From Cellulomonas hominis (GTDB lineage Bacteria; Actinomycetota; Actinomycetes; Actinomycetales; Cellulomonadaceae), in NCBI RefSeq assembly GCF_014201095.1, contig NZ_JACHDN010000001.1, positions 2,976,001 through 3,040,000 on the forward strand: a DNA stretch of 64,000 bases. The letters run 5' to 3'. Positions 1 through 64,000 of this stretch are shown here, piece by piece (within the stretch, counting starts at the first letter, position 1; each line of letters opens with the position of its first letter). The position numbers and the translations under genes were made by a program. Below the pieces are notes generated by a model. The model searched no databases, was not told the origin of the DNA, and was given only the letters and a program-made list of their open reading frames with translations.

Positions 1-782
1 AACGCCTCGATGAGCTTGGTCAGCGTCGGGTAGTCCTCGCTGAAGCCCAGGCGGCCGACGGTGTGGATCTCCTCGGCCTCGCCCATGGCGCCCTCCGGGT
101 CCTCGAGGTCGCGGACCGGGTAGGCGTCGTACGCCCAGTGCGGCCGCCACAGGGTGACGGCGATGTTCTCGCCCGCGTCGGTCGCACCCTTGAGCTCGGC
201 CAGCATCGCGGGCGTCGAGGAGACGACGAACTCCATGTCCTCCAGGCCGTAGGTGGGGACGGCCTCGTCCTGCGTGATGCGGGTGAGGCCCGCGCCGGAC
301 TCGATGCCGACGATCCGGTCGCCGAACGCGCCGGCGTTCTCCGCGAGCTCGTCCAGCGAGGTGATCGGTGCGTCCTCGTTCACCGCGATGGTCAGGCGCG
401 CGTCGTCGTACCAGACGCCGAGCTGCTCCATCTCGTCGCCGAACTCCTTGAGGTAGTCGGCGTGCGTGGTGGGCAGCCACATGTCGAAGTTGACGTCGAA
501 GTCGCCGCCGGTCAGGCCGGTGTAGACGACGCCGGCGTCGGCCTCCTGGGACTCGACCGTGTAGCCGTCCTCCTCGAGGATCGTCTGGAACAGCGCGGAC
601 ACCGCGATGCCCTCGTCCCAGCCGGAGTGCACGCCGATCGCGACCTCGGGCAGGTCGCCGTTGGCGAGCCGCTCCTCCTCGTCGGAGCCGGCCGAGCCGG
701 AGCCCGACGCGCAGGCCGTCAGGGCGAGCCCGACGGCGACCGCGGAGGCGGCGAGGGTGGTACGGCGGGTGCGGGTGCGCAT
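1..782 (-). CDS. Glycine betaine/proline-type ABC substrate-binding lipoprotein (3' end outside window)
   Basis: Extracytoplasmic solute receptor of an OpuA/ProU-type compatible-solute importer. The ATG at 782 gives a lipoprotein signal peptide with lipobox LTAC and acylated Cys24, followed by a Ser/Gly linker. The mature part carries type II periplasmic-binding features of the OpuAC family, including DVNFDMWLPTTHADYL and VTLWRPHWAYDAY, whose aromatic residues resemble the quaternary-amine cage. About 260 codons are visible; the C-terminus lies beyond base 1. It is the last gene of an ATPase-permease-receptor operon, 75 bases after the permease stop. The family handles glycine betaine, proline betaine, choline or carnitine; the exact ligand cannot be read from the sequence. 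Confidence 0.88.
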   Translation of the reverse strand, partial: MRTRTRRTTLAASAVAVGLALTACASGSGSAGSDEEERLANGDLPEVAIGVHSGWDEGIAVSALFQTILEEDGYTVESQEADAGVVYTGLTGGDFDVNFDMWLPTTHADYLKEFGDEMEQLGVWYDDARLTIAVNEDAPITSLDELAENAGAFGDRIVGIESGAGLTRITQDEAVPTYGLEDMEFVVSSTPAMLAELKGATDAGENIAVTLWRPHWAYDAYPVRDLEDPEGAMGEAEEIHTVGRLGFSEDYPTLTKLIEA

Positions 783-857
783 GGGTGTGTCCTTCCGTGG
801 GCGCGCGGCATCGCACCGGGCGCCCGGTCGGGGGTGGGTGTGGGGGTAGCGGGGGGA

Positions 858-1757
858 TCAGGCCTTGGCGGCCGCGGCGACGGCCCGGGCCGTCGGGGTG
901 CGCGTGCCGAGGGCGGAGGTCACCCGGTCCAGGAACATCGCGAGGATGACCACGGACAGGCCGGCCTCGAAGCCGAGCGACACGTTGACCCGCTGCAGCG
1001 CCTGGACGACGGCCCCGCCGAGGCCGGCCGCGCCGACCATGCCGGAGATGACCACCATCGACAGGGACAGCATGATCACCTGGTTGACGCCGGCCATGAT
1101 GGTCGGCATCGCGAGCGGCAGCTGGATCTGGCGGAGGATGCGGCCGTCGGTCGAGCCGAACGCGTGACCCGCCTCGACGACCTCGCGGTCGACCTGCCGC
1201 AGGCCCAGCTCGGTGAACCGGACGCCCGGGGCCATCGCGAAGATCACGGTCGCGACGATGCCGGGGACGACGCCGACGCGGAAGATCACCACGGTCGGGA
1301 TCAAGTAGACGAACGCCGGCATGGTCTGCATGAAGTCGAGCACCGGCCGGACCGTCCGCGAGACCCGGTCGTCGCCGGCGGCCCAGATGCCCAGCGGGAT
1401 GGCGAGCACCAGGGCCACGAGGCTCGCGAGGATCACCAGCGCGAGCGTGTCCATGGCGTTGCCCCACTGGCCGACGCCCGCGATGACCACGAGCCCGACC
1501 AGCGTGCCGACGGCGAGCTTCCAGCCCTTCGCGAACAGCGCGACCAGCGCGAGCGCCACCGCGATGAACCAGAACGGCGGGCCGGACAGCACGGCGTCCA
1601 GGCCGTCGTAGGCGCCCTCCAGGACGCTCTTGATCGCGGCGAAGACGCCGCTGAACGTGCTGGTCACCCACGTGATGGCGGTGTCGACGGCGTCGCCGAG
1701 CGGCAGGCGGGGGATGCCCTGGTCCGTGGACTCCAGGGCGCGGACGACGGCGCTCAT
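858..1757 (-). CDS. Glycine betaine/proline-type ABC transporter permease
   Basis: Inner-membrane permease (299 aa) of the compatible-solute importer, ProW/OpuAB family. An N-terminal amphipathic stretch precedes about six hydrophobic segments. The EAA coupling loop is readable as EAGHAFGSTDGRILRQIQLP, followed by LAMPTIMAGVNQVIMLSLSM as in ProW homologues. The ATG at 1757 overlaps the stop of the upstream ATPase gene by four bases (ATGA), so translation is probably coupled. Much longer reading frames in this region are shadows of the high G+C content. Function is secure at family level; the ligand is inferred from the operon. Confidence 0.9.
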   Translation of the reverse strand: MSAVVRALESTDQGIPRLPLGDAVDTAITWVTSTFSGVFAAIKSVLEGAYDGLDAVLSGPPFWFIAVALALVALFAKGWKLAVGTLVGLVVIAGVGQWGNAMDTLALVILASLVALVLAIPLGIWAAGDDRVSRTVRPVLDFMQTMPAFVYLIPTVVIFRVGVVPGIVATVIFAMAPGVRFTELGLRQVDREVVEAGHAFGSTDGRILRQIQLPLAMPTIMAGVNQVIMLSLSMVVISGMVGAAGLGGAVVQALQRVNVSLGFEAGLSVVILAMFLDRVTSALGTRTPTARAVAAAAKA

Positions 1758-3019
1758 GCCGGCACCTCCTCGCCGACGCGGGCGGCCGGGTCGACGGCGG
1801 CTCCCGGCGCGTCGGCGACCGGGGTGCCGCGCGGCGGCGTGCTGGTCTCCGGCGGCACCATGGCCTCGAGCAGCGTGACGCGGGGGATGACCCCGACCAG
1901 GCGGCCCTTGTCGTCGGTGACCGGCACGGGCAGCGGCGACTCGGCGGCGGGCGCGAACACGTCGGCCAGCGCGGTGTCGACCGACACGGAGCTCAGCGAG
2001 GTGTCCACCAGCCCGTCGAGGGACTCGCGCCCGGCGCGGACGGCGTCCACGGCGTCGGCGTCCCGGATGATCCCGCGCAGGGTCCGGGTGCGGTCCACGA
2101 CGTAGGCGGCCGCGACCTGCGCGTCGCGCATGGTGCGCAGCGCCAGCCGCGGACCGCCGGCCTGCGACACGACCGCCGCGGGGCGGCGCATCACCGACGA
2201 GGCCGTGAGCACCCGCGTGCGGTCGACGTCGGCGACGAACTGCGCGACGTAGTCGTCGGCGGGGTCGGACAGGATCTGCTCGCTGGTCCCGACCTGCACG
2301 ACGCGGCCGTCGCGCATCACGGCGATCCGGTCGCCGAGGTACATGGCCTCGTTGAGGTCGTGCGTGATGAAGACGATGGTCTTGCCGAGCGACTGCTGCA
2401 GCTCGAGCAGCTGGTCCTGCATCTCGCGGCGGATCAGCGGGTCGAGGGCCGAGAACGCCTCGTCCATCAGCAGGATGTCGGTGTCCGCGGCGAGCGCCCG
2501 GGCCAGTCCGACGCGCTGCCGCATGCCGCCGGACAGCTCGTGGGGGAGCGCGTCGCCCCACTGGCCGAGGCCGACCAGCTCGAGCGCCTCGTCGGCGCGG
2601 GCGCGGCGCTCCGCCTTGTCGATGCCCTGGAGCGCCAGCGGGTACGCGGCGTTGTCCCGGACGCTGCGGTGCGGCAGCAGCGCGAAGTGCTGGAACACCA
2701 TGCTGACCTTCTGCTGCCGGATGGTCCGCAGCTGGGCCGCGGAGACGGCGCCCAGGTCGTCGTCGCCGAGCAGCACGCGCCCGGCGGTCGGCTTCAGCAG
2801 GCCGTTGAGCATCCGGATCAGGGTCGACTTCCCGGACCCCGACAGCCCCATGACCACGAAGGTCTCGCCGCTGCGGATCTCGAGGTCGGCGTCGATGACC
2901 GCCGCCGTCCCCCACTGCCGCACGTCCTCGCGGGCGGCCCCGTCGCGGAGCCGCTTCACCGCCTCGCCCGGCCGGCGGCCGAACACCTTGTACACGCCCT
3001 CGACGCGCAGTCCTGTCAC
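1754..3019 (-). CDS. Glycine betaine/proline-type ABC ATPase with C-terminal CBS pair
   Basis: Cytoplasmic ATPase (421 aa) powering the betaine importer, ProV/OpuAA family. Walker A is GLSGSGKST, the signature is LSGGMRQRVGLARAL, Walker B is ILLMDEAFSALDP, followed by the H-loop FITHDLNEA. After about residue 270 comes a region with two CBS motifs; in OpuA-type transporters such modules sense ionic strength and gate activity, so osmotic gating is likely but inferred. The GTG start at 3019 has a purine-rich site (GAGGTGGAG) immediately upstream. It is the first gene of the operon, and its stop overlaps the permease start. Confidence 0.9.
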   Translation of the reverse strand: MTGLRVEGVYKVFGRRPGEAVKRLRDGAAREDVRQWGTAAVIDADLEIRSGETFVVMGLSGSGKSTLIRMLNGLLKPTAGRVLLGDDDLGAVSAAQLRTIRQQKVSMVFQHFALLPHRSVRDNAAYPLALQGIDKAERRARADEALELVGLGQWGDALPHELSGGMRQRVGLARALAADTDILLMDEAFSALDPLIRREMQDQLLELQQSLGKTIVFITHDLNEAMYLGDRIAVMRDGRVVQVGTSEQILSDPADDYVAQFVADVDRTRVLTASSVMRRPAAVVSQAGGPRLALRTMRDAQVAAAYVVDRTRTLRGIIRDADAVDAVRAGRESLDGLVDTSLSSVSVDTALADVFAPAAESPLPVPVTDDKGRLVGVIPRVTLLEAMVPPETSTPPRGTPVADAPGAAVDPAARVGEEVPA

Positions 3020-3528
3020 TTCTCCACCTCGTCACGTCATGACGCGCGCCCCGGGCCGTGCGGCTCGGGTGCACCCGGCGAGGGGCGCGGCGCGTCGGGG
3101 TCGGCGGTGGCCACGCGGCGCGCCCCGGGTGGGGCGCTCGCACGGCGGCGGACGCGCCACGGCCCTCGCGCCGCGGCCCTGGTGAGGGGCGCTGCGAGGG
3201 CCGAGATGAGGGCGTCGCACACCGACCGGTCGTCGATCTGGTCGGGTTCCACCGTGCCGCATCTCGTCCCGTTTGGCGAGGCGCGATCGTGCGTTTTCGG
3301 TGGATGATGGGACGACTGTGCATCGCGATTAGCAGTCTGACCTGCGACTTTACCTTGTCTTGGATCGTTATCGGTTTGTGACCTGGCGGTCGGGAACCCG
3401 GCCACCCGACCGGGGGGACAACCCCCGGACCGACCGGCGGGAGCGCCGGGTGCCGCGCGCCGGGTCCCGCACGGGACGATGGTGCGGTCCGCCCGCCGCG
3501 GACGCCCGTCGCACCGAGGAGCACCGCC
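3020..3528. other. Divergent intergenic region between the betaine importer and a two-component system
   Basis: About 510 bases without a convincing gene. The part around 3285-3380 is clearly more A+T-rich than its surroundings and should hold the promoters of both divergent operons. I could not pick a -35/-10 pair with confidence on either strand. Short reading frames here have shadow-like Arg/Pro/Gly composition and no ribosome-binding site. No riboswitch is recognised. Confidence 0.5.
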
Positions 3529-4929
3529 ATGTCCGCCACCCACCCGGCCGCCCCGCCGGCCCCGCCACCGGCCTCGTCGATCGCCACCCCGGCGCCGGTC
3601 GCGAGCACCGCGGCGCTGGCGCGCGGCGCCGTGTGGCAGCCCGGCGTGCTGACCCGCACCTGGCGCGAGCTCGGCTACCTGTTCCTCACCCTGCTCCTCG
3701 CGCCGTTCGCGTTCGCGTACGCGGTGGTCGCGATCGTGCTGCCGCCGTCGCTCGCCGTCACGGTCGTGGGGCTGTTCCCCGCCGGGTGGGTCGTGCAGGG
3801 CGGGCGCGCCTGGGCCGGGCTGTACCGGGCGATGGCCCGCGGGATGCTCCGCACCTCGATCGCCCCGCCGCTGCCGCGCCGCCGCACGCGCGGGTTCTGG
3901 CGCCGGCTCGGCAGCCTGCTCGGCGACGCCGCCGCGTGGCGGGGGCTGGCGTACGGGCTGCTGGCGCTGCCGCTCGCGATCGTGTCGTTCGTGCTGCCCG
4001 TGGCGTTCCTCGCGGTCGCGCTCGGCGGGACGACGCACTGGTTCTGGTACCGGTGGCTGCCGGAGCAGGAGGGTGCCGACGGACAGCTGCACCGGGGGGC
4101 GTCGTTCGGCCCGGACTACTTCATCGACACGCCGCTGCGGCAGTGGATCCTCATCGCGATCGGCCTGCTCGCGTTCCTCGTGTTCCAGCGCCTGACGATC
4201 GGGTTCGCCCACGTGTTCCGGCTGCTCGGCGCGAACCTGCTCGGTCCGACCGCGTCCAGCCTGCGCGTGCGGTTCCTGGAGCAGACGCGCGGCGCCGCGG
4301 TCACCGACGCCGACGCCCGGCTGCGCCGCATCGAGCGCGACCTGCACGACGGCACGCAGGCCCGGCTCGTGACCGTCGCCATGCAGATCGGCGACGCCCG
4401 CGACCGGCTGGCGACCCGCGGCGAGGACGACGCCGTGCGCGCCGACGCCCTGGACCTGCTCGACGGCGCGCAGGGTGCGCTCAAGGAGACGCTCGTCGAG
4501 CTCCGCGACATCGCGCGCGGCATCCACCCGCCGGCCCTCGACGACGGCCTGGCCGTGGCGCTCGAGACGCTCGCGGCGCGCTGCCCCGTGCCCGTCACCG
4601 TCGACGTGGACCTCGCCGAGCAGCCCGCGCCGGAGGTCGAGACCATCGCGTACTTCGCGGTCGCCGAGCTGCTGACGAACGTGGTCCGGCACTCCGGCGC
4701 GTCGGGCGCGTACGTCCGGGCGGAGGTCGCGGACGGGACGCTGTGGGTCCGGGTGCGCGACGACGGCCACGGCGGCGCACGGCCGGGCCTGCCCGGAGCG
4801 TCCGGCGGCAGCGGCCTCGGCGGGCTGGCGGACCGCGTGGCCACCGTGGACGGCGACCTGCACATCGACAGCCCGGTGGGAGGCCCTACGGTGGTGACCG
4901 TGCACCTGCCGCTGAGCGTCGCCCGATGA
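3529..4929 (+). CDS. NarL-family sensor histidine kinase with membrane sensor domain
   Basis: Sensor kinase (466 aa) of the DesK/NarX class. The N-terminal half holds about four hydrophobic segments resembling the actinobacterial 'putative sensor' domain. The HisKA_3 dimerisation box reads RRIERDLHDGTQARLVTVAM, with phospho-acceptor His273. The ATPase domain shows the N-box AELLTNVVRHSG and the G-box GGSGLGGLADRV. The ATG at 3529 is preceded by a GAGGAG ribosome-binding site. The LuxR-type response regulator starts 35 bases after the stop, so the two form a cognate pair. The signal sensed cannot be deduced. Confidence 0.9.
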   Translation: MSATHPAAPPAPPPASSIATPAPVASTAALARGAVWQPGVLTRTWRELGYLFLTLLLAPFAFAYAVVAIVLPPSLAVTVVGLFPAGWVVQGGRAWAGLYRAMARGMLRTSIAPPLPRRRTRGFWRRLGSLLGDAAAWRGLAYGLLALPLAIVSFVLPVAFLAVALGGTTHWFWYRWLPEQEGADGQLHRGASFGPDYFIDTPLRQWILIAIGLLAFLVFQRLTIGFAHVFRLLGANLLGPTASSLRVRFLEQTRGAAVTDADARLRRIERDLHDGTQARLVTVAMQIGDARDRLATRGEDDAVRADALDLLDGAQGALKETLVELRDIARGIHPPALDDGLAVALETLAARCPVPVTVDVDLAEQPAPEVETIAYFAVAELLTNVVRHSGASGAYVRAEVADGTLWVRVRDDGHGGARPGLPGASGGSGLGGLADRVATVDGDLHIDSPVGGPTVVTVHLPLSVAR

Positions 4930-4963
4930 CCGCACCGCGCCCCGCCGCGACGGGGGGTGCCGC

Positions 4964-5629
4964 GTGCGGGTCGTGATCGCGGAGGACTCCGTCATCCTCC
5001 GGGACGGCCTCGTCGCGCTGCTGTCCCGGCGCGACCACGAGGTCGTCGCGGCCGTCGGGGACGGCGACGCGCTGGTCCGCGAGGTCGACGCCCTGGCCGC
5101 TGCCGGGGCGCTGCCCGACATCGCCGTCGTGGACGTGCGGATGCCGCCCGGGTTCACCGACGAGGGGCTGCGCGCCGCCCTGACCCTGCGCGAGCAGCAC
5201 CCCGGGCTCGGGGTGCTGCTGTTCAGCCAGTACGTCGAGACCCGGTACGCCGCGCAGCTCTTCGGGGGCGACGCCCGCGGGGTCGGCTACCTGCTCAAGG
5301 ACCGGGTCGCCGACGTCGCCGACTTCCTCGACGCCCTCGAGCGGATCGCCGCCGGGCGCACCGTGCTGGACCCCGAGGTCGTCACGCAGCTCATGGGCGC
5401 CGCCCGGGTGGACCCCGGCCTGGCCCGGCTGACCCCGCGCGAGTCCGAGGTGCTCGAGCTCATGGCGCAGGGCCGGTCCAACGGGGCCATCGCGGAGAGC
5501 CTCGTGCTGTCCTACGGGGCGGTCGAGAAGCACGTGACGTCCATCTTCGGCAAGCTCGACCTGGCCCCCGACGCCGGCGACCACCGCCGCGTCCTGGCGG
5601 TCCTGCGCTACCTCGACCTGGAGGCCTGA
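4964..5629 (+). CDS. LuxR/NarL-family response regulator
   Basis: DNA-binding response regulator (221 aa), partner of the kinase just upstream. The receiver domain carries the acidic pair in IAEDS, phospho-acceptor Asp57 in AVVDVRMPP, and Lys in LLKDRVADV. The C-terminal LuxR helix-turn-helix begins LTPRESEVLELMAQGRSN and includes YGAVEKHVTSIFGKL. The GTG at 4964 is the only start that keeps the receiver N-terminus intact; its ribosome-binding site is a weak G tract. Targets are not evident. The neighbouring acyltransferase is separated by a 300-base region with an inverted repeat. Confidence 0.9.
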   Translation: MRVVIAEDSVILRDGLVALLSRRDHEVVAAVGDGDALVREVDALAAAGALPDIAVVDVRMPPGFTDEGLRAALTLREQHPGLGVLLFSQYVETRYAAQLFGGDARGVGYLLKDRVADVADFLDALERIAAGRTVLDPEVVTQLMGAARVDPGLARLTPRESEVLELMAQGRSNGAIAESLVLSYGAVEKHVTSIFGKLDLAPDAGDHRRVLAVLRYLDLEA

Positions 5630-5666
5630 GCGCCGCCTGGCCCGGGGCTCACCCGCCGGCTCGTCG

Positions 5667-5736
5667 CCGAGGTCGAGGGTTTGCGGCGAGGTCGAGGGTC
5701 TGCGCGGCCGGTTTCGTGCGAAACCCTCGACCTCGG
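5667..5736. repeat. Perfect 16-bp inverted repeat with a nested hairpin
   Basis: The arm at 5667-5682 (CCGAGGTCGAGGGTTT) is repeated exactly as its reverse complement at 5721-5736. A partial direct copy of the arm, GCGAGGTCGAGGGT, sits inside at 5686-5699. The right arm is overlapped by a tight palindrome, GTTTCG-TG-CGAAAC, at 5711-5724. It lies 38 bases after the response-regulator stop, so a transcription terminator is the simplest role, although there is no T tract and the loop is long. It also resembles a dispersed palindromic repeat. Confidence 0.7.
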
Positions 5737-5936
5737 TGGCCGAGGTGGCCGGGCCGGGCCAGAGCCCGACGCGCGCGGGTGGGGTGGGGACAGCCCCCCG
5801 TCCCCCGGGGGGTGGCCGCCCGGCAAGACGGGGGCTGCGCCCCTTCTGACCTGCGGCTTCGCTCGGGAGGCTGGGGGTGCGCCCGATCGCCGGGCGCCCG
5901 CGCGGGTCGCCGTGCGGTCCCCACCGGAGCGCCACC
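5737..5936. other. Remainder of intergenic region ahead of the acyltransferase
   Basis: About 200 bases without a supported gene. It contains two short G/C palindromes: GGGGAC/GTCCCC at 5786-5791 and 5800-5805, and GGGGC-TG-CGCCCC at 5831-5843. The latter could act as a weak terminator or leader hairpin. No clear promoter is visible. An in-frame upstream GTG/ATG extension of the acyltransferase runs through the end of this region but looks non-coding. Confidence 0.4.
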
Positions 5937-7223
5937 ATGTCGACCGTCCTGCCGTCCCGCCCCCCGAACCGGGCCCCCGACCCCGCCCCGACCCGCCCCG
6001 CCCCCGGGCCGCGCACCCGCCCGGTGCCCGCGGTGCGCGCGGGGGAGTCCAACACCCTCGCGGCCCCGGCCCCGGCCCCGGCCCCGCCCGCGCGCCGCGT
6101 CCGCGACCCGTTCGTCGACGGCGTCCGCGCCGTCGGCATCCTGCTCGTCGTCGCCCTGCACTGGCTGATGGTCGAGGCCGCCTGGGACGGCCGGGAGCTC
6201 GAGGTCGGCAACGCGCTGGCCCACGGCCCGGCGTGGCTGCTCACGTGGCTCCAGCCGCTGCCGCTGCTGTTCTTCGCCGCCGGCGCCGCCGCGCGGTACG
6301 ACCTCGCGCGGCACCCGGGGGAGCCGGGATGGCGGTTCGCGGGCGTCCGGCTGGTGCGGATGGCCCGGCCGGTGGCGGTGTTCGCGGGCATCTGGGCGCT
6401 GCTGGTGGCGGCGCTGCCGCACCTGGGGGTCCCGGAGGCCGCCGTCGAGCGGGTGGCGCGCATCGTGCCGCAGCCGCTGTGGTTCCTGGGCGTGCAGCTC
6501 GCGCTGCTGGCGCTCGCCCCGCTGCTGGTGCGGACGCTGCGCCGGTTCGGGGGCGCCCGGGTGCTGCTGGTCGCCGCCGCGCTGCCCGTGGTCGTGGACC
6601 TGCTGCGGTTCTCCGACGAGCTGCCGATCCCGGGCTGGCCGAACGTGCTGCTGGTGTGGGCGGTGCCGTTCCTGGGCGGCCTGCTCGACGCCGACCGCCG
6701 GCTGCGGCCCGGGCCTGCGGGGCACCGCGCCCGCACCGCCGTCCCCGCGCGCCTCGTGCTCGGCCTCCTCGCCGCCGCGGGTCTGGCGGCGACCGTGCTG
6801 CTGCTCCTCGTCGGCCCCTACCCGGTCTCGCTGATCGGCATGCCCGGCGACACGATGTCGAACCTCGCCCCGCCCACCGCGCCGGTCGTCGGGTTCGCGG
6901 TCGCGCAGGTCGCCGGGGTGCTCGTGTTCCGGGACGCGCTGGGCCGCTGGGCGGGGCGGTCGCGGCTGGTGCGCTGGGCGGGGGCCCGGTCGATGGGGCT
7001 GTACCTGTGGCACCTCACGGCGATGTTCGCGGTGTCCGGCGTGGTCCTGCTCGGCGTCGGCGCGGCCCTGCCGGAGCCGTGGACCTGGGACTGGTGGGTG
7101 TCCCGCGCGGGCTACCTCGGCGCGGCGTGGGGGGTGCTGGTGGCGGTCGTGGCGGTGACGGACCGCCTGGCCGGGTCGCGCGCGCGTGCGCCGCTCGCCC
7201 GGCCCGCGGTCAGTACCCCATGA
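5937..7223 (+). CDS. Acyltransferase 3-family integral membrane protein
   Basis: Membrane protein (428 aa) of the acyltransferase 3 family, which moves acyl groups onto sugars, lipids or cell-wall polymers. A Pro/Ala-rich cytoplasmic N-terminus of about 50 residues precedes the opening motif RDPFVDGVRAVGILLVVALH, whose Arg and His are typical of the family's catalytic first helix. About ten hydrophobic segments follow, ending with GARSMGLYLWHLTAMF. The ATG at 5937 with GGAG upstream was preferred to a start 20 codons earlier, which would add low-complexity sequence without a ribosome-binding site. The acceptor substrate is unknown. Confidence 0.83.
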   Translation: MSTVLPSRPPNRAPDPAPTRPAPGPRTRPVPAVRAGESNTLAAPAPAPAPPARRVRDPFVDGVRAVGILLVVALHWLMVEAAWDGRELEVGNALAHGPAWLLTWLQPLPLLFFAAGAAARYDLARHPGEPGWRFAGVRLVRMARPVAVFAGIWALLVAALPHLGVPEAAVERVARIVPQPLWFLGVQLALLALAPLLVRTLRRFGGARVLLVAAALPVVVDLLRFSDELPIPGWPNVLLVWAVPFLGGLLDADRRLRPGPAGHRARTAVPARLVLGLLAAAGLAATVLLLLVGPYPVSLIGMPGDTMSNLAPPTAPVVGFAVAQVAGVLVFRDALGRWAGRSRLVRWAGARSMGLYLWHLTAMFAVSGVVLLGVGAALPEPWTWDWWVSRAGYLGAAWGVLVAVVAVTDRLAGSRARAPLARPAVSTP

Positions 7224-7572
7224 GCGCGGGCACCGCCGCGAGCACCGCGGCGCACCCCGCGGCGCACCCCGCGGCGAGCCCGGCGACGACGCCCCAGGCG
7301 ACCGCCCGCCGCCGGCCCCGCCCCACGAGCAGCACGAGCAGCGCCAGCAGCGTCGACCCGACCAGCAGCCCCGTGGCCAGCGCGCCCGCCCCGCGCCGGC
7401 CGCCGTCCGTGCAGGGCCGCGTCCCCGGGTACACCGCGGGGCAGATCATGTCGGGCGGGAAGGGCACGGAGTGCAGCCACACCGAGGCCAGCGCGCCGGC
7501 GAGCAGCAGCAGCGCGACCGTCGCGGGGGCCAGGCGGCTGCGGCGCAGCGCGGCGTCGACGTCGGTGGCCAT
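7210..7572 (-). CDS. Small membrane protein with Cys-containing external loop
   Basis: Predicted 120-residue protein with three hydrophobic segments: VALLLLAGALASVWL near the N-terminus, GALATGLLVGSTLLALLVLL in the middle, and an Ala-rich segment at the end. The loop between the first two holds two cysteines (DMICPAVYPGTRPCTDGG) that could form a disulfide outside the membrane. The final Ala segment is encoded by a run of GCGGC-type repeats around 7225-7275. The 3' end overlaps the acyltransferase stop on the other strand by 14 bases. I do not recognise the family. Confidence 0.6.
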   Translation of the reverse strand: MATDVDAALRRSRLAPATVALLLLAGALASVWLHSVPFPPDMICPAVYPGTRPCTDGGRRGAGALATGLLVGSTLLALLVLLVGRGRRRAVAWGVVAGLAAGCAAGCAAVLAAVPALMGY

Positions 7573-7651
7573 GGCCCCGACCGTACCGATGCCCGGTCCG
7601 CGCGCGGGAGGCGTCCAGGGAACGTCCAGCCGTTCGTGCTCGACTGGCTCC

Positions 7652-8371
7652 GTGCACCAGGACCGTGTCGACGACGACCTGCCCGACCTCGACCCCGCCG
7701 CGTGGCGGGTGGAGCGCGCGGGGCTGGTGGACGTCAACCCCGTCGCCCGGATGCTCGCGGAGCACCGGCCGTTCATCGACCTCGACGGCGACGGCGAGCC
7801 CGACGAGGTCCCCCACCCGGAGCACTCCGGCCCGGCCGCGCGCCTGGTCCTGAGCCTGGGTGCCCTGGAGCACGGCGAGGTCTGGCTGGCGCGGCAGGGC
7901 GCCGAGGTCGCCGCGGTGGCCGTGTGGCTGCCGCCGGACGCCGACCACCTCGCCGCCGACCTGCACCGCGAGGTCACCCGCGAGCTCGGCACCCCGCCCG
8001 AGCGCGACCCGGAGCCCGCGCACGCCCCGCTGCGCTCGCTGGTCGGCGCGACGGCGCACACGCTCGCCCTGGCGCGCGACTCGGACGCCCGGCGGGTGCT
8101 GACCGTCCTCGCGGACGCCGGCCGGGTGCCGGGGGAGCGGCGGGCCGCGCTGCTGGCCGACGTGCTCGCCCCGGTCCTCGACGCCGAGGGCGCGGCGGGC
8201 CGGGAGGTCCTCGCGGTGACCGTCGACCCGGCGCAGGTCGCGGACCTCGAGGCGCTCGGCTTCACGGAGGCGGGCCGGACGCCGCTGGGCGCCGCGACGC
8301 TCTGGCTGGGGGCGCGGCGGCCGGCGGCGCTCGCCGGGGCGGCCGGCCGGTCGGGCGCGCTGCTGGCCTGA
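7652..8371 (+). CDS. GNAT-like acetyltransferase-related protein, possibly degenerate
   Basis: Predicted 239-aa soluble protein. The segment AAVAVWLPPDADHL is typical of a GNAT subgroup, and the C-terminal EALGFTEAGRTPLG matches the last GNAT strand-helix. The expected acetyl-CoA pyrophosphate loop (Q/R-x-x-G-x-G/A) is poorly conserved: the equivalent stretch reads AGRVPGERRAALL. Acetyltransferase activity is therefore uncertain. The GTG at 7652 is the best in-frame start before the first conserved part, but it lacks a strong ribosome-binding site. The gene is divergent from the small membrane protein gene, 79 bases away. Confidence 0.6.
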   Translation: MHQDRVDDDLPDLDPAAWRVERAGLVDVNPVARMLAEHRPFIDLDGDGEPDEVPHPEHSGPAARLVLSLGALEHGEVWLARQGAEVAAVAVWLPPDADHLAADLHREVTRELGTPPERDPEPAHAPLRSLVGATAHTLALARDSDARRVLTVLADAGRVPGERRAALLADVLAPVLDAEGAAGREVLAVTVDPAQVADLEALGFTEAGRTPLGAATLWLGARRPAALAGAAGRSGALLA

Positions 8372-8391
8372 GCGGGGGACGACCCCCCGCC

Positions 8392-9381
8392 TCAGCCCGC
8401 GACGGCCACCGCGTACCCCGCGGCGTCCTCCTCCAGGTCCCCGGTCTCGCCCTCGCGGACCGCCCGGCGGCCGAGCGCGATCGTGTACGTCCAGAACGCG
8501 GCCAGCGCGACCGCCCCGACGACGATCTTCAGCCACCACGGCAGCGACGACCCGGTGACGAAGCCCTCCACGAGCCCGGACAGCGCGAGCGCGCCGACCA
8601 GCCCGATCGCCACGGTGATGGTCGACCGGCCCTCCTCGGCCAGCGCCCGCCCGCGCGGCCGGCCGCCCGGGTCCACCCAGGTCCAGCACAGCCGCAGCCC
8701 GGCGGCCCCGGCCACGAAGATCGCGGTGAGCTCCAGCAGGCCGTGCGGGGCGATCAGCGTGAGGAACACGTCCAGGCTGCCGTGCGCGGCCATCATGCCG
8801 CCGGTCGCGCCGACGTTGACGGCGTTCTGCGCGAGCACGTACAGCGGGCCGATCCCGGAGATCCCGATGCCGATGCAGACGGCGGCGATCCAGGCGTTGT
8901 TCGTCCACACCACGGCCGCGAAGCCGAGGCCCGGGTCGTAGTAGGAGGCGAACGCCTCGTCGACGTACTGCTGGCGCTGCGCGGGCGTGCCCATCGCGGC
9001 GAGCGCGTCGGCGTCGGTGGCGACCCACCAGCCGGCGACGACGGCCACGAGCAGGAACGCCGTCATCACCGCGACGCTCCACCAGCGGATCCGGTAGAGC
9101 GCCGCGGGCAGCGAGAAGACGAGGAACCGCCGGACGTCGCGCCAGGCGGGCTCGTGGGTGCCGGCGATCGCGGACCGCGCGCGGGCCAGCAGCTGGGACA
9201 GCCGGGCCACGGTGTCCGGGTCGGGCGCGGCGGAGCGCACGGTGGACAGGTCGGTGGCGACCGCCTGGTACAGCCGCACCAGCTCGTCGGCCTCGGCCCC
9301 GTCCCGGACGCGGCGGCGGGTCAGCTCGTCCAGGCGCGCCCAGGCCGGCCGGCGCACGGCGGAGAAGGCGTCGAGGTCCAC
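8392..9381 (-). CDS. SpoIIM-like (stage II sporulation protein M family) membrane protein
   Basis: Membrane protein (329 aa) of the SpoIIM/DUF95 family. About 100 hydrophilic residues are followed by several membrane segments and the conserved core LDVFLTLIAPHGLLELTAIF, whose PHG-x2-E signature defines the family. In non-sporulating actinobacteria, genes of this family occur beside RDD, MoxR, DUF58 and DUF4129 genes and are thought to act in envelope processes. Here it is divergent from the RDD gene, and the rest of that set lies 5 kb away. The start is a GTG at 9381, the first in-frame start after the upstream non-coding bases. Confidence 0.87.
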   Translation of the reverse strand: MDLDAFSAVRRPAWARLDELTRRRVRDGAEADELVRLYQAVATDLSTVRSAAPDPDTVARLSQLLARARSAIAGTHEPAWRDVRRFLVFSLPAALYRIRWWSVAVMTAFLLVAVVAGWWVATDADALAAMGTPAQRQQYVDEAFASYYDPGLGFAAVVWTNNAWIAAVCIGIGISGIGPLYVLAQNAVNVGATGGMMAAHGSLDVFLTLIAPHGLLELTAIFVAGAAGLRLCWTWVDPGGRPRGRALAEEGRSTITVAIGLVGALALSGLVEGFVTGSSLPWWLKIVVGAVALAAFWTYTIALGRRAVREGETGDLEEDAAGYAVAVAG

Positions 9382-9442
9382 GCCGGATACCCTGCCACAG
9401 GACGCCCGGCGCGCAGGGCGGTGACGAGCGAGGGGAGCCCCG

Positions 9443-10264
9443 GTGGACGACGGCATCGTCATCGGCGAGGGCGTGCTGCTGGACGCCCGGCCGACGTCCG
9501 TGGTGAGCCGCCTGGGCGCCGCGCTCGTCGACCTGGTCGCCCTCGGGCTCGTGCTCCTGGGCCTGGTGCTCCTCGCGGTCAACGTCGTGACGATCGCCCC
9601 GAGCGACGACCTGATGCGGATCACCCTGGTCGTGACGATGGTGGTCATCACCGTGGTGCTGCCGACGACGGTGGACACGCTGACCCGTGGGCGGTCGCTC
9701 GGCAAGCTCGCGGTGGGGATCCGGGTGGTGCGGGACGACGGCGGGCCGATCCGGTTCCGGCAGTCGCTCGTGCGGGCGCTGGTCGGGATCCTCGAGCTGT
9801 GGGCGACGTTCGGCTCGGTCGCGCTCATCACGTCGCTGGTGCACCCGCAGGGCAAGCGGCTGGGCGACATGCTCGCCGGCACGTACGCGGTGCGGGTGCG
9901 CGGGCGCAAGCAGGCCGTCCCGGTCGTGACCATGCCGCCGTACCTGGCGGGGTGGGCGACGTCGGCGGACGTCGCGCGGCTGCCGGACGGGCTCGCGCTG
10001 TCGGTGCGGCAGTTCCTCGGCCGGGCGGCGGGGCTGCACCCGGGCTCGCGCGCCGCGCTGGGGCAGCAGCTCGCCGGCGAGGTCGCCCGCTACGTCGCCC
10101 CGGGTCCGCCGCCCGGGACGCACCCCGAGGCGTTCCTCGCGGCGGTGCTGGCCACGCGCCGGGACCGCGAGCTGGCCGCGAGCACCCGGTCGGCCGCCCG
10201 GGTCGCGCACGAGGCCGTCCTCCTGCAGCGGCTGCCGCACGGCGTGCCCGACCCGAGCCGCTGA
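9443..10264 (+). CDS. RDD family membrane protein
   Basis: Predicted 273-aa protein with an RDD domain. Two hydrophobic hairpin helices follow SRLGAALVDLVALGLVLLGL, which holds the Arg and Asp of the RDD signature. Then come LTRGRSLGKLAVGIRVVRDD and the third segment, ending in KRLGDMLAGTYAVRV. A cytoplasmic tail of about 120 residues follows. The GTG start at 9443 has a GAGGGGAG ribosome-binding site. It is divergent from the SpoIIM-like gene, sharing a 61-base intergenic region; the two families co-occur widely in actinobacteria. The molecular role is unknown. Confidence 0.85.
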   Translation: MDDGIVIGEGVLLDARPTSVVSRLGAALVDLVALGLVLLGLVLLAVNVVTIAPSDDLMRITLVVTMVVITVVLPTTVDTLTRGRSLGKLAVGIRVVRDDGGPIRFRQSLVRALVGILELWATFGSVALITSLVHPQGKRLGDMLAGTYAVRVRGRKQAVPVVTMPPYLAGWATSADVARLPDGLALSVRQFLGRAAGLHPGSRAALGQQLAGEVARYVAPGPPPGTHPEAFLAAVLATRRDRELAASTRSAARVAHEAVLLQRLPHGVPDPSR

Positions 10265-10283
10265 CCCCCGGCGTGCCCGCACC

Positions 10284-10297
10284 GGGTCGATCGACCC
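10284..10297. promoter_or_regulatory. Perfect 14-bp palindrome upstream of gdhA
   Basis: GGGTCGATCGACCC is a perfect palindrome about 90 bases before the gdhA start and 20 bases after the RDD gene stop. Its position suits an operator for nitrogen-responsive control of gdhA, but it does not match a GlnR or AmtR site that I recognise. A palindrome with no spacer is not a terminator. Confidence 0.4.
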
Positions 10298-10344
10298 ACT
10301 CCGTGGACACCCCGACGGGGCGGCGCGCACCCGCCGTACGGTGA

Positions 10345-11727
<1,383 letters not shown>

Positions 11728-11736
11728 CCCGGGGCC

Positions 11737-12183
11737 TCAGCAGACGGCCTCGTCGCCGTCGTCCACGAGCCGGTGCAGCAGGCGGAGCAGCTCCGCCCGC
11801 TCGCCGGGCTCCAGGCGGGCCAGCAGCTCCTCGCCGTGCGCGCGGCGCCGCAGGTCGGCCTCGGCGAGCACGGCCCGCCCCCGGTCGGTGACCGTGACGA
11901 GGGTCGCGCGCCGGTCGGTCGGGTCGGGCTCCCGCGCGACCAGGCCGGCGCGCTCGAGGTCGTCCACCAGCGAGGTGATCGAGCGCGGGACGACGTCGAG
12001 CGCCGCGGCGAGAGCGGTCTGCCGCTGGGGCTCGGGCGCCCGCGCGACGACGCGCAGCAGCCGGTGCCGGGACGGGCTGAGGTCGGCCTGCGACCGCACG
12101 TCGCGGCGCATCGTGTGCAGGGCGCGGCGCAGCAGCCAGAAGAGCTCGTCCCCGGGGTGGGGTGCAGGGGTGACCGGGGTCAT
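11737..12183 (-). CDS. MarR-family transcriptional regulator
   Basis: Winged-helix regulator (148 aa). The core SPSRHRLLRVVARAPEPQRQ leads into the recognition region AALDVVPRSITSLVDDLERA and the wing REPDPTDRRATLVTVTDRG, all typical of MarR. It is divergent from a half/full ABC exporter gene with only 70 bases between the starts, and that gap holds nested inverted repeats. The usual arrangement is repression of both itself and the exporter, relieved by a small molecule. The ligand is unknown. Confidence 0.9.
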   Translation of the reverse strand: MTPVTPAPHPGDELFWLLRRALHTMRRDVRSQADLSPSRHRLLRVVARAPEPQRQTALAAALDVVPRSITSLVDDLERAGLVAREPDPTDRRATLVTVTDRGRAVLAEADLRRRAHGEELLARLEPGERAELLRLLHRLVDDGDEAVC

Positions 12184-12200
12184 GCCCCCCACGATAGCGA

Positions 12201-12238
12201 GTCGGACACATAGAGAGGTACCCTCACTAAAGTCCGAT
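12201..12238. promoter_or_regulatory. Candidate MarR operator between marR and the ABC exporter
   Basis: The 70-base divergent gap contains an imperfect 19-base palindrome at 12211-12229 (TAG.GAGG....CCTC.CTA). It is flanked by an exact 6-bp inverted repeat, TCGGAC at 12202-12207 and GTCCGA at 12232-12237. Two nested dyads in a short divergent promoter are what a MarR dimer site looks like. Operator function is inferred from position and symmetry. Confidence 0.55.
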
Positions 12239-12253
12239 CCCCCGGGAGGCCCC

Positions 12254-14161
12254 ATGTCCATGCACGGACCCCTGCACGGCGGGCGCGGCGGCGGGATGGA
12301 CGCGCGGTCGATGTACCGCTCGTTCCGCCTCGACCCGTCCGTCGCCCAGCGCCGGCTCACCCGCGACGTCCTGCGCCGCATCCTCGGCTTCGCCCGCCCG
12401 TACCGGCGGCTGCTCGCGATCTTCCTCGTCCTCGTCGCCCTCGACGCCGCGGTGGGCGCGGCGACCCCGCTGCTGTACCGGCGCATCATCGACGACGGCA
12501 TCTCGGCCGGTCGCACCGGGTTGGTGCTCGGCCTCGCCGGGCTCGTCGCGCTGCTCGCGCTCGTCGCCGCCGGCCTGGCCCTCGCCTCGCGCTGGCTGTC
12601 CTCCCGGATCGGGGAGGGCCTGATCCTCGACCTGCGCACGCAGGTGTTCGACCACGTGCAGCGGATGCCGCTGGCGTTCTTCTCCCGCACGCAGACCGGC
12701 GCCCTGGTGCAGCGGCTGAACGGCGACGTGCTCGGCGCGCAGCAGGCGTTCACCTCGACGCTGTCCAACGTCGTGTCGAACGTGCTCACGGTCGTGCTGG
12801 TGATCGCCGCGATGCTGTCGCTGTCCTGGCAGATCACGCTCGTCTCGCTGGTGCTGCTGCCGGCGTTCGTGCTGCCCGCCCGCGCGATGGGCCGGCGGCT
12901 GGCGACCGTGACGCAGGAGGCCTACGGGCTGAACGCCGAGATGGGCCAGACGATGACCGAGCGGTTCAACGTCGCCGGAGCCCAGCTGGTCAAGCTGTAC
13001 GGCCGCCCCGACGACGAGACCGCGGTGTTCGCCGGCCGGGCCGCCCGGGTGCGGGACATCGGGATCACCAGCGCCATGTACGGGGCCGTGTTCCGGATCG
13101 GGCTGACCCTGGTCGCGGCGGTCGCGGTCGCCATCGTCTACGGGCTCGGCGGCGTCCTCGCGATCCAGGGGTCGCTGACCGTCGGCGTCGTCGTCGCGCT
13201 GACCTCGTACCTCACGCGGCTGTACGGACCGATCACCGCGCTGTCGAACGTGCAGGTCGACGTCATGACGACGCTGGTGTCGTTCGAGCGGGTGCTCGAG
13301 GTGCTGGACCTGGAGCCGAGCGTGGCGGACGCGCCGGACGCCCGCCCGCTGCCGGACGACGTGGCCCGGACCGCGACCATCGAGCTGGACGACGTCTCGT
13401 TCCGGTACCCGGCGGCGTCCGAGGTGTCGCTCGCCTCGCTCGAGTCCGTCGCCCGGCTGCAGACCGAGATCCCCGGCACGACGCTGGAGCACGTCTCGTT
13501 CACGGTGCCGCACGGGCACCTGGTCGCTCTGGTCGGGCCGTCCGGCGCCGGCAAGACCACGATCTCCCAGGTGGTCGCCCGCCTGTACGACGTGACGGGC
13601 GGCGCGGTGCGGATCGCGGGCCAGGACGTCCGGGAGGTGACGCAGGCGAGCCTGCGGGACGCCATCGGCATCGTCACCCAGGACGCGCACCTGTTCCACG
13701 ACACCATCCGCGCGAACCTGCTCTACGCCAAGCCGGACGCCACCGACGCCGAGCTGGAGCAGGCGCTCGCCCGCGCGCAGATCGCCGACCTGGTGCACCG
13801 GCTGCCCGACGGCGTGGACACCGTCGTGGGGGACCGCGGCTACCGGCTGTCCGGCGGAGAGCGCCAGCGGCTCGCGATCGCGCGGCTGCTGCTCAAGGCG
13901 CCGCCCGTCGTCATCCTCGACGAGGCCACCGCGCACCTCGACTCCGAGTCGGAGGCGGCCGTGCAGCGGGCGCTCGCGGAGGCGCTGGAGGGCAGGACCG
14001 CGCTGGTCATCGCGCACCGGTTGTCCACCATCCGCGAGGCGGACGCGATCGTCGTGCTGGACGAGGGCCGGGTCGTGCAGCAGGGCACGCACGCCGAGCT
14101 GCTCGCCGCGGGCGGGCTGTACGCGGAGCTGTACGAGACGCAGTACGCCGCGGCCCGCTGA
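12254..14161 (+). CDS. ABC exporter, fused membrane and ATPase domains
   Basis: Type IV ABC exporter subunit (635 aa), MsbA/LmrA-like, which works as a homo- or heterodimer to expel lipids, drugs or peptides. Residues about 45-330 form the six-helix membrane domain. The nucleotide-binding domain has Walker A GPSGAGKTT near residue 430, signature LSGGERQRL near 532, Walker B VVILDEATAHLDSES, and the H-loop IAHRLST. The ATG at 12254 has GGGAGG upstream. The N-terminus is rich in Gly, His and Met. No partner half-transporter is adjacent, so homodimer function is likely. Control by the divergent MarR protein is probable. Confidence 0.9.
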   Translation: MSMHGPLHGGRGGGMDARSMYRSFRLDPSVAQRRLTRDVLRRILGFARPYRRLLAIFLVLVALDAAVGAATPLLYRRIIDDGISAGRTGLVLGLAGLVALLALVAAGLALASRWLSSRIGEGLILDLRTQVFDHVQRMPLAFFSRTQTGALVQRLNGDVLGAQQAFTSTLSNVVSNVLTVVLVIAAMLSLSWQITLVSLVLLPAFVLPARAMGRRLATVTQEAYGLNAEMGQTMTERFNVAGAQLVKLYGRPDDETAVFAGRAARVRDIGITSAMYGAVFRIGLTLVAAVAVAIVYGLGGVLAIQGSLTVGVVVALTSYLTRLYGPITALSNVQVDVMTTLVSFERVLEVLDLEPSVADAPDARPLPDDVARTATIELDDVSFRYPAASEVSLASLESVARLQTEIPGTTLEHVSFTVPHGHLVALVGPSGAGKTTISQVVARLYDVTGGAVRIAGQDVREVTQASLRDAIGIVTQDAHLFHDTIRANLLYAKPDATDAELEQALARAQIADLVHRLPDGVDTVVGDRGYRLSGGERQRLAIARLLLKAPPVVILDEATAHLDSESEAAVQRALAEALEGRTALVIAHRLSTIREADAIVVLDEGRVVQQGTHAELLAAGGLYAELYETQYAAAR

Positions 14162-14165
14162 CGCC

Positions 14166-14642
14166 TCAGACCCGGCGCGGCACCCGTCCGGTGAGCGTCA
14201 TCAGCCGGCACATCACCCGGTGCGCGCGGTCGGACGGCGCGCCGAACATGAGCGGGCAGCCGCCGTCGATCACGGTGAGCCCCCGCGCGCGGCCCTCCGC
14301 GACCGCGGCGGCGTCGACGCTGCCGGCGTCCACCGACCGGTGCATCCAGACCCTCCCGACGCCGAGGTCGGCGGCCTCCCGGACGGTCGCGGCGGCGTGC
14401 TCCGGGCGGGTCGCGACGACGACGGCCTCGACCCCGCCGGGGATCGACGTCAGGTCCGGGTACGCCGGGTCGCCCTCGACCGTCTCGGCGTTCGGGTTCA
14501 CCGCGAACACCTCGTACCCGGTCTCGCGCAGGCGCCGGTAGACGACGTTCCCGCCGTGGCTGCCGGGCGTGCGGGACACGCCCGTGACCGCGATGCGCCG
14601 GGCGGCGAGGAAGTCCGTCGCCGCCGTCCTGATGTCCGTCAT
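14166..14642 (-). CDS. CoA-binding (YccU-like) protein
   Basis: Predicted 158-aa single-domain Rossmann protein of the CoA-binding family (CoA_binding_2). The glycine-rich nucleotide region reads RIAVTGVSRTPGSHGGNVVY, followed by FAVNPNAETVEGDPAYPDL and EAVVVATRPEHAAATVREAA. A conserved cysteine in VIDGGCPLMFG is typical of the family near the bound CoA. The role is unclear; relatives are implicated in CoA sensing or redox protection. The ATG start at 14642 is good. The gene ends four bases from the exporter stop on the opposite strand. Confidence 0.85.
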   Translation of the reverse strand: MTDIRTAATDFLAARRIAVTGVSRTPGSHGGNVVYRRLRETGYEVFAVNPNAETVEGDPAYPDLTSIPGGVEAVVVATRPEHAAATVREAADLGVGRVWMHRSVDAGSVDAAAVAEGRARGLTVIDGGCPLMFGAPSDRAHRVMCRLMTLTGRVPRRV

Positions 14643-14716
14643 GGCTCGCTCCCCGGGGGCCTCGTCGCGCCGTCGGTGCGGACGCTAGACCCGCCGAGGG
14701 GGCCGCGGCATGGGAC

Positions 14717-15346
14717 CTAGGTGCCGATCGCGGCGGTGATCTCCGGGTCTGTCGGCTCCGCGACCGGCGCGCCGAACCAGGCGTCCGCCGGCGTCCAGGT
14801 CGTCGGCATGCTCCGGCCCCACACCCCGCGCGGCGTGACCTGCACCAGGGGCAGGAGGCCGCGCGCGCCCATCGCGAGCGCCCGGGGGTCCAGGCCCGGC
14901 CAGGTGCGGGCGAGGCGGGCGCCGAGGTCGCCCGCGGTGAGCGGCCCGTCGGCGTCCAGCACCGCGCGGGCGACCCGGCGCAGCTCGTCCAGGTCCACCT
15001 GCCGCAGCGTCGGCGCAGCCGAGACGTTCGCGGTCAGGTGCCGCCGCAGCGTCGGCGCGAGCACCGGCCACAGCGCCAGCGCGTCGTCCGCCGTGGCGAG
15101 GTGCACGGTGTCCCGCAGCAGCGCGAGCCGGCCGACCCGGCGGTCCAGCATCGGCACCGCGAGGTCGGCGTGCGCGAAGCCGTCGACCCGGGCGTGCAGG
15201 GCGAGGTAGGCGGACGTCGGGGTCTGCGACTGCAGGGCGACGAGGTGCGCGACCACGGCGACGGCGTCCGTCGGGGTGCGGTCGAGCAGGTGCTGGCGCG
15301 CGAGCAGGGCCCTGCCGAGGCCGCGGGTGGTGATCCGGTCGGTCAC
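14717..15346 (-). pseudogene. Truncated AlkZ-like winged-helix DNA glycosylase gene
   Basis: Reads as the N-terminal half of an HTH_42 (YcaQ/AlkZ) protein. The catalytic QxQ region is present as VALQSQTPTSAYLALHARV, as in AlkZ-type interstrand-crosslink glycosylases, and the central winged-helix part ends VTPRGVWGRSMPTTWTPADA. Family members are about 350-400 residues; this frame stops after 209 residues (PTDPEITAAIGT, then TAG). The next 70 bases downstream, in all frames, hold nothing resembling the missing domain, so this looks like a deletion or rearrangement end point, not a simple frameshift. The start is the GTG at 15346. A functional short form is possible but would lack about 170 residues. 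Confidence 0.7.
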
Positions 15347-15382
15347 GCCGCCACCGTACGGCGACCCGCCCACAGGCCGGCC

Positions 15383-16675
15383 CTACAGCCGCCCCGCCGC
15401 CTTCAGCGCGAGGTACGCGTCCGCGAGCCGCGGCGCCAGGTCGTCCGGCAGCGCGTCGACCACCTCCACCCCCCGCCCGCGCAGCCGGAGCGCGACCGCG
15501 GCCCGCTCGAGCTCGGTCCGCTCGGCGGCGGCCGCGTCGAACAGGGCGGCGACGTCCTCGCGCCCCGCGCGCAGCCGCTCCGTCTCGGGGTCGCGCACCG
15601 AGGCCAGGACGACCTGGTGCCGGGCGGCGAGCTGGTCGACCACGCCGAGCAGCCCCTGCTCGACCGCGGCCGGCTCCAGCGCGGACAGCAGCACGACGAG
15701 CGCCCGCTGCGACAGCCGCTCCTGCACCTGCGCGACGACGCCCGGCCAGTCCGCCTCGACGAGCGACGGCTCGACCACGGCCAGCGCGTCCGCCAGCGCG
15801 GGCATCAGCCGGGGGCCGGACATGCCGGCGACGCGCGCCCGCACGGTGCGGTCGTAGGCGAGCAGCTCGACGCGGTCGCCGGCGCGCGAGACGAGAGCGG
15901 CCAGCAGCAGCGCGGCCTCGATCGAGGCGTCCAGCCGCGGCTCCTCGCCGGTGCGCGCGGCGCTGGTCCGCGATGTGTCGAGCACGATCAGCACCCGCCG
16001 GTCCCGCTCGGGCCGCCAGGTCCGCACCACCACGTCGGAGCGCCGGGCGCTCGCCCGCCAGTCGATCGACCGCACGTCGTCGCCGATCACGTACTCGCGG
16101 AGCGAGTCGAACTCCGTCCCGGCCCCGCGCACCTGCACCGCGGAGCGGCCGTCCATCTCCCGGAGGCGGGCGAGCCGGCTCGGCAGGTGACGCCGGGAGG
16201 CGAACTCCGGCAGGACGCGCACCGTGCCGGGCACGTCGAACGACGCCTGCCGCCCGGCGAGCCCGAGCGGGCCCGCGGTGCGGATCGTCACCCGGTCCGC
16301 GTGCAGGTCGCCGCGCCGCGCCGGCAGCAGGGGCGTGTCGAGCCGCCGGGACTCCCCGGTCGGCAGGTCCACCCGGTGCCGGTTGCGGACCGCGCCCGCC
16401 GACGGCTGCCAGGCGTCCCGCACCAGCGCGCGCAGCCGGCGGGGGCCGGTGTGCGTGACGGTCAGCCGCGACCGCGACGGCTCGTGCAGCCGCACCGGGC
16501 CGGTGGTCTCCCGGCGGATCGCCACGGCGCGCGGCGACGCGGCCAGCGCCGTGTCCACCACGCACAGCGCGACGCACAGCAGCGCCCACACCAGCACGGT
16601 GCCCGGCACCGGGACGAGCAGCACCGGGAGCACGCCGACCGCGGTCAGCGCGACGGCCCGCCAGGTGATCGTCAC
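15383..16675 (-). CDS. DUF58 domain protein (MoxR-partner)
   Basis: Membrane-anchored DUF58 protein (430 aa). Two N-terminal hydrophobic segments are followed by a cytoplasmic part. The diagnostic DUF58 motif is readable as EFDSLREYVIGDDVRSIDWR. After it comes a von Willebrand A-like fold with VLIVLDTSRTS in place of a perfect MIDAS. Such proteins work with MoxR AAA+ ATPases, whose gene lies eight bases upstream in the same operon. The start is a GTG at 16675. The biological process is not known here; an envelope function is inferred from the membrane-protein neighbours. Confidence 0.88.
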   Translation of the reverse strand: MTITWRAVALTAVGVLPVLLVPVPGTVLVWALLCVALCVVDTALAASPRAVAIRRETTGPVRLHEPSRSRLTVTHTGPRRLRALVRDAWQPSAGAVRNRHRVDLPTGESRRLDTPLLPARRGDLHADRVTIRTAGPLGLAGRQASFDVPGTVRVLPEFASRRHLPSRLARLREMDGRSAVQVRGAGTEFDSLREYVIGDDVRSIDWRASARRSDVVVRTWRPERDRRVLIVLDTSRTSAARTGEEPRLDASIEAALLLAALVSRAGDRVELLAYDRTVRARVAGMSGPRLMPALADALAVVEPSLVEADWPGVVAQVQERLSQRALVVLLSALEPAAVEQGLLGVVDQLAARHQVVLASVRDPETERLRAGREDVAALFDAAAAERTELERAAVALRLRGRGVEVVDALPDDLAPRLADAYLALKAAGRL

Positions 16676-16682
16676 GGGCGCC

Positions 16683-17822
16683 TCAGCGGGGGACCGGCAC
16701 GGACGCCAGCACGGTGTCCAGCACCGACTCGGCGGTCACGCCCTCGAGCTCGGCCTCGGCCCGCAGCTGCACGCGGTGCCGCAGCGTCGGGTGCGCGAGC
16801 GCCTTGACGTCGTCGGGCGTGACGTACGGGCGCCCGGACAGCCAGGCCCACGCGCGGGACGTGGCGAGCAGGGCGGTCGCGCCGCGGGGCGAGACACCCA
16901 GCGACAGCGACGGCGACTGCCGGGTGGCCCGCACCAGGTCGACGACGTAGCCCAGCACCTCGGGCGCGACCTGCACCCGGGCGACCTCCGCGCGGGCGCG
17001 GTCCAGCACGTCCCTGCCCGCGACGGCCCGCACCCCGGCGGCCTTCAGGTCGCGCGGGTCGAAGCCGGCGGCGTGGCGGGCCAGGACCTCGACCTCGTCG
17101 GCGCGCTCGGGCAGCGGCAGGGTCAGCTTGAGCAGGAACCGGTCGAGCTGCGCCTCGGGCAGCGGGTACGTGCCCTCGTACTCGACGGGGTTCTGCGTGG
17201 CGACGACGACGAACGGCTCGGGCAGCGGGCGCGGCGTGCCGTCCACCGACACCTGCCGCTCCTCCATGGCCTCGAGCAGCGACGCCTGGGTCTTCGGGGG
17301 CGTGCGGTTGATCTCGTCGGCGAGCATGAGGTTGGTGAACACCGGGCCCTCGCGGAACGAGAACTCCGCCGTCCGCGCGTCGTACACCAGGGAGCCCGTG
17401 ACGTCGCCCGGCATGAGGTCCGGGGTGAACTGCACCCGCTTGGTGTCGAGGTCCAGCGCGGCGGACAGGCTGCGCACGAGCAGGGTCTTGGCCACGCCGG
17501 GCACGCCCTCGAGCAGCACGTGGCCGCGGCAGAGCAGGGCGATCACCAGGCCGGTGACGGCCGCGTCCTGGCCGACGACGGCGCGGCCGACCTCGGTGCG
17601 GACGGCGCCGAGCGCCTCGCGGAGCTCGCGGGACGGCTCGGGGGCGGGCGCCGGTGCGGGGGCGGCGGGGGCCGCGGCGGCCGCGGCGGGCGCGGGCACG
17701 ACGGGCGCCGGCGCGGGCTGCGGCAGCCCGTGCGCGTCCGGCACCGGCACCGGCGCGGGCGCCGGCGGCGGCACCGGCGCGGCGTCCGGCTGCCACGGGT
17801 TCGGGGCGGGGTGGTCGGTCAC
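16683..17822 (-). CDS. MoxR-family AAA+ ATPase
   Basis: Cytoplasmic chaperone-like ATPase (379 aa). The first 65 residues are a Pro/Ala-rich tail absent from most MoxR proteins. The AAA_3 domain follows, with Walker A EGVPGVAKT, Walker B MLADEINRTPPKTQASLLEA, sensor VVATQNPVEYEGTYPLPEAQ and sensor 2 GVSPRGATALL. The GTG at 17822 overlaps the stop of the DUF4350 gene by four bases. MoxR proteins assist maturation of partner complexes together with DUF58/VWA proteins, consistent with the DUF58 gene immediately downstream. Confidence 0.92.
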   Translation of the reverse strand: MTDHPAPNPWQPDAAPVPPPAPAPVPVPDAHGLPQPAPAPVVPAPAAAAAAPAAPAPAPAPEPSRELREALGAVRTEVGRAVVGQDAAVTGLVIALLCRGHVLLEGVPGVAKTLLVRSLSAALDLDTKRVQFTPDLMPGDVTGSLVYDARTAEFSFREGPVFTNLMLADEINRTPPKTQASLLEAMEERQVSVDGTPRPLPEPFVVVATQNPVEYEGTYPLPEAQLDRFLLKLTLPLPERADEVEVLARHAAGFDPRDLKAAGVRAVAGRDVLDRARAEVARVQVAPEVLGYVVDLVRATRQSPSLSLGVSPRGATALLATSRAWAWLSGRPYVTPDDVKALAHPTLRHRVQLRAEAELEGVTAESVLDTVLASVPVPR

Positions 17823-19045
17823 GTGGGGTGAACCTCGCTCTCGAGCTGGTCGAGCCGGCGGGCCAGGGTCTCCAGGCCCGCGTCCGACGTGGGTGGCGGT
17901 CCGTACAGCAGGTCGCGGACCTCGGTCTCGTCGCGCCGGGCGGCCCGGGCGACGGCGGCGATCACGGCGGGCGCGTCCGCGGAGCGCGGGAGCCCGAGCC
18001 GGCGGGCGAGCCGGTCCGCGGCACCGGCGCGCAGGGCGGCACCGGCGTGCCCGTGCGAGCGGGCCGCCCGGTACAGCCGGCCGCGCCCGCGGGTGGTCTC
18101 GGCGGCGCGGACGACCACGGGCAGCGGCTCGGTGACGACCCGCCCGAGCCGGCGCGCGCGCCAGACCACCAGCGCGACGAGCACGACGAGCGCCTGGACC
18201 AGGACGAGCCGCGCGGCGGGCGGCAGCAGGTCGGTGAGCCCCGGCCCGGCCGCCTCCCCGGTGCCCAGGTCGGTCGCCGACGGCACGTACCAGACCAGGT
18301 CGGCGTTCCGGCCGAGGGCCCGCAGGACGAGGGCGGCGTTGCCGTCGGCGGCCACGCGCGCGTTGGTCAGCAGCCCGGGGTCGCCGATCACGGTGACCCG
18401 CCGGCCGTCGACCTCGGACGCCGAGTAGAGGTAGGCCTGCGGCTCCGTGCCGGGCAGCGGGAAGCAGAGGGCGGTGCCCGCGGGCGCCTCGGCACCGGTG
18501 GGGACGACGCCGGCGCCTGCGGCGGTCACGGTCCCGGCGGCCGCGGCGTCCGGGTCGGTGCAGCCGGCGACCAGCGTCGTGGGGGTGCCGCCCGCGGACC
18601 ACGCGGTGTCCAGCCCGGGGACGGTCCGCGGGAGGAGGGTCGACGGGTCGAGCAGCACGAGGTCGGCCTCCGTGCCGGCGACCGCGTCGGTCTGCTCGTC
18701 GGACAGCAGCCAGTCGCTGGTGACGAGCAGCGTGCTGCCCGCCTCCGCCGCGGCGACGGCCTCGGCGGTGCTGCGCACGTACCGGACGGTGACGCCCTGC
18801 TCGCCGAGCACCTCGGCCACCGCGCGGGCACCGCCCTCGTGCGGGTTGTCCGGGGCGAGCGGCGTCGTCGACCGCACGGGCGCCGGCAGCACCGCCGCGA
18901 GCACGCCGATGCCGAGCACGGCCGCCACGGCCACGACCCAGCGGTACCGGCGCCAGCGACCGCGGGCGCGCCCGGCGGCCGTGGTGCCGTCGCCGAGCAC
19001 GACGTCGCCGCCGGCGGGCGGGGCGGGGCGGGTGGCGGTGCTCAC
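17819..19045 (-). CDS. DUF4350 domain membrane protein
   Basis: Predicted 408-aa protein with a cytoplasmic N-terminus, one membrane helix (WVVAVAAVLGIGVLAAVLPA), a large external domain and a second helix near residue 265 (LVLVQALVVLVALVVW). The external part begins TPLAPDNPHEGGARAVAEVL, the DUF4350 signature: a class I amidotransferase-like fold without an obvious catalytic Cys. Two cysteines (GCTDPD and LCFPLP) may pair. Both ends overlap neighbouring operon genes by four bases, so translation is coupled. It is a conserved member of the actinobacterial MoxR cluster with no assigned function. Confidence 0.82.
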   Translation of the reverse strand: MSTATRPAPPAGGDVVLGDGTTAAGRARGRWRRYRWVVAVAAVLGIGVLAAVLPAPVRSTTPLAPDNPHEGGARAVAEVLGEQGVTVRYVRSTAEAVAAAEAGSTLLVTSDWLLSDEQTDAVAGTEADLVLLDPSTLLPRTVPGLDTAWSAGGTPTTLVAGCTDPDAAAAGTVTAAGAGVVPTGAEAPAGTALCFPLPGTEPQAYLYSASEVDGRRVTVIGDPGLLTNARVAADGNAALVLRALGRNADLVWYVPSATDLGTGEAAGPGLTDLLPPAARLVLVQALVVLVALVVWRARRLGRVVTEPLPVVVRAAETTRGRGRLYRAARSHGHAGAALRAGAADRLARRLGLPRSADAPAVIAAVARAARRDETEVRDLLYGPPPTSDAGLETLARRLDQLESEVHPT

Positions 19046-19695
19046 GGGGCACCCCCGTCCGCCCCGACGCCCGCGGGCAGCGTCGGACGGGTCGCGGCGA
19101 GCCGGGCGTCCAGCTCGCGGAGCGCCGCGTCGTCACCCGGCCCGGGCGTGCGGTCGCCGTACACGACGTCGTCGAACAGCCGCCCCGCGGTCCGCAGGTC
19201 GGTCGCGTGCGCGGGCAGCCGCGCCCCGGCGGCCTCGACGGCCTCGTGCGCCGTGCGGCCGGGCCGCTCGTCCAGCACGGTGCGCTCCTCGAGCGCGCGC
19301 ACCACGGCGCGGAACCGGTCGGCCACGGCCGCGGCCCAGTCGCCGCGCGCGGCTGCCGCGTCGGCGGCGGTGCGCAGGTCGGCGGCCGAGCGCCGGTCGT
19401 CGTCGCCCAGGACCGCGCCCGCACGCGCCAGCCGCCGGCTGCGCCGCACCGGGCCGGTCACCAGGAACGTCACGACCACGACGACCGCCAGCGCCCCCAC
19501 GACCACCAGCAGCGTGCCGACGTCGCCCAGCGCGACGCCGCTCGCACCGTCGAACAGCTCGGCCAGCCAGTCGAGGACGCGCCGCAGGATGCTCGGCTGC
19601 TGGTGGTACACCGGGTCGGCGAGCTCGCGCTCGATCCAGCGGCGCGCCTCGTCGGCGTCGGGCACGACGGGGACCTGCGCGGCGACCGCCGTCAC
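19042..19695 (-). CDS. DUF4129 domain membrane protein
   Basis: Predicted 217-aa protein. An external N-terminal stretch contains [16 protein letters not shown] and WLAELFDGA. One membrane helix follows ([20 protein letters not shown]), then a cytoplasmic DUF4129 domain with [20 protein letters not shown] and [16 protein letters not shown], the usual signature. The GTG at 19695 overlaps the upstream gene stop by four bases. DUF4129 proteins are usually found with transglutaminase-like or MoxR/DUF58 genes and are presumed to act in envelope assembly; that role is inferred from context only. Confidence 0.84.
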
Positions 19696-21104
19696 CGCGT
19701 GGCGTCTCCCGCCGCCCGGGCCAGCTCGACGTCGAGGCCCTCGCGGCGCATCCGGACGTCGATGTACGCCAGCGCGATCACGCCTGCCATGAACACCACG
19801 CTCACGGTGCTGCCGAGGGCCTGGCCGACGGCCAGCAGGGCGATCGCCGGGCCGCTCGTCAGGAACGGGTCGTCCAGGGTCAGCGTCGCGACCATGCTGA
19901 ACGGCATGGCGACCAGCGACGCCACGATGCCCACGAGGATCGAGACCAGCAGGTACAGCCCGAGCAGCCGCCAGAAGCTGCCGCGGGTGAGGCGCCACGC
20001 CCGGGCGACCGACGCCCAGAAGCCGCCGCCCTCGAGCATGATCGCCGCGGGCGCGAGCATCGTCCGCACCGTCAGCCAGAAGGCCCCGACGACCAGCACC
20101 GCCAGGCCCAGCAGGCCGATGAGGACCGCGAGCCCGACGCTCTCCGTGGTCGCCCACGCCAGCGCCACCAGGCCGACGACGGCGCCGGTGACCAGGAGGA
20201 CCGCGACGCCCTGGAGCAGGCCGAAGGCGATGACCCACCACACCCGCTTGCCCGAGCCGCGCACGACGTCGGAGACCGCCACGCGCTGCCCGATGACCGA
20301 CCGGCTGACCGACAGGATGAGCAGGCCGGTGAGGATCGACGTGGCCAGCGCGGTCAGGGGCACGCTGGCGAACGTGGCGAGCGACGAGCCGAACGAGTCG
20401 CCCACCAGCTCGACGCTCGCGTCGGGGACGCCCTGGCTGCCGAACCAGCCGTTCACCTCGTTGGCGAGCAGGCCGGCGACGTACCACTGCACCAGCGCCC
20501 CGACGCCGGTGGCGACCGCGACGACCACGGCCGTCAGGCCGAACATCGTGCGCGGGTTGTGCCGGATCGCCCGGAAGGCGCCGTCGAAGATCTCCCAGAG
20601 GCTCAGGGGGCGCAGCGGGATGATCCCGGGCTGCGCGACCGGCGGGGCGTACGGAGCGGGGCCCCAGCCGTAGCCGGCGGGGGAGCCGGGCTGCGGGTAC
20701 CCCGGCTGCGGGTACCCCGGCTGCGGGTACCCCGGCTGCGGGTACCCCGGCTGCGCGTACCCGGGCGGCGGGTATCCGGGCTGCTGGCCGTGGCCGCCGG
20801 GCGCGGCGGGGCCGGCCTGCGGGTAGCCGGGCTGCTGGCCGTACCCGGGCTGCTGGCCGTGGCCCGCCGTCGGCTGCTGCGGCGCGCCCGCTCCGGGCTG
20901 CGGGGCACCACCCGGACGGCCTCCGCCCGGGTGGGTGGCGGCGTCGCCCCAGGGGTTCGGCGCGGTCCCGGGCGCGGGGGCCGGCGCGGCGCCCGGCGCC
21001 TGCCAGCCCGGGGGCGCGTACTGCCCGTACCGCGGTGCGGGCCGGGGCTCCTCGCCGAGCCGGGGCGCGTCCTCGGAGCGCCCCTCGTCGTGCGGCGTGC
21101 TCAT
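19692..21104 (-). CDS. GDPD-type membrane domain protein with Pro/Gly/Gln-rich head
   Basis: Predicted 470-aa protein, first gene of the MoxR/DUF58 operon. The first 155 residues are a disordered Pro/Gly/Gln/Tyr-rich head with tandem PGYPQ units. After the short motif [20 protein letters not shown] comes a polytopic domain with about six hydrophobic segments, similar to the glycerophosphoryl diester phosphodiesterase membrane domain; no phosphodiesterase domain follows. [20 protein letters not shown] is typical of the family. The ATG at 21104 is the likely start. The low-complexity head could mediate clustering at the membrane, but this is inference. Confidence 0.8.
20686..20760. repeat. Five tandem 15-bp units encoding PGYPQ
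   Basis: The unit CCCGGCTGCGGGTAC occurs three times exactly (20701-20745), flanked by two single-mismatch copies (20686-20700 and 20746-20760). Read on the minus strand it encodes PGYPQ-type pentapeptides within the disordered head of the membrane protein gene. Being a whole number of codons, it can expand or shrink without a frameshift. Confidence 0.9.
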
Positions 21105-21280
21105 GGCGTGGCTCCCTCGTGCTCACCGGCGGTCGTCGGCGCCGCGCGGCGCCTCGGGGCGCGCGCGGCACGGCTGCGGCCATCGTGCCACGTCAGGCCG
21201 TGAGCGGGCGCCTGCTCCGTCCGGGGGCCCCGGGGCGGCGCCCGGCACGGTCGGGGCCCGCCGGGTGCCATCATGGTGCG

Positions 21281-21964
21281 ATGAAGGGACGCGTTCTCGT
21301 GGTCGACGACGACACCGCCCTGTCCGAGATGATCGGCATCGTCCTGCGGTCCGAGGGGTTCGAGCCGGTCTTCTGCGCGGACGGGGACGAGGCACTGGAG
21401 ACCTTCCGGGCCACCCAGCCGGACCTCGTGCTGCTCGACCTCATGCTGCCGGGCAAGGACGGCACCGAGGTGTGCCGCCTGATCCGGGCGGAGTCGGGCG
21501 TGCCGATCGTCATGCTCACCGCCAAGGCGGACACCGTGGACGTCGTGCTCGGCCTCGAGTCGGGCGCCGACGACTACATCGCGAAGCCCTTCAAGCCCAA
21601 GGAGCTGATCGCGCGGGTGCGCGCGCGCCTGCGCCGCAGCGACGAGCCGGCGCCCGAGCACCTGCGGATCGGCGACCTGTCCATCGACGTGACCGGGCAC
21701 CGCGTCACCCGCGACGGCGTGCCCATCCCGCTCACCCCGCTGGAGTTCGACCTGCTGGTCGCGCTCGCCCGCAAGCCGTGGCAGGTCTTCACCCGCGAGG
21801 TCCTGCTCGAGCGCGTGTGGGGCTACCGGCACGCCGCCGACACCCGGCTGGTGAACGTCCACGTGCAGCGGCTGCGGTCGAAGATCGAGGCCGATCCCGA
21901 GCGCCCGGAGATCGTCGTGACGGTCCGCGGCGTCGGCTACAAGGCGGGCGCGACGCCGCCGTGA
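21281..21964 (+). CDS. mtrA: MtrA response regulator
   Basis: OmpR/PhoB-type response regulator (227 aa) of the essential actinobacterial MtrAB system, which coordinates cell division, cell-wall metabolism and replication. The receiver domain has acidic residues in LVVDDDTA, phospho-acceptor Asp53 in LLDLMLPG and Lys in YIAKPFKPKEL. The winged-helix DNA-binding domain includes TPLEFDLLVALARKPWQVF and DTRLVNVHVQRLRSKIE. The ATG at 21281 lacks a Shine-Dalgarno sequence and follows CATCAT (21269-21274) by six bases, suggesting a leaderless transcript. mtrB overlaps its stop by four bases. Confidence 0.95.
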   Translation: MKGRVLVVDDDTALSEMIGIVLRSEGFEPVFCADGDEALETFRATQPDLVLLDLMLPGKDGTEVCRLIRAESGVPIVMLTAKADTVDVVLGLESGADDYIAKPFKPKELIARVRARLRRSDEPAPEHLRIGDLSIDVTGHRVTRDGVPIPLTPLEFDLLVALARKPWQVFTREVLLERVWGYRHAADTRLVNVHVQRLRSKIEADPERPEIVVTVRGVGYKAGATPP

Positions 21965-23787
21965 GCACCGCACCCCCCGCGGGCGGCGGCCGCCCCGGCG
22001 CGGGTCGGCGACCCGCGCGCGTCTGGCGGCTGGTCACCGTCCGCTCGGCCACGCGCGCCCGCCGCGTGCTCCGCGGCTGGCGCGGCTCGCTGCAGGCGAA
22101 GGTCATCACCTGGACGCTCGCCGCGGGCATGGTCGGTCTCGTCGTGCTCGGCGGCTACCTGTCGGTGAGCGTGCGGGACGGCCTGTTCACCGCGCGGGTG
22201 GACCAGCTCCTCGACGAGTCGGCGCGCGCGGCCTCCCAGGCGCAGGCGACGTTCGACGCCTCGACGGCGACCACGGGCCCGGAGGTGCAGCAGCTCCTCA
22301 TCGACATGGTGCGGGGGCTGCAGTCCGGTGGGTCGGGCGGGCGCGAGGTGTTCATCCTGCGCAGCCGCGGCCAGCAGGTGCCGATCCTCGTGAACTCCCA
22401 GGCCACCGACTCCAACCTCGTGCCGCTGGTGTCCGACGCGCTGCGGGACGCCACGTCGCAGGACGAGGGGCAGCGCTGGGAGTCCGTCGCGTGGCCGGCG
22501 GACTCGTCGGCGACGGGGCGGGTCGAGCCCGGGCTGGTCGTCGGGCAGGCGGTCACCGTCCCCGCGGCCGGCTCGTACGAGCTGTACTTCCTCTACTCGC
22601 TGCAGGCCGAGCAGGACCGGCTCGACTTCCTCCTGGGCGTCCTGTCGATCGGCGCCGTCGCGCTCGTCGCGCTGCTCGTCACGATGACCTGGCTGGTCAC
22701 GCGCCAGGTGGTGCGCCCGGTGCGGCTCGCCGCGCACGTCGCGGAGCGCATCGCCGACGGCCGCCTCGAGGAGCGGATGGCGGTGAGCGGAGAGGACGAG
22801 ATGGCCCGCCTCGGCGCGTCGTTCAACGGCATGGCGGAGAGCCTGCAGGACCAGATCGTCCGCATGGAGCACCTGTCCGCGATGCAGCGCCGGTTCGTCT
22901 CCGACGTGTCGCACGAGCTGCGCACCCCGCTGACCACCGTCCGGATGGCCGGCGAGATGCTGTACGAGTCCCGGGACGACTTCGAGCCCGCGGTCCGGCG
23001 GTCCGCCGAGCTGCTGCACACCCAGCTCGACCGGTTCGAGGACCTGCTCGGCGACCTCCTGGAGATCAGCCGGTTCGACGCGGGCGCCGCGGTGCTCGAC
23101 GCCGAGGCGCGGGACGTGCGGGGCATCGTCGACGCCGCCGTGGACCAGGCCGTCCCGCTCGCCGCGACGAAGGGCACGTGGCTGTCGGTGGAGCAGCCGG
23201 AGACGACCTGCGTCGCGGACGTCGACCCGCGCCGCGTCGAGCGCGTGCTGCGGAACCTGCTGGTCAACGCCATCGAGCACGCCGACGGCTCGGACGTCGA
23301 GATCACCGTCGGCGCCGACGAGCGCGCGGTCGCGGTGACGGTGCGGGACCGCGGCGTCGGCATGACGCGTGACGAGGCGGCGCACGTGTTCGACCGGTTC
23401 TGGCGCGCCGACCCCGCGCGCGCCCGGACCACGGGCGGCACCGGGCTGGGCCTGGCGATCTCGCTGGAGGACGCCCACCTGCACGGCGGCTGGCTCGAGG
23501 CGTGGGGCCGGCCGCGGCAGGGTGCCTGCTTCCGGCTGACGCTGCCCCGGCGCGCCGGCATCGTCCTCACCGACTCGCCGCTGCCGCTCGAGCCGCCGGC
23601 CGCGCCCGAGGCGGAGCCCGCGCGGTACCGCGGCGACGCCGAGCAGGGCGGGGTGGACCCGGCCGCGCTGCCCGACCTGCCGCCGACCACGGGCTCGCTC
23701 GAGGTGGTCGAGCGCGTCCGTGAGGCGCAGCAGGCCGCCGCACGCCGCCGCGAGCACGCGCAGCACGGACCCGGGGAGGGCGCATGA
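21961..23787 (+). CDS. mtrB: MtrB sensor histidine kinase
   Basis: Membrane sensor kinase (608 aa), partner of MtrA. The first membrane helix lies near residues 45-65 (ITWTLAAGMVGLVVLGGYLS). An extracytoplasmic sensor region of about 150 residues follows, then a second helix around 220-240 and a HAMP domain. The HisKA box RRFVSDVSHELRTPLTTVRM contains phospho-acceptor His318. ATPase motifs are NLLVNAIEHAD, DRGVGMTRDEA and TGGTGLGLAISLEDA. A Pro/Ala-rich cytoplasmic tail of about 70 residues ends the protein. The GTG at 21961 overlaps mtrA (GTGA), and lpqB overlaps the end. Confidence 0.94.
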   Translation: MSTAPPAGGGRPGAGRRPARVWRLVTVRSATRARRVLRGWRGSLQAKVITWTLAAGMVGLVVLGGYLSVSVRDGLFTARVDQLLDESARAASQAQATFDASTATTGPEVQQLLIDMVRGLQSGGSGGREVFILRSRGQQVPILVNSQATDSNLVPLVSDALRDATSQDEGQRWESVAWPADSSATGRVEPGLVVGQAVTVPAAGSYELYFLYSLQAEQDRLDFLLGVLSIGAVALVALLVTMTWLVTRQVVRPVRLAAHVAERIADGRLEERMAVSGEDEMARLGASFNGMAESLQDQIVRMEHLSAMQRRFVSDVSHELRTPLTTVRMAGEMLYESRDDFEPAVRRSAELLHTQLDRFEDLLGDLLEISRFDAGAAVLDAEARDVRGIVDAAVDQAVPLAATKGTWLSVEQPETTCVADVDPRRVERVLRNLLVNAIEHADGSDVEITVGADERAVAVTVRDRGVGMTRDEAAHVFDRFWRADPARARTTGGTGLGLAISLEDAHLHGGWLEAWGRPRQGACFRLTLPRRAGIVLTDSPLPLEPPAAPEAEPARYRGDAEQGGVDPAALPDLPPTTGSLEVVERVREAQQAAARRREHAQHGPGEGA

Positions 23788-25511
23788 CCACGCACGGACG
23801 GCGCGCCCGGGCGGCCGCGGTGCTCGCCCTCGTCCTCGCGGCCCTGACCGCGTGCGTCGGCATCCCGACGTCCGGCCCGGTCGGCATCGGCGTCGAGGGG
23901 ACCAACGACCAGGGGGCCGTCGAGCCCCTCGGCGACCCGCCGCCGCAGGACGGCACGCCCGAGGACATCGTGCGCGGCTTCCTCGGCGCGAGCGCCGCCG
24001 GCTTCAGCCGCGACACCACCTCGTCGGAGACGGGCGACGACTTCCGGAACGCCCGCGAGTACCTCTCGGGCGAGGCGCGCCGCTCGTGGAGCCCGCGCGA
24101 CCGGGTCGTCGTCTACGCGACGGCGTCCAGCCCGGACATCGTGCTCAAGGAGCCGTCCCAGGTCGCGGTGAACGTGCGGGTCGCCGCGCGGGTCGACGAC
24201 GAGGGACGGTACGCCGAGGCCGGCCCGGACGCCGAGGAGCAGCTCGTCTTCGACCTGGTCCAGGACTCCGGCGGACAGTGGCGGATCTCCGGCCTGGAGG
24301 ACGGCGTCGTGCTGTCCGAGCCGAACTTCGAGGCGATCTACCGGTCGGCCACGCTGTACTTCCTCTCCCAGGACGGCACGTTCCTCGTCCCGGAGACGCG
24401 CTGGTTCCCGCTGCGGAACCTCGCCACCTCGATCGTCCGCGCCCTGATCGCGGGCCCCTCGGACTGGCTGCGGGACGCCGTGCGCAGCGCCGTCCCCGAG
24501 GGCGCCTCGCTGCAGCCCGACGCGGTGTCGGTCGACGAGGACGGCGTCGCGGCGGTCAGCCTCGCGGCCGGCGGGCTCCCCGCGGAACCCGAGGACCGTG
24601 CGCTCATGCAGGCCCAGCTCGAGGCGTCGCTCCGGATCGCGCGCGTGCGCACCGTCGAGGTCACCGCGGGCGGCGTGCCGCTCGGGGCGGAGGCGGCGGA
24701 CCTCGAGCGCGGCCAGGACTGGGGCGGGGCCCTGGAGGCCCTGCAGGGCGACACCCTCGTGCAGCTCGTGCAGGGCAGCCTGGTGCCGGTCGAGGACGTC
24801 CAGCCGCTCACCGGGCTCGACGCCCGGGACCCCGCGCGCGACGGCTCCGGCTCGCTGCGGGTCGTTCTGTCCGGGCCCGACCGGCTCGTCACCGTCCCGG
24901 TCGCCGGGCAGCCGTCCCGGACGCTGCTCCAGGCCTCCGCGCTGGCGGCGCCGTCCGTGGACCGGCTCGGCTGGGTGTGGACCGCGTCGCCCGACCACGG
25001 CGGCGCGCTCACGGCGGTGGACGTCGACGGGACCAGCGTGGCGGTCGAGTCGGACTGGCTGCAGGGCCGCACGGTCCGCTCCGTGCGGGTCGCCCGGGAC
25101 GCCACCCGCGTGGCCGTCGTGTCCGACGGCACCGACGGCGTCCGGGTCGACGTCGCCTCCATCGTCCGGGACGACTCCGGCACGCCCCAGGTGCTGGGCG
25201 TCGCGTCGCGCACCGGCGTGACGCTGGTCGACGCGACGCGCGTCGTCTGGGTCGACGAGAACACGCTCGGCGTGCTCGGCCGGTCCGGCAGCACGACCAC
25301 GGCGGTCTACCACCTGGTCCCGCTGTCCGGGCAGGCGCAGACGCGCTCGGCGATCGTCGACTCCGTGGACATCGCCGGCGGCAAGGGCGAGACCGAGCTC
25401 TACGTCGCGACCTCCGAGGGCGAGCTGTTCGGGAGGTCCGGGTCGAGCTGGGAGCCGGTCGGCCGCGAGCCCGCGGGCGAGGCGGTGCGCGACCCGGGCT
25501 TCGCCGGCTGA
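23784..25511 (+). CDS. lpqB: LpqB lipoprotein, MtrB-associated
   Basis: Extracytoplasmic lipoprotein (575 aa) known in mycobacteria to interact with the MtrB sensor domain and to affect MtrA phosphorylation and cell-envelope homeostasis. The signal peptide ends in the lipobox LTAC before CVGIPTSGPV, the usual LpqB mature start. A GerMN domain lies in the middle (RALIAGPSDWLRDAVRSAVP), followed by a beta-propeller-like C-terminal half. The ATG at 23784 overlaps the mtrB stop by four bases. Gene order mtrA-mtrB-lpqB is conserved across actinobacteria. Confidence 0.93.
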   Translation: MTTHGRRARAAAVLALVLAALTACVGIPTSGPVGIGVEGTNDQGAVEPLGDPPPQDGTPEDIVRGFLGASAAGFSRDTTSSETGDDFRNAREYLSGEARRSWSPRDRVVVYATASSPDIVLKEPSQVAVNVRVAARVDDEGRYAEAGPDAEEQLVFDLVQDSGGQWRISGLEDGVVLSEPNFEAIYRSATLYFLSQDGTFLVPETRWFPLRNLATSIVRALIAGPSDWLRDAVRSAVPEGASLQPDAVSVDEDGVAAVSLAAGGLPAEPEDRALMQAQLEASLRIARVRTVEVTAGGVPLGAEAADLERGQDWGGALEALQGDTLVQLVQGSLVPVEDVQPLTGLDARDPARDGSGSLRVVLSGPDRLVTVPVAGQPSRTLLQASALAAPSVDRLGWVWTASPDHGGALTAVDVDGTSVAVESDWLQGRTVRSVRVARDATRVAVVSDGTDGVRVDVASIVRDDSGTPQVLGVASRTGVTLVDATRVVWVDENTLGVLGRSGSTTTAVYHLVPLSGQAQTRSAIVDSVDIAGGKGETELYVATSEGELFGRSGSSWEPVGREPAGEAVRDPGFAG

Positions 25512-25602
25512 CGCCGTCCACAGCCCGGCGCCGGCTGCGGGTGGGGGCGGTTCCTGGGGACCACGGCCGCGACCGGCAGGGGAGTGCTGCCACCGTGGGG
25601 CC

Positions 25603-26400
25603 GTGCCGCCGCTCCCGACCGTCCTCCGTGAGCTCGCGGACCTCGTCCTGCCGGTCACGTGCGCCGGCTGCGGGGCCCCGGGCCGGGCGCTCTGCGCGCG
25701 GTGCCTGCGGCGGTGGTCCGGGCCGCCGCTGCGGTGCGAGCACGTGGCCGGGCGGCTGGACCGCATGGACGGGACCGTGCTGCCGGTGGCGGCGCTCGCG
25801 GTCAACACCGGGCCGGTCCGCAGGGCGGTGGGGGCGTGGAAGGACGGCGGGCGCGCGGACGTGACGCCGTGGTTCGCGGCCGTGGCGGCGCGGGCGGCGC
25901 CGGGCGTCGTGGCGGCGGGTGCCGTCGGCGTCGGGGTCGGTGCCGTCGCGGGGGCGACCGCGGGGCGGGTGCCGCTGCTCGTGGTGCCCGCACCGCCCTC
26001 GCCCCTCGGCCTGGCGCGACGCGGCGAGGACCTCGTCGCCCGGGTCGCCCGGGGGCTGGCGGACGGGCTCGCGGACGGGCTCGCGGCCGGGCGCCCCGTC
26101 GCGGTCGAGCGGGCGCTGCGGCTGGCCGGGCGGGGCCGGGACCAGGTCGGGCTCGGCGTGCGGGGACGCGCGGCCAACCTCGCCGGGCGGCTGCGGGCGC
26201 GTCCGCGGTCGCGGCCGGTGCTCGCGGGCAGCGACGTGCTGCTCGTCGACGACGTGCTCACGACCGGGGCGACCCTCGCCGCCTGCCGGTCGGCGCTGGA
26301 GGCCGTCGGCGCCCGTCCGGTGGGTGCCGTGGTCCTCGCCGTCACCCCTCCGCCGGACGCGCCGGGAGCCTGGTTGGAACCCGGGGCGAACCCGGGCTAG
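25603..26400 (+). CDS. ComF family phosphoribosyltransferase-like protein
   Basis: ComF family protein (265 aa). The N-terminus has a four-cysteine zinc motif (CAGCGAPGRALCARC). The C-terminal PRTase fold shows the PRPP-binding loop as DVLLVDDVLTTGATLAACRS. In naturally competent bacteria ComF links DNA uptake to later processing; in actinobacteria the gene is conserved beside lpqB and hpf and its role is unclear. The start is the GTG at 25603; a ribosome-binding site is not obvious. The middle contains an Ala/Val/Gly-rich insertion around residues 100-120. Its 3' end carries the -35 and -10 of the likely hpf promoter. Confidence 0.88.
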   Translation: MPPLPTVLRELADLVLPVTCAGCGAPGRALCARCLRRWSGPPLRCEHVAGRLDRMDGTVLPVAALAVNTGPVRRAVGAWKDGGRADVTPWFAAVAARAAPGVVAAGAVGVGVGAVAGATAGRVPLLVVPAPPSPLGLARRGEDLVARVARGLADGLADGLAAGRPVAVERALRLAGRGRDQVGLGVRGRAANLAGRLRARPRSRPVLAGSDVLLVDDVLTTGATLAACRSALEAVGARPVGAVVLAVTPPPDAPGAWLEPGANPG

Positions 26401-26403
26401 CGT
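26374..26403 (+). promoter_or_regulatory. Likely hpf promoter
   Basis: TTGGAA (26374-26379), an 18-base spacer and TAGCGT (26398-26403) form a housekeeping-sigma type promoter overlapping the comF stop codon. It would start transcription near 26410 and give hpf a leader of about 155 bases, long enough for the hairpins described below. Confidence 0.55.
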
Positions 26404-26525
26404 GGTGCCCCAGAGCGGTCGGGCGGCACGGACGTCGCCCGGCTACCGGGTCTCGGCGGGTGTGCCCGCGCGAGGAGGTGGTGCCGACAACCCGCCCCCC
26501 ACGTGGGCGTTCGAAGCACGTTGCC

Positions 26526-26560
26526 GGGCGGGAGGACCCGCCCCCGGACCTCCAGGAGGT
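26526..26560 (+). promoter_or_regulatory. hpf leader hairpins that can occlude the ribosome-binding site
   Basis: Two hairpins sit directly before the hpf start. Hairpin 1 has a 7-bp perfect stem, GGGCGGG (26526-26532) with CCCGCCC (26537-26543), and an AGGA loop. Hairpin 2 pairs ACCTC (26548-26552) with GAGGT (26556-26560) around a CAG loop and buries the Shine-Dalgarno AGGAGGT (26554-26560). The segment CCTCC (26549-26553) could alternatively pair with GGAGG at 26531-26535, freeing the ribosome-binding site. Both pairings are seen in the sequence; regulation is inferred. Confidence 0.5.
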
Positions 26561-26565
26561 ATCCC

Positions 26566-27231
26566 ATGGAGATCGTCGTCGCAGGCCGTCACACCGACGT
26601 CCCCGAGCGGTTCCGTCGACACGTCGAGGACAAGCTCGCGCGGCTCGAGCCGCTGGCGCCCCGCGCCCAGCGCATCGACGTCGAGGTGACCCACGAGCCC
26701 AACCCCCGGCAGGCCGCGGCCGCCGAGCGGGTCGAGCTGACGGTGGTCGGCAAGGGACCGGTGATCCGGGCCGAGGCATGCGCGGACGACCGCTACGGGG
26801 CCTTCGACCTGGCGATCGACAAGCTCGCGGAGCGGCTGCGGCGCGCCCGCGACCGCCGCAAGAACCACCGCGGCCGGATCCCCACGCCCGTGCCCGGCGG
26901 GGACCTCCCCACGGCGCTCGAGCCGGAGCCCGAGTTCGAGCCCGCGCCCACGTCGTCGGAGGACGGCGTCATCGAGACGACCCTCGGCGACTCGCCGGTC
27001 GTCATCCGGGAGAAGATCCACCTGGCGCAGCCGATGACGATCGACGACGCGCTCTACGAGATGGAGCTCGTGGGGCACGACTTCTTCCTGTTCGTCGACG
27101 CGGAGACCGCCCAGCCCTCGGTCGCGTACCGGAGGCGCGGGTGGAGCTACGGCGTGATCAAGCTCGACGCCGCCGTGACCACCACGGGCAACGGCATCGC
27201 GACGCCGGCCGGAGCTGCCGCCCCGCGCTGA
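26566..27231 (+). CDS. hpf: Long-form ribosome hibernation promoting factor
   Basis: Binds the 30S decoding region and dimerises 70S ribosomes into inactive 100S particles in stress or stationary phase. At 221 aa it is the long form. The N-terminal S30AE domain begins MEIVVAGRHTDVPERFRRHV, and the C-terminal dimerisation domain contains LVGHDFFLFVDAETAQPSVA and YRRRGWSYGVIKLD. A Pro/Glu-rich linker joins them. The ATG at 26566 has a strong AGGAGGT site, preferred to an in-frame start 21 codons earlier whose extension lies within the leader hairpins. A strong terminator hairpin follows. Confidence 0.95.
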   Translation: MEIVVAGRHTDVPERFRRHVEDKLARLEPLAPRAQRIDVEVTHEPNPRQAAAAERVELTVVGKGPVIRAEACADDRYGAFDLAIDKLAERLRRARDRRKNHRGRIPTPVPGGDLPTALEPEPEFEPAPTSSEDGVIETTLGDSPVVIREKIHLAQPMTIDDALYEMELVGHDFFLFVDAETAQPSVAYRRRGWSYGVIKLDAAVTTTGNGIATPAGAAAPR

Positions 27232-27245
27232 CACCCGGCTGATCG

Positions 27246-27290
27246 ACGCGGACGCCCGCCGACGACCCTCCGGTCGGCGGGCGTCCGCGT
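27246..27290. terminator. Terminator hairpin after hpf
   Basis: A perfect 18-bp stem, 27246-27263 paired with 27273-27290, with a 9-base loop, begins 15 bases after the hpf stop. Arms read ACGCGGACGCCCGCCGAC and its reverse complement. There is no T tract, as is common in high-G+C actinobacteria. Confidence 0.85.
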
Positions 27291-27377
27291 GCGTGCGGGT
27301 CGTCCACAGGGGCCGTTCGGCGTGCGGGTTGTGGATGGCCCGGGTCGGGTGTCGGTGGGGGTCGGTAGTGTCGGTTC

Positions 27378-29243
27378 ATGGCATCTGACCTGCACGAACA
27401 CCCCGACGGTGATCCCGCCGCGGGTGTGGTGCTGCCCCGGTACGGGGACGACGGTCGGTGCCTGACGGAGTACGGGCTCGACCCGGAAGCGGGCGGAGCA
27501 CGGACGGCGCAGCAGCGGCAGATCGAGGCGATCGCGGCGTGCCCGCCGGGGCCCGAGCTGGATGCGTGGTTGCGGGGTCTGGACCTGTCGGTGCTGCCCG
27601 CCGGGGTCGTGGTCGAGGTGGTGGCCGCCTGGGACCGGATGGAGTCCTCCGCGCACGCCGGCAAGCTCGCCGCGGTGGCCGAGCTGGTGGTGCGCCCGAC
27701 GATGGACCCCGACCGCACCCCGGGGCGTGGTGTGGCGCCGGTGGGGCGGGAGCGGGTGGTGGCCGGTGAGGTGGGGATGCGGTTGCGGTTGCCGGTGCTG
27801 ACCGCCAGCCGGGTGGTGCGTGATGCGGTGCTGCTGGACGGGCTGCTGCAGGCGACCGGGCAGGCGCTGGCGACCGGGCATGTGGATGCCCGTAAGGCGG
27901 ACACTCTGGTGCGTCGGGCACGGGACCTGCCGTATGAGGCGACGTTGGCGGTAGAGGATGCGGTGCTGCCGGACGCGGACCAGTGCTCGCACGCGCAGTT
28001 CGAGCAGCGGGTGGAGCACGCGATCGCCCTGGTGGACGCCGAGGGTGCCGCGCTGCGGCACGCCACGGCCCGCGAGGGTCGGCGGGTGACGCACCCGCGG
28101 CGGCGGCCGGACGGGATGGCCGCGATGTGGTGCGTGCTGAGCGCCGCGGACGCGGCCCGCCTGGACGGGGTGCTGGACCACACCGCCCGCGCCGCCCGCG
28201 CCCTGGGTGATCCCCGCACCCTGGACCAGCTGCGCGCCGACGGCCTGCGCGACCTGATCGTCGGCGACGTCCCGGCGGTGGAGGGTCCGGCGTTCGAGGT
28301 CCGCCTCCACCCGCCCGCGCGGCGGCCGGTGCCGGTCGACCGGGCGTGGACCACCCCGGGTGGGCCGACGCACGCGCGCCCGATGGCACCCGAGCCGACC
28401 GCCACGATCACCCCCATCCCCGCCCCGATGCCCGTCCCGCTCCCCACGCCGGAGCTCGCGCCTGACGCGGCCACCGCTCGTGCGGCTGACGAGGCGCCTG
28501 CCGATCCCGGCACCGGCGGCACACCACCAGCCGACACCGCGGGCACCCGGGTGCCCGCCGCCTCCGCTACCTCGGACACCCCAGACCTCGCCACCCGGGC
28601 CCACCGCAACCGCGCCGGCTCCACTCCCGACGCCGCAGACCTCGCCGCCCGCGCCCACCGCACCCGCACCACCAACGGCTGCGGCACGTGCGGCGGCCGC
28701 CCGGGCGCCCAGGTGCGGGTCACGATCGCCGCCTCCACCCTGCTCGGACTGGACAATCAACCCGGGGACCTCGAGGGGTACGGGGCCATCGACGCGGTCA
28801 CCGCCCGCGCCCTGGCCGCCGGAGGCGACTGGCAGCGGATCCTGACCGACCCGCTCACCGAGCAGACCCTCGACGTCGGACGCCGCCGGTACCGACCACC
28901 GGTCGCGTTGGACGAGCACGTGCGCGTGCGGGACAAGACCTGCGCCGCACCGGGCTGCACCGTGCCCGCCACCCGCGCGGACCTGGACCACACGATCGAG
29001 TACCACCCACAACCCGGCGCCCCACCGGACACACCCCTGGGTGGCACCGACGCGGGCAACCTCGGCCCGCTGTGCCGCGCCCACCACCGCCTCAAGACCG
29101 TCGGCGGGTTCCGGCTGCGGCAGATCGCACCCGGCCTGTTCGAGTGGATCACCCCCACCGGCCACCGCTACCTCGTACGCCCCGGCACCGGACGCTCCCT
29201 CCACACGACCACCGTCCCCCACGACGCCGAACCCCCGTTCTGA
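27378..29243 (+). CDS. DUF222 / HNH endonuclease domain protein
   Basis: Predicted 621-aa protein of the actinobacterial DUF222-HNH family (related to the mycobacterial 13E12 repeat family), found in many copies per genome. DUF222 covers roughly residues 40-330. An Ala/Pro/Thr-rich linker follows, then an HNH nuclease domain near residues 515-575 with CAAPGCTVPATRADLDHT and LGPLCRAHHRLKT, which hold the zinc cysteines and catalytic His. The linker contains a 54-bp imperfect duplication. The first third uses TTG leucine codons more than neighbouring genes. The ATG at 27378 follows TAGTGT by six bases, so the mRNA may be leaderless. The cellular role is unknown. Confidence 0.85.
   Translation: MASDLHEHPDGDPAAGVVLPRYGDDGRCLTEYGLDPEAGGARTAQQRQIEAIAACPPGPELDAWLRGLDLSVLPAGVVVEVVAAWDRMESSAHAGKLAAVAELVVRPTMDPDRTPGRGVAPVGRERVVAGEVGMRLRLPVLTASRVVRDAVLLDGLLQATGQALATGHVDARKADTLVRRARDLPYEATLAVEDAVLPDADQCSHAQFEQRVEHAIALVDAEGAALRHATAREGRRVTHPRRRPDGMAAMWCVLSAADAARLDGVLDHTARAARALGDPRTLDQLRADGLRDLIVGDVPAVEGPAFEVRLHPPARRPVPVDRAWTTPGGPTHARPMAPEPTATITPIPAPMPVPLPTPELAPDAATARAADEAPADPGTGGTPPADTAGTRVPAASATSDTPDLATRAHRNRAGSTPDAADLAARAHRTRTTNGCGTCGGRPGAQVRVTIAASTLLGLDNQPGDLEGYGAIDAVTARALAAGGDWQRILTDPLTEQTLDVGRRRYRPPVALDEHVRVRDKTCAAPGCTVPATRADLDHTIEYHPQPGAPPDTPLGGTDAGNLGPLCRAHHRLKTVGGFRLRQIAPGLFEWITPTGHRYLVRPGTGRSLHTTTVPHDAEPPF
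28582..28689 (+). repeat. Imperfect 54-bp tandem duplication in the HNH gene linker
   Basis: Two copies begin with CAGACCTCGCC at 28582 and 28636. They encode DLATRAHRNRAGSTPDA and DLAARAHRTRT-type peptides in the Ala/Thr/Arg linker between DUF222 and the HNH domain. The 54-base period keeps the frame. Confidence 0.7.
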
Positions 29244-29355
29244 CACCCCGCCGGTCTCCCGCTCCGACACTCCGCCCATTCCCCGCTCCGAGACCCCGCC
29301 CGCTGCCTGCTCCGACACCCCTCCGGCTCCCCGTTCCGACGCCCCGCCGGTCACG
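29236..29355. repeat. Five degenerate 24-bp tandem units spanning the HNH gene stop
   Basis: Units start at 29236, 29260, 29284, 29308 and 29332. The consensus is about CGCTCCGACACCCCGCC plus a variable 7 bases. The HNH gene stop TGA (29241-29243) lies inside the first unit, where the other units have CGA. The array therefore forms the non-coding tail between the HNH gene and the next gene, or a former C-terminal extension. Confidence 0.75.
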
Positions 29356-29479
29356 GGCCCGTCCCGAGGACTCGGCGCGGCGGCTGAGGTCCACGACGCC
29401 GGTGCCGCGATCGGGGTGCGCGGGACCGGTCGTGGTCGGCGCCGGGCGCGATGTCGGTGGTCGGCGGCACGATGAGGCG

Positions 29480-30811
29480 ATGGTCACCGAGTCCCTCGTC
29501 GCGGCGCCGCGCATCGCCCGCCGTGCCGGCACCGCGCACCGTCCCGGCGGCGCCCTGTCGCTGTCCCAGGCCCGCCGCGTGGCGCTGCGCGCCCAGGGGC
29601 TCGACCGCCCCCGTCCAGAGCGGACCGGTCCGGCGACGATGCGGCACCTGCAGCAGGTCGTGGACCGGGTGGGCCTGCTGCAGATCGACTCGGTGAACGT
29701 GCTCGCCCGGGCGCATCTCATGCCCACGTACTCCCGCATCGGCCCGTACGACACCGCCCTGCTCGACCGCGCCTCGGGGCGTGCCCCGCGCCGCCTGGTG
29801 GAGACGTGGGCGCACGAGGCGTCGTACGTCCCGCCGGAGACCTACGCGCTGCTCGGCTGGCGGCGGCGCGCGTACCTCGACCACGCATGGGGCGTGATCC
29901 GGGAGGCGCCGCTGCGGTTCTCGCCGCTCGTCGACGAGATCCTCGCGATGATCACCGAGGACGGCCCGCTGACCGCGAGCGAGGTGCACGCCCGGGTCGA
30001 GTCCGATCACCCGCGCACGCGTTCGGAGTGGGGTTGGAACTGGACCGCGGCCAAGCGCGTGCTGGAGTACCTCTTCTTCACCGGCCAGGTCGCCTCGGCC
30101 CGGCGCAACGCGCAGTTCGAGCGCTGCTACGACCTCACGGAGAGGGTGCTCCCGCCGCACGTGCTCGCCGCGCCCGAGCCGGACCACGACGAGGCGCTCC
30201 GGAGCCTGCTCAGCATCGCGGCGCGCGCGCACGGGGTGGCGTCGGAGCGCTGCCTGCTCGACTACTTCCGGCTCAAGGGCCCCCGGGCCCGCGGCGCGGT
30301 GCAGGATCTCGTGGCCGACGGCACGCTCGTCCCGGTCCGGGTCGCCGGCTGGGACCGGCCCGTCTACCTCGACGCCCAGGCCGACCTGCCCCGGCGGGCG
30401 ACGGGCCGGGCGCTGCTGAGCCCGTTCGACCCGCTGGTCTTCGAGCGCCGCCGGCTCGAGGAGCTGTTCGGGCTGCGGTACCGGATCGAGATCTACGTGC
30501 CCGAGGCGCAGCGGGTGCACGGCTACTACGTGCTGCCGTTCCTGCGCGGCGAGCGGCTGGCGGCGCTCGTGGACCTGAAGGCCGACCGGGGCGCGGGGCT
30601 GCTGCGGGTGCATGCGGCGCACGAGCCGCCAGGTGGCGCGGGGGAGGCGCACGGCGAGGAGGGACCCGCCGCCGTCGCGGCCGACCTCGCGGTCGAGCTC
30701 CGGCTGCTGGCGGGCTGGCTCGGGCTGGAGGACGTGGTGGTGGGGGACCGCGGCGGCGAGCCGAAGGGGTCGCTCGCGGGTGCGCTGACGGGCGCGCTCG
30801 CGGCGGGCTGA
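29480..30811 (+). CDS. YcaQ/AlkX-like winged-helix DNA glycosylase
   Basis: Full-length HTH_42 family protein (443 aa). In Escherichia coli, YcaQ (AlkX) removes alkylated bases and unhooks interstrand crosslinks. The catalytic QxD motif is clear in [20 protein letters not shown], followed by [15 protein letters not shown]. Further family features are [34 protein letters not shown] and the C-terminal [20 protein letters not shown]. The ATG at 29480 keeps a 25-residue basic N-terminal tail. It stands alone, 150 bases before secA. A truncated AlkZ-type relative lies at 14717-15346. Confidence 0.87.
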
Positions 30812-30852
30812 GGACCGGCCCCCGCCGATCGGCCCCGGTCGCCCGGCGCGGG

Positions 30853-30943
30853 TTGCTGCCGGTCGCCGTCGCTCACCTACGATGGTCCGGGCCCGGCTGT
30901 GCGGTCGGGACGCCGGGACGCCCCGCGACACCAGCGCGGGGCG
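30853..30943 (+). promoter_or_regulatory. secA promoter-like element and leader hairpin
   Basis: TTGCTG (30853-30858) and TACGAT (30878-30883), 19 bases apart, resemble a housekeeping promoter. Downstream, a perfect 9-bp stem pairs CGCCCCGCG (30919-30927) with CGCGGGGCG (30935-30943) around a 7-base loop, within the probable 5' leader and about 10 bases before the secA ribosome-binding site. Confidence 0.5.
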
Positions 30944-30962
30944 CAGCGAGTCGGGAGTGCAC

Positions 30963-33794
30963 GTGCCTGCGATCCTCGAGAAGGTCCTCCGCCTGGGCGA
31001 GGGACGGATCCTCAAGAAGCTGTCGGGCATCGCCCAGCAGGTCAACGCGCTGGAGGACAGCTTCACGGCGCTGTCCGACGCCGAGCTGCGCGAGGAGACC
31101 GACCGGTTCCGGGCCCGGCTCGCCGAGGGCGAGACGCTGGACGACCTGATGGCGGAGGCGTTCGCCGCGGTGCGCGAGGCGGCGCGTCGCACGCTCGGCC
31201 AGCGGCACTTCGACGTGCAGCTCATGGGCGGCGCGGCCCTGCACCTCGGGAACATCGCCGAGATGAAGACCGGTGAGGGCAAGACGCTGGTCGCCACGGC
31301 CCCCGCGTACCTCAACGCCCTGACCGGCAAGGGCGTGCACGTCGTCACGGTCAACGACTACCTCGCGGGCTACCAGGCCGACCTCATGGGCCGCGTCTAC
31401 CGGTTCCTCGGCCTGACCACCGGCGTCATCCTCCAGGGCCAGACCCCGGCCGAGCGCCGCGTGCAGTACGCCGCCGACATCACGTACGGCACGAACAACG
31501 AGTTCGGCTTCGACTTCCTGCGCGACAACATGGCGTGGAGCACGAACGAGCTCGTGCAGCGCGGCCACCACTTCGCGATCGTGGACGAGGTCGACTCCAT
31601 CCTCATCGACGAGGCCCGCACCCCGCTGATCATCTCCGGCCCCGCCTCCGGCGACGCGAACCGCTGGTACGCCGAGTTCGCCAAGGTCGTCCGCCGGCTG
31701 CAGCCCGAGCGCGACTACGAGGTCGACGAGAAGAAGCGCACGATCGGAGTCCTGGAGCCAGGCATCGAGCGCGTCGAGGACTACCTCGGCATCGAGAACC
31801 TGTACGAGTCGCTGAACACCCCGCTGATCGGGTTCCTCAACAACGCCATCAAGGCGAAGGAGCTCTTCAAGCGCGACAAGGACTACATCGTCGACAAGGG
31901 CGAGGTCCTCATCGTCGACGAGCACACCGGCCGCGTCCTGCCGGGTCGCCGCTACAACGAGGGCATGCACCAGGCCATCGAGGCCAAGGAGGGCGTGCAG
32001 ATCAAGGCGGAGAACCAGACGCTCGCCACGATCACCCTGCAGAACTACTTCCGCCTGTACGAGAAGCTCTCCGGCATGACCGGTACCGCCGAGACCGAGG
32101 CGGCCGAGTTCCAGGGCACGTACAAGCTCGGCGTGGTGCCGATCCCGACCAACCGCTCGATGCAGCGCATCGACCAGGCCGACCTCGTCTACAAGGCCGA
32201 GGAGGGCAAGTTCGACGCGGTCGTCGCGGACATCGTCGAGCGGCACGCGAACGGCCAGCCGGTGCTCGTCGGCACGACCAGCGTCGAGAAGTCCGAGCTG
32301 CTGTCCCGCAAGCTCCGCAAGGCGGGCGTCCCGCACGAGGTGCTGAACGCGAAGCAGCACGCGCGTGAGGCCTCGATCGTCGCGCAGGCCGGGCGCAAGG
32401 GCGCCGTGACCGTGGCCACCAACATGGCCGGCCGCGGGACCGACATCATGCTCGGCGGCAACGCGGAGTTCATGGCGGTCGCCGACCTCGCCGCCCGGGG
32501 CCTCGACCCGAACGAGAACCCGGAGGAGTACGAGGCCGCCTGGCCCGCCGCCCTCGAGAAGTCCAAGGCGGCCGTCGCGGCCGAGCACGACGAGGTCGTG
32601 GAGCTCGGCGGCCTGTACGTCCTGGGCACCGAGCGGCACGAGTCCCGCCGCATCGACAACCAGCTCCGTGGCCGCTCCGGCCGGCAGGGCGACCCGGGCG
32701 AGTCCCGGTTCTACCTCTCGCTGCAGGACGACCTGATGCGCCTGTTCAACTCCGGCATGGCGGAGTCGATGATGACGCGCGCCGGGTTCCCCGACGACCT
32801 GCCGCTGGAGTCGAAGATCGTCACGCGCGGCATCCGGTCCGCGCAGTCCCAGGTCGAGGCCCGGAACTTCGAGATCCGCAAGAACGTCCTCAAGTACGAC
32901 GACGTGCTGTCCCGGCAGCGCGAGGTCATCTACGAGCAGCGTCGCCGCGTGCTCGAGGGCGAGGACCTGCAGGACCAGGTGCAGAACTTCCTCGAGGACG
33001 TGCTGGACGACTACGTGACCGCCGCGACCGCGGGCGGCCACCCGGAGGACTGGGACCTCGACCAGCTCTGGACGTCGCTCAAGTCCGTGTACCCCGTCTC
33101 GATCGAGGTCGAGGAGGTCGTCGAGCAGGCCGGCGGGCTCGGGCGGGTCACGCCCGAGCTGCTCAAGGCCGAGCTGCTGTCCGACGCGCGGATCGCGTAC
33201 GAGGAGCGCGAGAAGTCGCTCGGCGAGGCGAACATGCGCCAGCTCGAGCGCCGCGTCGTGCTGTCCGTGCTGGACCGCAAGTGGCGCGAGCACCTCTACG
33301 AGATGGACTACCTCAAGGAGGGCATCGGCCTGCGGGCGATGGCCCAGCGCGACCCGCTGATCGAGTACCAGCGCGAGGGCTTCCAGCTCTTCCAGGCGAT
33401 GACGGACTCCATCAAGGAGGAGGCCGTCGGGTTCCTGTTCAACCTCGAGGTCAAGGTCGCCGAGCCCGCCGCCCCGGCAGCGGAGGGCGCCGCTGCCGGT
33501 GCCGCCCCCACGGACGGCGCGACCGACGGCACCCCGGCGGCCGCCGCGCCGGTGCTCGTGGCGAAGGGCATCGACGGCCCCGAGCAGCGGACACCGCTGC
33601 AGTACTCGGCGCCGAGCGTCGACGGTGACGCGGGGACCCAGGTGACGCGCGGCGGGCGGCGTGCCGCCGGTCCGGCCGCGTCGGCCCCCGGCGCCCCCGC
33701 GGCCGCCGGCGCCCCCGAGACGGCCGGCGACGACGCCGCGGGCAACCGCGAGGCGCGCCGGAAGGCGGCCAAGCAGCAGCGCCGCCGGGGCTGA
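30963..33794 (+). CDS. secA: Preprotein translocase ATPase SecA
   Basis: Motor ATPase (943 aa) that drives unfolded preproteins through SecYEG. Walker A lies in [20 protein letters not shown], the DEAD-like box in [20 protein letters not shown], the PBD/IRA2 boundary in [14 protein letters not shown], and the second helicase motif in [14 protein letters not shown]. The C-terminal tail is Ala/Pro-rich, ends in basic residues and lacks the SecB-binding zinc motif, typical of actinobacterial SecA1. The GTG at 30963 ([14 protein letters not shown]) matches the usual family start and has GGGAG upstream; a GTG two codons earlier is an alternative. Confidence 0.96.
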
Positions 33795-33800
33795 CTCCCG

Positions 33801-33859
33801 GCACGAGGCGCCGGACCGGCGGCGGGCTGCGCGTCCCCGCCCGGTCCGGCGCCTCGTGC
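33801..33859. terminator. Terminator hairpin between secA and the convergent Rv3235-like gene
   Basis: Perfect 19-bp arms, GCACGAGGCGCCGGACCGG at 33801-33819 and its reverse complement at 33841-33859, enclose a 21-base loop that can itself pair (GGCGGG with CCCGCC). It lies seven bases after the secA stop and 25 bases before the convergent gene's stop, so it can serve both strands. Confidence 0.85.
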
Positions 33860-33884
33860 GTCGCCTCGGCCGGTGCGCCGCCGG

Positions 33885-34610
33885 TCAGCCCACCACGAGG
33901 GCCGACGCGCGCCAGCGCCCGGTGCTCCGCGTCAGCCGGACCGCGACCGCGCGGACCCGGTCCGCGTGCGAGACGACCACCGAGGCCTCCAGGGAGTGCG
34001 GCCCGACCGCGCACGCCCGGACGCGCCGCACCGACGGGCGCCGGACCTGGGGGCCGTCCCCGCTCTGCAGGTCGGCCGTCGCCGCGGTGGGGTCGAGCAC
34101 GCGGGTGCGCGGAGCGGTCAGGGCGGCCCGGCGGGCCAGCGCGTCGTAGACCTCGGGCGTGACCCAGCGGGCCAGCTGGGCGAGCGGACGGGTGCCCGCG
34201 AGCACCTCCACGGCGGCGAGCGCGACCATGCAGCACGCCTGCCGGGGGTCGAGCGAGGCCGAGCCGCCGGCGGACGGGGCGGACGGCAGCAGCGGGACGG
34301 CGACCACGGTGGCAGGCGCCGGCCGCTCGGGCGGGATGTGGCTGTAGGCGGCGAGACGACCCGCGCCGAGCCGCTCGACGACGGGCTGGCACGCACCCGG
34401 GGGCGGCTCCGGGGGCACCGGCCGGTCTGCGGACGACGAGCGCACCGGGGACCCCGCGGACCCGCTGGCGCCTGCCTGCGCCGACGAGGCGCGTCCTCCG
34501 GCCGCGGCTCCGGCCCGGGGGACGGCCGTGATCGCGGTCACCGGTGGAGGCTCGGCGTGAGGCAGCGGGTCGAGGTCGGGGACGAGGCGGACCTCGACCG
34601 CGGCGCTCAT
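33885..34610 (-). CDS. Rv3235-like actinobacterial protein
   Basis: Predicted 241-aa soluble protein. The first 110 residues are Pro/Ala/Ser-rich. The C-terminal half contains QACCMVALAAVEVLAGTRPL, ARWVTPEVYDALARRAAL and VRRVRACAVGPHSLEASVVV, the pattern of the Rv3235/DUF6459 family found next to secA in many actinobacteria. It is basic and lacks a signal or membrane segment. Function is unknown. The ATG at 34610 overlaps the stop of a 30-codon ORF (ATGA), suggesting coupled translation. Confidence 0.75.
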   Translation of the reverse strand: MSAAVEVRLVPDLDPLPHAEPPPVTAITAVPRAGAAAGGRASSAQAGASGSAGSPVRSSSADRPVPPEPPPGACQPVVERLGAGRLAAYSHIPPERPAPATVVAVPLLPSAPSAGGSASLDPRQACCMVALAAVEVLAGTRPLAQLARWVTPEVYDALARRAALTAPRTRVLDPTAATADLQSGDGPQVRRPSVRRVRACAVGPHSLEASVVVSHADRVRAVAVRLTRSTGRWRASALVVG

Positions 34611-34699
34611 GCGGGTTCCCCCGCGGTGCGCGTCCCGGTGCCCGGGCCGCGATCGGGGGCGGGGGCGTGCGAGCGGTGCCGGTGGAGCTCGATGGTCAT
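34607..34699 (-). CDS. 30-residue leader ORF coupled to the Rv3235-like gene
   Basis: The sequence AGGAGGACAC-ATG gives a near-ideal ribosome-binding site and start at 34699. The frame encodes a 30-residue His/Arg-then-Pro/Gly-rich peptide beginning MTIELHRHRSHAPAPD and ending TAGEPA. Its TGA overlaps the ATG of the Rv3235-like gene by four bases. The main gene has only a plain G-rich site of its own, so ribosomes translating the small ORF probably feed it. It could be a real microprotein or only a coupling device; composition gives no function. Confidence 0.6.
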   Translation of the reverse strand: MTIELHRHRSHAPAPDRGPGTGTRTAGEPA

Positions 34700-34872
34700 G
34701 TGTCCTCCTGGGCTGGGTGTCGCGAGGGGGAGGCCCAGGTCTACCGGGGACGGCGTGCCCGGTCCAGCACGCTCCGGCCGCCTGGGGACAACCGCCGGTG
34801 TGTCGCGGTGTTCTGCCCCGTTTGGTCCCGGATGTGCGCGAGGTACGGCCGCCGTGCGGGCACACTGGACTC

Positions 34873-35358
34873 GTGCGCCTCTACCTGCCTGCCACCCTGG
34901 ACGAGCTCGACGACCTGCTGCGTGCCGGCACCCCGCTCGCGGCCCCCCGCCGCGCGCACGGGGTGACCCCGGCCCTCGCGGCGCTGCTGCCGGACGAGGA
35001 CGAGGAGGGCGTGGAGTTCGCCGCGCAGCTCATGGCCGCGGACGACGCCCTCGTGCTGCTCGCCTCCCGGCCCGACGCACCGGGCCTGCGGCTGGTGGTC
35101 ACGGTCGAGGTGCCCGACGACGCGGTGCGCGACGGCGCCCCGGAGGAGGGCACCGGGGTGGACGACGAGGCGGCGAGCCTCGTGACCCTGACCGCTCCGG
35201 CGGGGCTGGGCCTCGTGGTGTGCGCGCACGTCGACGAGCCCGCGGCGCGCGACGAGGTGGCGCGGGCGCTCGACGGCGACGACGAGGCGCTGGACGCCCT
35301 GGCCGAGCGGGACCTGCTCTGGTACGACGTGTCGGAGCTCGACCGCATCCCCCGCTGA
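34873..35358 (+). CDS. DUF6912-family protein
   Basis: Small acidic soluble protein (161 aa) starting VRLYLPATLDELDDLL, which matches the conserved opening of the actinobacterial DUF6912 family. The C-terminus ends EALDALAERDLLWYDVSELD. No catalytic motif is evident. The GTG at 34873 has no Shine-Dalgarno sequence and follows the string GGCACACTGGAC, which also precedes the araC-type gene start at 44695; both may be leaderless. It is divergent from the Rv3235-like operon. Function is unknown. Confidence 0.75.
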   Translation: MRLYLPATLDELDDLLRAGTPLAAPRRAHGVTPALAALLPDEDEEGVEFAAQLMAADDALVLLASRPDAPGLRLVVTVEVPDDAVRDGAPEEGTGVDDEAASLVTLTAPAGLGLVVCAHVDEPAARDEVARALDGDDEALDALAERDLLWYDVSELDRIPR

Positions 35359-35385
35359 CCCGCGCGGGCGGCGGCCCGCCGGGCG

Positions 35386-36180
35386 TCAGTCGTCGAGCAG
35401 CGGGTCCAGGACCTGCAGCGCGGCGTGGTGCAGCCGGCCGTTGGAGACCAGCGCCGACCCGCCGAACGGTCCGTCCACGCCCTGCACGGACGTGAACCGC
35501 CCGCCGGCCTCCGTGACGATCGGGACGAGCGCCGCCATGTCGTGCAGCGCGAGCTCGGGCTCGGCGGACAGGTCGACGGCGCCCTCGGCGACCAGGACGT
35601 GCGACCAGAAGTCCCCGTAGGCGCGGGTCCGCCAGACGCGCCGCGTCAGGTCGAGGAAGTGGTCGAGCCGGCCCTGCTCCTCCCAGCCGCCCAGGCTGGA
35701 GTAGGACAGCGACGCGTCCTGCAGCCGGCCGACCTCCGAGACCTGGAGCCGGGTCGCGGACGCCAGCGACCGGCCGGTCCACGCGCCGGAGCCCTGCGCC
35801 GCCCACCAGCGCCGGCCCAGCGCCGGGGCGCTCACGAGCCCGACGACGACCTCGTCGCCGTCGAGCAGCGCGATGAGCGTCGCCCAGACGGGGACGCCCC
35901 GCACGAAGTTCTTCGTGCCGTCGATGGGGTCGACCACCCAGCGGCGCGGCCCGTGCCCGGTGTCCGGCATCTCCTCGCCGTGCACGGCGTCCCGCGGCCG
36001 GGTCCGGGACAGCTGCGTGCGGATGAGCTCCTCGGCCGCGCGGTCGGCGTCCGACACGGGCGTCAGGTCGGGCTTGGTCTCGACCCGGAGGTCCTGCGCC
36101 TTGAAGCGCGACATCGTGAGGCCGTCCACCTGGTCGGCGATCACGTGGGCGAGGCGCAGGTCGTCGTCGTACCGGGTCAT
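35386..36180 (-). CDS. hisN: Histidinol-phosphatase, inositol monophosphatase type (HisN-like)
   Basis: Mg-dependent phosphatase (264 aa) of the inositol monophosphatase superfamily. Metal ligands lie in VHGEEMPD, in VVDPIDGTKNFVRGVPVWAT and in LHDMAALVPIVTEAGG. The sequence around PIDGTKNFVRG is characteristic of actinobacterial HisN, which dephosphorylates histidinol phosphate in histidine synthesis; an inositol- or nucleotide-phosphatase role cannot be excluded. The ATG at 36180 (MTRYDDDLRLAHVIAD) is favoured over one three codons upstream. It lies 28 bases downstream of rsgA on the same strand, so aroA-rsgA-hisN may be one transcript. Confidence 0.85.
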   Translation of the reverse strand: MTRYDDDLRLAHVIADQVDGLTMSRFKAQDLRVETKPDLTPVSDADRAAEELIRTQLSRTRPRDAVHGEEMPDTGHGPRRWVVDPIDGTKNFVRGVPVWATLIALLDGDEVVVGLVSAPALGRRWWAAQGSGAWTGRSLASATRLQVSEVGRLQDASLSYSSLGGWEEQGRLDHFLDLTRRVWRTRAYGDFWSHVLVAEGAVDLSAEPELALHDMAALVPIVTEAGGRFTSVQGVDGPFGGSALVSNGRLHHAALQVLDPLLDD

Positions 36181-36208
36181 GGACCCCAACCTAGCGGGAA
36201 GCAGCCGG

Positions 36209-37273
36209 TCAGCCCGCCGCGCCCGCCGCGCTCCCCGCGTCCGCCGCGCCCGTGCGGCTGACGAGCAGCCGGCGGAACGAGTCGACCCGCGCGGCGCGGG
36301 CGTCCCGGGTCTCGTCGTCGTCCGCGGCGGCCACCCAGTCGTCGAGGGCGCAGTCGGGCGCGTCGGCGGCGTGCGAGCAGCCGCGCGGGCACTCCTCGGC
36401 GACCTCCGCGAGGTCGGCGAACGCCCCGAGCAGGTGGTCCGGGTCCACGTGCGCGAGCCCGAAGGACCGCACGCCGGGGGTGTCGATGACCCAGGTGCCG
36501 GCGGGCCCGGGCACCCGGAGCGCGACCGCGGAGGTCGAGGTGTGCCGGCCGCGGCCGGTGACGTCGTTCACCACGCCGGTGGCCCGGGCGGCGTCGGGCA
36601 CCAGCGCGTTCACCAGCGTGGACTTGCCGACGCCGGAGTGCCCGACCAGCACGGACGCCCGGCAGGCCAGCGCCTCGCGGACCGCGTCGAGCCCGGAGAC
36701 GTCGTCGCCGTCGAGCCGGGTGACGACGACGCGCACCCCGATCGGCTCGTACAGCGCGCGCAGCTCCGCCGGGTCGGCGAGGTCGGCCTTGGTGAGCGCG
36801 AGCAGCACGTCCATGCCGGCGTCGTACGCGGCGACGACGCAGCGGTCGATCATCCGGGTGCGCGGTTCGGGGTCCGCGAGCGCGGTGACGACGACGAGCT
36901 GGTCGGCGTTCGCGACGATGACGCGCTCGACGGGGTCGGTGTCGTCGGCGGTCCGGCGCAGCACGGTCGACCGGTCGGCGATCCGCACGATCCGGGCCAG
37001 GGAGCCCGCCGCCCCCGAGGTGTCGCCGACCAGGTCCACCCGGTCGCCCGGCACGACGCGCTCGCGGCCGAGCTCGCGCGCCTTCATGGCGATCGCGACC
37101 CGCTCGGCCGGGCCGTCGGGGTCGACGAGCAGCGTGTACCGGCCCCGGTCGACGCCGGTGACGAGGGCCCGCTCGGCGTCGGCGTGCTCCGGGCGGGTCT
37201 TGGTCCGGGGGCGCGAGCCGCGCCGGCTCGGCCGGACCCGCACGTCCGACTCGTCGAGCGCCCGGCGCGCCAC
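36209..37273 (-). CDS. rsgA: Ribosome small subunit-dependent GTPase RsgA
   Basis: Circularly permuted GTPase (354 aa) that checks 30S subunit maturation. An OB-fold N-terminal domain precedes the permuted G motifs: G4 as LALTKADL, G1 as GHSGVGKSTLVNAL, and G3 in VIDTPGVRSFGLAHVD. The C-terminal zinc finger is CPRGCSHAADAPDCAL. The GTG at 37273 starts 17 bases after the aroA stop. The basic N-terminal tail (RPSRRGSRPRTKTRPEH) is typical of actinobacterial RsgA. Position next to aroA matches the mycobacterial order. Confidence 0.94.
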   Translation of the reverse strand: MARRALDESDVRVRPSRRGSRPRTKTRPEHADAERALVTGVDRGRYTLLVDPDGPAERVAIAMKARELGRERVVPGDRVDLVGDTSGAAGSLARIVRIADRSTVLRRTADDTDPVERVIVANADQLVVVTALADPEPRTRMIDRCVVAAYDAGMDVLLALTKADLADPAELRALYEPIGVRVVVTRLDGDDVSGLDAVREALACRASVLVGHSGVGKSTLVNALVPDAARATGVVNDVTGRGRHTSTSAVALRVPGPAGTWVIDTPGVRSFGLAHVDPDHLLGAFADLAEVAEECPRGCSHAADAPDCALDDWVAAADDDETRDARAARVDSFRRLLVSRTGAADAGSAAGAAG

Positions 37274-37289
37274 GGTCAGCGGCCCCCGG

Positions 37290-38591
37290 TCATCGCGCGG
37301 CCCCGCCCAGCATGCCGTCCCACAGCCCGACGAAGTCGGGGATGGTCTTCGCGGTGGTGGCGACGTCCTCGACGAGCACGCCGGGCACCGCGAGGCCGAG
37401 CAGCGCCCCGAACGTCGCCATCCGGTGGTCGGCGTAGGTGCGGACGGTGCCGCCGTGCAGCGGCCGCGGCGTGATGACCAGGCCGTCCGCGGTCTGCTCG
37501 GCCTGGCCGCCGAGTCGCGTGATCTCCGCGGACAGGGCGGTCAGCCGGTCGGTCTCGTGCCCGCGCAGGTGCGCGATGCCGCGCAGCCGGGTGGGGGAGT
37601 CGGCGAGGGCGGCGATCGCGGCGATCGTCGGGGCGATCTCGCCGGCGGCGTGCAGGTCCAGGTCGACGCCGTGGATCGTGCCTGTGCCGCTGACGGCCAG
37701 CACGTCGCCGTCGAGGCGGGTGGTCGCGCCCATCTGCTCGAGGATGCCCGGGAGCAGCCCGCCCGGCTGGGTGGTCGCCGCCGGCCAGCCCGGCACCCGG
37801 ACGGTCCCCCCGGCGACGAGGGCGGCGCACAGGAAGGGCGCGGCGTTCGACAGGTCCGGCTCGACGCGGACGTCGCGCGCGGCCACGGGACCGGGCTCGA
37901 CGCGCCAGCCCGTCGGCACGGAGTCGTCGACGACGACCCCGGCGTCGCGCAGCACGGCCACCGTCATCTCGATGTGCGGGAGGCTCGGCAGGGTCGGGCC
38001 CGTGTGCCGGAGCGTGAGGCCCTCGTCGAACCGGGCGGCCGTCAGCAGCAGCCCGGAGACGAACTGCGACGACCCCGACGCGTCCACGTCCACCGCGCCG
38101 CCGCGGACGGCGCCCGCGCCCTCGACGGTGAACGGCAGGTGCCCCGGCTCGCCGTGCTCCGAGACGGTGACGCCCAGGGCGCGCAGGGCCGCGAGCACGG
38201 GGCCCATCGGCCGGACCCGGGCACCGGCGTCGCCGTCGAACCGGACGGGCCCGCCGGCCAGCGCGGCGACCGCGGGGAGGAAGCGCATGACCGTGCCGGC
38301 GAGGCCGCAGTCCACGGTCGCCGGCCCCCGGGAGGCGCCGGGCGTGACCACCCAGTCGCCGGGCGCGGCCGGGTCGTCCTCGATGCCGGTGCCGAGGTCC
38401 CGCAGCGCCTGCGCCATGAGCAGCGTGTCGCGGGAGCGGAGCGCCCCGCGCAGCCGACCCGGGCCGTCGGCGAGGGCCGCGAGCACGAGGTAGCGGTTCG
38501 TCAGGGACTTCGAGCCCGGGACCTCGACCGTCGCGTCCAGCGGGTGCGCCGCCGTGGGGGCGGGCCAGTCGGCGGCGTCGGGTGTCTGCAT
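37290..38591 (-). CDS. aroA: 3-Phosphoshikimate 1-carboxyvinyltransferase (EPSP synthase)
   Basis: Sixth step of the shikimate pathway: joins phosphoenolpyruvate and shikimate-3-phosphate. The 433-aa protein has the substrate-binding motifs [19 protein letters not shown] near the N-terminus and [20 protein letters not shown], the phosphate-binding [20 protein letters not shown], and [20 protein letters not shown]. The C-terminal [18 protein letters not shown] and [15 protein letters not shown] are also classic. The ATG at 38591 has a modest upstream site. It is the first gene of an aroA-rsgA unit. Confidence 0.96.
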
Positions 38592-38645
38592 GCGGGCCAG
38601 GCTATCGAGCCCGCGGGACGGGACGCTGACGCGTCCGCGGACGGC

Positions 38646-39191
38646 TCAGCCGACGGCGTCGGTCACGGCCTGCTTCGCGGCGGCCGCCTTCGCCACCGCC
38701 GCCTTCGTCGCGCGGGCGTTCTCGACCCGCCACCGCACGCCGGGGCGCCCGGCCGTGTCCGCGGCGGCGATGAGGGCGCCCCCCGACAGCGACAACGCCC
38801 GCAGGAACCGGGCCCGGCGCTCCTTCTTGTCGTGCTCGCCCAGGCGCGCCCGCTCCTTGCGGGACGCCGGGCCGTCGGCGGCGGCCAGCGGCAGCGTGAG
38901 CGCGGCGAGCGTGAGCGCGGCGGTCCGGGGTGCCCGGCCGGTCGCGAGCAGCACGGCGGCCAGCGCGGTGGCGCCGCCGTGCGCGCGCACGACGGCGGTG
39001 AGCTGGCGGTCCGTCGGGTGCCGGTAGGCGTCGAGCGCCCCGCCGAGGGCGCCGGCGGGCACGGCCGCGGTGAGCCGGTCCACCGCCCCGCGCGCCACGG
39101 CGACGTGGGCGGCGGGGTGCCGCAGCGCGTCGACCCCCTCGCCCAGGAACCACGACGCGAACAGCGGTCGGGCGATCCGGCGCAGCAGCAT
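38646..39191 (-). CDS. DoxX-like membrane protein
   Basis: Predicted 181-aa protein resembling the DoxX family. The opening [20 protein letters not shown] and the following helices with [20 protein letters not shown] suit the family. A cytoplasmic segment with [20 protein letters not shown] follows, then an Ala/Lys-rich C-terminal tail. The ATG at 39191 is preceded by GGGAGGA. Actinobacterial DoxX proteins are linked to thiol or oxidative stress, and here the gene is divergent from sigR, which fits but does not prove such a role. Confidence 0.78.
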
Positions 39192-39269
39192 GACGTCCTC
39201 CCTCGCTGGGCCCGCGACGCACGGGCGCCTGCGCCCCAACCTAGTGGCCGCGGATGCTGTGCGCTGCCC

Positions 39270-39297
39270 GGGAATGGACCGGGCTCCCGGCCGCGTT
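39270..39297 (+). promoter_or_regulatory. SigR-type promoter upstream of sigR
   Basis: GGGAAT (39270-39275), a 19-base spacer and GTT (39295-39297) match the SigR/SigH consensus (GGAAT, 18-19 bases, GTT). It would start transcription about 39304-39308, at or just before an in-frame ATG at 39307. Autoregulation of sigR by such a promoter is established in Streptomyces; here it is read from sequence. Confidence 0.75.
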
Positions 39298-39385
39298 GTG
39301 CAGGCCATGAGCTGTTCCACCCTCGACCGGCCCGCGGCCGTGCTCACCGCACCCCCCGCGCCCGGCATCCCCCTCGCGCGCGGAC

Positions 39386-39391
39386 TAGGCT
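39386..39391 (+). promoter_or_regulatory. Second, proximal -10 element of sigR
   Basis: TAGGCT lies eight bases before the proximal sigR ATG at 39400, the spacing expected for a leaderless transcript. No clear -35 is seen. It would give a SigR-independent basal transcript for the short protein. Confidence 0.45.
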
Positions 39392-39399
39392 CGGTGCCG

Positions 39400-40044
39400 A
39401 TGAGCGAGGACACCACCCGCGCCCCCGAGTCCGAGGACGACGCGGCGCGCACCGAGCGGTTCGAGGCCGAGGCGCTGGTCTACCTGGACCAGTTGTACGG
39501 CGCTGCCCTGCGCATGACCCGGAACCCGTCGGACGCGGAGGACCTGGTCCAGGAGACGTTCGCGAAGGCGTTCGCGGCGTTCCACCAGTACCGCCCGGGG
39601 ACGAACCTCAAGGCGTGGCTGTACCGGATCCTGACGAACACGTTCATCAACACGTACCGCAAGAAGCAGCGCGAGCCGCAGAAGTCCCAGGCGGACGAGA
39701 TCGAGGACTGGCAGATCGCGCGCGCCGAGTCGCACACCTCCACGGGCCTGCGGTCCGCCGAGGCGGAGGCGCTCGACCACCTGCCGGACTCCGACGTGAA
39801 GGACGCGCTCGCGCGGCTGCCCGAGGAGTTCCGGATCGCGGTGTACCTGGCGGACGTCGAGGGCTTCGCCTACAAGGAGATCGCCGAGATCATGGGCACC
39901 CCGATCGGGACGGTGATGTCCCGGCTGCACCGCGGACGGGGCCAGCTGCGCGAGATGCTGGCCGACTACGCCCGCGACCGGGGGCTCGTGGCCGCGGCGC
40001 CGGCCGACGAGGCCGGGACGGGATCATCGAGGAGGACGCGATGA
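39400..40044 (+). CDS. sigR: Thiol-oxidative-stress sigma factor SigR (SigH/RpoE family)
   Basis: ECF sigma factor (214 aa from the proximal ATG). Region 2 includes [40 protein letters not shown] and [20 protein letters not shown]. Region 4 includes [20 protein letters not shown] and [20 protein letters not shown]. The sequence is very close to Streptomyces SigR and mycobacterial SigH, which control thioredoxin and mycothiol genes under disulfide stress. An in-frame ATG at 39307 would add 31 residues, recalling the Streptomyces long isoform. rsrA overlaps the stop by four bases. A SigR-type promoter lies upstream. Confidence 0.94.
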
Positions 40045-40337
40045 CGGGCTGGGACGCGGCGGCAGGGGCCGCCGGGGGGACGTCCGAGGGCTGCGGCCCG
40101 GACTGCGAGCAGGCGCTCGGCCGGCTGTTCGCGTACGTGGACCGCGAGCTGGAGCCGCTGGACGCCGCGCGGGTGCGGGAGCACATCGAGGACTGCCGCC
40201 CCTGCCTGGACGAGATGGCCGTCGAGACGATGCTCAAGGAGCTCGTGCGGCGGTGCTGCCAGGAGCAGGCGCCGGCCGACCTGCGGGTCAAGATCCACGC
40301 GCGGCTCACCGAGCTGCGGGTGACCCGGCCCCTGTAG
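40041..40337 (+). CDS. rsrA: Zinc-binding redox anti-sigma factor RsrA
   Basis: Anti-sigma factor (98 aa) that holds SigR inactive until oxidation forms a disulfide and releases zinc. The ZAS motif H-x3-C-x2-C is HIEDCRPC. An upstream cysteine pair ([16 protein letters not shown]) supplies the remaining zinc/redox ligand, and an extra CC occurs in [10 protein letters not shown]. The ATG at 40041 overlaps the sigR stop (ATGA) and has a strong GAGGAGG site inside sigR. This is the standard sigR-rsrA arrangement. A bidirectional terminator follows. Confidence 0.94.
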
Positions 40338-40351
40338 CGGGCCGCCCGACG

Positions 40352-40388
40352 ACGAAGGGCCCGGTGCGTGCTGCACCGGGCCCTTCGT
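40352..40388. terminator. Bidirectional terminator between rsrA and bL37
   Basis: A perfect 16-bp stem, ACGAAGGGCCCGGTGC (40352-40367) paired with 40373-40388, with loop GTGCT. It lies 14 bases after the rsrA stop and 20 bases from the convergent bL37 stop. The A/T at the base of the stem gives a short U run on either strand. Confidence 0.87.
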
Positions 40389-40408
40389 GCGTTCGCGACG
40401 CCTGAACC

Positions 40409-40483
40409 TCAGGCGTTGGGGCGCTTGCCGTGGTTGGCGGAGCTCCCGGCGCGGGAACGGCGCTTGCGGCCACGCTTGCTCAT
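40409..40483 (-). CDS. Actinobacterial ribosomal protein bL37
   Basis: Tiny, very basic 24-residue protein (MSKRGRKRRSRAGSSANHGK, then RPNA), matching bL37 seen in structures of mycobacterial 50S subunits. The ATG at 40483 has GGGAGAG nine bases upstream. In other actinobacteria the gene is likewise found next to the SigR/RsrA locus. It is far below usual gene-calling length limits and easily missed. An in-frame longer frame upstream is non-coding. Confidence 0.88.
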   Translation of the reverse strand: MSKRGRKRRSRAGSSANHGKRPNA

Positions 40484-40625
40484 CGATCTCTCCCTGGTCA
40501 GGCTCTTTCGGCCGTGACGGAAGCGGTGCCCCGACGGCCCAGTGACCCCCCATCGTCCCACACCGGCCGGGGTGGGTCCGCACGGAGCGTTCAAGGCCGG
40601 GCCGGTTCCGGCCGATCAACTGGGG

Positions 40626-41714
40626 GTGACCGAGCAGCCGCAGTCCGTCGTCCCCCTCCTGCACGCCCTGGCCCAGGCCGGCGGGTCCGACCTGCACGTC
40701 AAGGTCGGGTCGGAGCCCCGCGTGCGCGTCGACGGGCGGCTGCGCCGCCTGCAGGTGCCGGCGCTGACGCCGCGCGACACCGCGAACATGCTGGACGAGG
40801 TGCTGCCCCCGGAGCTCGCGGAGGAGTTCACGCACACGCACGAGGCGGACTTCGCGTTCTCGCTGTCCGGCGTCGGGCGGTTCCGGGTGAACGCCTACCA
40901 GGCACGGGGCACGTACGGGCTGGTGTTCCGCCTGGTCGGCATGGGGGCGCAGTCGCTGCAGGAGCTCGGGCTGCCGGAGGTGCTCGGGGAGCTGGCGCTG
41001 GAGCCGCGCGGCCTGGTGCTGGTCACCGGCCCCACGGGGTCGGGCAAGACGACCACGCTGGCGTCGATGATCGACCTGATCAACACGGTGCGCGAGGCGA
41101 ACATCGTGACGATCGAGGACCCGATCGAGGTGCTGCACCAGGACAAGCGCGGCATCATCTCGCAGCGCGAGATCCGGCAGGACACGGCCGACTTCACGGT
41201 CGCGCTCCGCGCCGCGCTGCGGCAGGACCCCGACGTGATCTTCGTCGGCGAGATGCGCGACGTCGAGACCGTCCGGGCGGCGCTGTCCGCGGCGGAGACC
41301 GGGCACCTGGTGCTGTCGACGCTGCACACCATCGACGCGGCCGAGTCCGTCAACCGCATCATCGACTTCTTCCCGCCGCACGAGCAGCAGCAGATCCGGG
41401 TGGCGCTCGCGCAGGCCCTGCGGGGGATCGTGTCCCAGCGGCTCGTCCGGCGCGCGGACGGGCGGGGCCGGACGGTCGTGGTCGAGGTGCTGGTGAACAC
41501 CGGCCGCACCGCGGAGGCGATCGTCGACCCGTCGAGCACCGAGCCGCTGCTGGACCTCATCAAGCAGGGCTCGTACTACAAGATGCAGACCTTCGACCAG
41601 CACCTGGTGCGGCTGGTGGGCGACGGGGAGGTCACGTACGAGGAGGCCCTCGCCGTCGCGACGAACCCGCAGGACCTCACCGTCGAGCTGCGGGCCGTCG
41701 GCCTCATCGCCTGA
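40626..41714 (+). CDS. PilT-like twitching-motility ATPase (orphan)
   Basis: Hexameric secretion-type ATPase (362 aa). It has Walker A VTGPTGSGKTTT, Asp box IVTIEDPIEV, Walker B DPDVIFVGEMRDVETVRAAL and His box TGHLVLSTLHTIDAAESVNR. The N-terminal LLHALAQAGGSDLHVKVGSE is the usual PilT/PilU opening. PilT retracts type IV pili. No pilin, PilB, PilC or PilM gene is nearby in the window, so the pilus genes must lie elsewhere or the protein has another role. The GTG at 40626 was chosen because the family homology begins there; a GTG 28 codons earlier is possible. Confidence 0.85.
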   Translation: MTEQPQSVVPLLHALAQAGGSDLHVKVGSEPRVRVDGRLRRLQVPALTPRDTANMLDEVLPPELAEEFTHTHEADFAFSLSGVGRFRVNAYQARGTYGLVFRLVGMGAQSLQELGLPEVLGELALEPRGLVLVTGPTGSGKTTTLASMIDLINTVREANIVTIEDPIEVLHQDKRGIISQREIRQDTADFTVALRAALRQDPDVIFVGEMRDVETVRAALSAAETGHLVLSTLHTIDAAESVNRIIDFFPPHEQQQIRVALAQALRGIVSQRLVRRADGRGRTVVVEVLVNTGRTAEAIVDPSSTEPLLDLIKQGSYYKMQTFDQHLVRLVGDGEVTYEEALAVATNPQDLTVELRAVGLIA

Positions 41715-41722
41715 TCCTGCCC

Positions 41723-41769
41723 TTGTGGGTCCCCGCCGTGGGGGATAGCGTGGCCTGACGCGATATATC
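41723..41769 (+). promoter_or_regulatory. DUF4097-padR promoter with A+T-rich palindromic operator
   Basis: TTGTGG (41723-41728), a 17-base spacer and TAGCGT (41746-41751) form a good promoter. The palindrome GATATATC (41762-41769) lies a few bases after the expected start site and is a striking A+T island. A dimeric repressor bound there would block initiation; the PadR protein encoded in the same operon is the obvious candidate. Confidence 0.6.
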
Positions 41770-41788
41770 TCGACCTCCGAGGAGCATC

Positions 41789-42649
41789 ATGGCCACCGAG
41801 TCCTGGGTCGTCATCGGCCCGCAGATCATCGAGGTCGCGGACGTCCGCTCGCTGCGGGTCCAGGTCAACGGCGGGCGCGTCGACGTCGTCGCCCACGAGG
41901 ACCCGGCGCTGACCACCGCGCGCCTCGAGGTGCACCGGGTCGACGGGCTGCCGCTCGAGGTCACGTACGCCGACGGCGCGCTCTGGGCCGGGGTGCGCTC
42001 GGTGACCGGCATCGACGGCTTCCTCGACCGGCTGCGCGGCCCGCACCAGCACGACCGCGTGGACGTGCACCTCGCGGTCCCGCGGTGGGTCGCCGCCTCG
42101 CTGACCTCCGTGCACGCCGACCTGCTCCTCGCCGGGCTCCAGCAGGACGCCACGGTGTCGACGGTCGGCGGCGCCGTCGTCGCGGACGGCACGCGGGGGG
42201 CGCTGTCCGTGAAGAGCGTGTCGTCCGACGTCGTCGTGCGCGACCACACGGGCGACCTGTCGGTCGGCACCGTCTCCGGTTCGGCGACGGCCTCCGGCCC
42301 GCTGTCCCGCGTCTCCGTCACGACGGTCTCCGGCGAGGTGACCGTCGACTGCCGCGCCCCCAGCTCGGTCCTGCACGTCCGGACGGTGTCCGGCGACGTC
42401 GCGGTCCGGCTGCCGTCCGGGCACGGCGTCGGCATCGAGGCGCGTTCGGTGTCGGGGCGCGTCGTCGTGGACGGCGTCGAGCACGGCGACCGGCGCCCCG
42501 GGCGGACGAGCGTGGACCTGCGCGACGACCGGGCCACGTGCTTCGTCACCTCCCAGACCGTCTCGGGGCACCTCACGGTGCTGCACGGCGCGCCCCTCGA
42601 CGAGCCGGTCGCCGACGCCGGCGGGACGGACCCCGGCGCGGGCATCTGA
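41789..42649 (+). CDS. DUF4097 family beta-strand repeat protein
   Basis: Predicted 286-aa soluble protein made of repeating short beta strands. Alternating VSTVGGAVVADGTRGALSV, VSSDVVVRDHTGDLSVGTVS and VSGEVTVDCRA units are characteristic of the DUF4097 adhesin-like fold. No signal peptide or membrane helix is visible, so it is probably cytoplasmic. The ATG at 41789 has GAGGAG upstream. The stop overlaps the padR start by one base (ATGA-like TGATG). DUF4097 genes are frequently paired with PadR genes; the pair's role is unknown, with envelope stress suspected from other species. Confidence 0.82.
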   Translation: MATESWVVIGPQIIEVADVRSLRVQVNGGRVDVVAHEDPALTTARLEVHRVDGLPLEVTYADGALWAGVRSVTGIDGFLDRLRGPHQHDRVDVHLAVPRWVAASLTSVHADLLLAGLQQDATVSTVGGAVVADGTRGALSVKSVSSDVVVRDHTGDLSVGTVSGSATASGPLSRVSVTTVSGEVTVDCRAPSSVLHVRTVSGDVAVRLPSGHGVGIEARSVSGRVVVDGVEHGDRRPGRTSVDLRDDRATCFVTSQTVSGHLTVLHGAPLDEPVADAGGTDPGAGI

Positions 42650-43266
42650 TGGCGGTCTTCGCGCACGGCCAGCTCCGGCTCTACCTGCTGTCGCTGCTGG
42701 AGGCCGGGCCGCGGCACGGGTACGAGCTGATCACCGCGCTGTCCGACCGGTTCGGCGGCACCTACCGGCCGAGCGCCGGCACGGTGTACCCGCGGCTCGC
42801 GCGGCTGGAGGAGGAGGGGCTCGTCGAGCGGACCGCCGCCGGCCGCAAGACGCTCTACACGCTCACGCGGCGGGGCCGGGACGAGCTGGAGGCGCACCGC
42901 GCCGAGCTCTCGCTCCTGGAGCACGAGCTCGCCCGGACCGTGCGGGACCTCGCGGAGCGGGTGCGGCTCGAGGTCGCCGGGTCGATGGCCGGGATGCGGG
43001 CGGACGTCGCGGCGGCCGCCCAGCAGGCCCGGGCGGCCGCGCGCGCGGAGCGCCCGGACGACACCGGTGCGGCCGCCGGCCGGCAGGCGGCGCGGGCCCG
43101 GCGGGCCGAGGTCGAGGCGGAGCTCGCGGCGTTCCGGGCGGACGTCCGTGCGGCGCTGCGGGAGGCGGACGCTCGCGGCGGGGTCAGCGCGCTGACCGCG
43201 GACACCGTGCGGACGGTGCTGGCCACCGCGCGGGCGGCGATCACGGCGACGCTGCCGCCACGCTGA
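42649..43266 (+). CDS. PadR-family transcriptional regulator
   Basis: Winged-helix regulator (205 aa). The N-terminal domain has LRLYLLSLLEAGPRHGYELI and YRPSAGTVYPRLARLEEEGL, the PadR signature, followed by the wing ERTAAGRKTLYTLTRRGRDE. The remaining 110 residues are long Ala/Arg/Glu-rich helices that should form the dimerisation coil. It is translationally coupled to the DUF4097 gene and probably represses its own operon through the GATATATC site upstream of that gene; this is inference. Confidence 0.88.
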   Translation: MAVFAHGQLRLYLLSLLEAGPRHGYELITALSDRFGGTYRPSAGTVYPRLARLEEEGLVERTAAGRKTLYTLTRRGRDELEAHRAELSLLEHELARTVRDLAERVRLEVAGSMAGMRADVAAAAQQARAAARAERPDDTGAAAGRQAARARRAEVEAELAAFRADVRAALREADARGGVSALTADTVRTVLATARAAITATLPPR

Positions 43267-43331
43267 ACGCCGGCGGCCCCGCCGCGCCCGTTCGCGCCCG
43301 CGGCGCCCGGCGCCGGGCCTACGCTGCGGGC

Positions 43332-43658
43332 ATGTCGCGCGAGCTCATGGGCGGGCCGCACTCCGCGCCGCTGCCACCCGCCGGCCGCGGTCCCGGTCCG
43401 GCGCCCTACTGGACGGTGCTCGGGGCCCTGTGGGGACTGCCCGCCGCGGTCGGCGCGGTGTGGTGGCTGCTCTCCCCGGACGAGAACCCGGGCGGGCAGT
43501 GCGAGGGCATCGGTTTCGGCTGCACGCTCACGCCGCGCGACTCCGTGCTCTTCCTCGGGCTGCTCGCGTCCCCGGTCCTGGTGCTGGCGGGGCTGCTCGC
43601 GGTCGGTCTGATCGCGCTGGCGCGGTGGCGTCGCCGGGTCCGCGAGGGGCGCTCCTAG
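43332..43658 (+). CDS. Small two-helix membrane protein
   Basis: Predicted 108-aa protein with a Pro-rich head, helix one (VLGALWGLPAAVGAVWWLL), an external loop with two cysteines (GGQCEGIGFGCTLTPRD), helix two (FLGLLASPVLVLAGLLAVGL) and a basic tail. The loop cysteines probably form a disulfide. The ATG at 43332 follows TACGCT (43320-43325) by six bases, so it may be leaderless. Its stop overlaps that of the convergent SGNH-like gene within CTAG. I do not recognise a named family. Confidence 0.65.
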   Translation: MSRELMGGPHSAPLPPAGRGPGPAPYWTVLGALWGLPAAVGAVWWLLSPDENPGGQCEGIGFGCTLTPRDSVLFLGLLASPVLVLAGLLAVGLIALARWRRRVREGRS

Positions 43659-44254
43659 CCGACGTCCTCCGGCAGGCCCAGCCACGCGTTCCAGTGCGAG
43701 TGCAGGACCAGCCAGGCCATGAGCCCGTAGCCGGCCTGGCCCGGCAGGGCGCCGTCGCCGGCGGCCAGGTCGGCGAGCCACTGCTCGTGCCCGGCCAGCG
43801 GGGTGAACGTGTCGACGTACGGCACCCGGCGGCGGGTCGTCACGTCGGCGAACGCCGCGGACAGGTCCGCCAGCACGGTGCCCTCGACGCCGGCGCCGGG
43901 CGGCGGGCCGACGACGAACGCCGGCATCCGGCGCTGCTCGGCGGCGTCGAGGACGTTCGCGAGGTTCAGCCGGCTGCGCGCCAGCGAGAGGCCCGCCTGG
44001 GCGTCGGCGCGACCCAGCGCGACGACGAGCCGGGTGTCCACGTCCGGCGACGAGCGCCGGGAGACCTCCTCGTCCCAGCGCGCCGACAGTCCGGAGGTGG
44101 TCTCGCCCGGCACGGCGAGGGTCAGGACGGTCGGCGGCGCCGGCGTCGTCGTGCGGGCGGCCACGCGGCCCACCCAGCCCAGTGCGCGCGGATCGCCCGC
44201 CCCCGCGGCCAGCTCGTCACCGACCACCACCAGGCGCAGCGGCAGCTCGCCCAC
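43655..44254 (-). CDS. SGNH/GDSL-fold protein lacking catalytic residues
   Basis: Predicted 199-aa protein with the SGNH hydrolase layout. Each block is recognisable but altered. Block I reads VVVGDELAAGAGD (Glu where the nucleophile Ser is expected). Block II is LAVPGETTSGL (Gly kept). Block III is VALGRADAQAG (Asn replaced). Block V is DGALPGQAGYGLMAW (Leu where the catalytic His belongs). The fold is probably intact but hydrolysis is unlikely. The GTG at 44254 was chosen because homology starts there; an ATG 24 codons upstream is possible. It is convergent with the small membrane protein gene. Confidence 0.72.
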   Translation of the reverse strand: MGELPLRLVVVGDELAAGAGDPRALGWVGRVAARTTTPAPPTVLTLAVPGETTSGLSARWDEEVSRRSSPDVDTRLVVALGRADAQAGLSLARSRLNLANVLDAAEQRRMPAFVVGPPPGAGVEGTVLADLSAAFADVTTRRRVPYVDTFTPLAGHEQWLADLAAGDGALPGQAGYGLMAWLVLHSHWNAWLGLPEDVG

Positions 44255-44444
44255 GTCCGTCCCCGTCCTCTCGCGACGACGCCGCGGCGAGGCGCCGCGC
44301 GTCGCGGACCAGTCTCGCAGCCGCACGCGGGTCCGGCCGGACCGACGCGCGCACGCGCGCGCCGGCGCACGGCGACGAGAGGCAGGAGCCGGAGGTTCGG
44401 CGGCGGCCGGAGGCCCGGCTGCTGCCGTCTCGCGGGGGTGCGGA

Positions 44445-44600
44445 TCAGTGCAGGTACGGGTCCGTGCCCTCGGTCCAGTCGCGGTGTGACGGCGGCGGGG
44501 TGCGGTGGCCGAGGCCGTCGGTGCGGAGCCAGTCGTAGAGCCGCGCGCCGAGCCACGCGGTCAGGGTGATCAGGGCCAGGAGCAGGAGGATCGTCGCCAT
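44445..44600 (-). CDS. Single-helix membrane microprotein
   Basis: Predicted 51-residue protein. The N-terminal helix ILLLLALITLTAWLGARLYD is followed by a short polar tail ending GTDPYLH. The composition is unlike a shadow frame, and such small one-helix proteins are common in actinobacteria. The ATG at 44600 has a weak upstream GGA. It is divergent from the AraC-type regulator gene, 94 bases away. Function is unknown. Confidence 0.55.
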   Translation of the reverse strand: MATILLLLALITLTAWLGARLYDWLRTDGLGHRTPPPSHRDWTEGTDPYLH

Positions 44601-44629
44601 GGCAGAAATCCTGCGCCCATCCAGACAGC

Positions 44630-44641
44630 GCCACGAGTGGC
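44630..44641. promoter_or_regulatory. Palindrome upstream of the GATase1-AraC gene
   Basis: GCCAC-GA-GTGGC is a perfect 5-bp dyad with a 2-base centre, midway between the divergent small membrane protein and AraC-type genes. It is a plausible autoregulatory operator; that role is inferred from position only. Confidence 0.4.
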
Positions 44642-44694
44642 AGGACTGCCGCATCCCATCGAGATCCAGCCAGAGCCGTGGCACACTGGACCAC

Positions 44695-45660
44695 ATGCTG
44701 CAGCGCGTCGCCGCCATCGCGGTGCCCGGGGTGTCCGCGTTCGAGCTCGGGCTGGTCTGCGAGGTGTTCGGGATCGACCGGTCGGACACCGGGGGCCCCT
44801 CGTTCGAGCTGACGATCGTCACGCCCGAGCCGGGCGCCGTCCCGATGAAGCCCGGCCTGACGCTCGAGGTGCCGCACGGCCTCGAGGCCGCCGCGGACGC
44901 CGACCTCGTGATCGCGCTGCCCTACGAGGCGCCGTACGCGTTCGGCGAGGCCGGGCTCGCCGCCCTGCGGGACGCCCACGACCGCGGGGCCTGGGTCATG
45001 AGCATCTGCTCCGGGTCGTTCGCCCTGGGGGAGGCCGGGCTGCTGGACGGCCGCCGGTGCACCACCCACTGGATGTACGCCGAGGACCTGCAGCAGCGGT
45101 TCCCCGCGGCCGAGGTGGACCCGGCCGTCCTCTACGTGGAGGACCGCGGCGTCATCAGCAGCGCGGGCACCGCCGCGGGCATCGACGCGTGCCTGCACCT
45201 GGTCCGGCGCGAGCTCGGGGCGCAGCAGGCCGCCGCCGTCGCGCGGCGGATGGTCGTGCCCCCGCACCGCGACGGCGGCCAGGCGCAGTACGTCGACACG
45301 CCGCTGCCGTGCGACGCCGACACCCTGGCGCCGCTCCTGGCGTGGATGGCCGAGCACCTGGACGAGGAGCTCAGCGTGCCGGACCTCGCGGCCCGGGCGC
45401 TCATGTCGGAGCGCACGTTCGCCCGCCGGTTCCGGGCCGAGACCGGCACCACGCCGGCCGCCTGGGTGACCCGGCAGCGGCTGGTGCGCGCCCAGGAGCT
45501 GCTGGAGCGCAGCGGCGCCGGGGTCGACGAGGTGGCGCGGCTCAGCGGGTTCGGCAGCGCCGCGCTGCTGCGGCACCACTTCGCCCGCGTGCTCGGCACC
45601 AGCCCGCAGGCCTACCGGCGGCAGTTCGCGTGCACGGACGAGGCGGCGTCGGTCGCCTGA
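44695..45660 (+). CDS. GATase1-like / AraC-family transcriptional regulator
   Basis: Regulator (321 aa) with a DJ-1/PfpI-like N-terminal domain and a C-terminal AraC DNA-binding domain, as in FtrA-type proteins. The N-terminal part has the nucleophile-elbow region VMSICSGSFALGEAGLLDGR with Cys, and CTTHWMYAEDLQQRFPAAEV. The two helix-turn-helix units are LAARALMSERTFARRFRAET and VARLSGFGSAALLRHHFARV. The ATG at 44695 (MLQRVAAIAVPGVSAFELGL) matches the family start; longer in-frame starts run through intergenic sequence. It lacks a Shine-Dalgarno sequence and follows GGCACACTGGAC. The ligand is unknown. Confidence 0.87.
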   Translation: MLQRVAAIAVPGVSAFELGLVCEVFGIDRSDTGGPSFELTIVTPEPGAVPMKPGLTLEVPHGLEAAADADLVIALPYEAPYAFGEAGLAALRDAHDRGAWVMSICSGSFALGEAGLLDGRRCTTHWMYAEDLQQRFPAAEVDPAVLYVEDRGVISSAGTAAGIDACLHLVRRELGAQQAAAVARRMVVPPHRDGGQAQYVDTPLPCDADTLAPLLAWMAEHLDEELSVPDLAARALMSERTFARRFRAETGTTPAAWVTRQRLVRAQELLERSGAGVDEVARLSGFGSAALLRHHFARVLGTSPQAYRRQFACTDEAASVA

Positions 45661-45711
45661 CCGCCGCCGCCCCGCTCGTCGTCCTCGCCGGCACGCCCCG
45701 CCGGCCCCCGC

Positions 45712-48700
45712 TCAGCGCTCGAACGCCGCCCGCAGCAGGTCGGCCTGCTCCGCCTGGTGCACCTTCGCCGAGCCCGCGGCGGTGGACGCCGAGGCCGGGC
45801 GGGACACCGCCCGCACCGGCGCGCCGACCAGCTGCGGCAGCGTCAGCGACATGAAGCCCCACGGGCCCTGGTTGCGCGGCTCGTCCTGGACCCAGACCAG
45901 CTCGGCACCGTCGAACGGCGCGAGCGCCCCCCGGATGCCCTCGTGGTCGAGCGGGTACAGCTGCTCGAGGCGCACGATCGCGGTCCGCTCGTCGCCGAGC
46001 TTCTCCCGCTGCGCGACCAGGTCCCAGTAGACCTTGCCGGAGCAGAGCAGCACGCGGTCCACCCGGCCGGCGCTCGCGGCGGCGGCGTCGTCGCCGATCA
46101 CGGGCCGGAAGGTGCCGGACGTGAAGTCCGCGACCTGGGACGCACCGGCCTTGAGGCGGAGCATCGACTTCGGCGTGAAGACCACGAGCGGCCGGCGCGG
46201 GCGGGTGTACGCCTGGTGCCGGAGCAGGTGGAAGTACGACGCGGGCGTGGTCGGCTGCGCGACCGTCATGTTGCCCTCGGCGCACATCTGCAGGAACCGC
46301 TCGATGCGGGCCGACGAGTGGTCCGGCCCCTGGCCCTCGTAGCCGTGGGGGAGCAGCAGCACGACGGACGAGTGCTGGCCCCACTTCTGCTCGGCGGAGG
46401 AGATGAACTCGTCGATGATGGTCTGCGCGCCGTTGACGAAGTCGCCGAACTGCGCCTCCCACAGCACCAGGGCGTCGGGCCGCTCGACGGAGTAGCCGTA
46501 CTCGAAGCCGAGCGCCGCGTACTCCGACAGGGACGAGTCGTAGATCCAGAACTTCGCCTGGTCCGCCGACAGGTAGAGCAGCGGCGTCCACTCGGCCCCG
46601 GTCTCCCGGTCGTGCATGACGGCGTGCCGCTGCACGAACGTCCCGCGCCGGGAGTCCTGCCCGGCGAGCCGCACCGGGGTGCCCTCGATGAGCAGCGAGC
46701 CGAACGCGAGGATCTCGCCGAAGCCCCAGTCGATGCCGCCCTCGCGGGACATCTGCTCGCGCCGGGCGAGCAGCTGCGCGAGCTTGGGGTGCACCGTGAA
46801 GCCCTCGGGCGCCCGGACGTGCGCGGCGCCGATCCGCTCCAGCACCTTGGCCGGGACGGCGGTCTGCCAGCCGATGATGACGCCGGCGTCCTCGCGCTGG
46901 GACTCCGGACGCTCCAGGCCGGCGACGGGCTCGGCGTCCGGCGACGGCGGCGTCCAGCCCTCCTCGCGGGTCTCGGCGAACACCCGCTCGAGCTGCGCCT
47001 GGTAGTCGCGCAGCGCGTGCTCCGCCTCCTCCAGCGTGATGTCGCCGCGCGACACCAGCGCCTCGGTGTAGAGCTTGCGGACCGACCGCTTCGCCTCGAT
47101 GAGGTTGTACATGAGCGGCTGGGTCATCGAGGGGTCGTCGCCCTCGTTGTGGCCCCGGCGGCGGTAGCAGACCATGTCGATGATGACGTCGCGGTCGAAC
47201 TGCTCGCGGTACTCGAACGCGAGCTCGGCGACCCGGACGCACGCCTCGGGGTCGTCGCCGTTGACGTGGAAGATCGGGACCTGCAGGCCCTTGGCGACGT
47301 CGGTGGCGTACTGCGAGGACCGCGACGAGGACGGCCCGGTGGTGAACCCGACCTGGTTGTTGATGACGACGTGGATCGTGCCGCCGGTGCGGTAGCCGCG
47401 CAGCTGGGCCAGGTTGAGGGTCTCGAAGACCACGCCCTGCCCGGCGAACGCCGCGTCGCCGTGGATGAGGATCGGCAGCACGGAGAACCCGTCGCCGCCG
47501 AGGTCGATGCGGTCCTGCTTGGCGCGCACGATGCCCTCGAGCACGGGGTCGACGGCCTCCAGGTGCGACGGGTTCGCCGCGAGGTACACCCGGGTGGAGG
47601 CGCCGGACTCGGCCTGGAACACGCCCTCGGTGCCGAGGTGGTACTTCACGTCGCCGGAGCCCTGGACCGACTTCGGGTCCTGGTTGCCCTCGAACTCGCT
47701 GAAGATCTGGCCGTACGACTTGCCGGCGATGTTCGCGAGCACGTTGAGCCGGCCGCGGTGCGCCATGCCGATGGCCACCTCGTCCAGGCCGCCCTCGGCG
47801 GCGCGGGACAGGACCGCGTCCAGCAGCGGGATGACGGACTCGCCGCCCTCGAGGGAGAACCGCTTCTGCCCGACGTACTTCGTCTGCAGGAACGTCTCGA
47901 ACGCCTCGGCGGCGTTCAGCCGGCGCAGGATGCGCAGCTGGTCCTCGCGGGGCGTCGGGGCGTAGCCGGCCTCCAGCCGCTCCTGCAGCCAGCGCCGCTG
48001 GCGCGGGTCCTGCAGGTGCATGTACTCGAAGCCGGTGGTGCGGCAGTACGAGTCGCGCAGCAGGCCGAGCACCTGGCGCAGCGTGGCCCGCGGCCGGCCG
48101 GTGAAGCCGCCGGTCGGGAACGTCCGGTCCAGGTCCCACAGCGACAGGCCGTGCGTCTGCACGTCGAGGTCCGGGTGCTTGCGCAGCCGGTAGGCCAGGG
48201 GGTCGGTGTCGGCCATGAGGTGGCCGCGCGACCGGTAGGCGTGGATCAGCTCGGCGATCCGGGCGGGCTTGATGGCCTCGGCGTCGGGGTCGGCGGCCTC
48301 CTTGACCCAGCGGATCGGTTCGTAGGGCACGCGCAGCGACGCGAACACCCGGTCGTAGAAGCCGTCCTCGCCGAGCAGCTTGCGGTGCAGGATCCGCAGG
48401 AAGTCCCCGGACTGCGCGCCCTGGATGATGCGGTGGTCGTAGGTGGACGTCACCGTCAGCACCTTCGACACGCCCATCTTGTTGAGCTGCTCGTCGGACG
48501 TGCCCTGGAACTCCGCGGGGTAGTCCATCGCGCCGACGCCGATGATCGTGCCCTGGCCCTGCATGAGCCGCGGCACGGAGTGCACCGTGCCGATGGTGCC
48601 GGGGTTGGTCAGCGAGATCGTCGTGCCGGCGAAGTCGTCGACGCCGAGCTTGCCGCCGCGGGCGCGCCGCACGACGTCCTCGTACGCGTTCCAGAACTGC

Positions 48701-49632
48701 GCGAAGTCCAGCGTCTCGGCGTGCTTGATGCTCGGGACGAGGAGCTGGCGGGTGCCGTCCGGCTTCGCCAGGTCGATCGCCAGGCCGAGGTTGACGTGCG
48801 CGGGCGTGAGGACCGCCGGCTTGCCGTCGACCAGCGTGTACGCGCTGTTCATCGCCGGCATCTCGCCCAGCGCCTCGACCAGCGCGAAGCCGATGAGGTG
48901 CGTGAACGAGACCTTGCCGCCCCGGCCGCGGGCCAGGTGGTTGTTGATGACGATGCGGTTGTCCACCAGGAGCTTGGCCGGGATCGCGCGCACCGACGTC
49001 GCGGTGGGCACCTCCAGGCTGGCCTCCATGTTGGTGACCACCCGTGCGGCGGGGCCGCGCAGGCGCTGGGTCTCGTCGGGGACCTCGGGGACCTCCTGCT
49101 CCGCCTCGCGGGCCGCCTTCGCCGCGGGGGCGTAGGGGGCGGTCGCGGGCTGCGCGGTGGCCACGGGAGAGGTGACCGGCGCGGGCTCGGGGTCGCGCGG
49201 GGTCGGCTGCTCCTGCGGGGCGCTCGTCACGGCGGGCGCCGGGGCCGGCGGGACCGCGCCGTCACCGGTGCGCGCGGGGCGGGGTGCCCCGGTGTCCGCC
49301 ACCGTGCCCGGGCGCTCGGCCACCGTGCCCGGGCGCTCGGCCGGCGGGGCCGGGCGCGGCTCGGGCGTCACCGCCGGAGCCGCCGGGGCGGTCGCCGCGG
49401 GGGCCGCGGGGGCCGCGGCCGGGGCGGCCGGCGCGGCGTCCCCCGACGCCCCGTCCGGTGCGCCCGAGGTCGTCGGGGTGGGCGCCGAGGGCCGGTAGCC
49501 CTCGAAGAAGTCCCACCACGCGGGATCGACCGCGGTCTTGTCCTGGAGGTACTGCTCGTACAGCTCGTCCACCAGCCACGTGTTGGCGCCGAAATCGGCA
49601 CGGTTCACGTCTGGCTCGGCATGCTGGGACAC
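45712..49632 (-). CDS. kgd: Multifunctional 2-oxoglutarate decarboxylase/dehydrogenase Kgd
   Basis: Actinobacterial fusion enzyme (about 1306 aa) that works as E1 and E2 of 2-oxoglutarate dehydrogenase and as a 2-oxoglutarate decarboxylase in the TCA cycle. Order: N-terminal segment [20 protein letters not shown]; a 150-residue Ala/Pro linker; an E2-type acyltransferase domain (about 195-430) with [16 protein letters not shown]; then the ThDP-dependent E1 part with [30 protein letters not shown] and a transketolase-like end. No lipoyl domain is present, as in Kgd. The GTG at 49632 ([19 protein letters not shown]) is preferred; a GTG five codons upstream has GGAGG very close. Confidence 0.94.
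49301..49342 (-). repeat. Exact 21-bp tandem duplication in the Kgd linker
   Basis: ACCGTGCCCGGGCGCTCGGCC at 49301-49321 is repeated exactly at 49322-49342. On the coding strand it encodes two copies of AERPGTV in the flexible Ala/Pro linker between the N-terminal segment and the acyltransferase domain. Confidence 0.9.
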
Positions 49633-49819
49633 GCGAGGATCGCCCACTTCCTCCGCGGCCTGCCGACCGCGTCTTCGCCGGATCAGTTCGTGCCCAACCC
49701 TACGTCCTGACCGGCCGTCATCTCCCCTCGGGAGGCCCGACGCGCGGGTGGTTCACACACCCGTCACGCAGCGGGTCGGCGGGGGGTGTCGGGCGTCCCA
49801 TCTGCGGGTCTGCCCGGGG

Positions 49820-51118
49820 TCAGCCGCGTGCCAACTCGGTCATGGGCGCGTCGGGAGCGCGTCGTGCGGGGGCGGTCGCCGCCACCCGCGCCGCGACGGC
49901 GGCGCCGAGCGCGAGCACCACCATCGTCACGGCCATCGGCAGCGCGTCGTGCTCCCCGCGCAGCCCCACCAGCGGGGACACGAGCGCGCCGAGGCCGAAC
50001 TGCAGCGCGCCCATCACGGCCGAGCCGGTGCCCGCCGCCCGCGCCGCCTCCTCCGTCGCGAGCGTCGTGGCGTTCCCGAACACCAGGCCGAGCGCGCTCA
50101 CGGTGAGGAACAGCAGCACCAGCGTGGGCCAGCGGGGCAGGTCGAGCAGGACGACGTCCGCCAGCAGCAGCACGCTGAGCACGGCCACCGCGGTCACGCC
50201 CGCGGCCAGCAGGCGCCGGGCGCCGAACCGGTCGACCAGCGCCGTGCCGAGCCCGGCGACGAGCCCGAGGCCCAGGGCGTTGGCCGCGAAGGCCACGGAG
50301 TACGCGCCGACCGACAGGCCCAGCACGTTCTGCAGCACGAACGGCGACGCCGAGATGTACGCGAACATCGCCGCGAAGCCGAGCACCAGCGCGCCGGTCC
50401 AGCCGAGGAACCGCCGGTTGGTCAGCACGGTGCGGGCGTCCCGCGCGGTCGCCGCCAGGCCGCCGCCGGTGCGGCGCTCGCGGGGCAGGGTCTCCGGGAC
50501 GAGCGCGAGCACGCCGACGAGCATGAGCGCGCTGACCCCGGCGAGGATCGCGAACACCCCGCGCCAGCCGACGGCGGTGACGAGCGTGCCGCCGAGCAGC
50601 GGGGCGGCAACGGGCGCGACGCCCTGGATGAGCATCATGACGCCGAACAGCTTGGCCGCCGCGTTCCCGCGCGCCCGGTCGCTGACGACTGCGCGGCTGA
50701 GCACCACGCCCGCCGCGCCGCTGAAGCCCTGCACGAACCGGGCGGCGACGAGGAAGCCGATCGAGGGCGCGAGCGCGCACGCGAGCCCGGCGGCGGCGCA
50801 GACCGCGCTGCCGGCGACCAGCAGCCCGCGGCGGCCGCGCTGGTCGGACAGCGGCCCGATGACGAGCTGGCCGAGGGCGAGGCCCACCATGAAGGTGGTC
50901 AGCGAGAGCTGCACGGCCGAGGCGCGGGTGCCGAGGTCGCGCGCGAGCTGCGGGAACGCCGGGAGGTACATGTCGGTCGCGAGCGGCGCGATCGCGGTGA
51001 GCAGCGCGAGGACGACGGTCACGGCGGGGGAGAGCGGGCGGCCGGCGGGGGCCGGGGCGGCCGGGGTCGCGTCGACGTCGGCGGTCGCGGGCACGGCGGT
51101 GCCCGGGGATGCGGTCAT
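49820..51118 (-). CDS. Bcr/CflA-family MFS drug exporter
   Basis: Twelve-helix major facilitator (432 aa). The signature after helix 1 is IAPLATDMYLPAFPQLARDL, and the loop 2-3 motif is LGQLVIGPLSDQRGRRGLLV, both diagnostic of the Bcr/CflA (DHA1) group that exports bicyclomycin, chloramphenicol or sulfonamides. RFVQGFSGAAGVVLSRAVVS and GWRGVFAILAGVSALMLVGV follow as in the family. The ATG at 51118 is the start. The divergent marR gene and palindromic intergenic region suggest drug-inducible expression. The substrate is not predictable. Confidence 0.92.
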   Translation of the reverse strand: MTASPGTAVPATADVDATPAAPAPAGRPLSPAVTVVLALLTAIAPLATDMYLPAFPQLARDLGTRASAVQLSLTTFMVGLALGQLVIGPLSDQRGRRGLLVAGSAVCAAAGLACALAPSIGFLVAARFVQGFSGAAGVVLSRAVVSDRARGNAAAKLFGVMMLIQGVAPVAAPLLGGTLVTAVGWRGVFAILAGVSALMLVGVLALVPETLPRERRTGGGLAATARDARTVLTNRRFLGWTGALVLGFAAMFAYISASPFVLQNVLGLSVGAYSVAFAANALGLGLVAGLGTALVDRFGARRLLAAGVTAVAVLSVLLLADVVLLDLPRWPTLVLLFLTVSALGLVFGNATTLATEEAARAAGTGSAVMGALQFGLGALVSPLVGLRGEHDALPMAVTMVVLALGAAVAARVAATAPARRAPDAPMTELARG

Positions 51119-51179
51119 GGGGGAGGTGCTCCAGCGCGGAAGAAAGGCGGCTCGGTGCCGCTGCCGGGGAGCATCTTAT

Positions 51180-51207
51180 CTATGAACCCATATATGTCGA
51201 GTCATAG
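51180..51207. promoter_or_regulatory. Candidate MarR operator between the exporter and marR
   Basis: An exact inverted repeat, CTATGA (51180-51185) and TCATAG (51202-51207), surrounds the perfect palindrome CATATATG (51189-51196). The element stands out as A+T-rich. It lies about 20 bases before the marR start and 60 bases before the exporter start, an ideal position for a MarR dimer to control both genes. Confidence 0.65.
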
Positions 51208-51228
51208 GCATCCTGCTACGGTCGGCGC

Positions 51229-51744
51229 GTGACCGACGCCACGAGCCCCGACGACGCGGCCCGCCTCCGGCAGCTCGCCGTCGCGCTGCACGACCTGTCC
51301 CGCGCGGTGCGCCAGGAGCAGGGGGACCAGGCGGGCGGCCTGCCGCGGCTGCCCCCCACGGAGTTCGAGGTCATGCGGTACGTCGACCAGCACCCGGGCA
51401 CGAGCGTGGGCGGGGCCGCCGCGGCGCTGGGCCTGCGCCAGAGCAACGTGAGCGCCGCCGTCCGCGGGCTCGCCGGGCGCGGGCTCGTGGAGCGCGTCGC
51501 GGACGCCGCCGACCGCCGGGTGGCGCGGCTGCACCCGACGGCCCGGGCCCGCAGCCGCCGCGGGACGGTCGAGGACGCGTGGGCGCAGACGCTCGGGTCG
51601 GCCCTCGCCCGGCTGGACCCGGCGGACGCCGCGGCCGTCCGGGCCGCCGCCGGGCCGCTCGCGCGCCTGGCGGGGCAGACGCGCGCCCCCGCCGCCCGGG
51701 AGGACGACGGGGGCGCCGGACCGGCGGCGGGCGCCGTCAGGTGA
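51229..51744 (+). CDS. MarR-family transcriptional regulator
   Basis: Winged-helix regulator (171 aa). The region LPPTEFEVMRYVDQHPGTSV leads into the recognition helix AALGLRQSNVSAAVRGLAGR and the wing VERVADAADRRVARLHPTAR. A Pro/Ala/Gly-rich tail of about 25 residues ends the protein. The start is the GTG at 51229. It is divergent from the Bcr/CflA exporter and probably represses it. The last eight bases overlap the end of the convergent ABC-2 permease gene. Confidence 0.88.
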   Translation: MTDATSPDDAARLRQLAVALHDLSRAVRQEQGDQAGGLPRLPPTEFEVMRYVDQHPGTSVGGAAAALGLRQSNVSAAVRGLAGRGLVERVADAADRRVARLHPTARARSRRGTVEDAWAQTLGSALARLDPADAAAVRAAAGPLARLAGQTRAPAAREDDGGAGPAAGAVR

Positions 51745-52549
51745 TGTCGCGCCGCAGCGTGGTGAACCGGCCGAGGGCCGCGAGCAGCAGGGCGTAGCCG
51801 ACCAGGACCAGCGCCCCGGCCGCCGGGCTCAGCAGGCTGCCGATCCCGCTCGCCGAGTAGAACGACCCGCCGCTGATCGCCTCGCCCGCCGCGCCCGGCA
51901 GGTACCTGCCGATGCCGGCGGTCGCGTCGTTCAGGCCGAGCACCAGGCGGGCGATCGGCTCGACGAACTGGGTCCAGGCGAGCACGACGACGATCGCCAC
52001 GACCTGGTTCGGCATCGCGAACCCGAGGCCGACGCCGAGCACGCACCACACGACCAGCGCGAGCGCGGTGCGGGCGATGACGCCCCAGATGCCGGCGTCG
52101 TCGAGCATGGTCGGGGTGTCCGTCAGGACGAGCGCCAGGGCGCCGGCGCCGACCGTGGCGAGGGTGCCGAGCACGCCGTAGAGCACGCCCATCGGCACGC
52201 TGGCCAGCAGCTTGCCGACGACGAAGGTGTTCCGGTCCGGCTGCGCGAGCAGCGTCGGGGTGAGCGTGCGGTGCCGGAACTCCGCGGTCACGGACAGCAC
52301 GCCGACCAGCAGGGGCAGCACGTAGCCGAGCGATGCGGGCAGCGTGTAGACGGCGATCGCGATGCTGCGCGGGTCGAGCCCCTGCGGCATGTCGGTCTCC
52401 ACGCCCTCGACGCCCGAGGAGTCGAACGTGAACGCGAAGGCGAACATGCCGCCGATGAACGCCATGTACACGACCATGACGATGAGCAGGACCCACCAGG
52501 TGCGGGTCGTGACGATCTTCCGGTACTCGGAGACCAGGGTGTCCTTCAC
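51737..52549 (-). CDS. ABC-2 type transporter permease
   Basis: Membrane subunit (270 aa) of an ABC exporter. An amphipathic start (EYRKIVTTRTWWVLLIVMVV) precedes about six hydrophobic segments. The conserved segment VLSVTAEFRHRTLTPTLLAQ is typical of ABC-2 permeases paired with drug-resistance-type ATPases. The GTG at 52549 overlaps the ATPase gene stop by four bases, so the two are translated together. Substrate is unknown; antimicrobial peptide or lipid export is a reasonable guess given the upstream two-component system. Confidence 0.87.
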   Translation of the reverse strand: MKDTLVSEYRKIVTTRTWWVLLIVMVVYMAFIGGMFAFAFTFDSSGVEGVETDMPQGLDPRSIAIAVYTLPASLGYVLPLLVGVLSVTAEFRHRTLTPTLLAQPDRNTFVVGKLLASVPMGVLYGVLGTLATVGAGALALVLTDTPTMLDDAGIWGVIARTALALVVWCVLGVGLGFAMPNQVVAIVVVLAWTQFVEPIARLVLGLNDATAGIGRYLPGAAGEAISGGSFYSASGIGSLLSPAAGALVLVGYALLLAALGRFTTLRRDIT

Positions 52550-53529
52550 CGCGCACCTCCGGCGGTCGAGTCGGGCGTGGGCACGGCGGTCGCGGGACCG
52601 GGTGGTGCCGCGTGCGCGCCCTGGCCGGCGGCCTGCGGCGATGTCAGGCGGAGGAACACGTCCTCCAGGCCGGCGCCCTGGGTGGCGAGCTCGTGCAGCT
52701 CGAGGCCCGCGGCGTGGGCGGCGTGCCCCACGGTCGCCACGTCGGTGTCCGTCAGCTCGACGACGCCGGCGGCGACCTGCGCACCCGGCCAGCCGCCGGC
52801 GGCGACCAGCGCGGCCAGGCCCGCGGCGTCCGGCGACGCGACCCGCACCCGGGGCGCGGCCAGCCGGCTCAGCTCCTCCAGGGTCGAGGCGTGCACCAGC
52901 CGGCCGCCGGCGATGATGACCACGTCGTCCACGGTCTGCTGCACCTCGGACAGGACGTGCGACGACACCAGCACCGTGCGCCCCTGGGCGGCCAGCGCGC
53001 GCAGCAGGTCGCGCAGCCAGCGGATGCCCTCGGGGTCCAGGCCGTTGGCGGGCTCGTCCAGCAGCAGCACGGGCGGGTCGCCGAGCAGCGTCGTCGCCAG
53101 CGCGAGACGCTGCCGCATCCCGAGGGAGAAGCCGCCGACGCGGCGCTTCGCGGCGAAGGACAGCCCGACCAGGTCGAGCACCTCCGCGGCGCGGGCGTCC
53201 GGGACCCCGGCCTGCGGGGCGAACACCCGCAGGTGGTCCAGGGCGGTGCGGCCCGGGTGGAAGTCCGCGGCCTCGAGGGCGGCGCCGACGGTGCGCATCG
53301 GCCGCTCGAGGTCGGCGTAGCGCCGGCCGCCGATCGTGGCGGTGCCGCTGGTCGGGGCGACCAGCCCCAGCAGCATCCGCAGCGTGGTGGTCTTGCCGGC
53401 GCCGTTCGGGCCGAGGAAGCCGGTCACCCGGCCGGGGCGGACGGTGAAGCTCAGGTCGTCGACGGCCCGGACCGGACCGAACGTCTTGGTGAGGTGGCTG
53501 ACCTCGATCTGCGTCGCGTCGGGTGGCAT
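52546..53529 (-). CDS. ABC-2 exporter ATPase
   Basis: Cytoplasmic ATPase (327 aa) with Walker A GPNGAGKTTT, Q-loop region AALEAADFHPGRTALDHLRV, signature FSLGMRQRLALATTLL, Walker B PVLLLDEPANGLDPEG and H-loop VLVSSHVLSEVQ. A C-terminal extension of about 100 residues ends in a Pro/Ala/Thr-rich tail. The ATG at 53529 is the start. It lies 94 bases downstream of a two-component system on the same strand, recalling sensor-transporter modules for peptide antibiotics. Confidence 0.9.
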   Translation of the reverse strand: MPPDATQIEVSHLTKTFGPVRAVDDLSFTVRPGRVTGFLGPNGAGKTTTLRMLLGLVAPTSGTATIGGRRYADLERPMRTVGAALEAADFHPGRTALDHLRVFAPQAGVPDARAAEVLDLVGLSFAAKRRVGGFSLGMRQRLALATTLLGDPPVLLLDEPANGLDPEGIRWLRDLLRALAAQGRTVLVSSHVLSEVQQTVDDVVIIAGGRLVHASTLEELSRLAAPRVRVASPDAAGLAALVAAGGWPGAQVAAGVVELTDTDVATVGHAAHAAGLELHELATQGAGLEDVFLRLTSPQAAGQGAHAAPPGPATAVPTPDSTAGGAR

Positions 53530-53623
53530 GCCCCGACCCTAGGAGCCCGGCGGGGTGCGCAGCATCCGCCGCGAGGCGGAACCGCTGCTCAGCGGGTGCT
53601 CCGCCGCCGGGTGGAGCCGGGGC

Positions 53624-54721
53624 TCAGAACGCGCCGGTCGTGGGGCGGCTCTGCCGCCGCGACGGGAGCATGACGCGCATGGTGCACCCGGTGGGGGTGT
53701 CGGCCACCTCGACCGTCCCCCCGTGCAGCGTGACCGCCCAGCGCACGATCGACAGGCCGAGGCCGGTGCCGCCGGTGGAGATCTGGCCCGTGATCGCCGG
53801 GGTGTTCCCGCGCGCGAACCGCTCGAACACGCGCTGGCGCTGGTCCGCGGCGATGCCGGGGCCCTGGTCCACCACGTCCAGCCGGACCCAGCCGCCGGAC
53901 CGGTGCGCCTCCAGGCGGACCGGCGCACCCCGCGGCGAGTGCCGGACGGCGTTCTGCACGAGGTTGGCGACCACCTGGTGCAGCCGCTCCCGGTCGGCGG
54001 GGACCGTGAGGTTCGGCGGGTCGACCTGGACGGGGAAGGTCAGGTCCTTCGAGGCGCCGACCAGCCGGCCCTCCTGCGCGGCCTCCTCGAGGAACTGCTG
54101 CAGCGGCACCTCGGTCACCTGCAGGTCGACGGCGCCGGCCTCGAGCCGGGACAGGTCGAGCAGGGTCGCCACGAGCCGGCTGAGCCGCTGGGTCTGCGCG
54201 AGCGCCGCCCGCATCGCCTCGGGGTCCGGGTCGCTCACGCCGTCGACGATGTTCTCCAGCTGCGCCTGCAGCGCCGTCACCGGGGTGCGCAGCTCGTGCG
54301 ACACGTTCGCGACCATCTCGCGGCGCACCGTGTCCGCCTGCTCCAGGTCGTCGGCCATCCGGTTGAACGCGACGGCCAGCTCGCCGACCTCGTCGCGGCT
54401 GGTGGCCCGCACCCGCCGGCTGTAGTCGCCGGCGGCCATGGCGCGCGCCGCGGCGGTCATCTCCCGGAGCGGCGACGTCATCCCGCGGGCGAGGACCTGC
54501 GTCATCACCAGCGCCAGGACGATGACGATCGGGAACGTCCGCGTCGGGCCGAGGGCGTTGTTCAGGCCGATCCAGGTGAGCAGCGCCGCGACGAACACGG
54601 CCGCCGCGACCAGGACGCCGAGCTTGATCTTGATCGAGCGCAGGCGGTCGAGCGGGCGCACGTCGGGCAGCCGCCCCACGCGGGCCGGCCGCTGGTGCCG
54701 GGGCGGCGTCGGGGCCGTCAC
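53624..54721 (-). CDS. Membrane sensor histidine kinase with a minimal external loop
   Basis: Sensor kinase (365 aa). Two membrane helices (about 33-51 and 63-79) are joined by a loop of only about 11 residues, the hallmark of intramembrane-sensing kinases. A HAMP domain follows, then the HisKA box REMVANVSHELRTPVTALQA with His142. ATPase motifs are NLVQNAVRHSP, VVDQGPGIAADQRQ and STGGTGLGLSIVRWA. The GTG at 54721 overlaps the response-regulator stop by four bases. The ABC-2 exporter lies directly downstream. Confidence 0.9.
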   Translation of the reverse strand: MTAPTPPRHQRPARVGRLPDVRPLDRLRSIKIKLGVLVAAAVFVAALLTWIGLNNALGPTRTFPIVIVLALVMTQVLARGMTSPLREMTAAARAMAAGDYSRRVRATSRDEVGELAVAFNRMADDLEQADTVRREMVANVSHELRTPVTALQAQLENIVDGVSDPDPEAMRAALAQTQRLSRLVATLLDLSRLEAGAVDLQVTEVPLQQFLEEAAQEGRLVGASKDLTFPVQVDPPNLTVPADRERLHQVVANLVQNAVRHSPRGAPVRLEAHRSGGWVRLDVVDQGPGIAADQRQRVFERFARGNTPAITGQISTGGTGLGLSIVRWAVTLHGGTVEVADTPTGCTMRVMLPSRRQSRPTTGAF

Positions 54722-55491
54722 GCGGTGCCGCCTCCCGCGGGCTCGAGGGCGTAGCCGACTCCGTGCACCGTCCGGATCAGGTCGGAGCCGAGCTTCCTGC
54801 GCAGAGCCTTCACATGCGAGTCCACGGTGCGGGTCCCGGAGGCGTCCACCCAGTCCCAGACCTCGGCCAGCAGGCGCTCGCGGGTGAGCACGGTGCGCGG
54901 GCTCGCGGCCAGGGCGAGCAGCAGGTCGAACTCGGTCGGCGTCAGGTGCACCTCGGTGCCGTCGCGGTGCACCCGGCGCTGGGCGCGGTCGATCACGACG
55001 TCGCCGACGGCGACCGGCGGCTCCGCCTCGGGGGCGGACGCGGCGCGCTCCGCGGCCAGGGCGGCGCGCTGCTGGCGGCGCAGCAGGGCCTTGACCCGGG
55101 CGACCAGCTCGCGCATCGAGAACGGCTTGGTCATGTAGTCGTCCGCGCCGACGCCCAGACCGATGAGCATGTCGGTCTCGTCGTCGCGGGCCGTCAGCAT
55201 GAGCACGGGCACGGGGCGGTCGGCCTGGATGCGGCGGCACACCTCGAGGCCGTCGATGCCCGGCAGCATGACGTCGAGCACCACGACGTCGGGGTCGAGG
55301 CGGGCCGCGGCGTCGACCGCCTGCAGGCCGTCCCCGACGGTCTCGACCTGCCAGCCCTCGGCGGAGAGCCGGCGGGCGACCGCCGTCGCGATGGCGGGCT
55401 CGTCCTCGACGACGAGCACCGTGGTGGACGCGGCGCCCGGGGTGCCGGCAGGGCTGCCGGCGGCGGCGCCGGGGCGGGATGCGAACGTCAT
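54718..55491 (-). CDS. OmpR-family response regulator
   Basis: Response regulator (257 aa). After a 22-residue Ala/Gly/Pro-rich head, the receiver domain shows VLVVEDEPA, phospho-acceptor Asp73 in VVVLDVMLPG, and Lys in YMTKPFSMREL. A linker of about 25 residues leads into the winged-helix domain with TPTEFDLLLALAASPRTVLT and RTVDSHVKALRRKLGSDLIR. The ATG at 55491 is used; starting at the receiver would remove the head. It is translationally coupled to the downstream kinase. Targets probably include the adjacent ABC-2 genes, by inference. Confidence 0.9.
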   Translation of the reverse strand: MTFASRPGAAAGSPAGTPGAASTTVLVVEDEPAIATAVARRLSAEGWQVETVGDGLQAVDAAARLDPDVVVLDVMLPGIDGLEVCRRIQADRPVPVLMLTARDDETDMLIGLGVGADDYMTKPFSMRELVARVKALLRRQQRAALAAERAASAPEAEPPVAVGDVVIDRAQRRVHRDGTEVHLTPTEFDLLLALAASPRTVLTRERLLAEVWDWVDASGTRTVDSHVKALRRKLGSDLIRTVHGVGYALEPAGGGTA

Positions 55492-55525
55492 CGACCCAGC
55501 GTAGAGCGCGCGTGTGGAGGTTTCG

Positions 55526-55678
55526 TATGATCGACCCCACCATGAGCAGCTCAAGTCGCTGCCGGCGTCGTTCCCGGGCCGCCGAGCCCGGGGGAGACCA
55601 TGCCGGCCCCTCCTGCCTCCTGACCCCGCCCGCCCGCGCCGTCGTGCGCCGCGCGGCGACCCCCGCGGGGGGTGACCC
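55526..55678 (+). promoter_or_regulatory. Leader region of the CNNM operon with a possible small ORF
   Basis: TATGAT (55526-55531) is a good -10; no strong -35 is seen. An ATG at 55542, ten bases further, opens a 47-codon Ser/Arg-rich frame (MSSSSRCRRRSRAAEP) that ends at 55685, overlapping the GTG of the first CNNM gene at 55679. It may be a leader peptide coupled to the CNNM gene. The length would also accommodate a metal-responsive RNA element, but I could not match a known riboswitch. Confidence 0.35.
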
Positions 55679-56998
55679 GTGCTGACCGAGTGGCTGCTCG
55701 TGCTGCTCGGCGTCGTCCTGACCGCGGGCACGGCGGTGTTCGTCGCCAGCGAGTTCTCGCTGGTCACGCTCGACCCGGGTGTCGTGGAGGGGCAGACCCG
55801 CCCCGACGACCGCCGGGGGCAGAGCGTGCTCAAGGCGCTGCGCCGGCTGTCCACCGAGCTGTCCGGTGCGCAGGTCGGCATCACGGTGACCACCGTGCTG
55901 CTCGGCTACACGACGCAGCCCGCGGTGAACCGGCTCCTGGCCGAGCCGCTGCGGGACTCGTTCCTCGGCGTGGCGGCCGGCGGCGCCGTGGCGGTGGTGC
56001 TGACCCTGGTCCTGGTCAACGGGTTCTCGATGCTGTTCGGCGAGCTGGTGCCGAAGAACTTCGCGATCAGCCGCCCGCTCGGCACCGCCCGGTGGGTCGC
56101 GCCGCTGCAGGCCGGGTTCACCTCGGCGCTGCGGCCGCTGATCACCCTGTTCAACTCCTCGGCGAACGCGCTGCTGCGCCGGGTGGGCGTCGAGCCCCGC
56201 GAGGAGCTGTCCGGCGGGCGGTCGCCGCAGGAGCTGGCGGCGCTGGTGAAGCGGTCCGCGCAGGTCGGCACCCTCGACGAGTCGACCGCCGTGCTGCTCA
56301 CGAACTCGATCGAGTTCACCGACCTCACCGCCGTGGACGTGATGACGGACCGGCAGCGGGTGGTCGTGCTCCGCCGGGACGACACGGCGACCGACGTCGT
56401 GCGGCTGTCCCGGGAGACCGGGCACTCCCGGTTCCCGGTGATCGGCGACGACTCCGACGACATCGTCGGGCTGGTGCACCTGCGCCGGGCGATCGCGGTG
56501 CCGTACGAGCGCCGCGGCGAGGTCCCGGCCGCCGCCCTCATGGTGGACGCCCCGCGCGTCCCCGAGACCGTGCACCTCGGGCCGCTGCTGGTCGAGCTGC
56601 GCGAGCACGGCATCCAGATGGCCGTCGTGGTCGACGAGTACGGCGGCACCTCCGGGGTCGTGACGCTCGAGGACGTCGTCGAGGAGCTGGTGGGGGACGT
56701 CGCGGACGAGCACGACCGCCGCCGCACGAACGCCTCCCGGCGCGCGGACGGCGCCTGGGTGGTGTCCGGGCTGCTGCGGCCCGACGAGCTCACCGAGACC
56801 ACAGGCCTGGTCGTGCCGGAGGACGGGCCCTACGAGACGCTCGGCGGCCTCGTCATGGCCGCGCTCGGGCGGGTGCCCGAGGTCGGGGACGAGGTCGTCG
56901 CCGACGACGTCCGGCTGCGCGTCGAGTCGATGAACCGGCGGCGCGTCGAGCGGGTCGTCGTGCAGCCGGCCGCCGGAGCCGAGGGGAGCGACCGATGA
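55679..56998 (+). CDS. CNNM/CBS-domain (hemolysin C/CorC-like) membrane protein 1
   Basis: Predicted 439-aa protein. The N-terminal CNNM transmembrane domain has ASEFSLVTLD, LSGAQVGITVTTVLLGYTTQ and VNGFSMLFGELVPKNFAISR. Two CBS motifs follow, including TAVDVMTDRQRVVVL and MAVVVDEYGGTSGVVTLEDV with VVEELVGDV, and a C-terminal CorC_HlyC domain. The family is linked to Mg2+ or Co2+ transport and resistance. The GTG at 55679 is the only start retaining the first helix. A second CNNM gene overlaps its stop by four bases. Confidence 0.9.
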   Translation: MLTEWLLVLLGVVLTAGTAVFVASEFSLVTLDPGVVEGQTRPDDRRGQSVLKALRRLSTELSGAQVGITVTTVLLGYTTQPAVNRLLAEPLRDSFLGVAAGGAVAVVLTLVLVNGFSMLFGELVPKNFAISRPLGTARWVAPLQAGFTSALRPLITLFNSSANALLRRVGVEPREELSGGRSPQELAALVKRSAQVGTLDESTAVLLTNSIEFTDLTAVDVMTDRQRVVVLRRDDTATDVVRLSRETGHSRFPVIGDDSDDIVGLVHLRRAIAVPYERRGEVPAAALMVDAPRVPETVHLGPLLVELREHGIQMAVVVDEYGGTSGVVTLEDVVEELVGDVADEHDRRRTNASRRADGAWVVSGLLRPDELTETTGLVVPEDGPYETLGGLVMAALGRVPEVGDEVVADDVRLRVESMNRRRVERVVVQPAAGAEGSDR

Positions 56999-58041
56999 GC
57001 AACGGGGTCGCCCTCGCCCTGGCCGTCGCGCTGCTGGCCGGCAACGCGTTCTTCGTCGCGGCCGAGTTCGCGATCATCTCCGCCCGCCGGTCCGCGATCG
57101 AGCCGCTCGCCCAGGGCGGCGACCGCCGGGCGACCACCGTCCTGTGGGCCATGGAGCACGTGTCGCTCATGCTGGCGTGCGCGCAGCTCGGCGTCACGGT
57201 CTGCTCGACCAGCCTCGGCCTGGTGGCGGAGCCCGCCATCGCGCACCTGATCGAGGACCCGCTGTACGCCCTCGGGGTCAGCACGAGCCTGGCGCACCCG
57301 ATCGCGTTCGTCGTGGCGCTGCTCGTGGTCGTCTACCTGCACGTCGTGCTGGGCGAGATGGTGCCGAAGAACCTCGCCGTGTCCGGCCCGGACCGGGCGG
57401 TGCTGGTGTTCGGCCCGCCGCTGGTCTGGCTGGCGCGGGTGGTGCGGCCCGTGATCTTCGCGCTCAACTGGGTCGCCAACCACGTGCTGCGGCTGTTCCG
57501 GGTGGACCCGCGCGACGAGGTCGCGTCGGCGTTCACCGCCGAGGAGGTGCAGTCCATCGTCCAGCAGTCGCAGGCCGAGGGGCTGCTCGCGGACGAGCAG
57601 GGGCTGCTGTCGGGGGCGATCGAGTTCTCCGACCGCACCGCGGCGGACGTCATGGTGCCGGTGGCGGACCTCGTCCCGGTGCCCGCCGACGTCACGCCGG
57701 ACGACGTCGAACGCCTGGTCGCCCGGACCGGGTACAGCCGGTTCCCCGTGCTCGGCCGGGACGGCAGCCCCACCGGCTACCTGCACGTGAAGGACGTGCT
57801 GTACGCGGACGACGAGTCCCGGCGGCTGCCCGTGCCGACGTGGCGGGTGCGCGCGCTCGCCGTCGTCGCCCCCGGGGACGAGGTGGAGGAGGCGCTCGCC
57901 GCGATGCAGCGCTCCGGCGTGCACCTCGCGCGGGTCGAGGAGGAGGGCCGGGCGGTCGGCGTGGTCTTCCTGGAGGACATCCTCGAGGAGCTGGTCGGCG
58001 AGGTCCGGGACGCGATGCAGCGGGGCGCGATCCGGCACTAG
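56995..58041 (+). CDS. CNNM/CBS-domain membrane protein 2
   Basis: Paralogue of the preceding protein (348 aa) lacking the C-terminal CorC_HlyC domain. CNNM features are FVAAEFAIISARRSAIEPLA, LGVTVCSTSLGLVAEPAIAH and LHVVLGEMVPKNLAVSGPDR. The CBS pair includes TAADVMVPVADLVPVPADVT and VGVVFLEDILEELVGEV. The ATG at 56995 overlaps the previous stop (ATGA). Tandem CNNM genes, one with and one without the C-terminal domain, are common in actinobacteria and may form a hetero-oligomer. A weak hairpin (CCGGGT/ACCCGG, 58054-58072) follows. Confidence 0.9.
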   Translation: MSNGVALALAVALLAGNAFFVAAEFAIISARRSAIEPLAQGGDRRATTVLWAMEHVSLMLACAQLGVTVCSTSLGLVAEPAIAHLIEDPLYALGVSTSLAHPIAFVVALLVVVYLHVVLGEMVPKNLAVSGPDRAVLVFGPPLVWLARVVRPVIFALNWVANHVLRLFRVDPRDEVASAFTAEEVQSIVQQSQAEGLLADEQGLLSGAIEFSDRTAADVMVPVADLVPVPADVTPDDVERLVARTGYSRFPVLGRDGSPTGYLHVKDVLYADDESRRLPVPTWRVRALAVVAPGDEVEEALAAMQRSGVHLARVEEEGRAVGVVFLEDILEELVGEVRDAMQRGAIRH

Positions 58042-58163
58042 CCGGGCGGTTCGCCGGGTTCGACTGACCCGGACGTGGGACCTTCGTCACACGTTCGGGT
58101 CACCCCGGTGGGTGATTCCCCACGACACGCCGATGATCCGTCAACGAACTTCCCGGCAGGGGG

Positions 58164-58192
58164 TTGGAGCGGGGCGTCGGCGCCGTTATGGT
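58164..58192 (+). promoter_or_regulatory. Promoter of the VanY-like gene
   Basis: TTGGAG (58164-58169), a 17-base spacer and TATGGT (58187-58192) make one of the best housekeeping promoters in the window. The start site would be near 58199, leaving a leader of about 90 bases before the GTG. Confidence 0.7.
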
Positions 58193-58288
58193 TTCGTGAT
58201 CGCCCTCCCGGTCAGCAGGTCCCGCGCGGTCTCGCGCGCCCGCTCGGAGGAGGGTCGCCCTCGTCCGTCAGCGAGCATCGGAGGTCCC

Positions 58289-59146
58289 GTGGCGTCGCAC
58301 AGCGCGCAGCCCGCCGCCACCGGTTCGCCGACCCGTCGCCAGCTCCGCGAGGCGGCGGCCCGCGCGGCCTCCGCGCCCGCTGGTGCCGCGCCCGCCGAGG
58401 CCGACCCCGCGATCCCCGCCCGCCGCTCGCCGTCCAACCCGCTCGCGCGCTGGGGCACCCGCGCCGGGGTCCTGCTGACCATCGCCGCGGTGACCGTGGC
58501 GGTGCCGCTGTCGCAGGAGGCGGCGCGCAGCGACGACACGTTCACCGACGCCGAGGCCGACGCGACGCTGCCGACCACCGTCGAGGCGCTGACGTCGTCC
58601 GCGTCGGTCGTGCTGCCGCCCGCCTCGCTCGTGTCCTCCGACGCGACCGCGCTGCGCGCCGAGGTGGGCGCCAGCCGCAGCGAGGACCGCGAGATCCTGC
58701 CCGGCTGCAGCGGCGAGGCCGGCACCGGCAGCGCCAACGGCCAGCTCCCCGCGTCGGACCTCTGCTACCTCTGGGACGGCAGCACGAAGCTGCGCGCCGA
58801 CGCCGCGGAGGCGCTCGCCGAGCTGAACGAGATGTGGGTGACCCGGTTCGGCACCGACCTGTGCCTGTCGAGCGGCTACCGCACCCTCGCCGAGCAGCGC
58901 GCGGTGAAGGCCCAGAAGGGCGGCCTGGCCGCCCCCGCCGGGCGCAGCAACCACGGCTGGGGCCTCGCGGTCGACCTGTGCAGCTCGCAGACCACCGGCG
59001 CGCAGTGGGAGTGGCTGAACGAGAACGCGCCGGTGTTCGGCTGGGAGAACCCCGCGTGGGCCCGGCCGGGCGGCAGCGGCCCCTACGAGCGCTGGCACTG
59101 GGAGTACACCAAGGGCGTCATGGCCGACGGCGAGTACTACGGCTGA
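58289..59146 (+). CDS. VanY-like D-alanyl-D-alanine carboxypeptidase (peptidase M15)
   Basis: Peptidoglycan-trimming zinc peptidase (285 aa). A cytoplasmic basic head and a single helix (GVLLTIAAVTVAVPLSQEAA) anchor it, with the catalytic domain outside. The M15B zinc site is readable: SSGYRTLAEQRAVK, then SNHGWGLAVDLCSSQ (His and Asp ligands) and ERWHWEYTKG (catalytic region and third ligand). Three cysteines (ILPGCSG, SDLCYLW and DLCLSSG) could include a disulfide. The GTG at 58289 has GGAGG upstream and fits the promoter; an in-frame start 59 codons earlier precedes the promoter. Confidence 0.88.
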   Translation: MASHSAQPAATGSPTRRQLREAAARAASAPAGAAPAEADPAIPARRSPSNPLARWGTRAGVLLTIAAVTVAVPLSQEAARSDDTFTDAEADATLPTTVEALTSSASVVLPPASLVSSDATALRAEVGASRSEDREILPGCSGEAGTGSANGQLPASDLCYLWDGSTKLRADAAEALAELNEMWVTRFGTDLCLSSGYRTLAEQRAVKAQKGGLAAPAGRSNHGWGLAVDLCSSQTTGAQWEWLNENAPVFGWENPAWARPGGSGPYERWHWEYTKGVMADGEYYG

Positions 59147-59163
59147 CGTCCCCCCGACACGAG

Positions 59164-59195
59164 GAAGCCCCCGCCGGTGATCCGGCGGGGGCTTC
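59164..59195. terminator. Bidirectional terminator after the VanY-like gene
   Basis: GAAGCCCCCGCCGG (59164-59177) pairs with 59182-59195 over 14 perfect base pairs, with a TGAT loop. It lies 17 bases after the VanY-like stop and 23 bases before the convergent epimerase stop, so it can end both transcripts. Confidence 0.88.
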
Positions 59196-59218
59196 GTCGT
59201 CCGTGCGGGCGGGCCGGC

Positions 59219-60136
59219 TCAGGCCAGCGTCATGCCCCACGCCACCTCGTGCGTGGCGCCGGGCGCCAGGCGGACCAGCCGCTCGCCGGTGCGGAACGCG
59301 TCCGCGATGCAGCTCATCGGCTCCGCGGCCACGCCCCGGCGCGCGATGCGCGGGATGCCGTTGCCGGTGCACACCTGCCAGGTGTCCATCGAGCCGTCCA
59401 TCCACATGGCGGCGCCGCGGCCGTCGGCGCCCGTGAGCACGATCCAGGACAGGCCGTCGGCGTCCCGGGTCACGTCGACGAACGCGTCGTCCAGCGCGAC
59501 GCCGACCAGGGGCTGCGGGGTGCGGCGGTCCTCGGCGCCGGACAGCGGCCGGGTGCCGGTCGGCAGCAGGCGCGGGTCGTTGGTGACCTGCGAGGTGGCG
59601 TCGACGCGCAGGGTGCACTCGTCGACCGTGCCGTCGCCGGGGGAGAGCCACGGGTGGAACCCGATGCCGTACGGGGCGTCCGTGCCGGACAGGTTGGTCG
59701 CGGCGACGTGCACGCGCAGGCCGGCGTCGGACAGCGCGTACGTGACGTCGAGGCGCAGCGACCACGGGTAGCCGGGGGTCGGCACCAGGTCGTGCCGCAG
59801 CGTCACGGAGGCGTCGTCGCCCGCGACCCGCTCGAACCGGACGTGCGCCACGAGGCCGTGCAGGGCGGTCATGCGGTCGGGCTCGGTGACGGGGACCTGG
59901 TACTCGGTCCCGTCCCAGGTGTACTGCCCGTCGCCCAGCCGGTTGGGCCAGGGGGCGAGCACGGCCCCGGAGTAGGCGGGGGCGAGGGCGTCCTCGGCGA
60001 ACGGGAGCACGACGTCGCGGCCGTCGACCGCGTAGGTGCGGACGCTGGCGCCGACCTCCGCGATCGTGGCGCGGTGCGCGCCGTGGGCGAGGTGGTACTG
60101 GCGTCCGGAGGGGGGCAGCGGTGTCGGCAACGTCAC
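59219..60136 (-). CDS. Aldose 1-epimerase family protein
   Basis: Sugar mutarotase-fold enzyme (305 aa) interconverting alpha and beta anomers of hexoses. Family motifs include [18 protein letters not shown] (substrate Arg), [17 protein letters not shown] (His) and [15 protein letters not shown] (catalytic His), with [20 protein letters not shown] and a late Glu in GVAAEPMSC. The GTG at 60136 has only a weak site; another GTG lies three codons upstream. It is divergent from prfB, and the 75-base gap holds the prfB -10. The natural sugar is unknown. Confidence 0.87.
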
Positions 60137-60197
60137 GTCCCACACCGTAGTGGCTGCCGGGGACACCCCCGTGCGCGTGCGACGGCGCGTCACCCGG

Positions 60198-60203
60198 TAG
60201 CCT
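60198..60203 (+). promoter_or_regulatory. prfB -10 element (likely leaderless transcript)
   Basis: TAGCCT lies eight bases before the GTG start of prfB, and no Shine-Dalgarno sequence is present, which together suggest a leaderless mRNA. A convincing -35 was not found. Confidence 0.45.
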
Positions 60204-60211
60204 GGACCGTC

Positions 60212-61321
60212 GTGGCAGCCACCGACTTCCCCGCCGAGATCCGCGACCTGCGCAGCACGCTCCAGTCGATCCAGGCGGTGTCCGACCCCACGGCCCTCCG
60301 CGCGAAGATCGCCGACCTCTCCGAGCAGGCGTCCGCGCCCGACCTGTGGGACGACCCCGAGTCGGCCCAGAAGGTCACCAGCGCCCTCAGCGCGGCGCAG
60401 GCCGAGCTCGACCGCGTCGACAAGCTCGGCGGCCGGATCGACGACCTGGAGACCCTCGTCGAGCTCGCGGCGGAGGAGGACGACGCCGACACGCTCGCCG
60501 AGGCGGAGGCGGAGCTCACGTCGATCAGCAGGGACCTGGGCGAGCTCGAGGTCCGCACGCTGCTGAACGGCGAGTACGACCAGCGCGAGGCCGTCGTGAC
60601 GATCCGCGCGGGCGCCGGCGGCGTCGACGCGGCGGACTTCGCCGAGATGCTCATGCGCATGTACCTGCGCTGGGCCGAGCGGCACGGCTACCCGACCGCG
60701 GTCCTCGACACCTCCTACGCGGAGGAGGCGGGCCTGAAGTCCGCGACCTTCGAGGTGAAGGCGCCGTACGCGTTCGGGCACCTGTCCGTCGAGGCCGGGA
60801 CGCACCGGCTGGTGCGCATCTCCCCGTTCGACAACCAGGGCCGGCGGCAGACGTCGTTCGCCGCGGTCGAGGTCATCCCGCTCATCGAGCAGAGCGACGA
60901 CAACATCGAGATCCCCGAGTCCGAGATCAAGGTCGACGTGTTCCGCTCGTCCGGCCCCGGCGGGCAGTCGGTCAACACGACCGACTCCGCCGTCCGCATG
61001 ACCCACCTGCCGACCGGCATCGTCGTGTCGATGCAGAACGAGAAGTCGCAGATCCAGAACCGCGCCGCGGCGCTGCGCGTCCTGCAGTCCCGCCTGCTGC
61101 TCGTCCGCAAAGCCGAGGAGGACGCGAAGAAGAAGGAGCTCGCGGGGGACATCAAGGCGTCCTGGGGCGACCAGATGCGGTCGTACGTGCTCCACCCGTA
61201 CCAGATGGTCAAGGACCTGCGCACCGAGCACGAGGTCGGCAACACGTCGGGCGTGTTCGACGGGGACATCGACGGGTTCATCGAGGCCGGCATCCGCTGG
61301 CGCCGCTCGGCCCAGAACTGA
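60212..61321 (+). CDS. prfB: Peptide chain release factor 2
   Basis: Terminates translation at UGA and UAA (369 aa). The tripeptide codon-recognition motif is SPF in [17 protein letters not shown], and the peptidyl-hydrolysis GGQ motif lies in [17 protein letters not shown]. The N-terminal helical domain is complete. The frame runs without an in-frame UGA or a frameshift site, so the programmed +1 frameshift autoregulation seen in many bacteria is absent. The start is the GTG at 60212 ([13 protein letters not shown]). Confidence 0.96.
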
Positions 61322-61387
61322 CCCCCAGCGGGTCACGGTTCGGGGTCGTTCCGCGGCCGACCCTTGCGCACGCTGGCGCGACGCTCA

Positions 61388-61408
61388 TATGTTGTCGCTC
61401 GCAACATA
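61388..61408. promoter_or_regulatory. Operator-like inverted repeat upstream of the sugar importer
   Basis: TATGTTG (61388-61394) and CAACATA (61402-61408) form a perfect 7-bp dyad around TCGCTCG, about 58 bases before the receptor gene start. Arm and spacer lengths fit a LacI- or ROK-family repressor site for sugar-inducible transport genes. It stands out as A+T-rich and probably overlaps the promoter. Confidence 0.65.
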
Positions 61409-61466
61409 GTCCGCGCCCAGGCACGGAACGCGCGCACCCGGGCGCCGTCCAACGCAAGGGGGACCG

Positions 61467-62582
61467 ATGCGACGAAGCATGTTCCTGGCGACGGCGGCCG
61501 TCACGGCCACCGGGTTGCTGCTGGCGGGGTGTGCCAGCGGCGACGACTCGTCCGGCGGGAGCACGGAGACCGAGGGCGGGACCACCACCGCCAAGGTCGG
61601 CGTGATCCTGCCCGACTCCAAGTCGTCCGCGCGGTGGGAGACCGCCGACCGCAAGTACCTGGAGGAGGCGTTCCAGGCGGCGGGGGTCGACTACGACATC
61701 CAGAACGCGCAGGGTGACAAGACGCAGTTCCAGACGATCGCCGACCAGATGATCACCAGCGGCGTCAACGTGCTGATGATCGTCAACCTCGACTCCGGCT
61801 CCGGCAAGGCCGTGCTGTCCAAGGCCCAGTCCCAGGGCATAGCGACGATCGACTACGACCGCCTCACCCTCGGCGGCGGGGCCGACTACTACGTCTCGTT
61901 CGACAACGTCGAGGTCGGCCGGCTGCAGGGGCAGGGGCTCGAGAAGTGCCTGACCGACGCCGGGAAGACGACCGCGAACATCGTCTACCTCAACGGCTCG
62001 CCGACCGACAACAACGCGACGCTGTTCAACGAGGGCGCCGTGGAGGCGCTGTCCACGAAGGTCGACGGCGGCGAGTACACCGTGGTCGCCGACCAGGCCG
62101 TGCCCGACTGGGACAACCAGCAGGCCGGCACGATCTTCGAGCAGATGTACACCGAGACCGGCGGGAAGATCGACGGGGTGCTCGCGGCGAACGACGGCCT
62201 CGGCAACGCGGCGATCGCGATCCTCAAGAAGAACGGGGTCAACGGCACCGTGCCGGTCACGGGCCAGGACGCCACCGACCAGGGGCTGCAGAACATCCTG
62301 GCCGGCGACCAGTGCATGACGGTCTACAAGGCGGTCAAGAAGGAGGCCGACGCGGCCGCCGCGCTGGCCGTCGCCCTGGCCGACGGGGAGGACCCCTCGG
62401 ACCAGGCGACCGCGACCGTCACCGACACCGAGTCGGGCGAGGACGTCGCCTCGGTGCTGCTCTCGCCCGAGGCGATCTACTTCGACGACGTGAAGGACGT
62501 CATCGCCGACGGCTACACCACGAAGGAGAACGTCTGCACCGCCGAGCTCGCCGACGCGTGCGCCCAGGCGGGCATCTCCTGA
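61467..62582 (+). CDS. Monosaccharide ABC transporter substrate-binding lipoprotein
   Basis: Extracytoplasmic receptor (371 aa) with a lipobox LLAGCASG. The type I periplasmic-binding fold begins KVGVILPDSKSSARWETADR, with DQMITSGVNVLMIVNLDSGS, VSFDNVEVGRLQGQGLEKCL and VLAANDGLGNAAIAILKKNG, closely resembling XylF/ChvE-type receptors for D-xylose and related sugars. The ATG at 61467 has a GGGGGA site. It is the first gene of a receptor-ATPase-permease operon under an operator-like dyad. Xylose is a good guess for a plant-polymer degrader, but the sugar is not proven. Confidence 0.88.
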   Translation: MRRSMFLATAAVTATGLLLAGCASGDDSSGGSTETEGGTTTAKVGVILPDSKSSARWETADRKYLEEAFQAAGVDYDIQNAQGDKTQFQTIADQMITSGVNVLMIVNLDSGSGKAVLSKAQSQGIATIDYDRLTLGGGADYYVSFDNVEVGRLQGQGLEKCLTDAGKTTANIVYLNGSPTDNNATLFNEGAVEALSTKVDGGEYTVVADQAVPDWDNQQAGTIFEQMYTETGGKIDGVLAANDGLGNAAIAILKKNGVNGTVPVTGQDATDQGLQNILAGDQCMTVYKAVKKEADAAAALAVALADGEDPSDQATATVTDTESGEDVASVLLSPEAIYFDDVKDVIADGYTTKENVCTAELADACAQAGIS

Positions 62583-62649
62583 CGCTCCCGCGACCCGGGG
62601 CGGCCCGCGCGGTCGCCCCGGGTCGTCCCCGCCCGAGACGAGGTGGACG

Positions 62650-63483
62650 ATGACCGAGACCGTCGCCGACGACCGCCCCACCGCCCCCGACGCGTCCCCG
62701 CCGACGCTCGAGGTCCGCGGCGGGCACAAGAACTTCGGGGCCGTGCACGCGCTGCGCGGCGTGGACCTCGTGGCCTGCGCGGGGGAGGTCACCGCGCTGG
62801 TCGGGGACAACGGCGCCGGCAAGTCGACGCTCATCAAGTGCGTCGCGGGCATCTACCCGTTCGACGCCGGCGAGGTGCTGTTCCAGGGCCGGCCGGCGCG
62901 GATCTCGGACCCCGCGGCGGCGAACGAGCTCGGCATCGAGGTCGTCTACCAGGACCTCGCGCTGTGCGACAACCTCGACATCGTCCACAACATGTTCCTG
63001 GGCCGGGAGCTCCGCAAGGGGATCCGCCTGGACGAGGACGCGATGGAGACCCGGGCCGCGCAGGTGCTGGCGTCGCTGTCGGTGCGGACCGTGCGGTCCA
63101 TCCGGCAGCACGTCGCGAGCCTGTCCGGCGGGCAGCGGCAGACCGTGGCGATCGCCCGCGCCGTGCTGTGGAACTCCACGCTCGTGATCCTCGACGAGCC
63201 GACCGCGGCGCTCGGGGTCGCGCAGACCGAGCAGGTGCTGCAGCTCGTGCGCCGGCTCGCCGACGCCGGGCTCGCGGTGATCCTGGTCAGCCACAACATG
63301 AACGACGTGTTCGCGGTCGCGGACTCCATCTCGGTGCTCTACCTCGGGCAGACGGCCGCGCAGGTGCGGGCCGCCTCGACCAGCCGGGCCGAGATCATCG
63401 AGCTCATCACCAGCGGCTCCATGGGCGCCGGGCGACCGGCCGGCCCGCCCGCGGGCCCGAGCACCGACGGGAGCCCGTCATGA
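62650..63483 (+). CDS. Monosaccharide ABC transporter ATPase (single nucleotide-binding domain)
   Basis: Cytoplasmic ATPase (277 aa). Walker A is GDNGAGKSTLIK, the signature SLSGGQRQTVAIARAVL, Walker B LVILDEPTAALGVAQ and the H-loop VILVSHNMNDV. Classical XylG, AraG and MglA proteins carry two such domains in about 500 residues; this one has one and must act as a homodimer, as in the FrcA-type subgroup. The ATG at 62650 follows a weak GACGAGG site. The permease gene overlaps its stop by four bases. Confidence 0.9.
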   Translation: MTETVADDRPTAPDASPPTLEVRGGHKNFGAVHALRGVDLVACAGEVTALVGDNGAGKSTLIKCVAGIYPFDAGEVLFQGRPARISDPAAANELGIEVVYQDLALCDNLDIVHNMFLGRELRKGIRLDEDAMETRAAQVLASLSVRTVRSIRQHVASLSGGQRQTVAIARAVLWNSTLVILDEPTAALGVAQTEQVLQLVRRLADAGLAVILVSHNMNDVFAVADSISVLYLGQTAAQVRAASTSRAEIIELITSGSMGAGRPAGPPAGPSTDGSPS

Positions 63484-64000
63484 CCGCGCCGACGCTCCAG
63501 CCCCCGTCCGTCTCGCCGTCCGCGCTCGCCGGGGCGGTCGAGCAGCCCACGTTCTCCGAGGCCGTCGGCGCGTACGTGCGCCGGGTCCGCGGCGGCGACA
63601 TGGGGTCGCTGCCCGCGGTGCTCGCGCTCGCCGTGCTGGCCGCCGGGTTCACCATCGCCAAGCCGGAGACGTTCCCGTCCGCGCTCAACGTCGCGAACCT
63701 GTTCCAGCAGGGGGCGGTCGTCGTCACCATCGGCATGGGCCTGGTGTTCGTGCTGCTGCTCGGCGCGATCGACCTGTCCGCCGGGTTCGCGTCCGGCGTC
63801 TGCGGGGCCATCCTCGCGACCACGCTGACCGACTTCGGCTGGCCCTGGTACGCCTCGCTCGCCGTCACGCTGCTGACCGGCGTGGTGATCGGCACGCTCA
63901 TCGGCCTGCTGGTCGCGCGCGTGGGCATCCCGTCGTTCGTGGCGACCCTCGCGGCGTTCCTCGCGTTCCAGGGGATCGTGCTGCTCATCATCGGCGCCGG
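63480..64000 (+). CDS. Monosaccharide ABC transporter permease, XylH/FrcC type (3' end outside window)
   Basis: First 173 codons of the importer's membrane subunit. A hydrophilic N-terminal tail of about 40 residues precedes hydrophobic helices. GAVVVTIGMGLVFVLLLGAI runs into DLSAGFASGVCGAILAT, a signature of the BPD_transp_2 (XylH/RbsC) family, followed by ARVGIPSFVATLAAFLAFQG. The ATG at 63480 overlaps the ATPase stop (ATGA). The remainder lies beyond base 64000. Confidence 0.88.
   Translation, partial: MTAPTLQPPSVSPSALAGAVEQPTFSEAVGAYVRRVRGGDMGSLPAVLALAVLAAGFTIAKPETFPSALNVANLFQQGAVVVTIGMGLVFVLLLGAIDLSAGFASGVCGAILATTLTDFGWPWYASLAVTLLTGVVIGTLIGLLVARVGIPSFVATLAAFLAFQGIVLLIIGA

Follow-up and report, generated by a model that had tools for sequence, protein, structure and literature searches.

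A predicted two-promoter arrangement linking transcription start to long and short SigR in Cellulomonas hominis

Results

The sigR-rsrA locus

The window analysed here, a stretch of 64,000 nucleotides, corresponds to positions 2976001-3040000 of a 4.49-Mb, one-contig, Cellulomonas-like genome. It encodes an ECF sigma factor of the SigR/SigH type and, directly adjacent, an RsrA-type anti-sigma factor, both of which score above the cut-offs of their family models (Table 1); the sigR stop and the rsrA start overlap as ATGA. A divergent gene lies beside the sigR promoters. A sequence-only reading of this DNA had proposed two promoters and two in-frame ATG codons for sigR, the distal one adding 31 residues and the proximal one preceded at eight bases by the hexamer TAGGCT. 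All of these positions are exact, and the two ATGs share a single open frame at a distance of 93 nt. That reading had also noted the lack of a Shine-Dalgarno sequence at either start, and a search for four Shine-Dalgarno tetramers in the 25 nt preceding each codon found none; the rsrA start, by contrast, is preceded by several of them.

Table 1. Features of the sigR region, with coordinates in the window, and SigR-type sites elsewhere in the genome.
Feature	Position	Strand	Basis or remark
Divergent gene	38646-39192	-	no match in NCBIfam and Pfam at 0.001
p2, SigR-type promoter	39270-39297	+	-35 GGGAAT 39270-39275, N19, -10 GTT 39295-39297; conserved upstream of sigR
Distal start ATG; A39307 also predicted p2 transcription start (+1)	39307-39309	+	12 nt after G of GTT
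31-codon N-terminal extension	39307-39399	+	open frame
p1, housekeeping-type promoter, -10 element TAGGCT	39386-39391	+	TANNNT-N8-ATG conserved
Predicted p1 transcription start, G, one base before ATG	39399	+	suggested by pyrimidine/purine step
sigR, short form	39400-40044	+	TIGR02947, 357.3 bits (cut-off 251.55)
sigR, long form	39307-40044 (39307-39399 plus short form)	+	open frame
rsrA, anti-sigma factor	40041-40337	+	TIGR03988, 78 bits (cut-off 62.5); zf-HC2
SigR-type sites L091, L095, L096, L097, L089			before dnaK (HSP70), infC (IF3, N19), ribD, a sigma-70 gene, a luciferase-like monooxygenase gene

Comparative set

Relatives were compared in two sets, which were picked by score and for family breadth and are not a random sample. 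The first consisted of the best 80 of 566 candidate stretches from relatives' genome contigs, among which the closest sigR relatives were those of Cellulomonas pakistanensis, C. hominis and two further Cellulomonas. The second, of 115 loci, combined 70 of the 240 matching genomes of a class search with 45 loci from an order search, in which 138 of 149 genomes matched. With the window included, 187 loci were anchored on the sigR core, and removal of six duplicates left 181 non-redundant loci. From the first 80, L028 and L076 were dropped for want of an anchor and L030, L035 and L059 for want of a promoter match; from the 115, seven were without an anchor and six without a match, and L203 was lost once a spacer of N17 was disallowed. 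At L167 the script took a second, nearer promoter site.

The distal promoter

The earlier reading had matched p2 to the SigR consensus, given for S. coelicolor in the relevant part of PMC3489674 as GGGAAT(G/C)-16-(C/G)GTTG, i.e. GGGAAT-N18-GTT. Both GGGAAT and GTT are present, but the spacer, N19, is one base longer. The same spacer occurs at the infC site of this genome and in 18 of the 75 loci classed below as leaderless, the window counted in. Within 600 nt upstream of the sigR core, GGAAY-N18/19-GTT was found in 171 of the 181 loci, and its reversed control in none of the 181. Judged by sequence alone, a SigR-type promoter lies upstream of sigR as in the SigR/SigR' system of Streptomyces, with N19 instead of N18. 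The genome holds 10 sites of the form GGGAAT-N18/19-GTT (reversed control, 0); about 10 are expected by a hand estimate that assumes a GC content of 75%, and the site count alone therefore lends no support. Extended to GGGAAT-N18/19-GTT-N9-RTG, the pattern has a single match in the 4.49 Mb, at sigR, and none in the reversed control.

A start codon at a fixed distance from the distal promoter

An RTG codon exactly 12 nt past the G of GTT is present in 75 of the 171 promoter-bearing loci (ATG in 39, GTG in 36). It is in frame with sigR in all 75, over 43 different distances from GTT to the core, and the preceding base is invariably a pyrimidine (C in 68, T in 7), as an RNA starting at that codon requires. 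Decoy GTTs were followed by RTG at offset 12 in 18 of 372 cases, 10 of them in frame; at offsets 18-59, 151 RTG codons were in frame versus 93 out of frame. Where offsets 10-13 hold no in-frame start (79 loci), the phase of GTT was random (27/29/23). In-frame starts at offsets 10, 11 and 13 (17 loci) were left out of the leaderless count because the preceding base was a pyrimidine in only 11 of the 17 and because out-of-frame codons also occur there. Collapsing the 75 loci at 90% core identity over 45 residues gave 10 clusters, all in frame and all with a pyrimidine before the distal start, although this partition is too coarse for use. A chance origin of the layout was considered and ruled out by the single genome match with its empty reversed control, the decoy and phase controls and the fixed frame.

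It could be argued that the distal promoter yields a leadered or untranslated RNA, that only short SigR is made and that ATG 39307 is incidental. GC-rich frames are often open by chance: among the first set's leaderless loci (49 loci, at most 108 nt before the anchor), stops are absent from the sigR frame and number 144 and 20 in the other two, but frame 2 is also stop-free in 34 of these 49 stretches. We nevertheless consider an incidental codon very improbable, given the frame kept in 75/75 loci over so many distances, the pyrimidine before the codon in every one of them and the random phase of loci without such a start. The simplest account is that RNA begins at the distal start codon and that the extension is translated, the upstream start and N-terminal extension then corresponding to those of SigR'.

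The offset-12 start was found in 14 coded families (f1, f2, f13, f19, f20, f27, f29, f30, f35, f42, f45, f46, f47 and f49) and, by name, in Cellulomonadaceae, Promicromonosporaceae, Sanguibacteraceae, Nocardioidaceae, Nonomuraea and Kineosporia. The remaining 96 of the 171 promoter-bearing loci, including those of the Streptomyces-like family f23, are without it, and the promoter-bearing loci sampled from f10, f23, f24, f22, f44 and f8 all lack it. A quick FastTree tree was built from those 125 of the 171 loci that have a full core; on it, the leaderless label changed 14 times, at least six of these changes being forced by starred branches, compared with 41.5 in shuffles; in-frame starts at offsets 10, 11 and 13 were labelled not leaderless on this tree, which may inflate the change count. 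In two loci, L048 (Streptacidiphilus) and L032 (Sporichthya-like), an in-frame GTC, known as the unusual start codon of short SigR in Streptomyces, stands 12 nt after GTT, at the place of the leaderless start, possibly by chance.

The proximal promoter

Of the 75 leaderless loci, 67 have an in-frame ATG separated from an upstream TANNNT by exactly 8 nt, and the hexamer reads TAGGCT in 50 of the 67; the arrangement is missing in the other eight. At the proximal start of the window, the first T of TANNNT is at -14, the gap is 8 and a Shine-Dalgarno tetramer is absent, as in the leaderless 'TA-led' genes of Actinobacteria, which are marked by a TANNNT some 10-12 bp ahead of the start codon (Zheng et al. 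2011, partial text of PMC3160421).

As the hexamer sits within the open frame of the extension, and as the residues L-G-S are conserved in near relatives, TAGGCT-N8-ATG might be ordinary coding sequence (L-G-S-x-x-M), with only the long protein made from both RNAs or from one. Several features make this improbable. The codon holding the TA of the hexamer is CTA in 46 of the 67 loci, whereas CTA accounts for only 3 of 758 Leu codons in the sigR cores, and the hexamer is therefore conserved as DNA, beyond the protein. GTA, ATA and TTA stand in for CTA, with TA...T retained. Finally, gaps other than 8 nt (range 2-24 nt) occur in only four cases.

Position -2 of p1 is a pyrimidine in 67/67 loci and position -1 a purine in 62/67, a pattern to which codon use in the frame may contribute. 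This step makes it likelier that p1 RNA begins at G39399 than at A39400, and the base before the proximal ATG is most likely +1. Of the earlier claim that each promoter gives its own leaderless isoform, the distal part is supported by geometry, the start codon lying at the predicted +1; for p1, with a predicted leader of 1 nt, 'leaderless' is approximate. The 67 aligned p1 regions have no conserved -35 or AT-rich element further upstream. In S. coelicolor, p1 is under WblC/WhiB7 control; such control was considered for the p1 regions described here and rejected on their alignment.

The N-terminal extension

From the distal start to the proximal ATG, the extensions measure 13-82 codons (median 35, with 32 different lengths among the 67 loci having both) and are rich in Ala, Pro, Gly, Val and Thr. 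A [DE]RP motif occurs within the first 13 residues of 15 of the 75 leaderless extensions, always at residues 6-9 and with varying synonymous codons (2000 shuffles: mean 0.92, maximum 6); the window carries it as LDRP. Anywhere in the other 96 loci, [DE]RP was found in 19, which is not beyond chance (1000 shuffles: mean 9.0, maximum 21). Ten of these 19 lie 5-6 codons after an in-frame ATG or GTG (12 if TTG is admitted), and some of the loci are Shine-Dalgarno-led. We treat the N-terminal motif as a lead only. Residue 3 is Cys, encoded by TGT or TGC, in 21 of the 75 leaderless extensions, namely the window (39313-39315) and 20 relatives.

SigR-type sites elsewhere in the genome

Five of the nine other GGGAAT-N18/19-GTT sites lie 50-151 nt before an open reading frame of a telling family (Table 1), and it is these positions, not the number of sites, that make them credible. 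The sigma-70 gene concerned encodes sigma-70 regions 1.2, 2 and 3. Together with dnaK, ribD and the luciferase-like monooxygenase gene it presumably fits a SigR regulon, and infC is a SigR target in Streptomyces according to the part of PMC5472188 available to us. The five sites are predicted to constitute a small SigR regulon. Among the remaining four, the open reading frames behind L092 and L098 gave no family. The genome has four clpP matches (L214-L217), arranged as two pairs; since no SigR-type (GGAA-type) site occurs in the 1.5 kb upstream of any of them, the sequence does not show this element of the Streptomyces loop, clp genes under SigR control.

Discussion

Our analysis suggests, with a probability of about 0.78, that two promoters drive sigR, each joined directly to an in-frame start of its own, so that promoter choice would set whether long or short SigR is made. 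Both promoters would probably give leaderless or 1-nt-leader RNAs. The sequence-only reading had proposed isoform choice by transcription start alone; such a choice predicts a fixed geometry at both starts, as is seen at the distal (75/75) and the proximal one (67/75). At rest, the housekeeping-type p1 would start RNA at about G39399, with a leader of 0-1 nt, giving short SigR from ATG 39400, which would be held by RsrA. Upon thiol oxidation of RsrA, free SigR would transcribe its own gene from p2, and the RNA, starting at the A of ATG 39307, would be leaderless and encode long SigR with its 31 extra residues. As is the case for SigR' in Streptomyces, the long form probably has a short life, which would make the response transient. 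The comparison supports the fixed geometry, translation of the extension and conservation of the proximal hexamer at the DNA level; the actual RNA starts, the induction and the difference in stability we infer.

Alternatively, both isoforms might exist and the long form might differ from the short one in activity, RsrA binding or redox sensing by Cys3 rather than in stability. The recurrence of Cys at residue 3 and the lack of a SigR-type site upstream of the clpP genes would agree with such a difference. We still consider it unlikely: Cys3 is missing from 54 of the 75 leaderless extensions, and in S. coelicolor both forms are described as binding core polymerase and transcribing, the long form having a half-life of about 10 min (PMC4921905, in part).

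Isoform choice by transcription start is probably a leaderless variant of the Streptomyces SigR/SigR' switch. The S. coelicolor system (sigRp1/sigRp2; Kim et al. 2009, as cited in PMC4921905 and PMC5472188) is likewise built on sigR-rsrA: one promoter, dependent on SigR, lies upstream and another further downstream, and an earlier start in the same frame lengthens the protein at its N-terminus; as far as the available sections of PMC4921905 and PMC5472188 go, long SigR has 55 (or 58) extra residues there, compared with 31 in C. hominis, and is a short-lived Clp substrate. Translation of the S. coelicolor short form begins at GTC, for which there is an extensive ribosome-binding site (same sections), whereas in C. 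hominis the distal start is predicted to coincide with +1 and the proximal one to lie at +1 or +2. In seven Streptomyces-like f23 loci, the long form (MGST...) follows a purine-rich stretch (AGGAG/GAGGAA) and starts well downstream of GTT, by 52-63 nt in five loci and by 132 nt in one, L167 being measured from a different site.

The TA-led genes share with sigR a TANNNT at a fixed short distance before a start that lacks a Shine-Dalgarno sequence; sigR differs in having two such starts, one of them set by the -10 element of an alternative sigma factor and not by TANNNT (PMC3160421, in part). Leaderless isoform ORFs are already known as a class from M. tuberculosis, as is a leaderless p1 of sigE (portions of PMC9094748 and PMC4921905). 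In the former, an RNA that begins with an in-frame RUG encodes an isoform with another N-terminus; they were identified across the genome by mapping start sites and ribosomes, and many of them are regarded as pervasive translation or mis-annotation, while sigR/sigH is not treated in the account of them within the sections of PMC9094748 at hand. The related sigma gene sigE has, besides its leaderless p1, an upstream promoter recognisable by SigE or SigH, from which the passages on sigE in PMC4921905 describe no leaderless long form; its p1 has a WhiB7 motif, whereas the p1 regions of sigR aligned here share no AT-rich or -35 element. The titles and abstracts of a literature search described no leaderless long SigR, though SigR papers of 2009 and 2012 may mention one, and a search for Cellulomonas transcription start sites with 'leaderless' found none.

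If the proposed promoter-start coupling is true, sigR would offer a clear example of a bacterial protein isoform determined solely by the position at which RNA polymerase begins, a ribosome-binding site playing no part, and the duration of the response might be set in the same way. The geometry is simple enough for sequence-based prediction of long/short SigR pairs, and comparing leaderless with Shine-Dalgarno-led lineages allows one to ask which part of the isoform switch is selected. It might tentatively be speculated, at somewhat less than even odds for the whole, that in many actinobacterial families isoform choice is hard-wired by GTT-N9-RTG for a leaderless long form and TANNNT-N8-ATG for a nearly leaderless short one, that lineages have repeatedly swapped this layout with a Shine-Dalgarno-led long form while keeping the extension, and that the conserved part of the extension, a short N-terminal tag in which residues 6-9 often hold [DE]RP, carried on a tether of variable length, is a candidate degron.

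As a separate observation, the minus strand at 40409-40483 of the window encodes a 24-residue basic protein, MSKRGRKRRSRAGSSANHGKRPNA, which we take to resemble the small ribosomal protein bL37.
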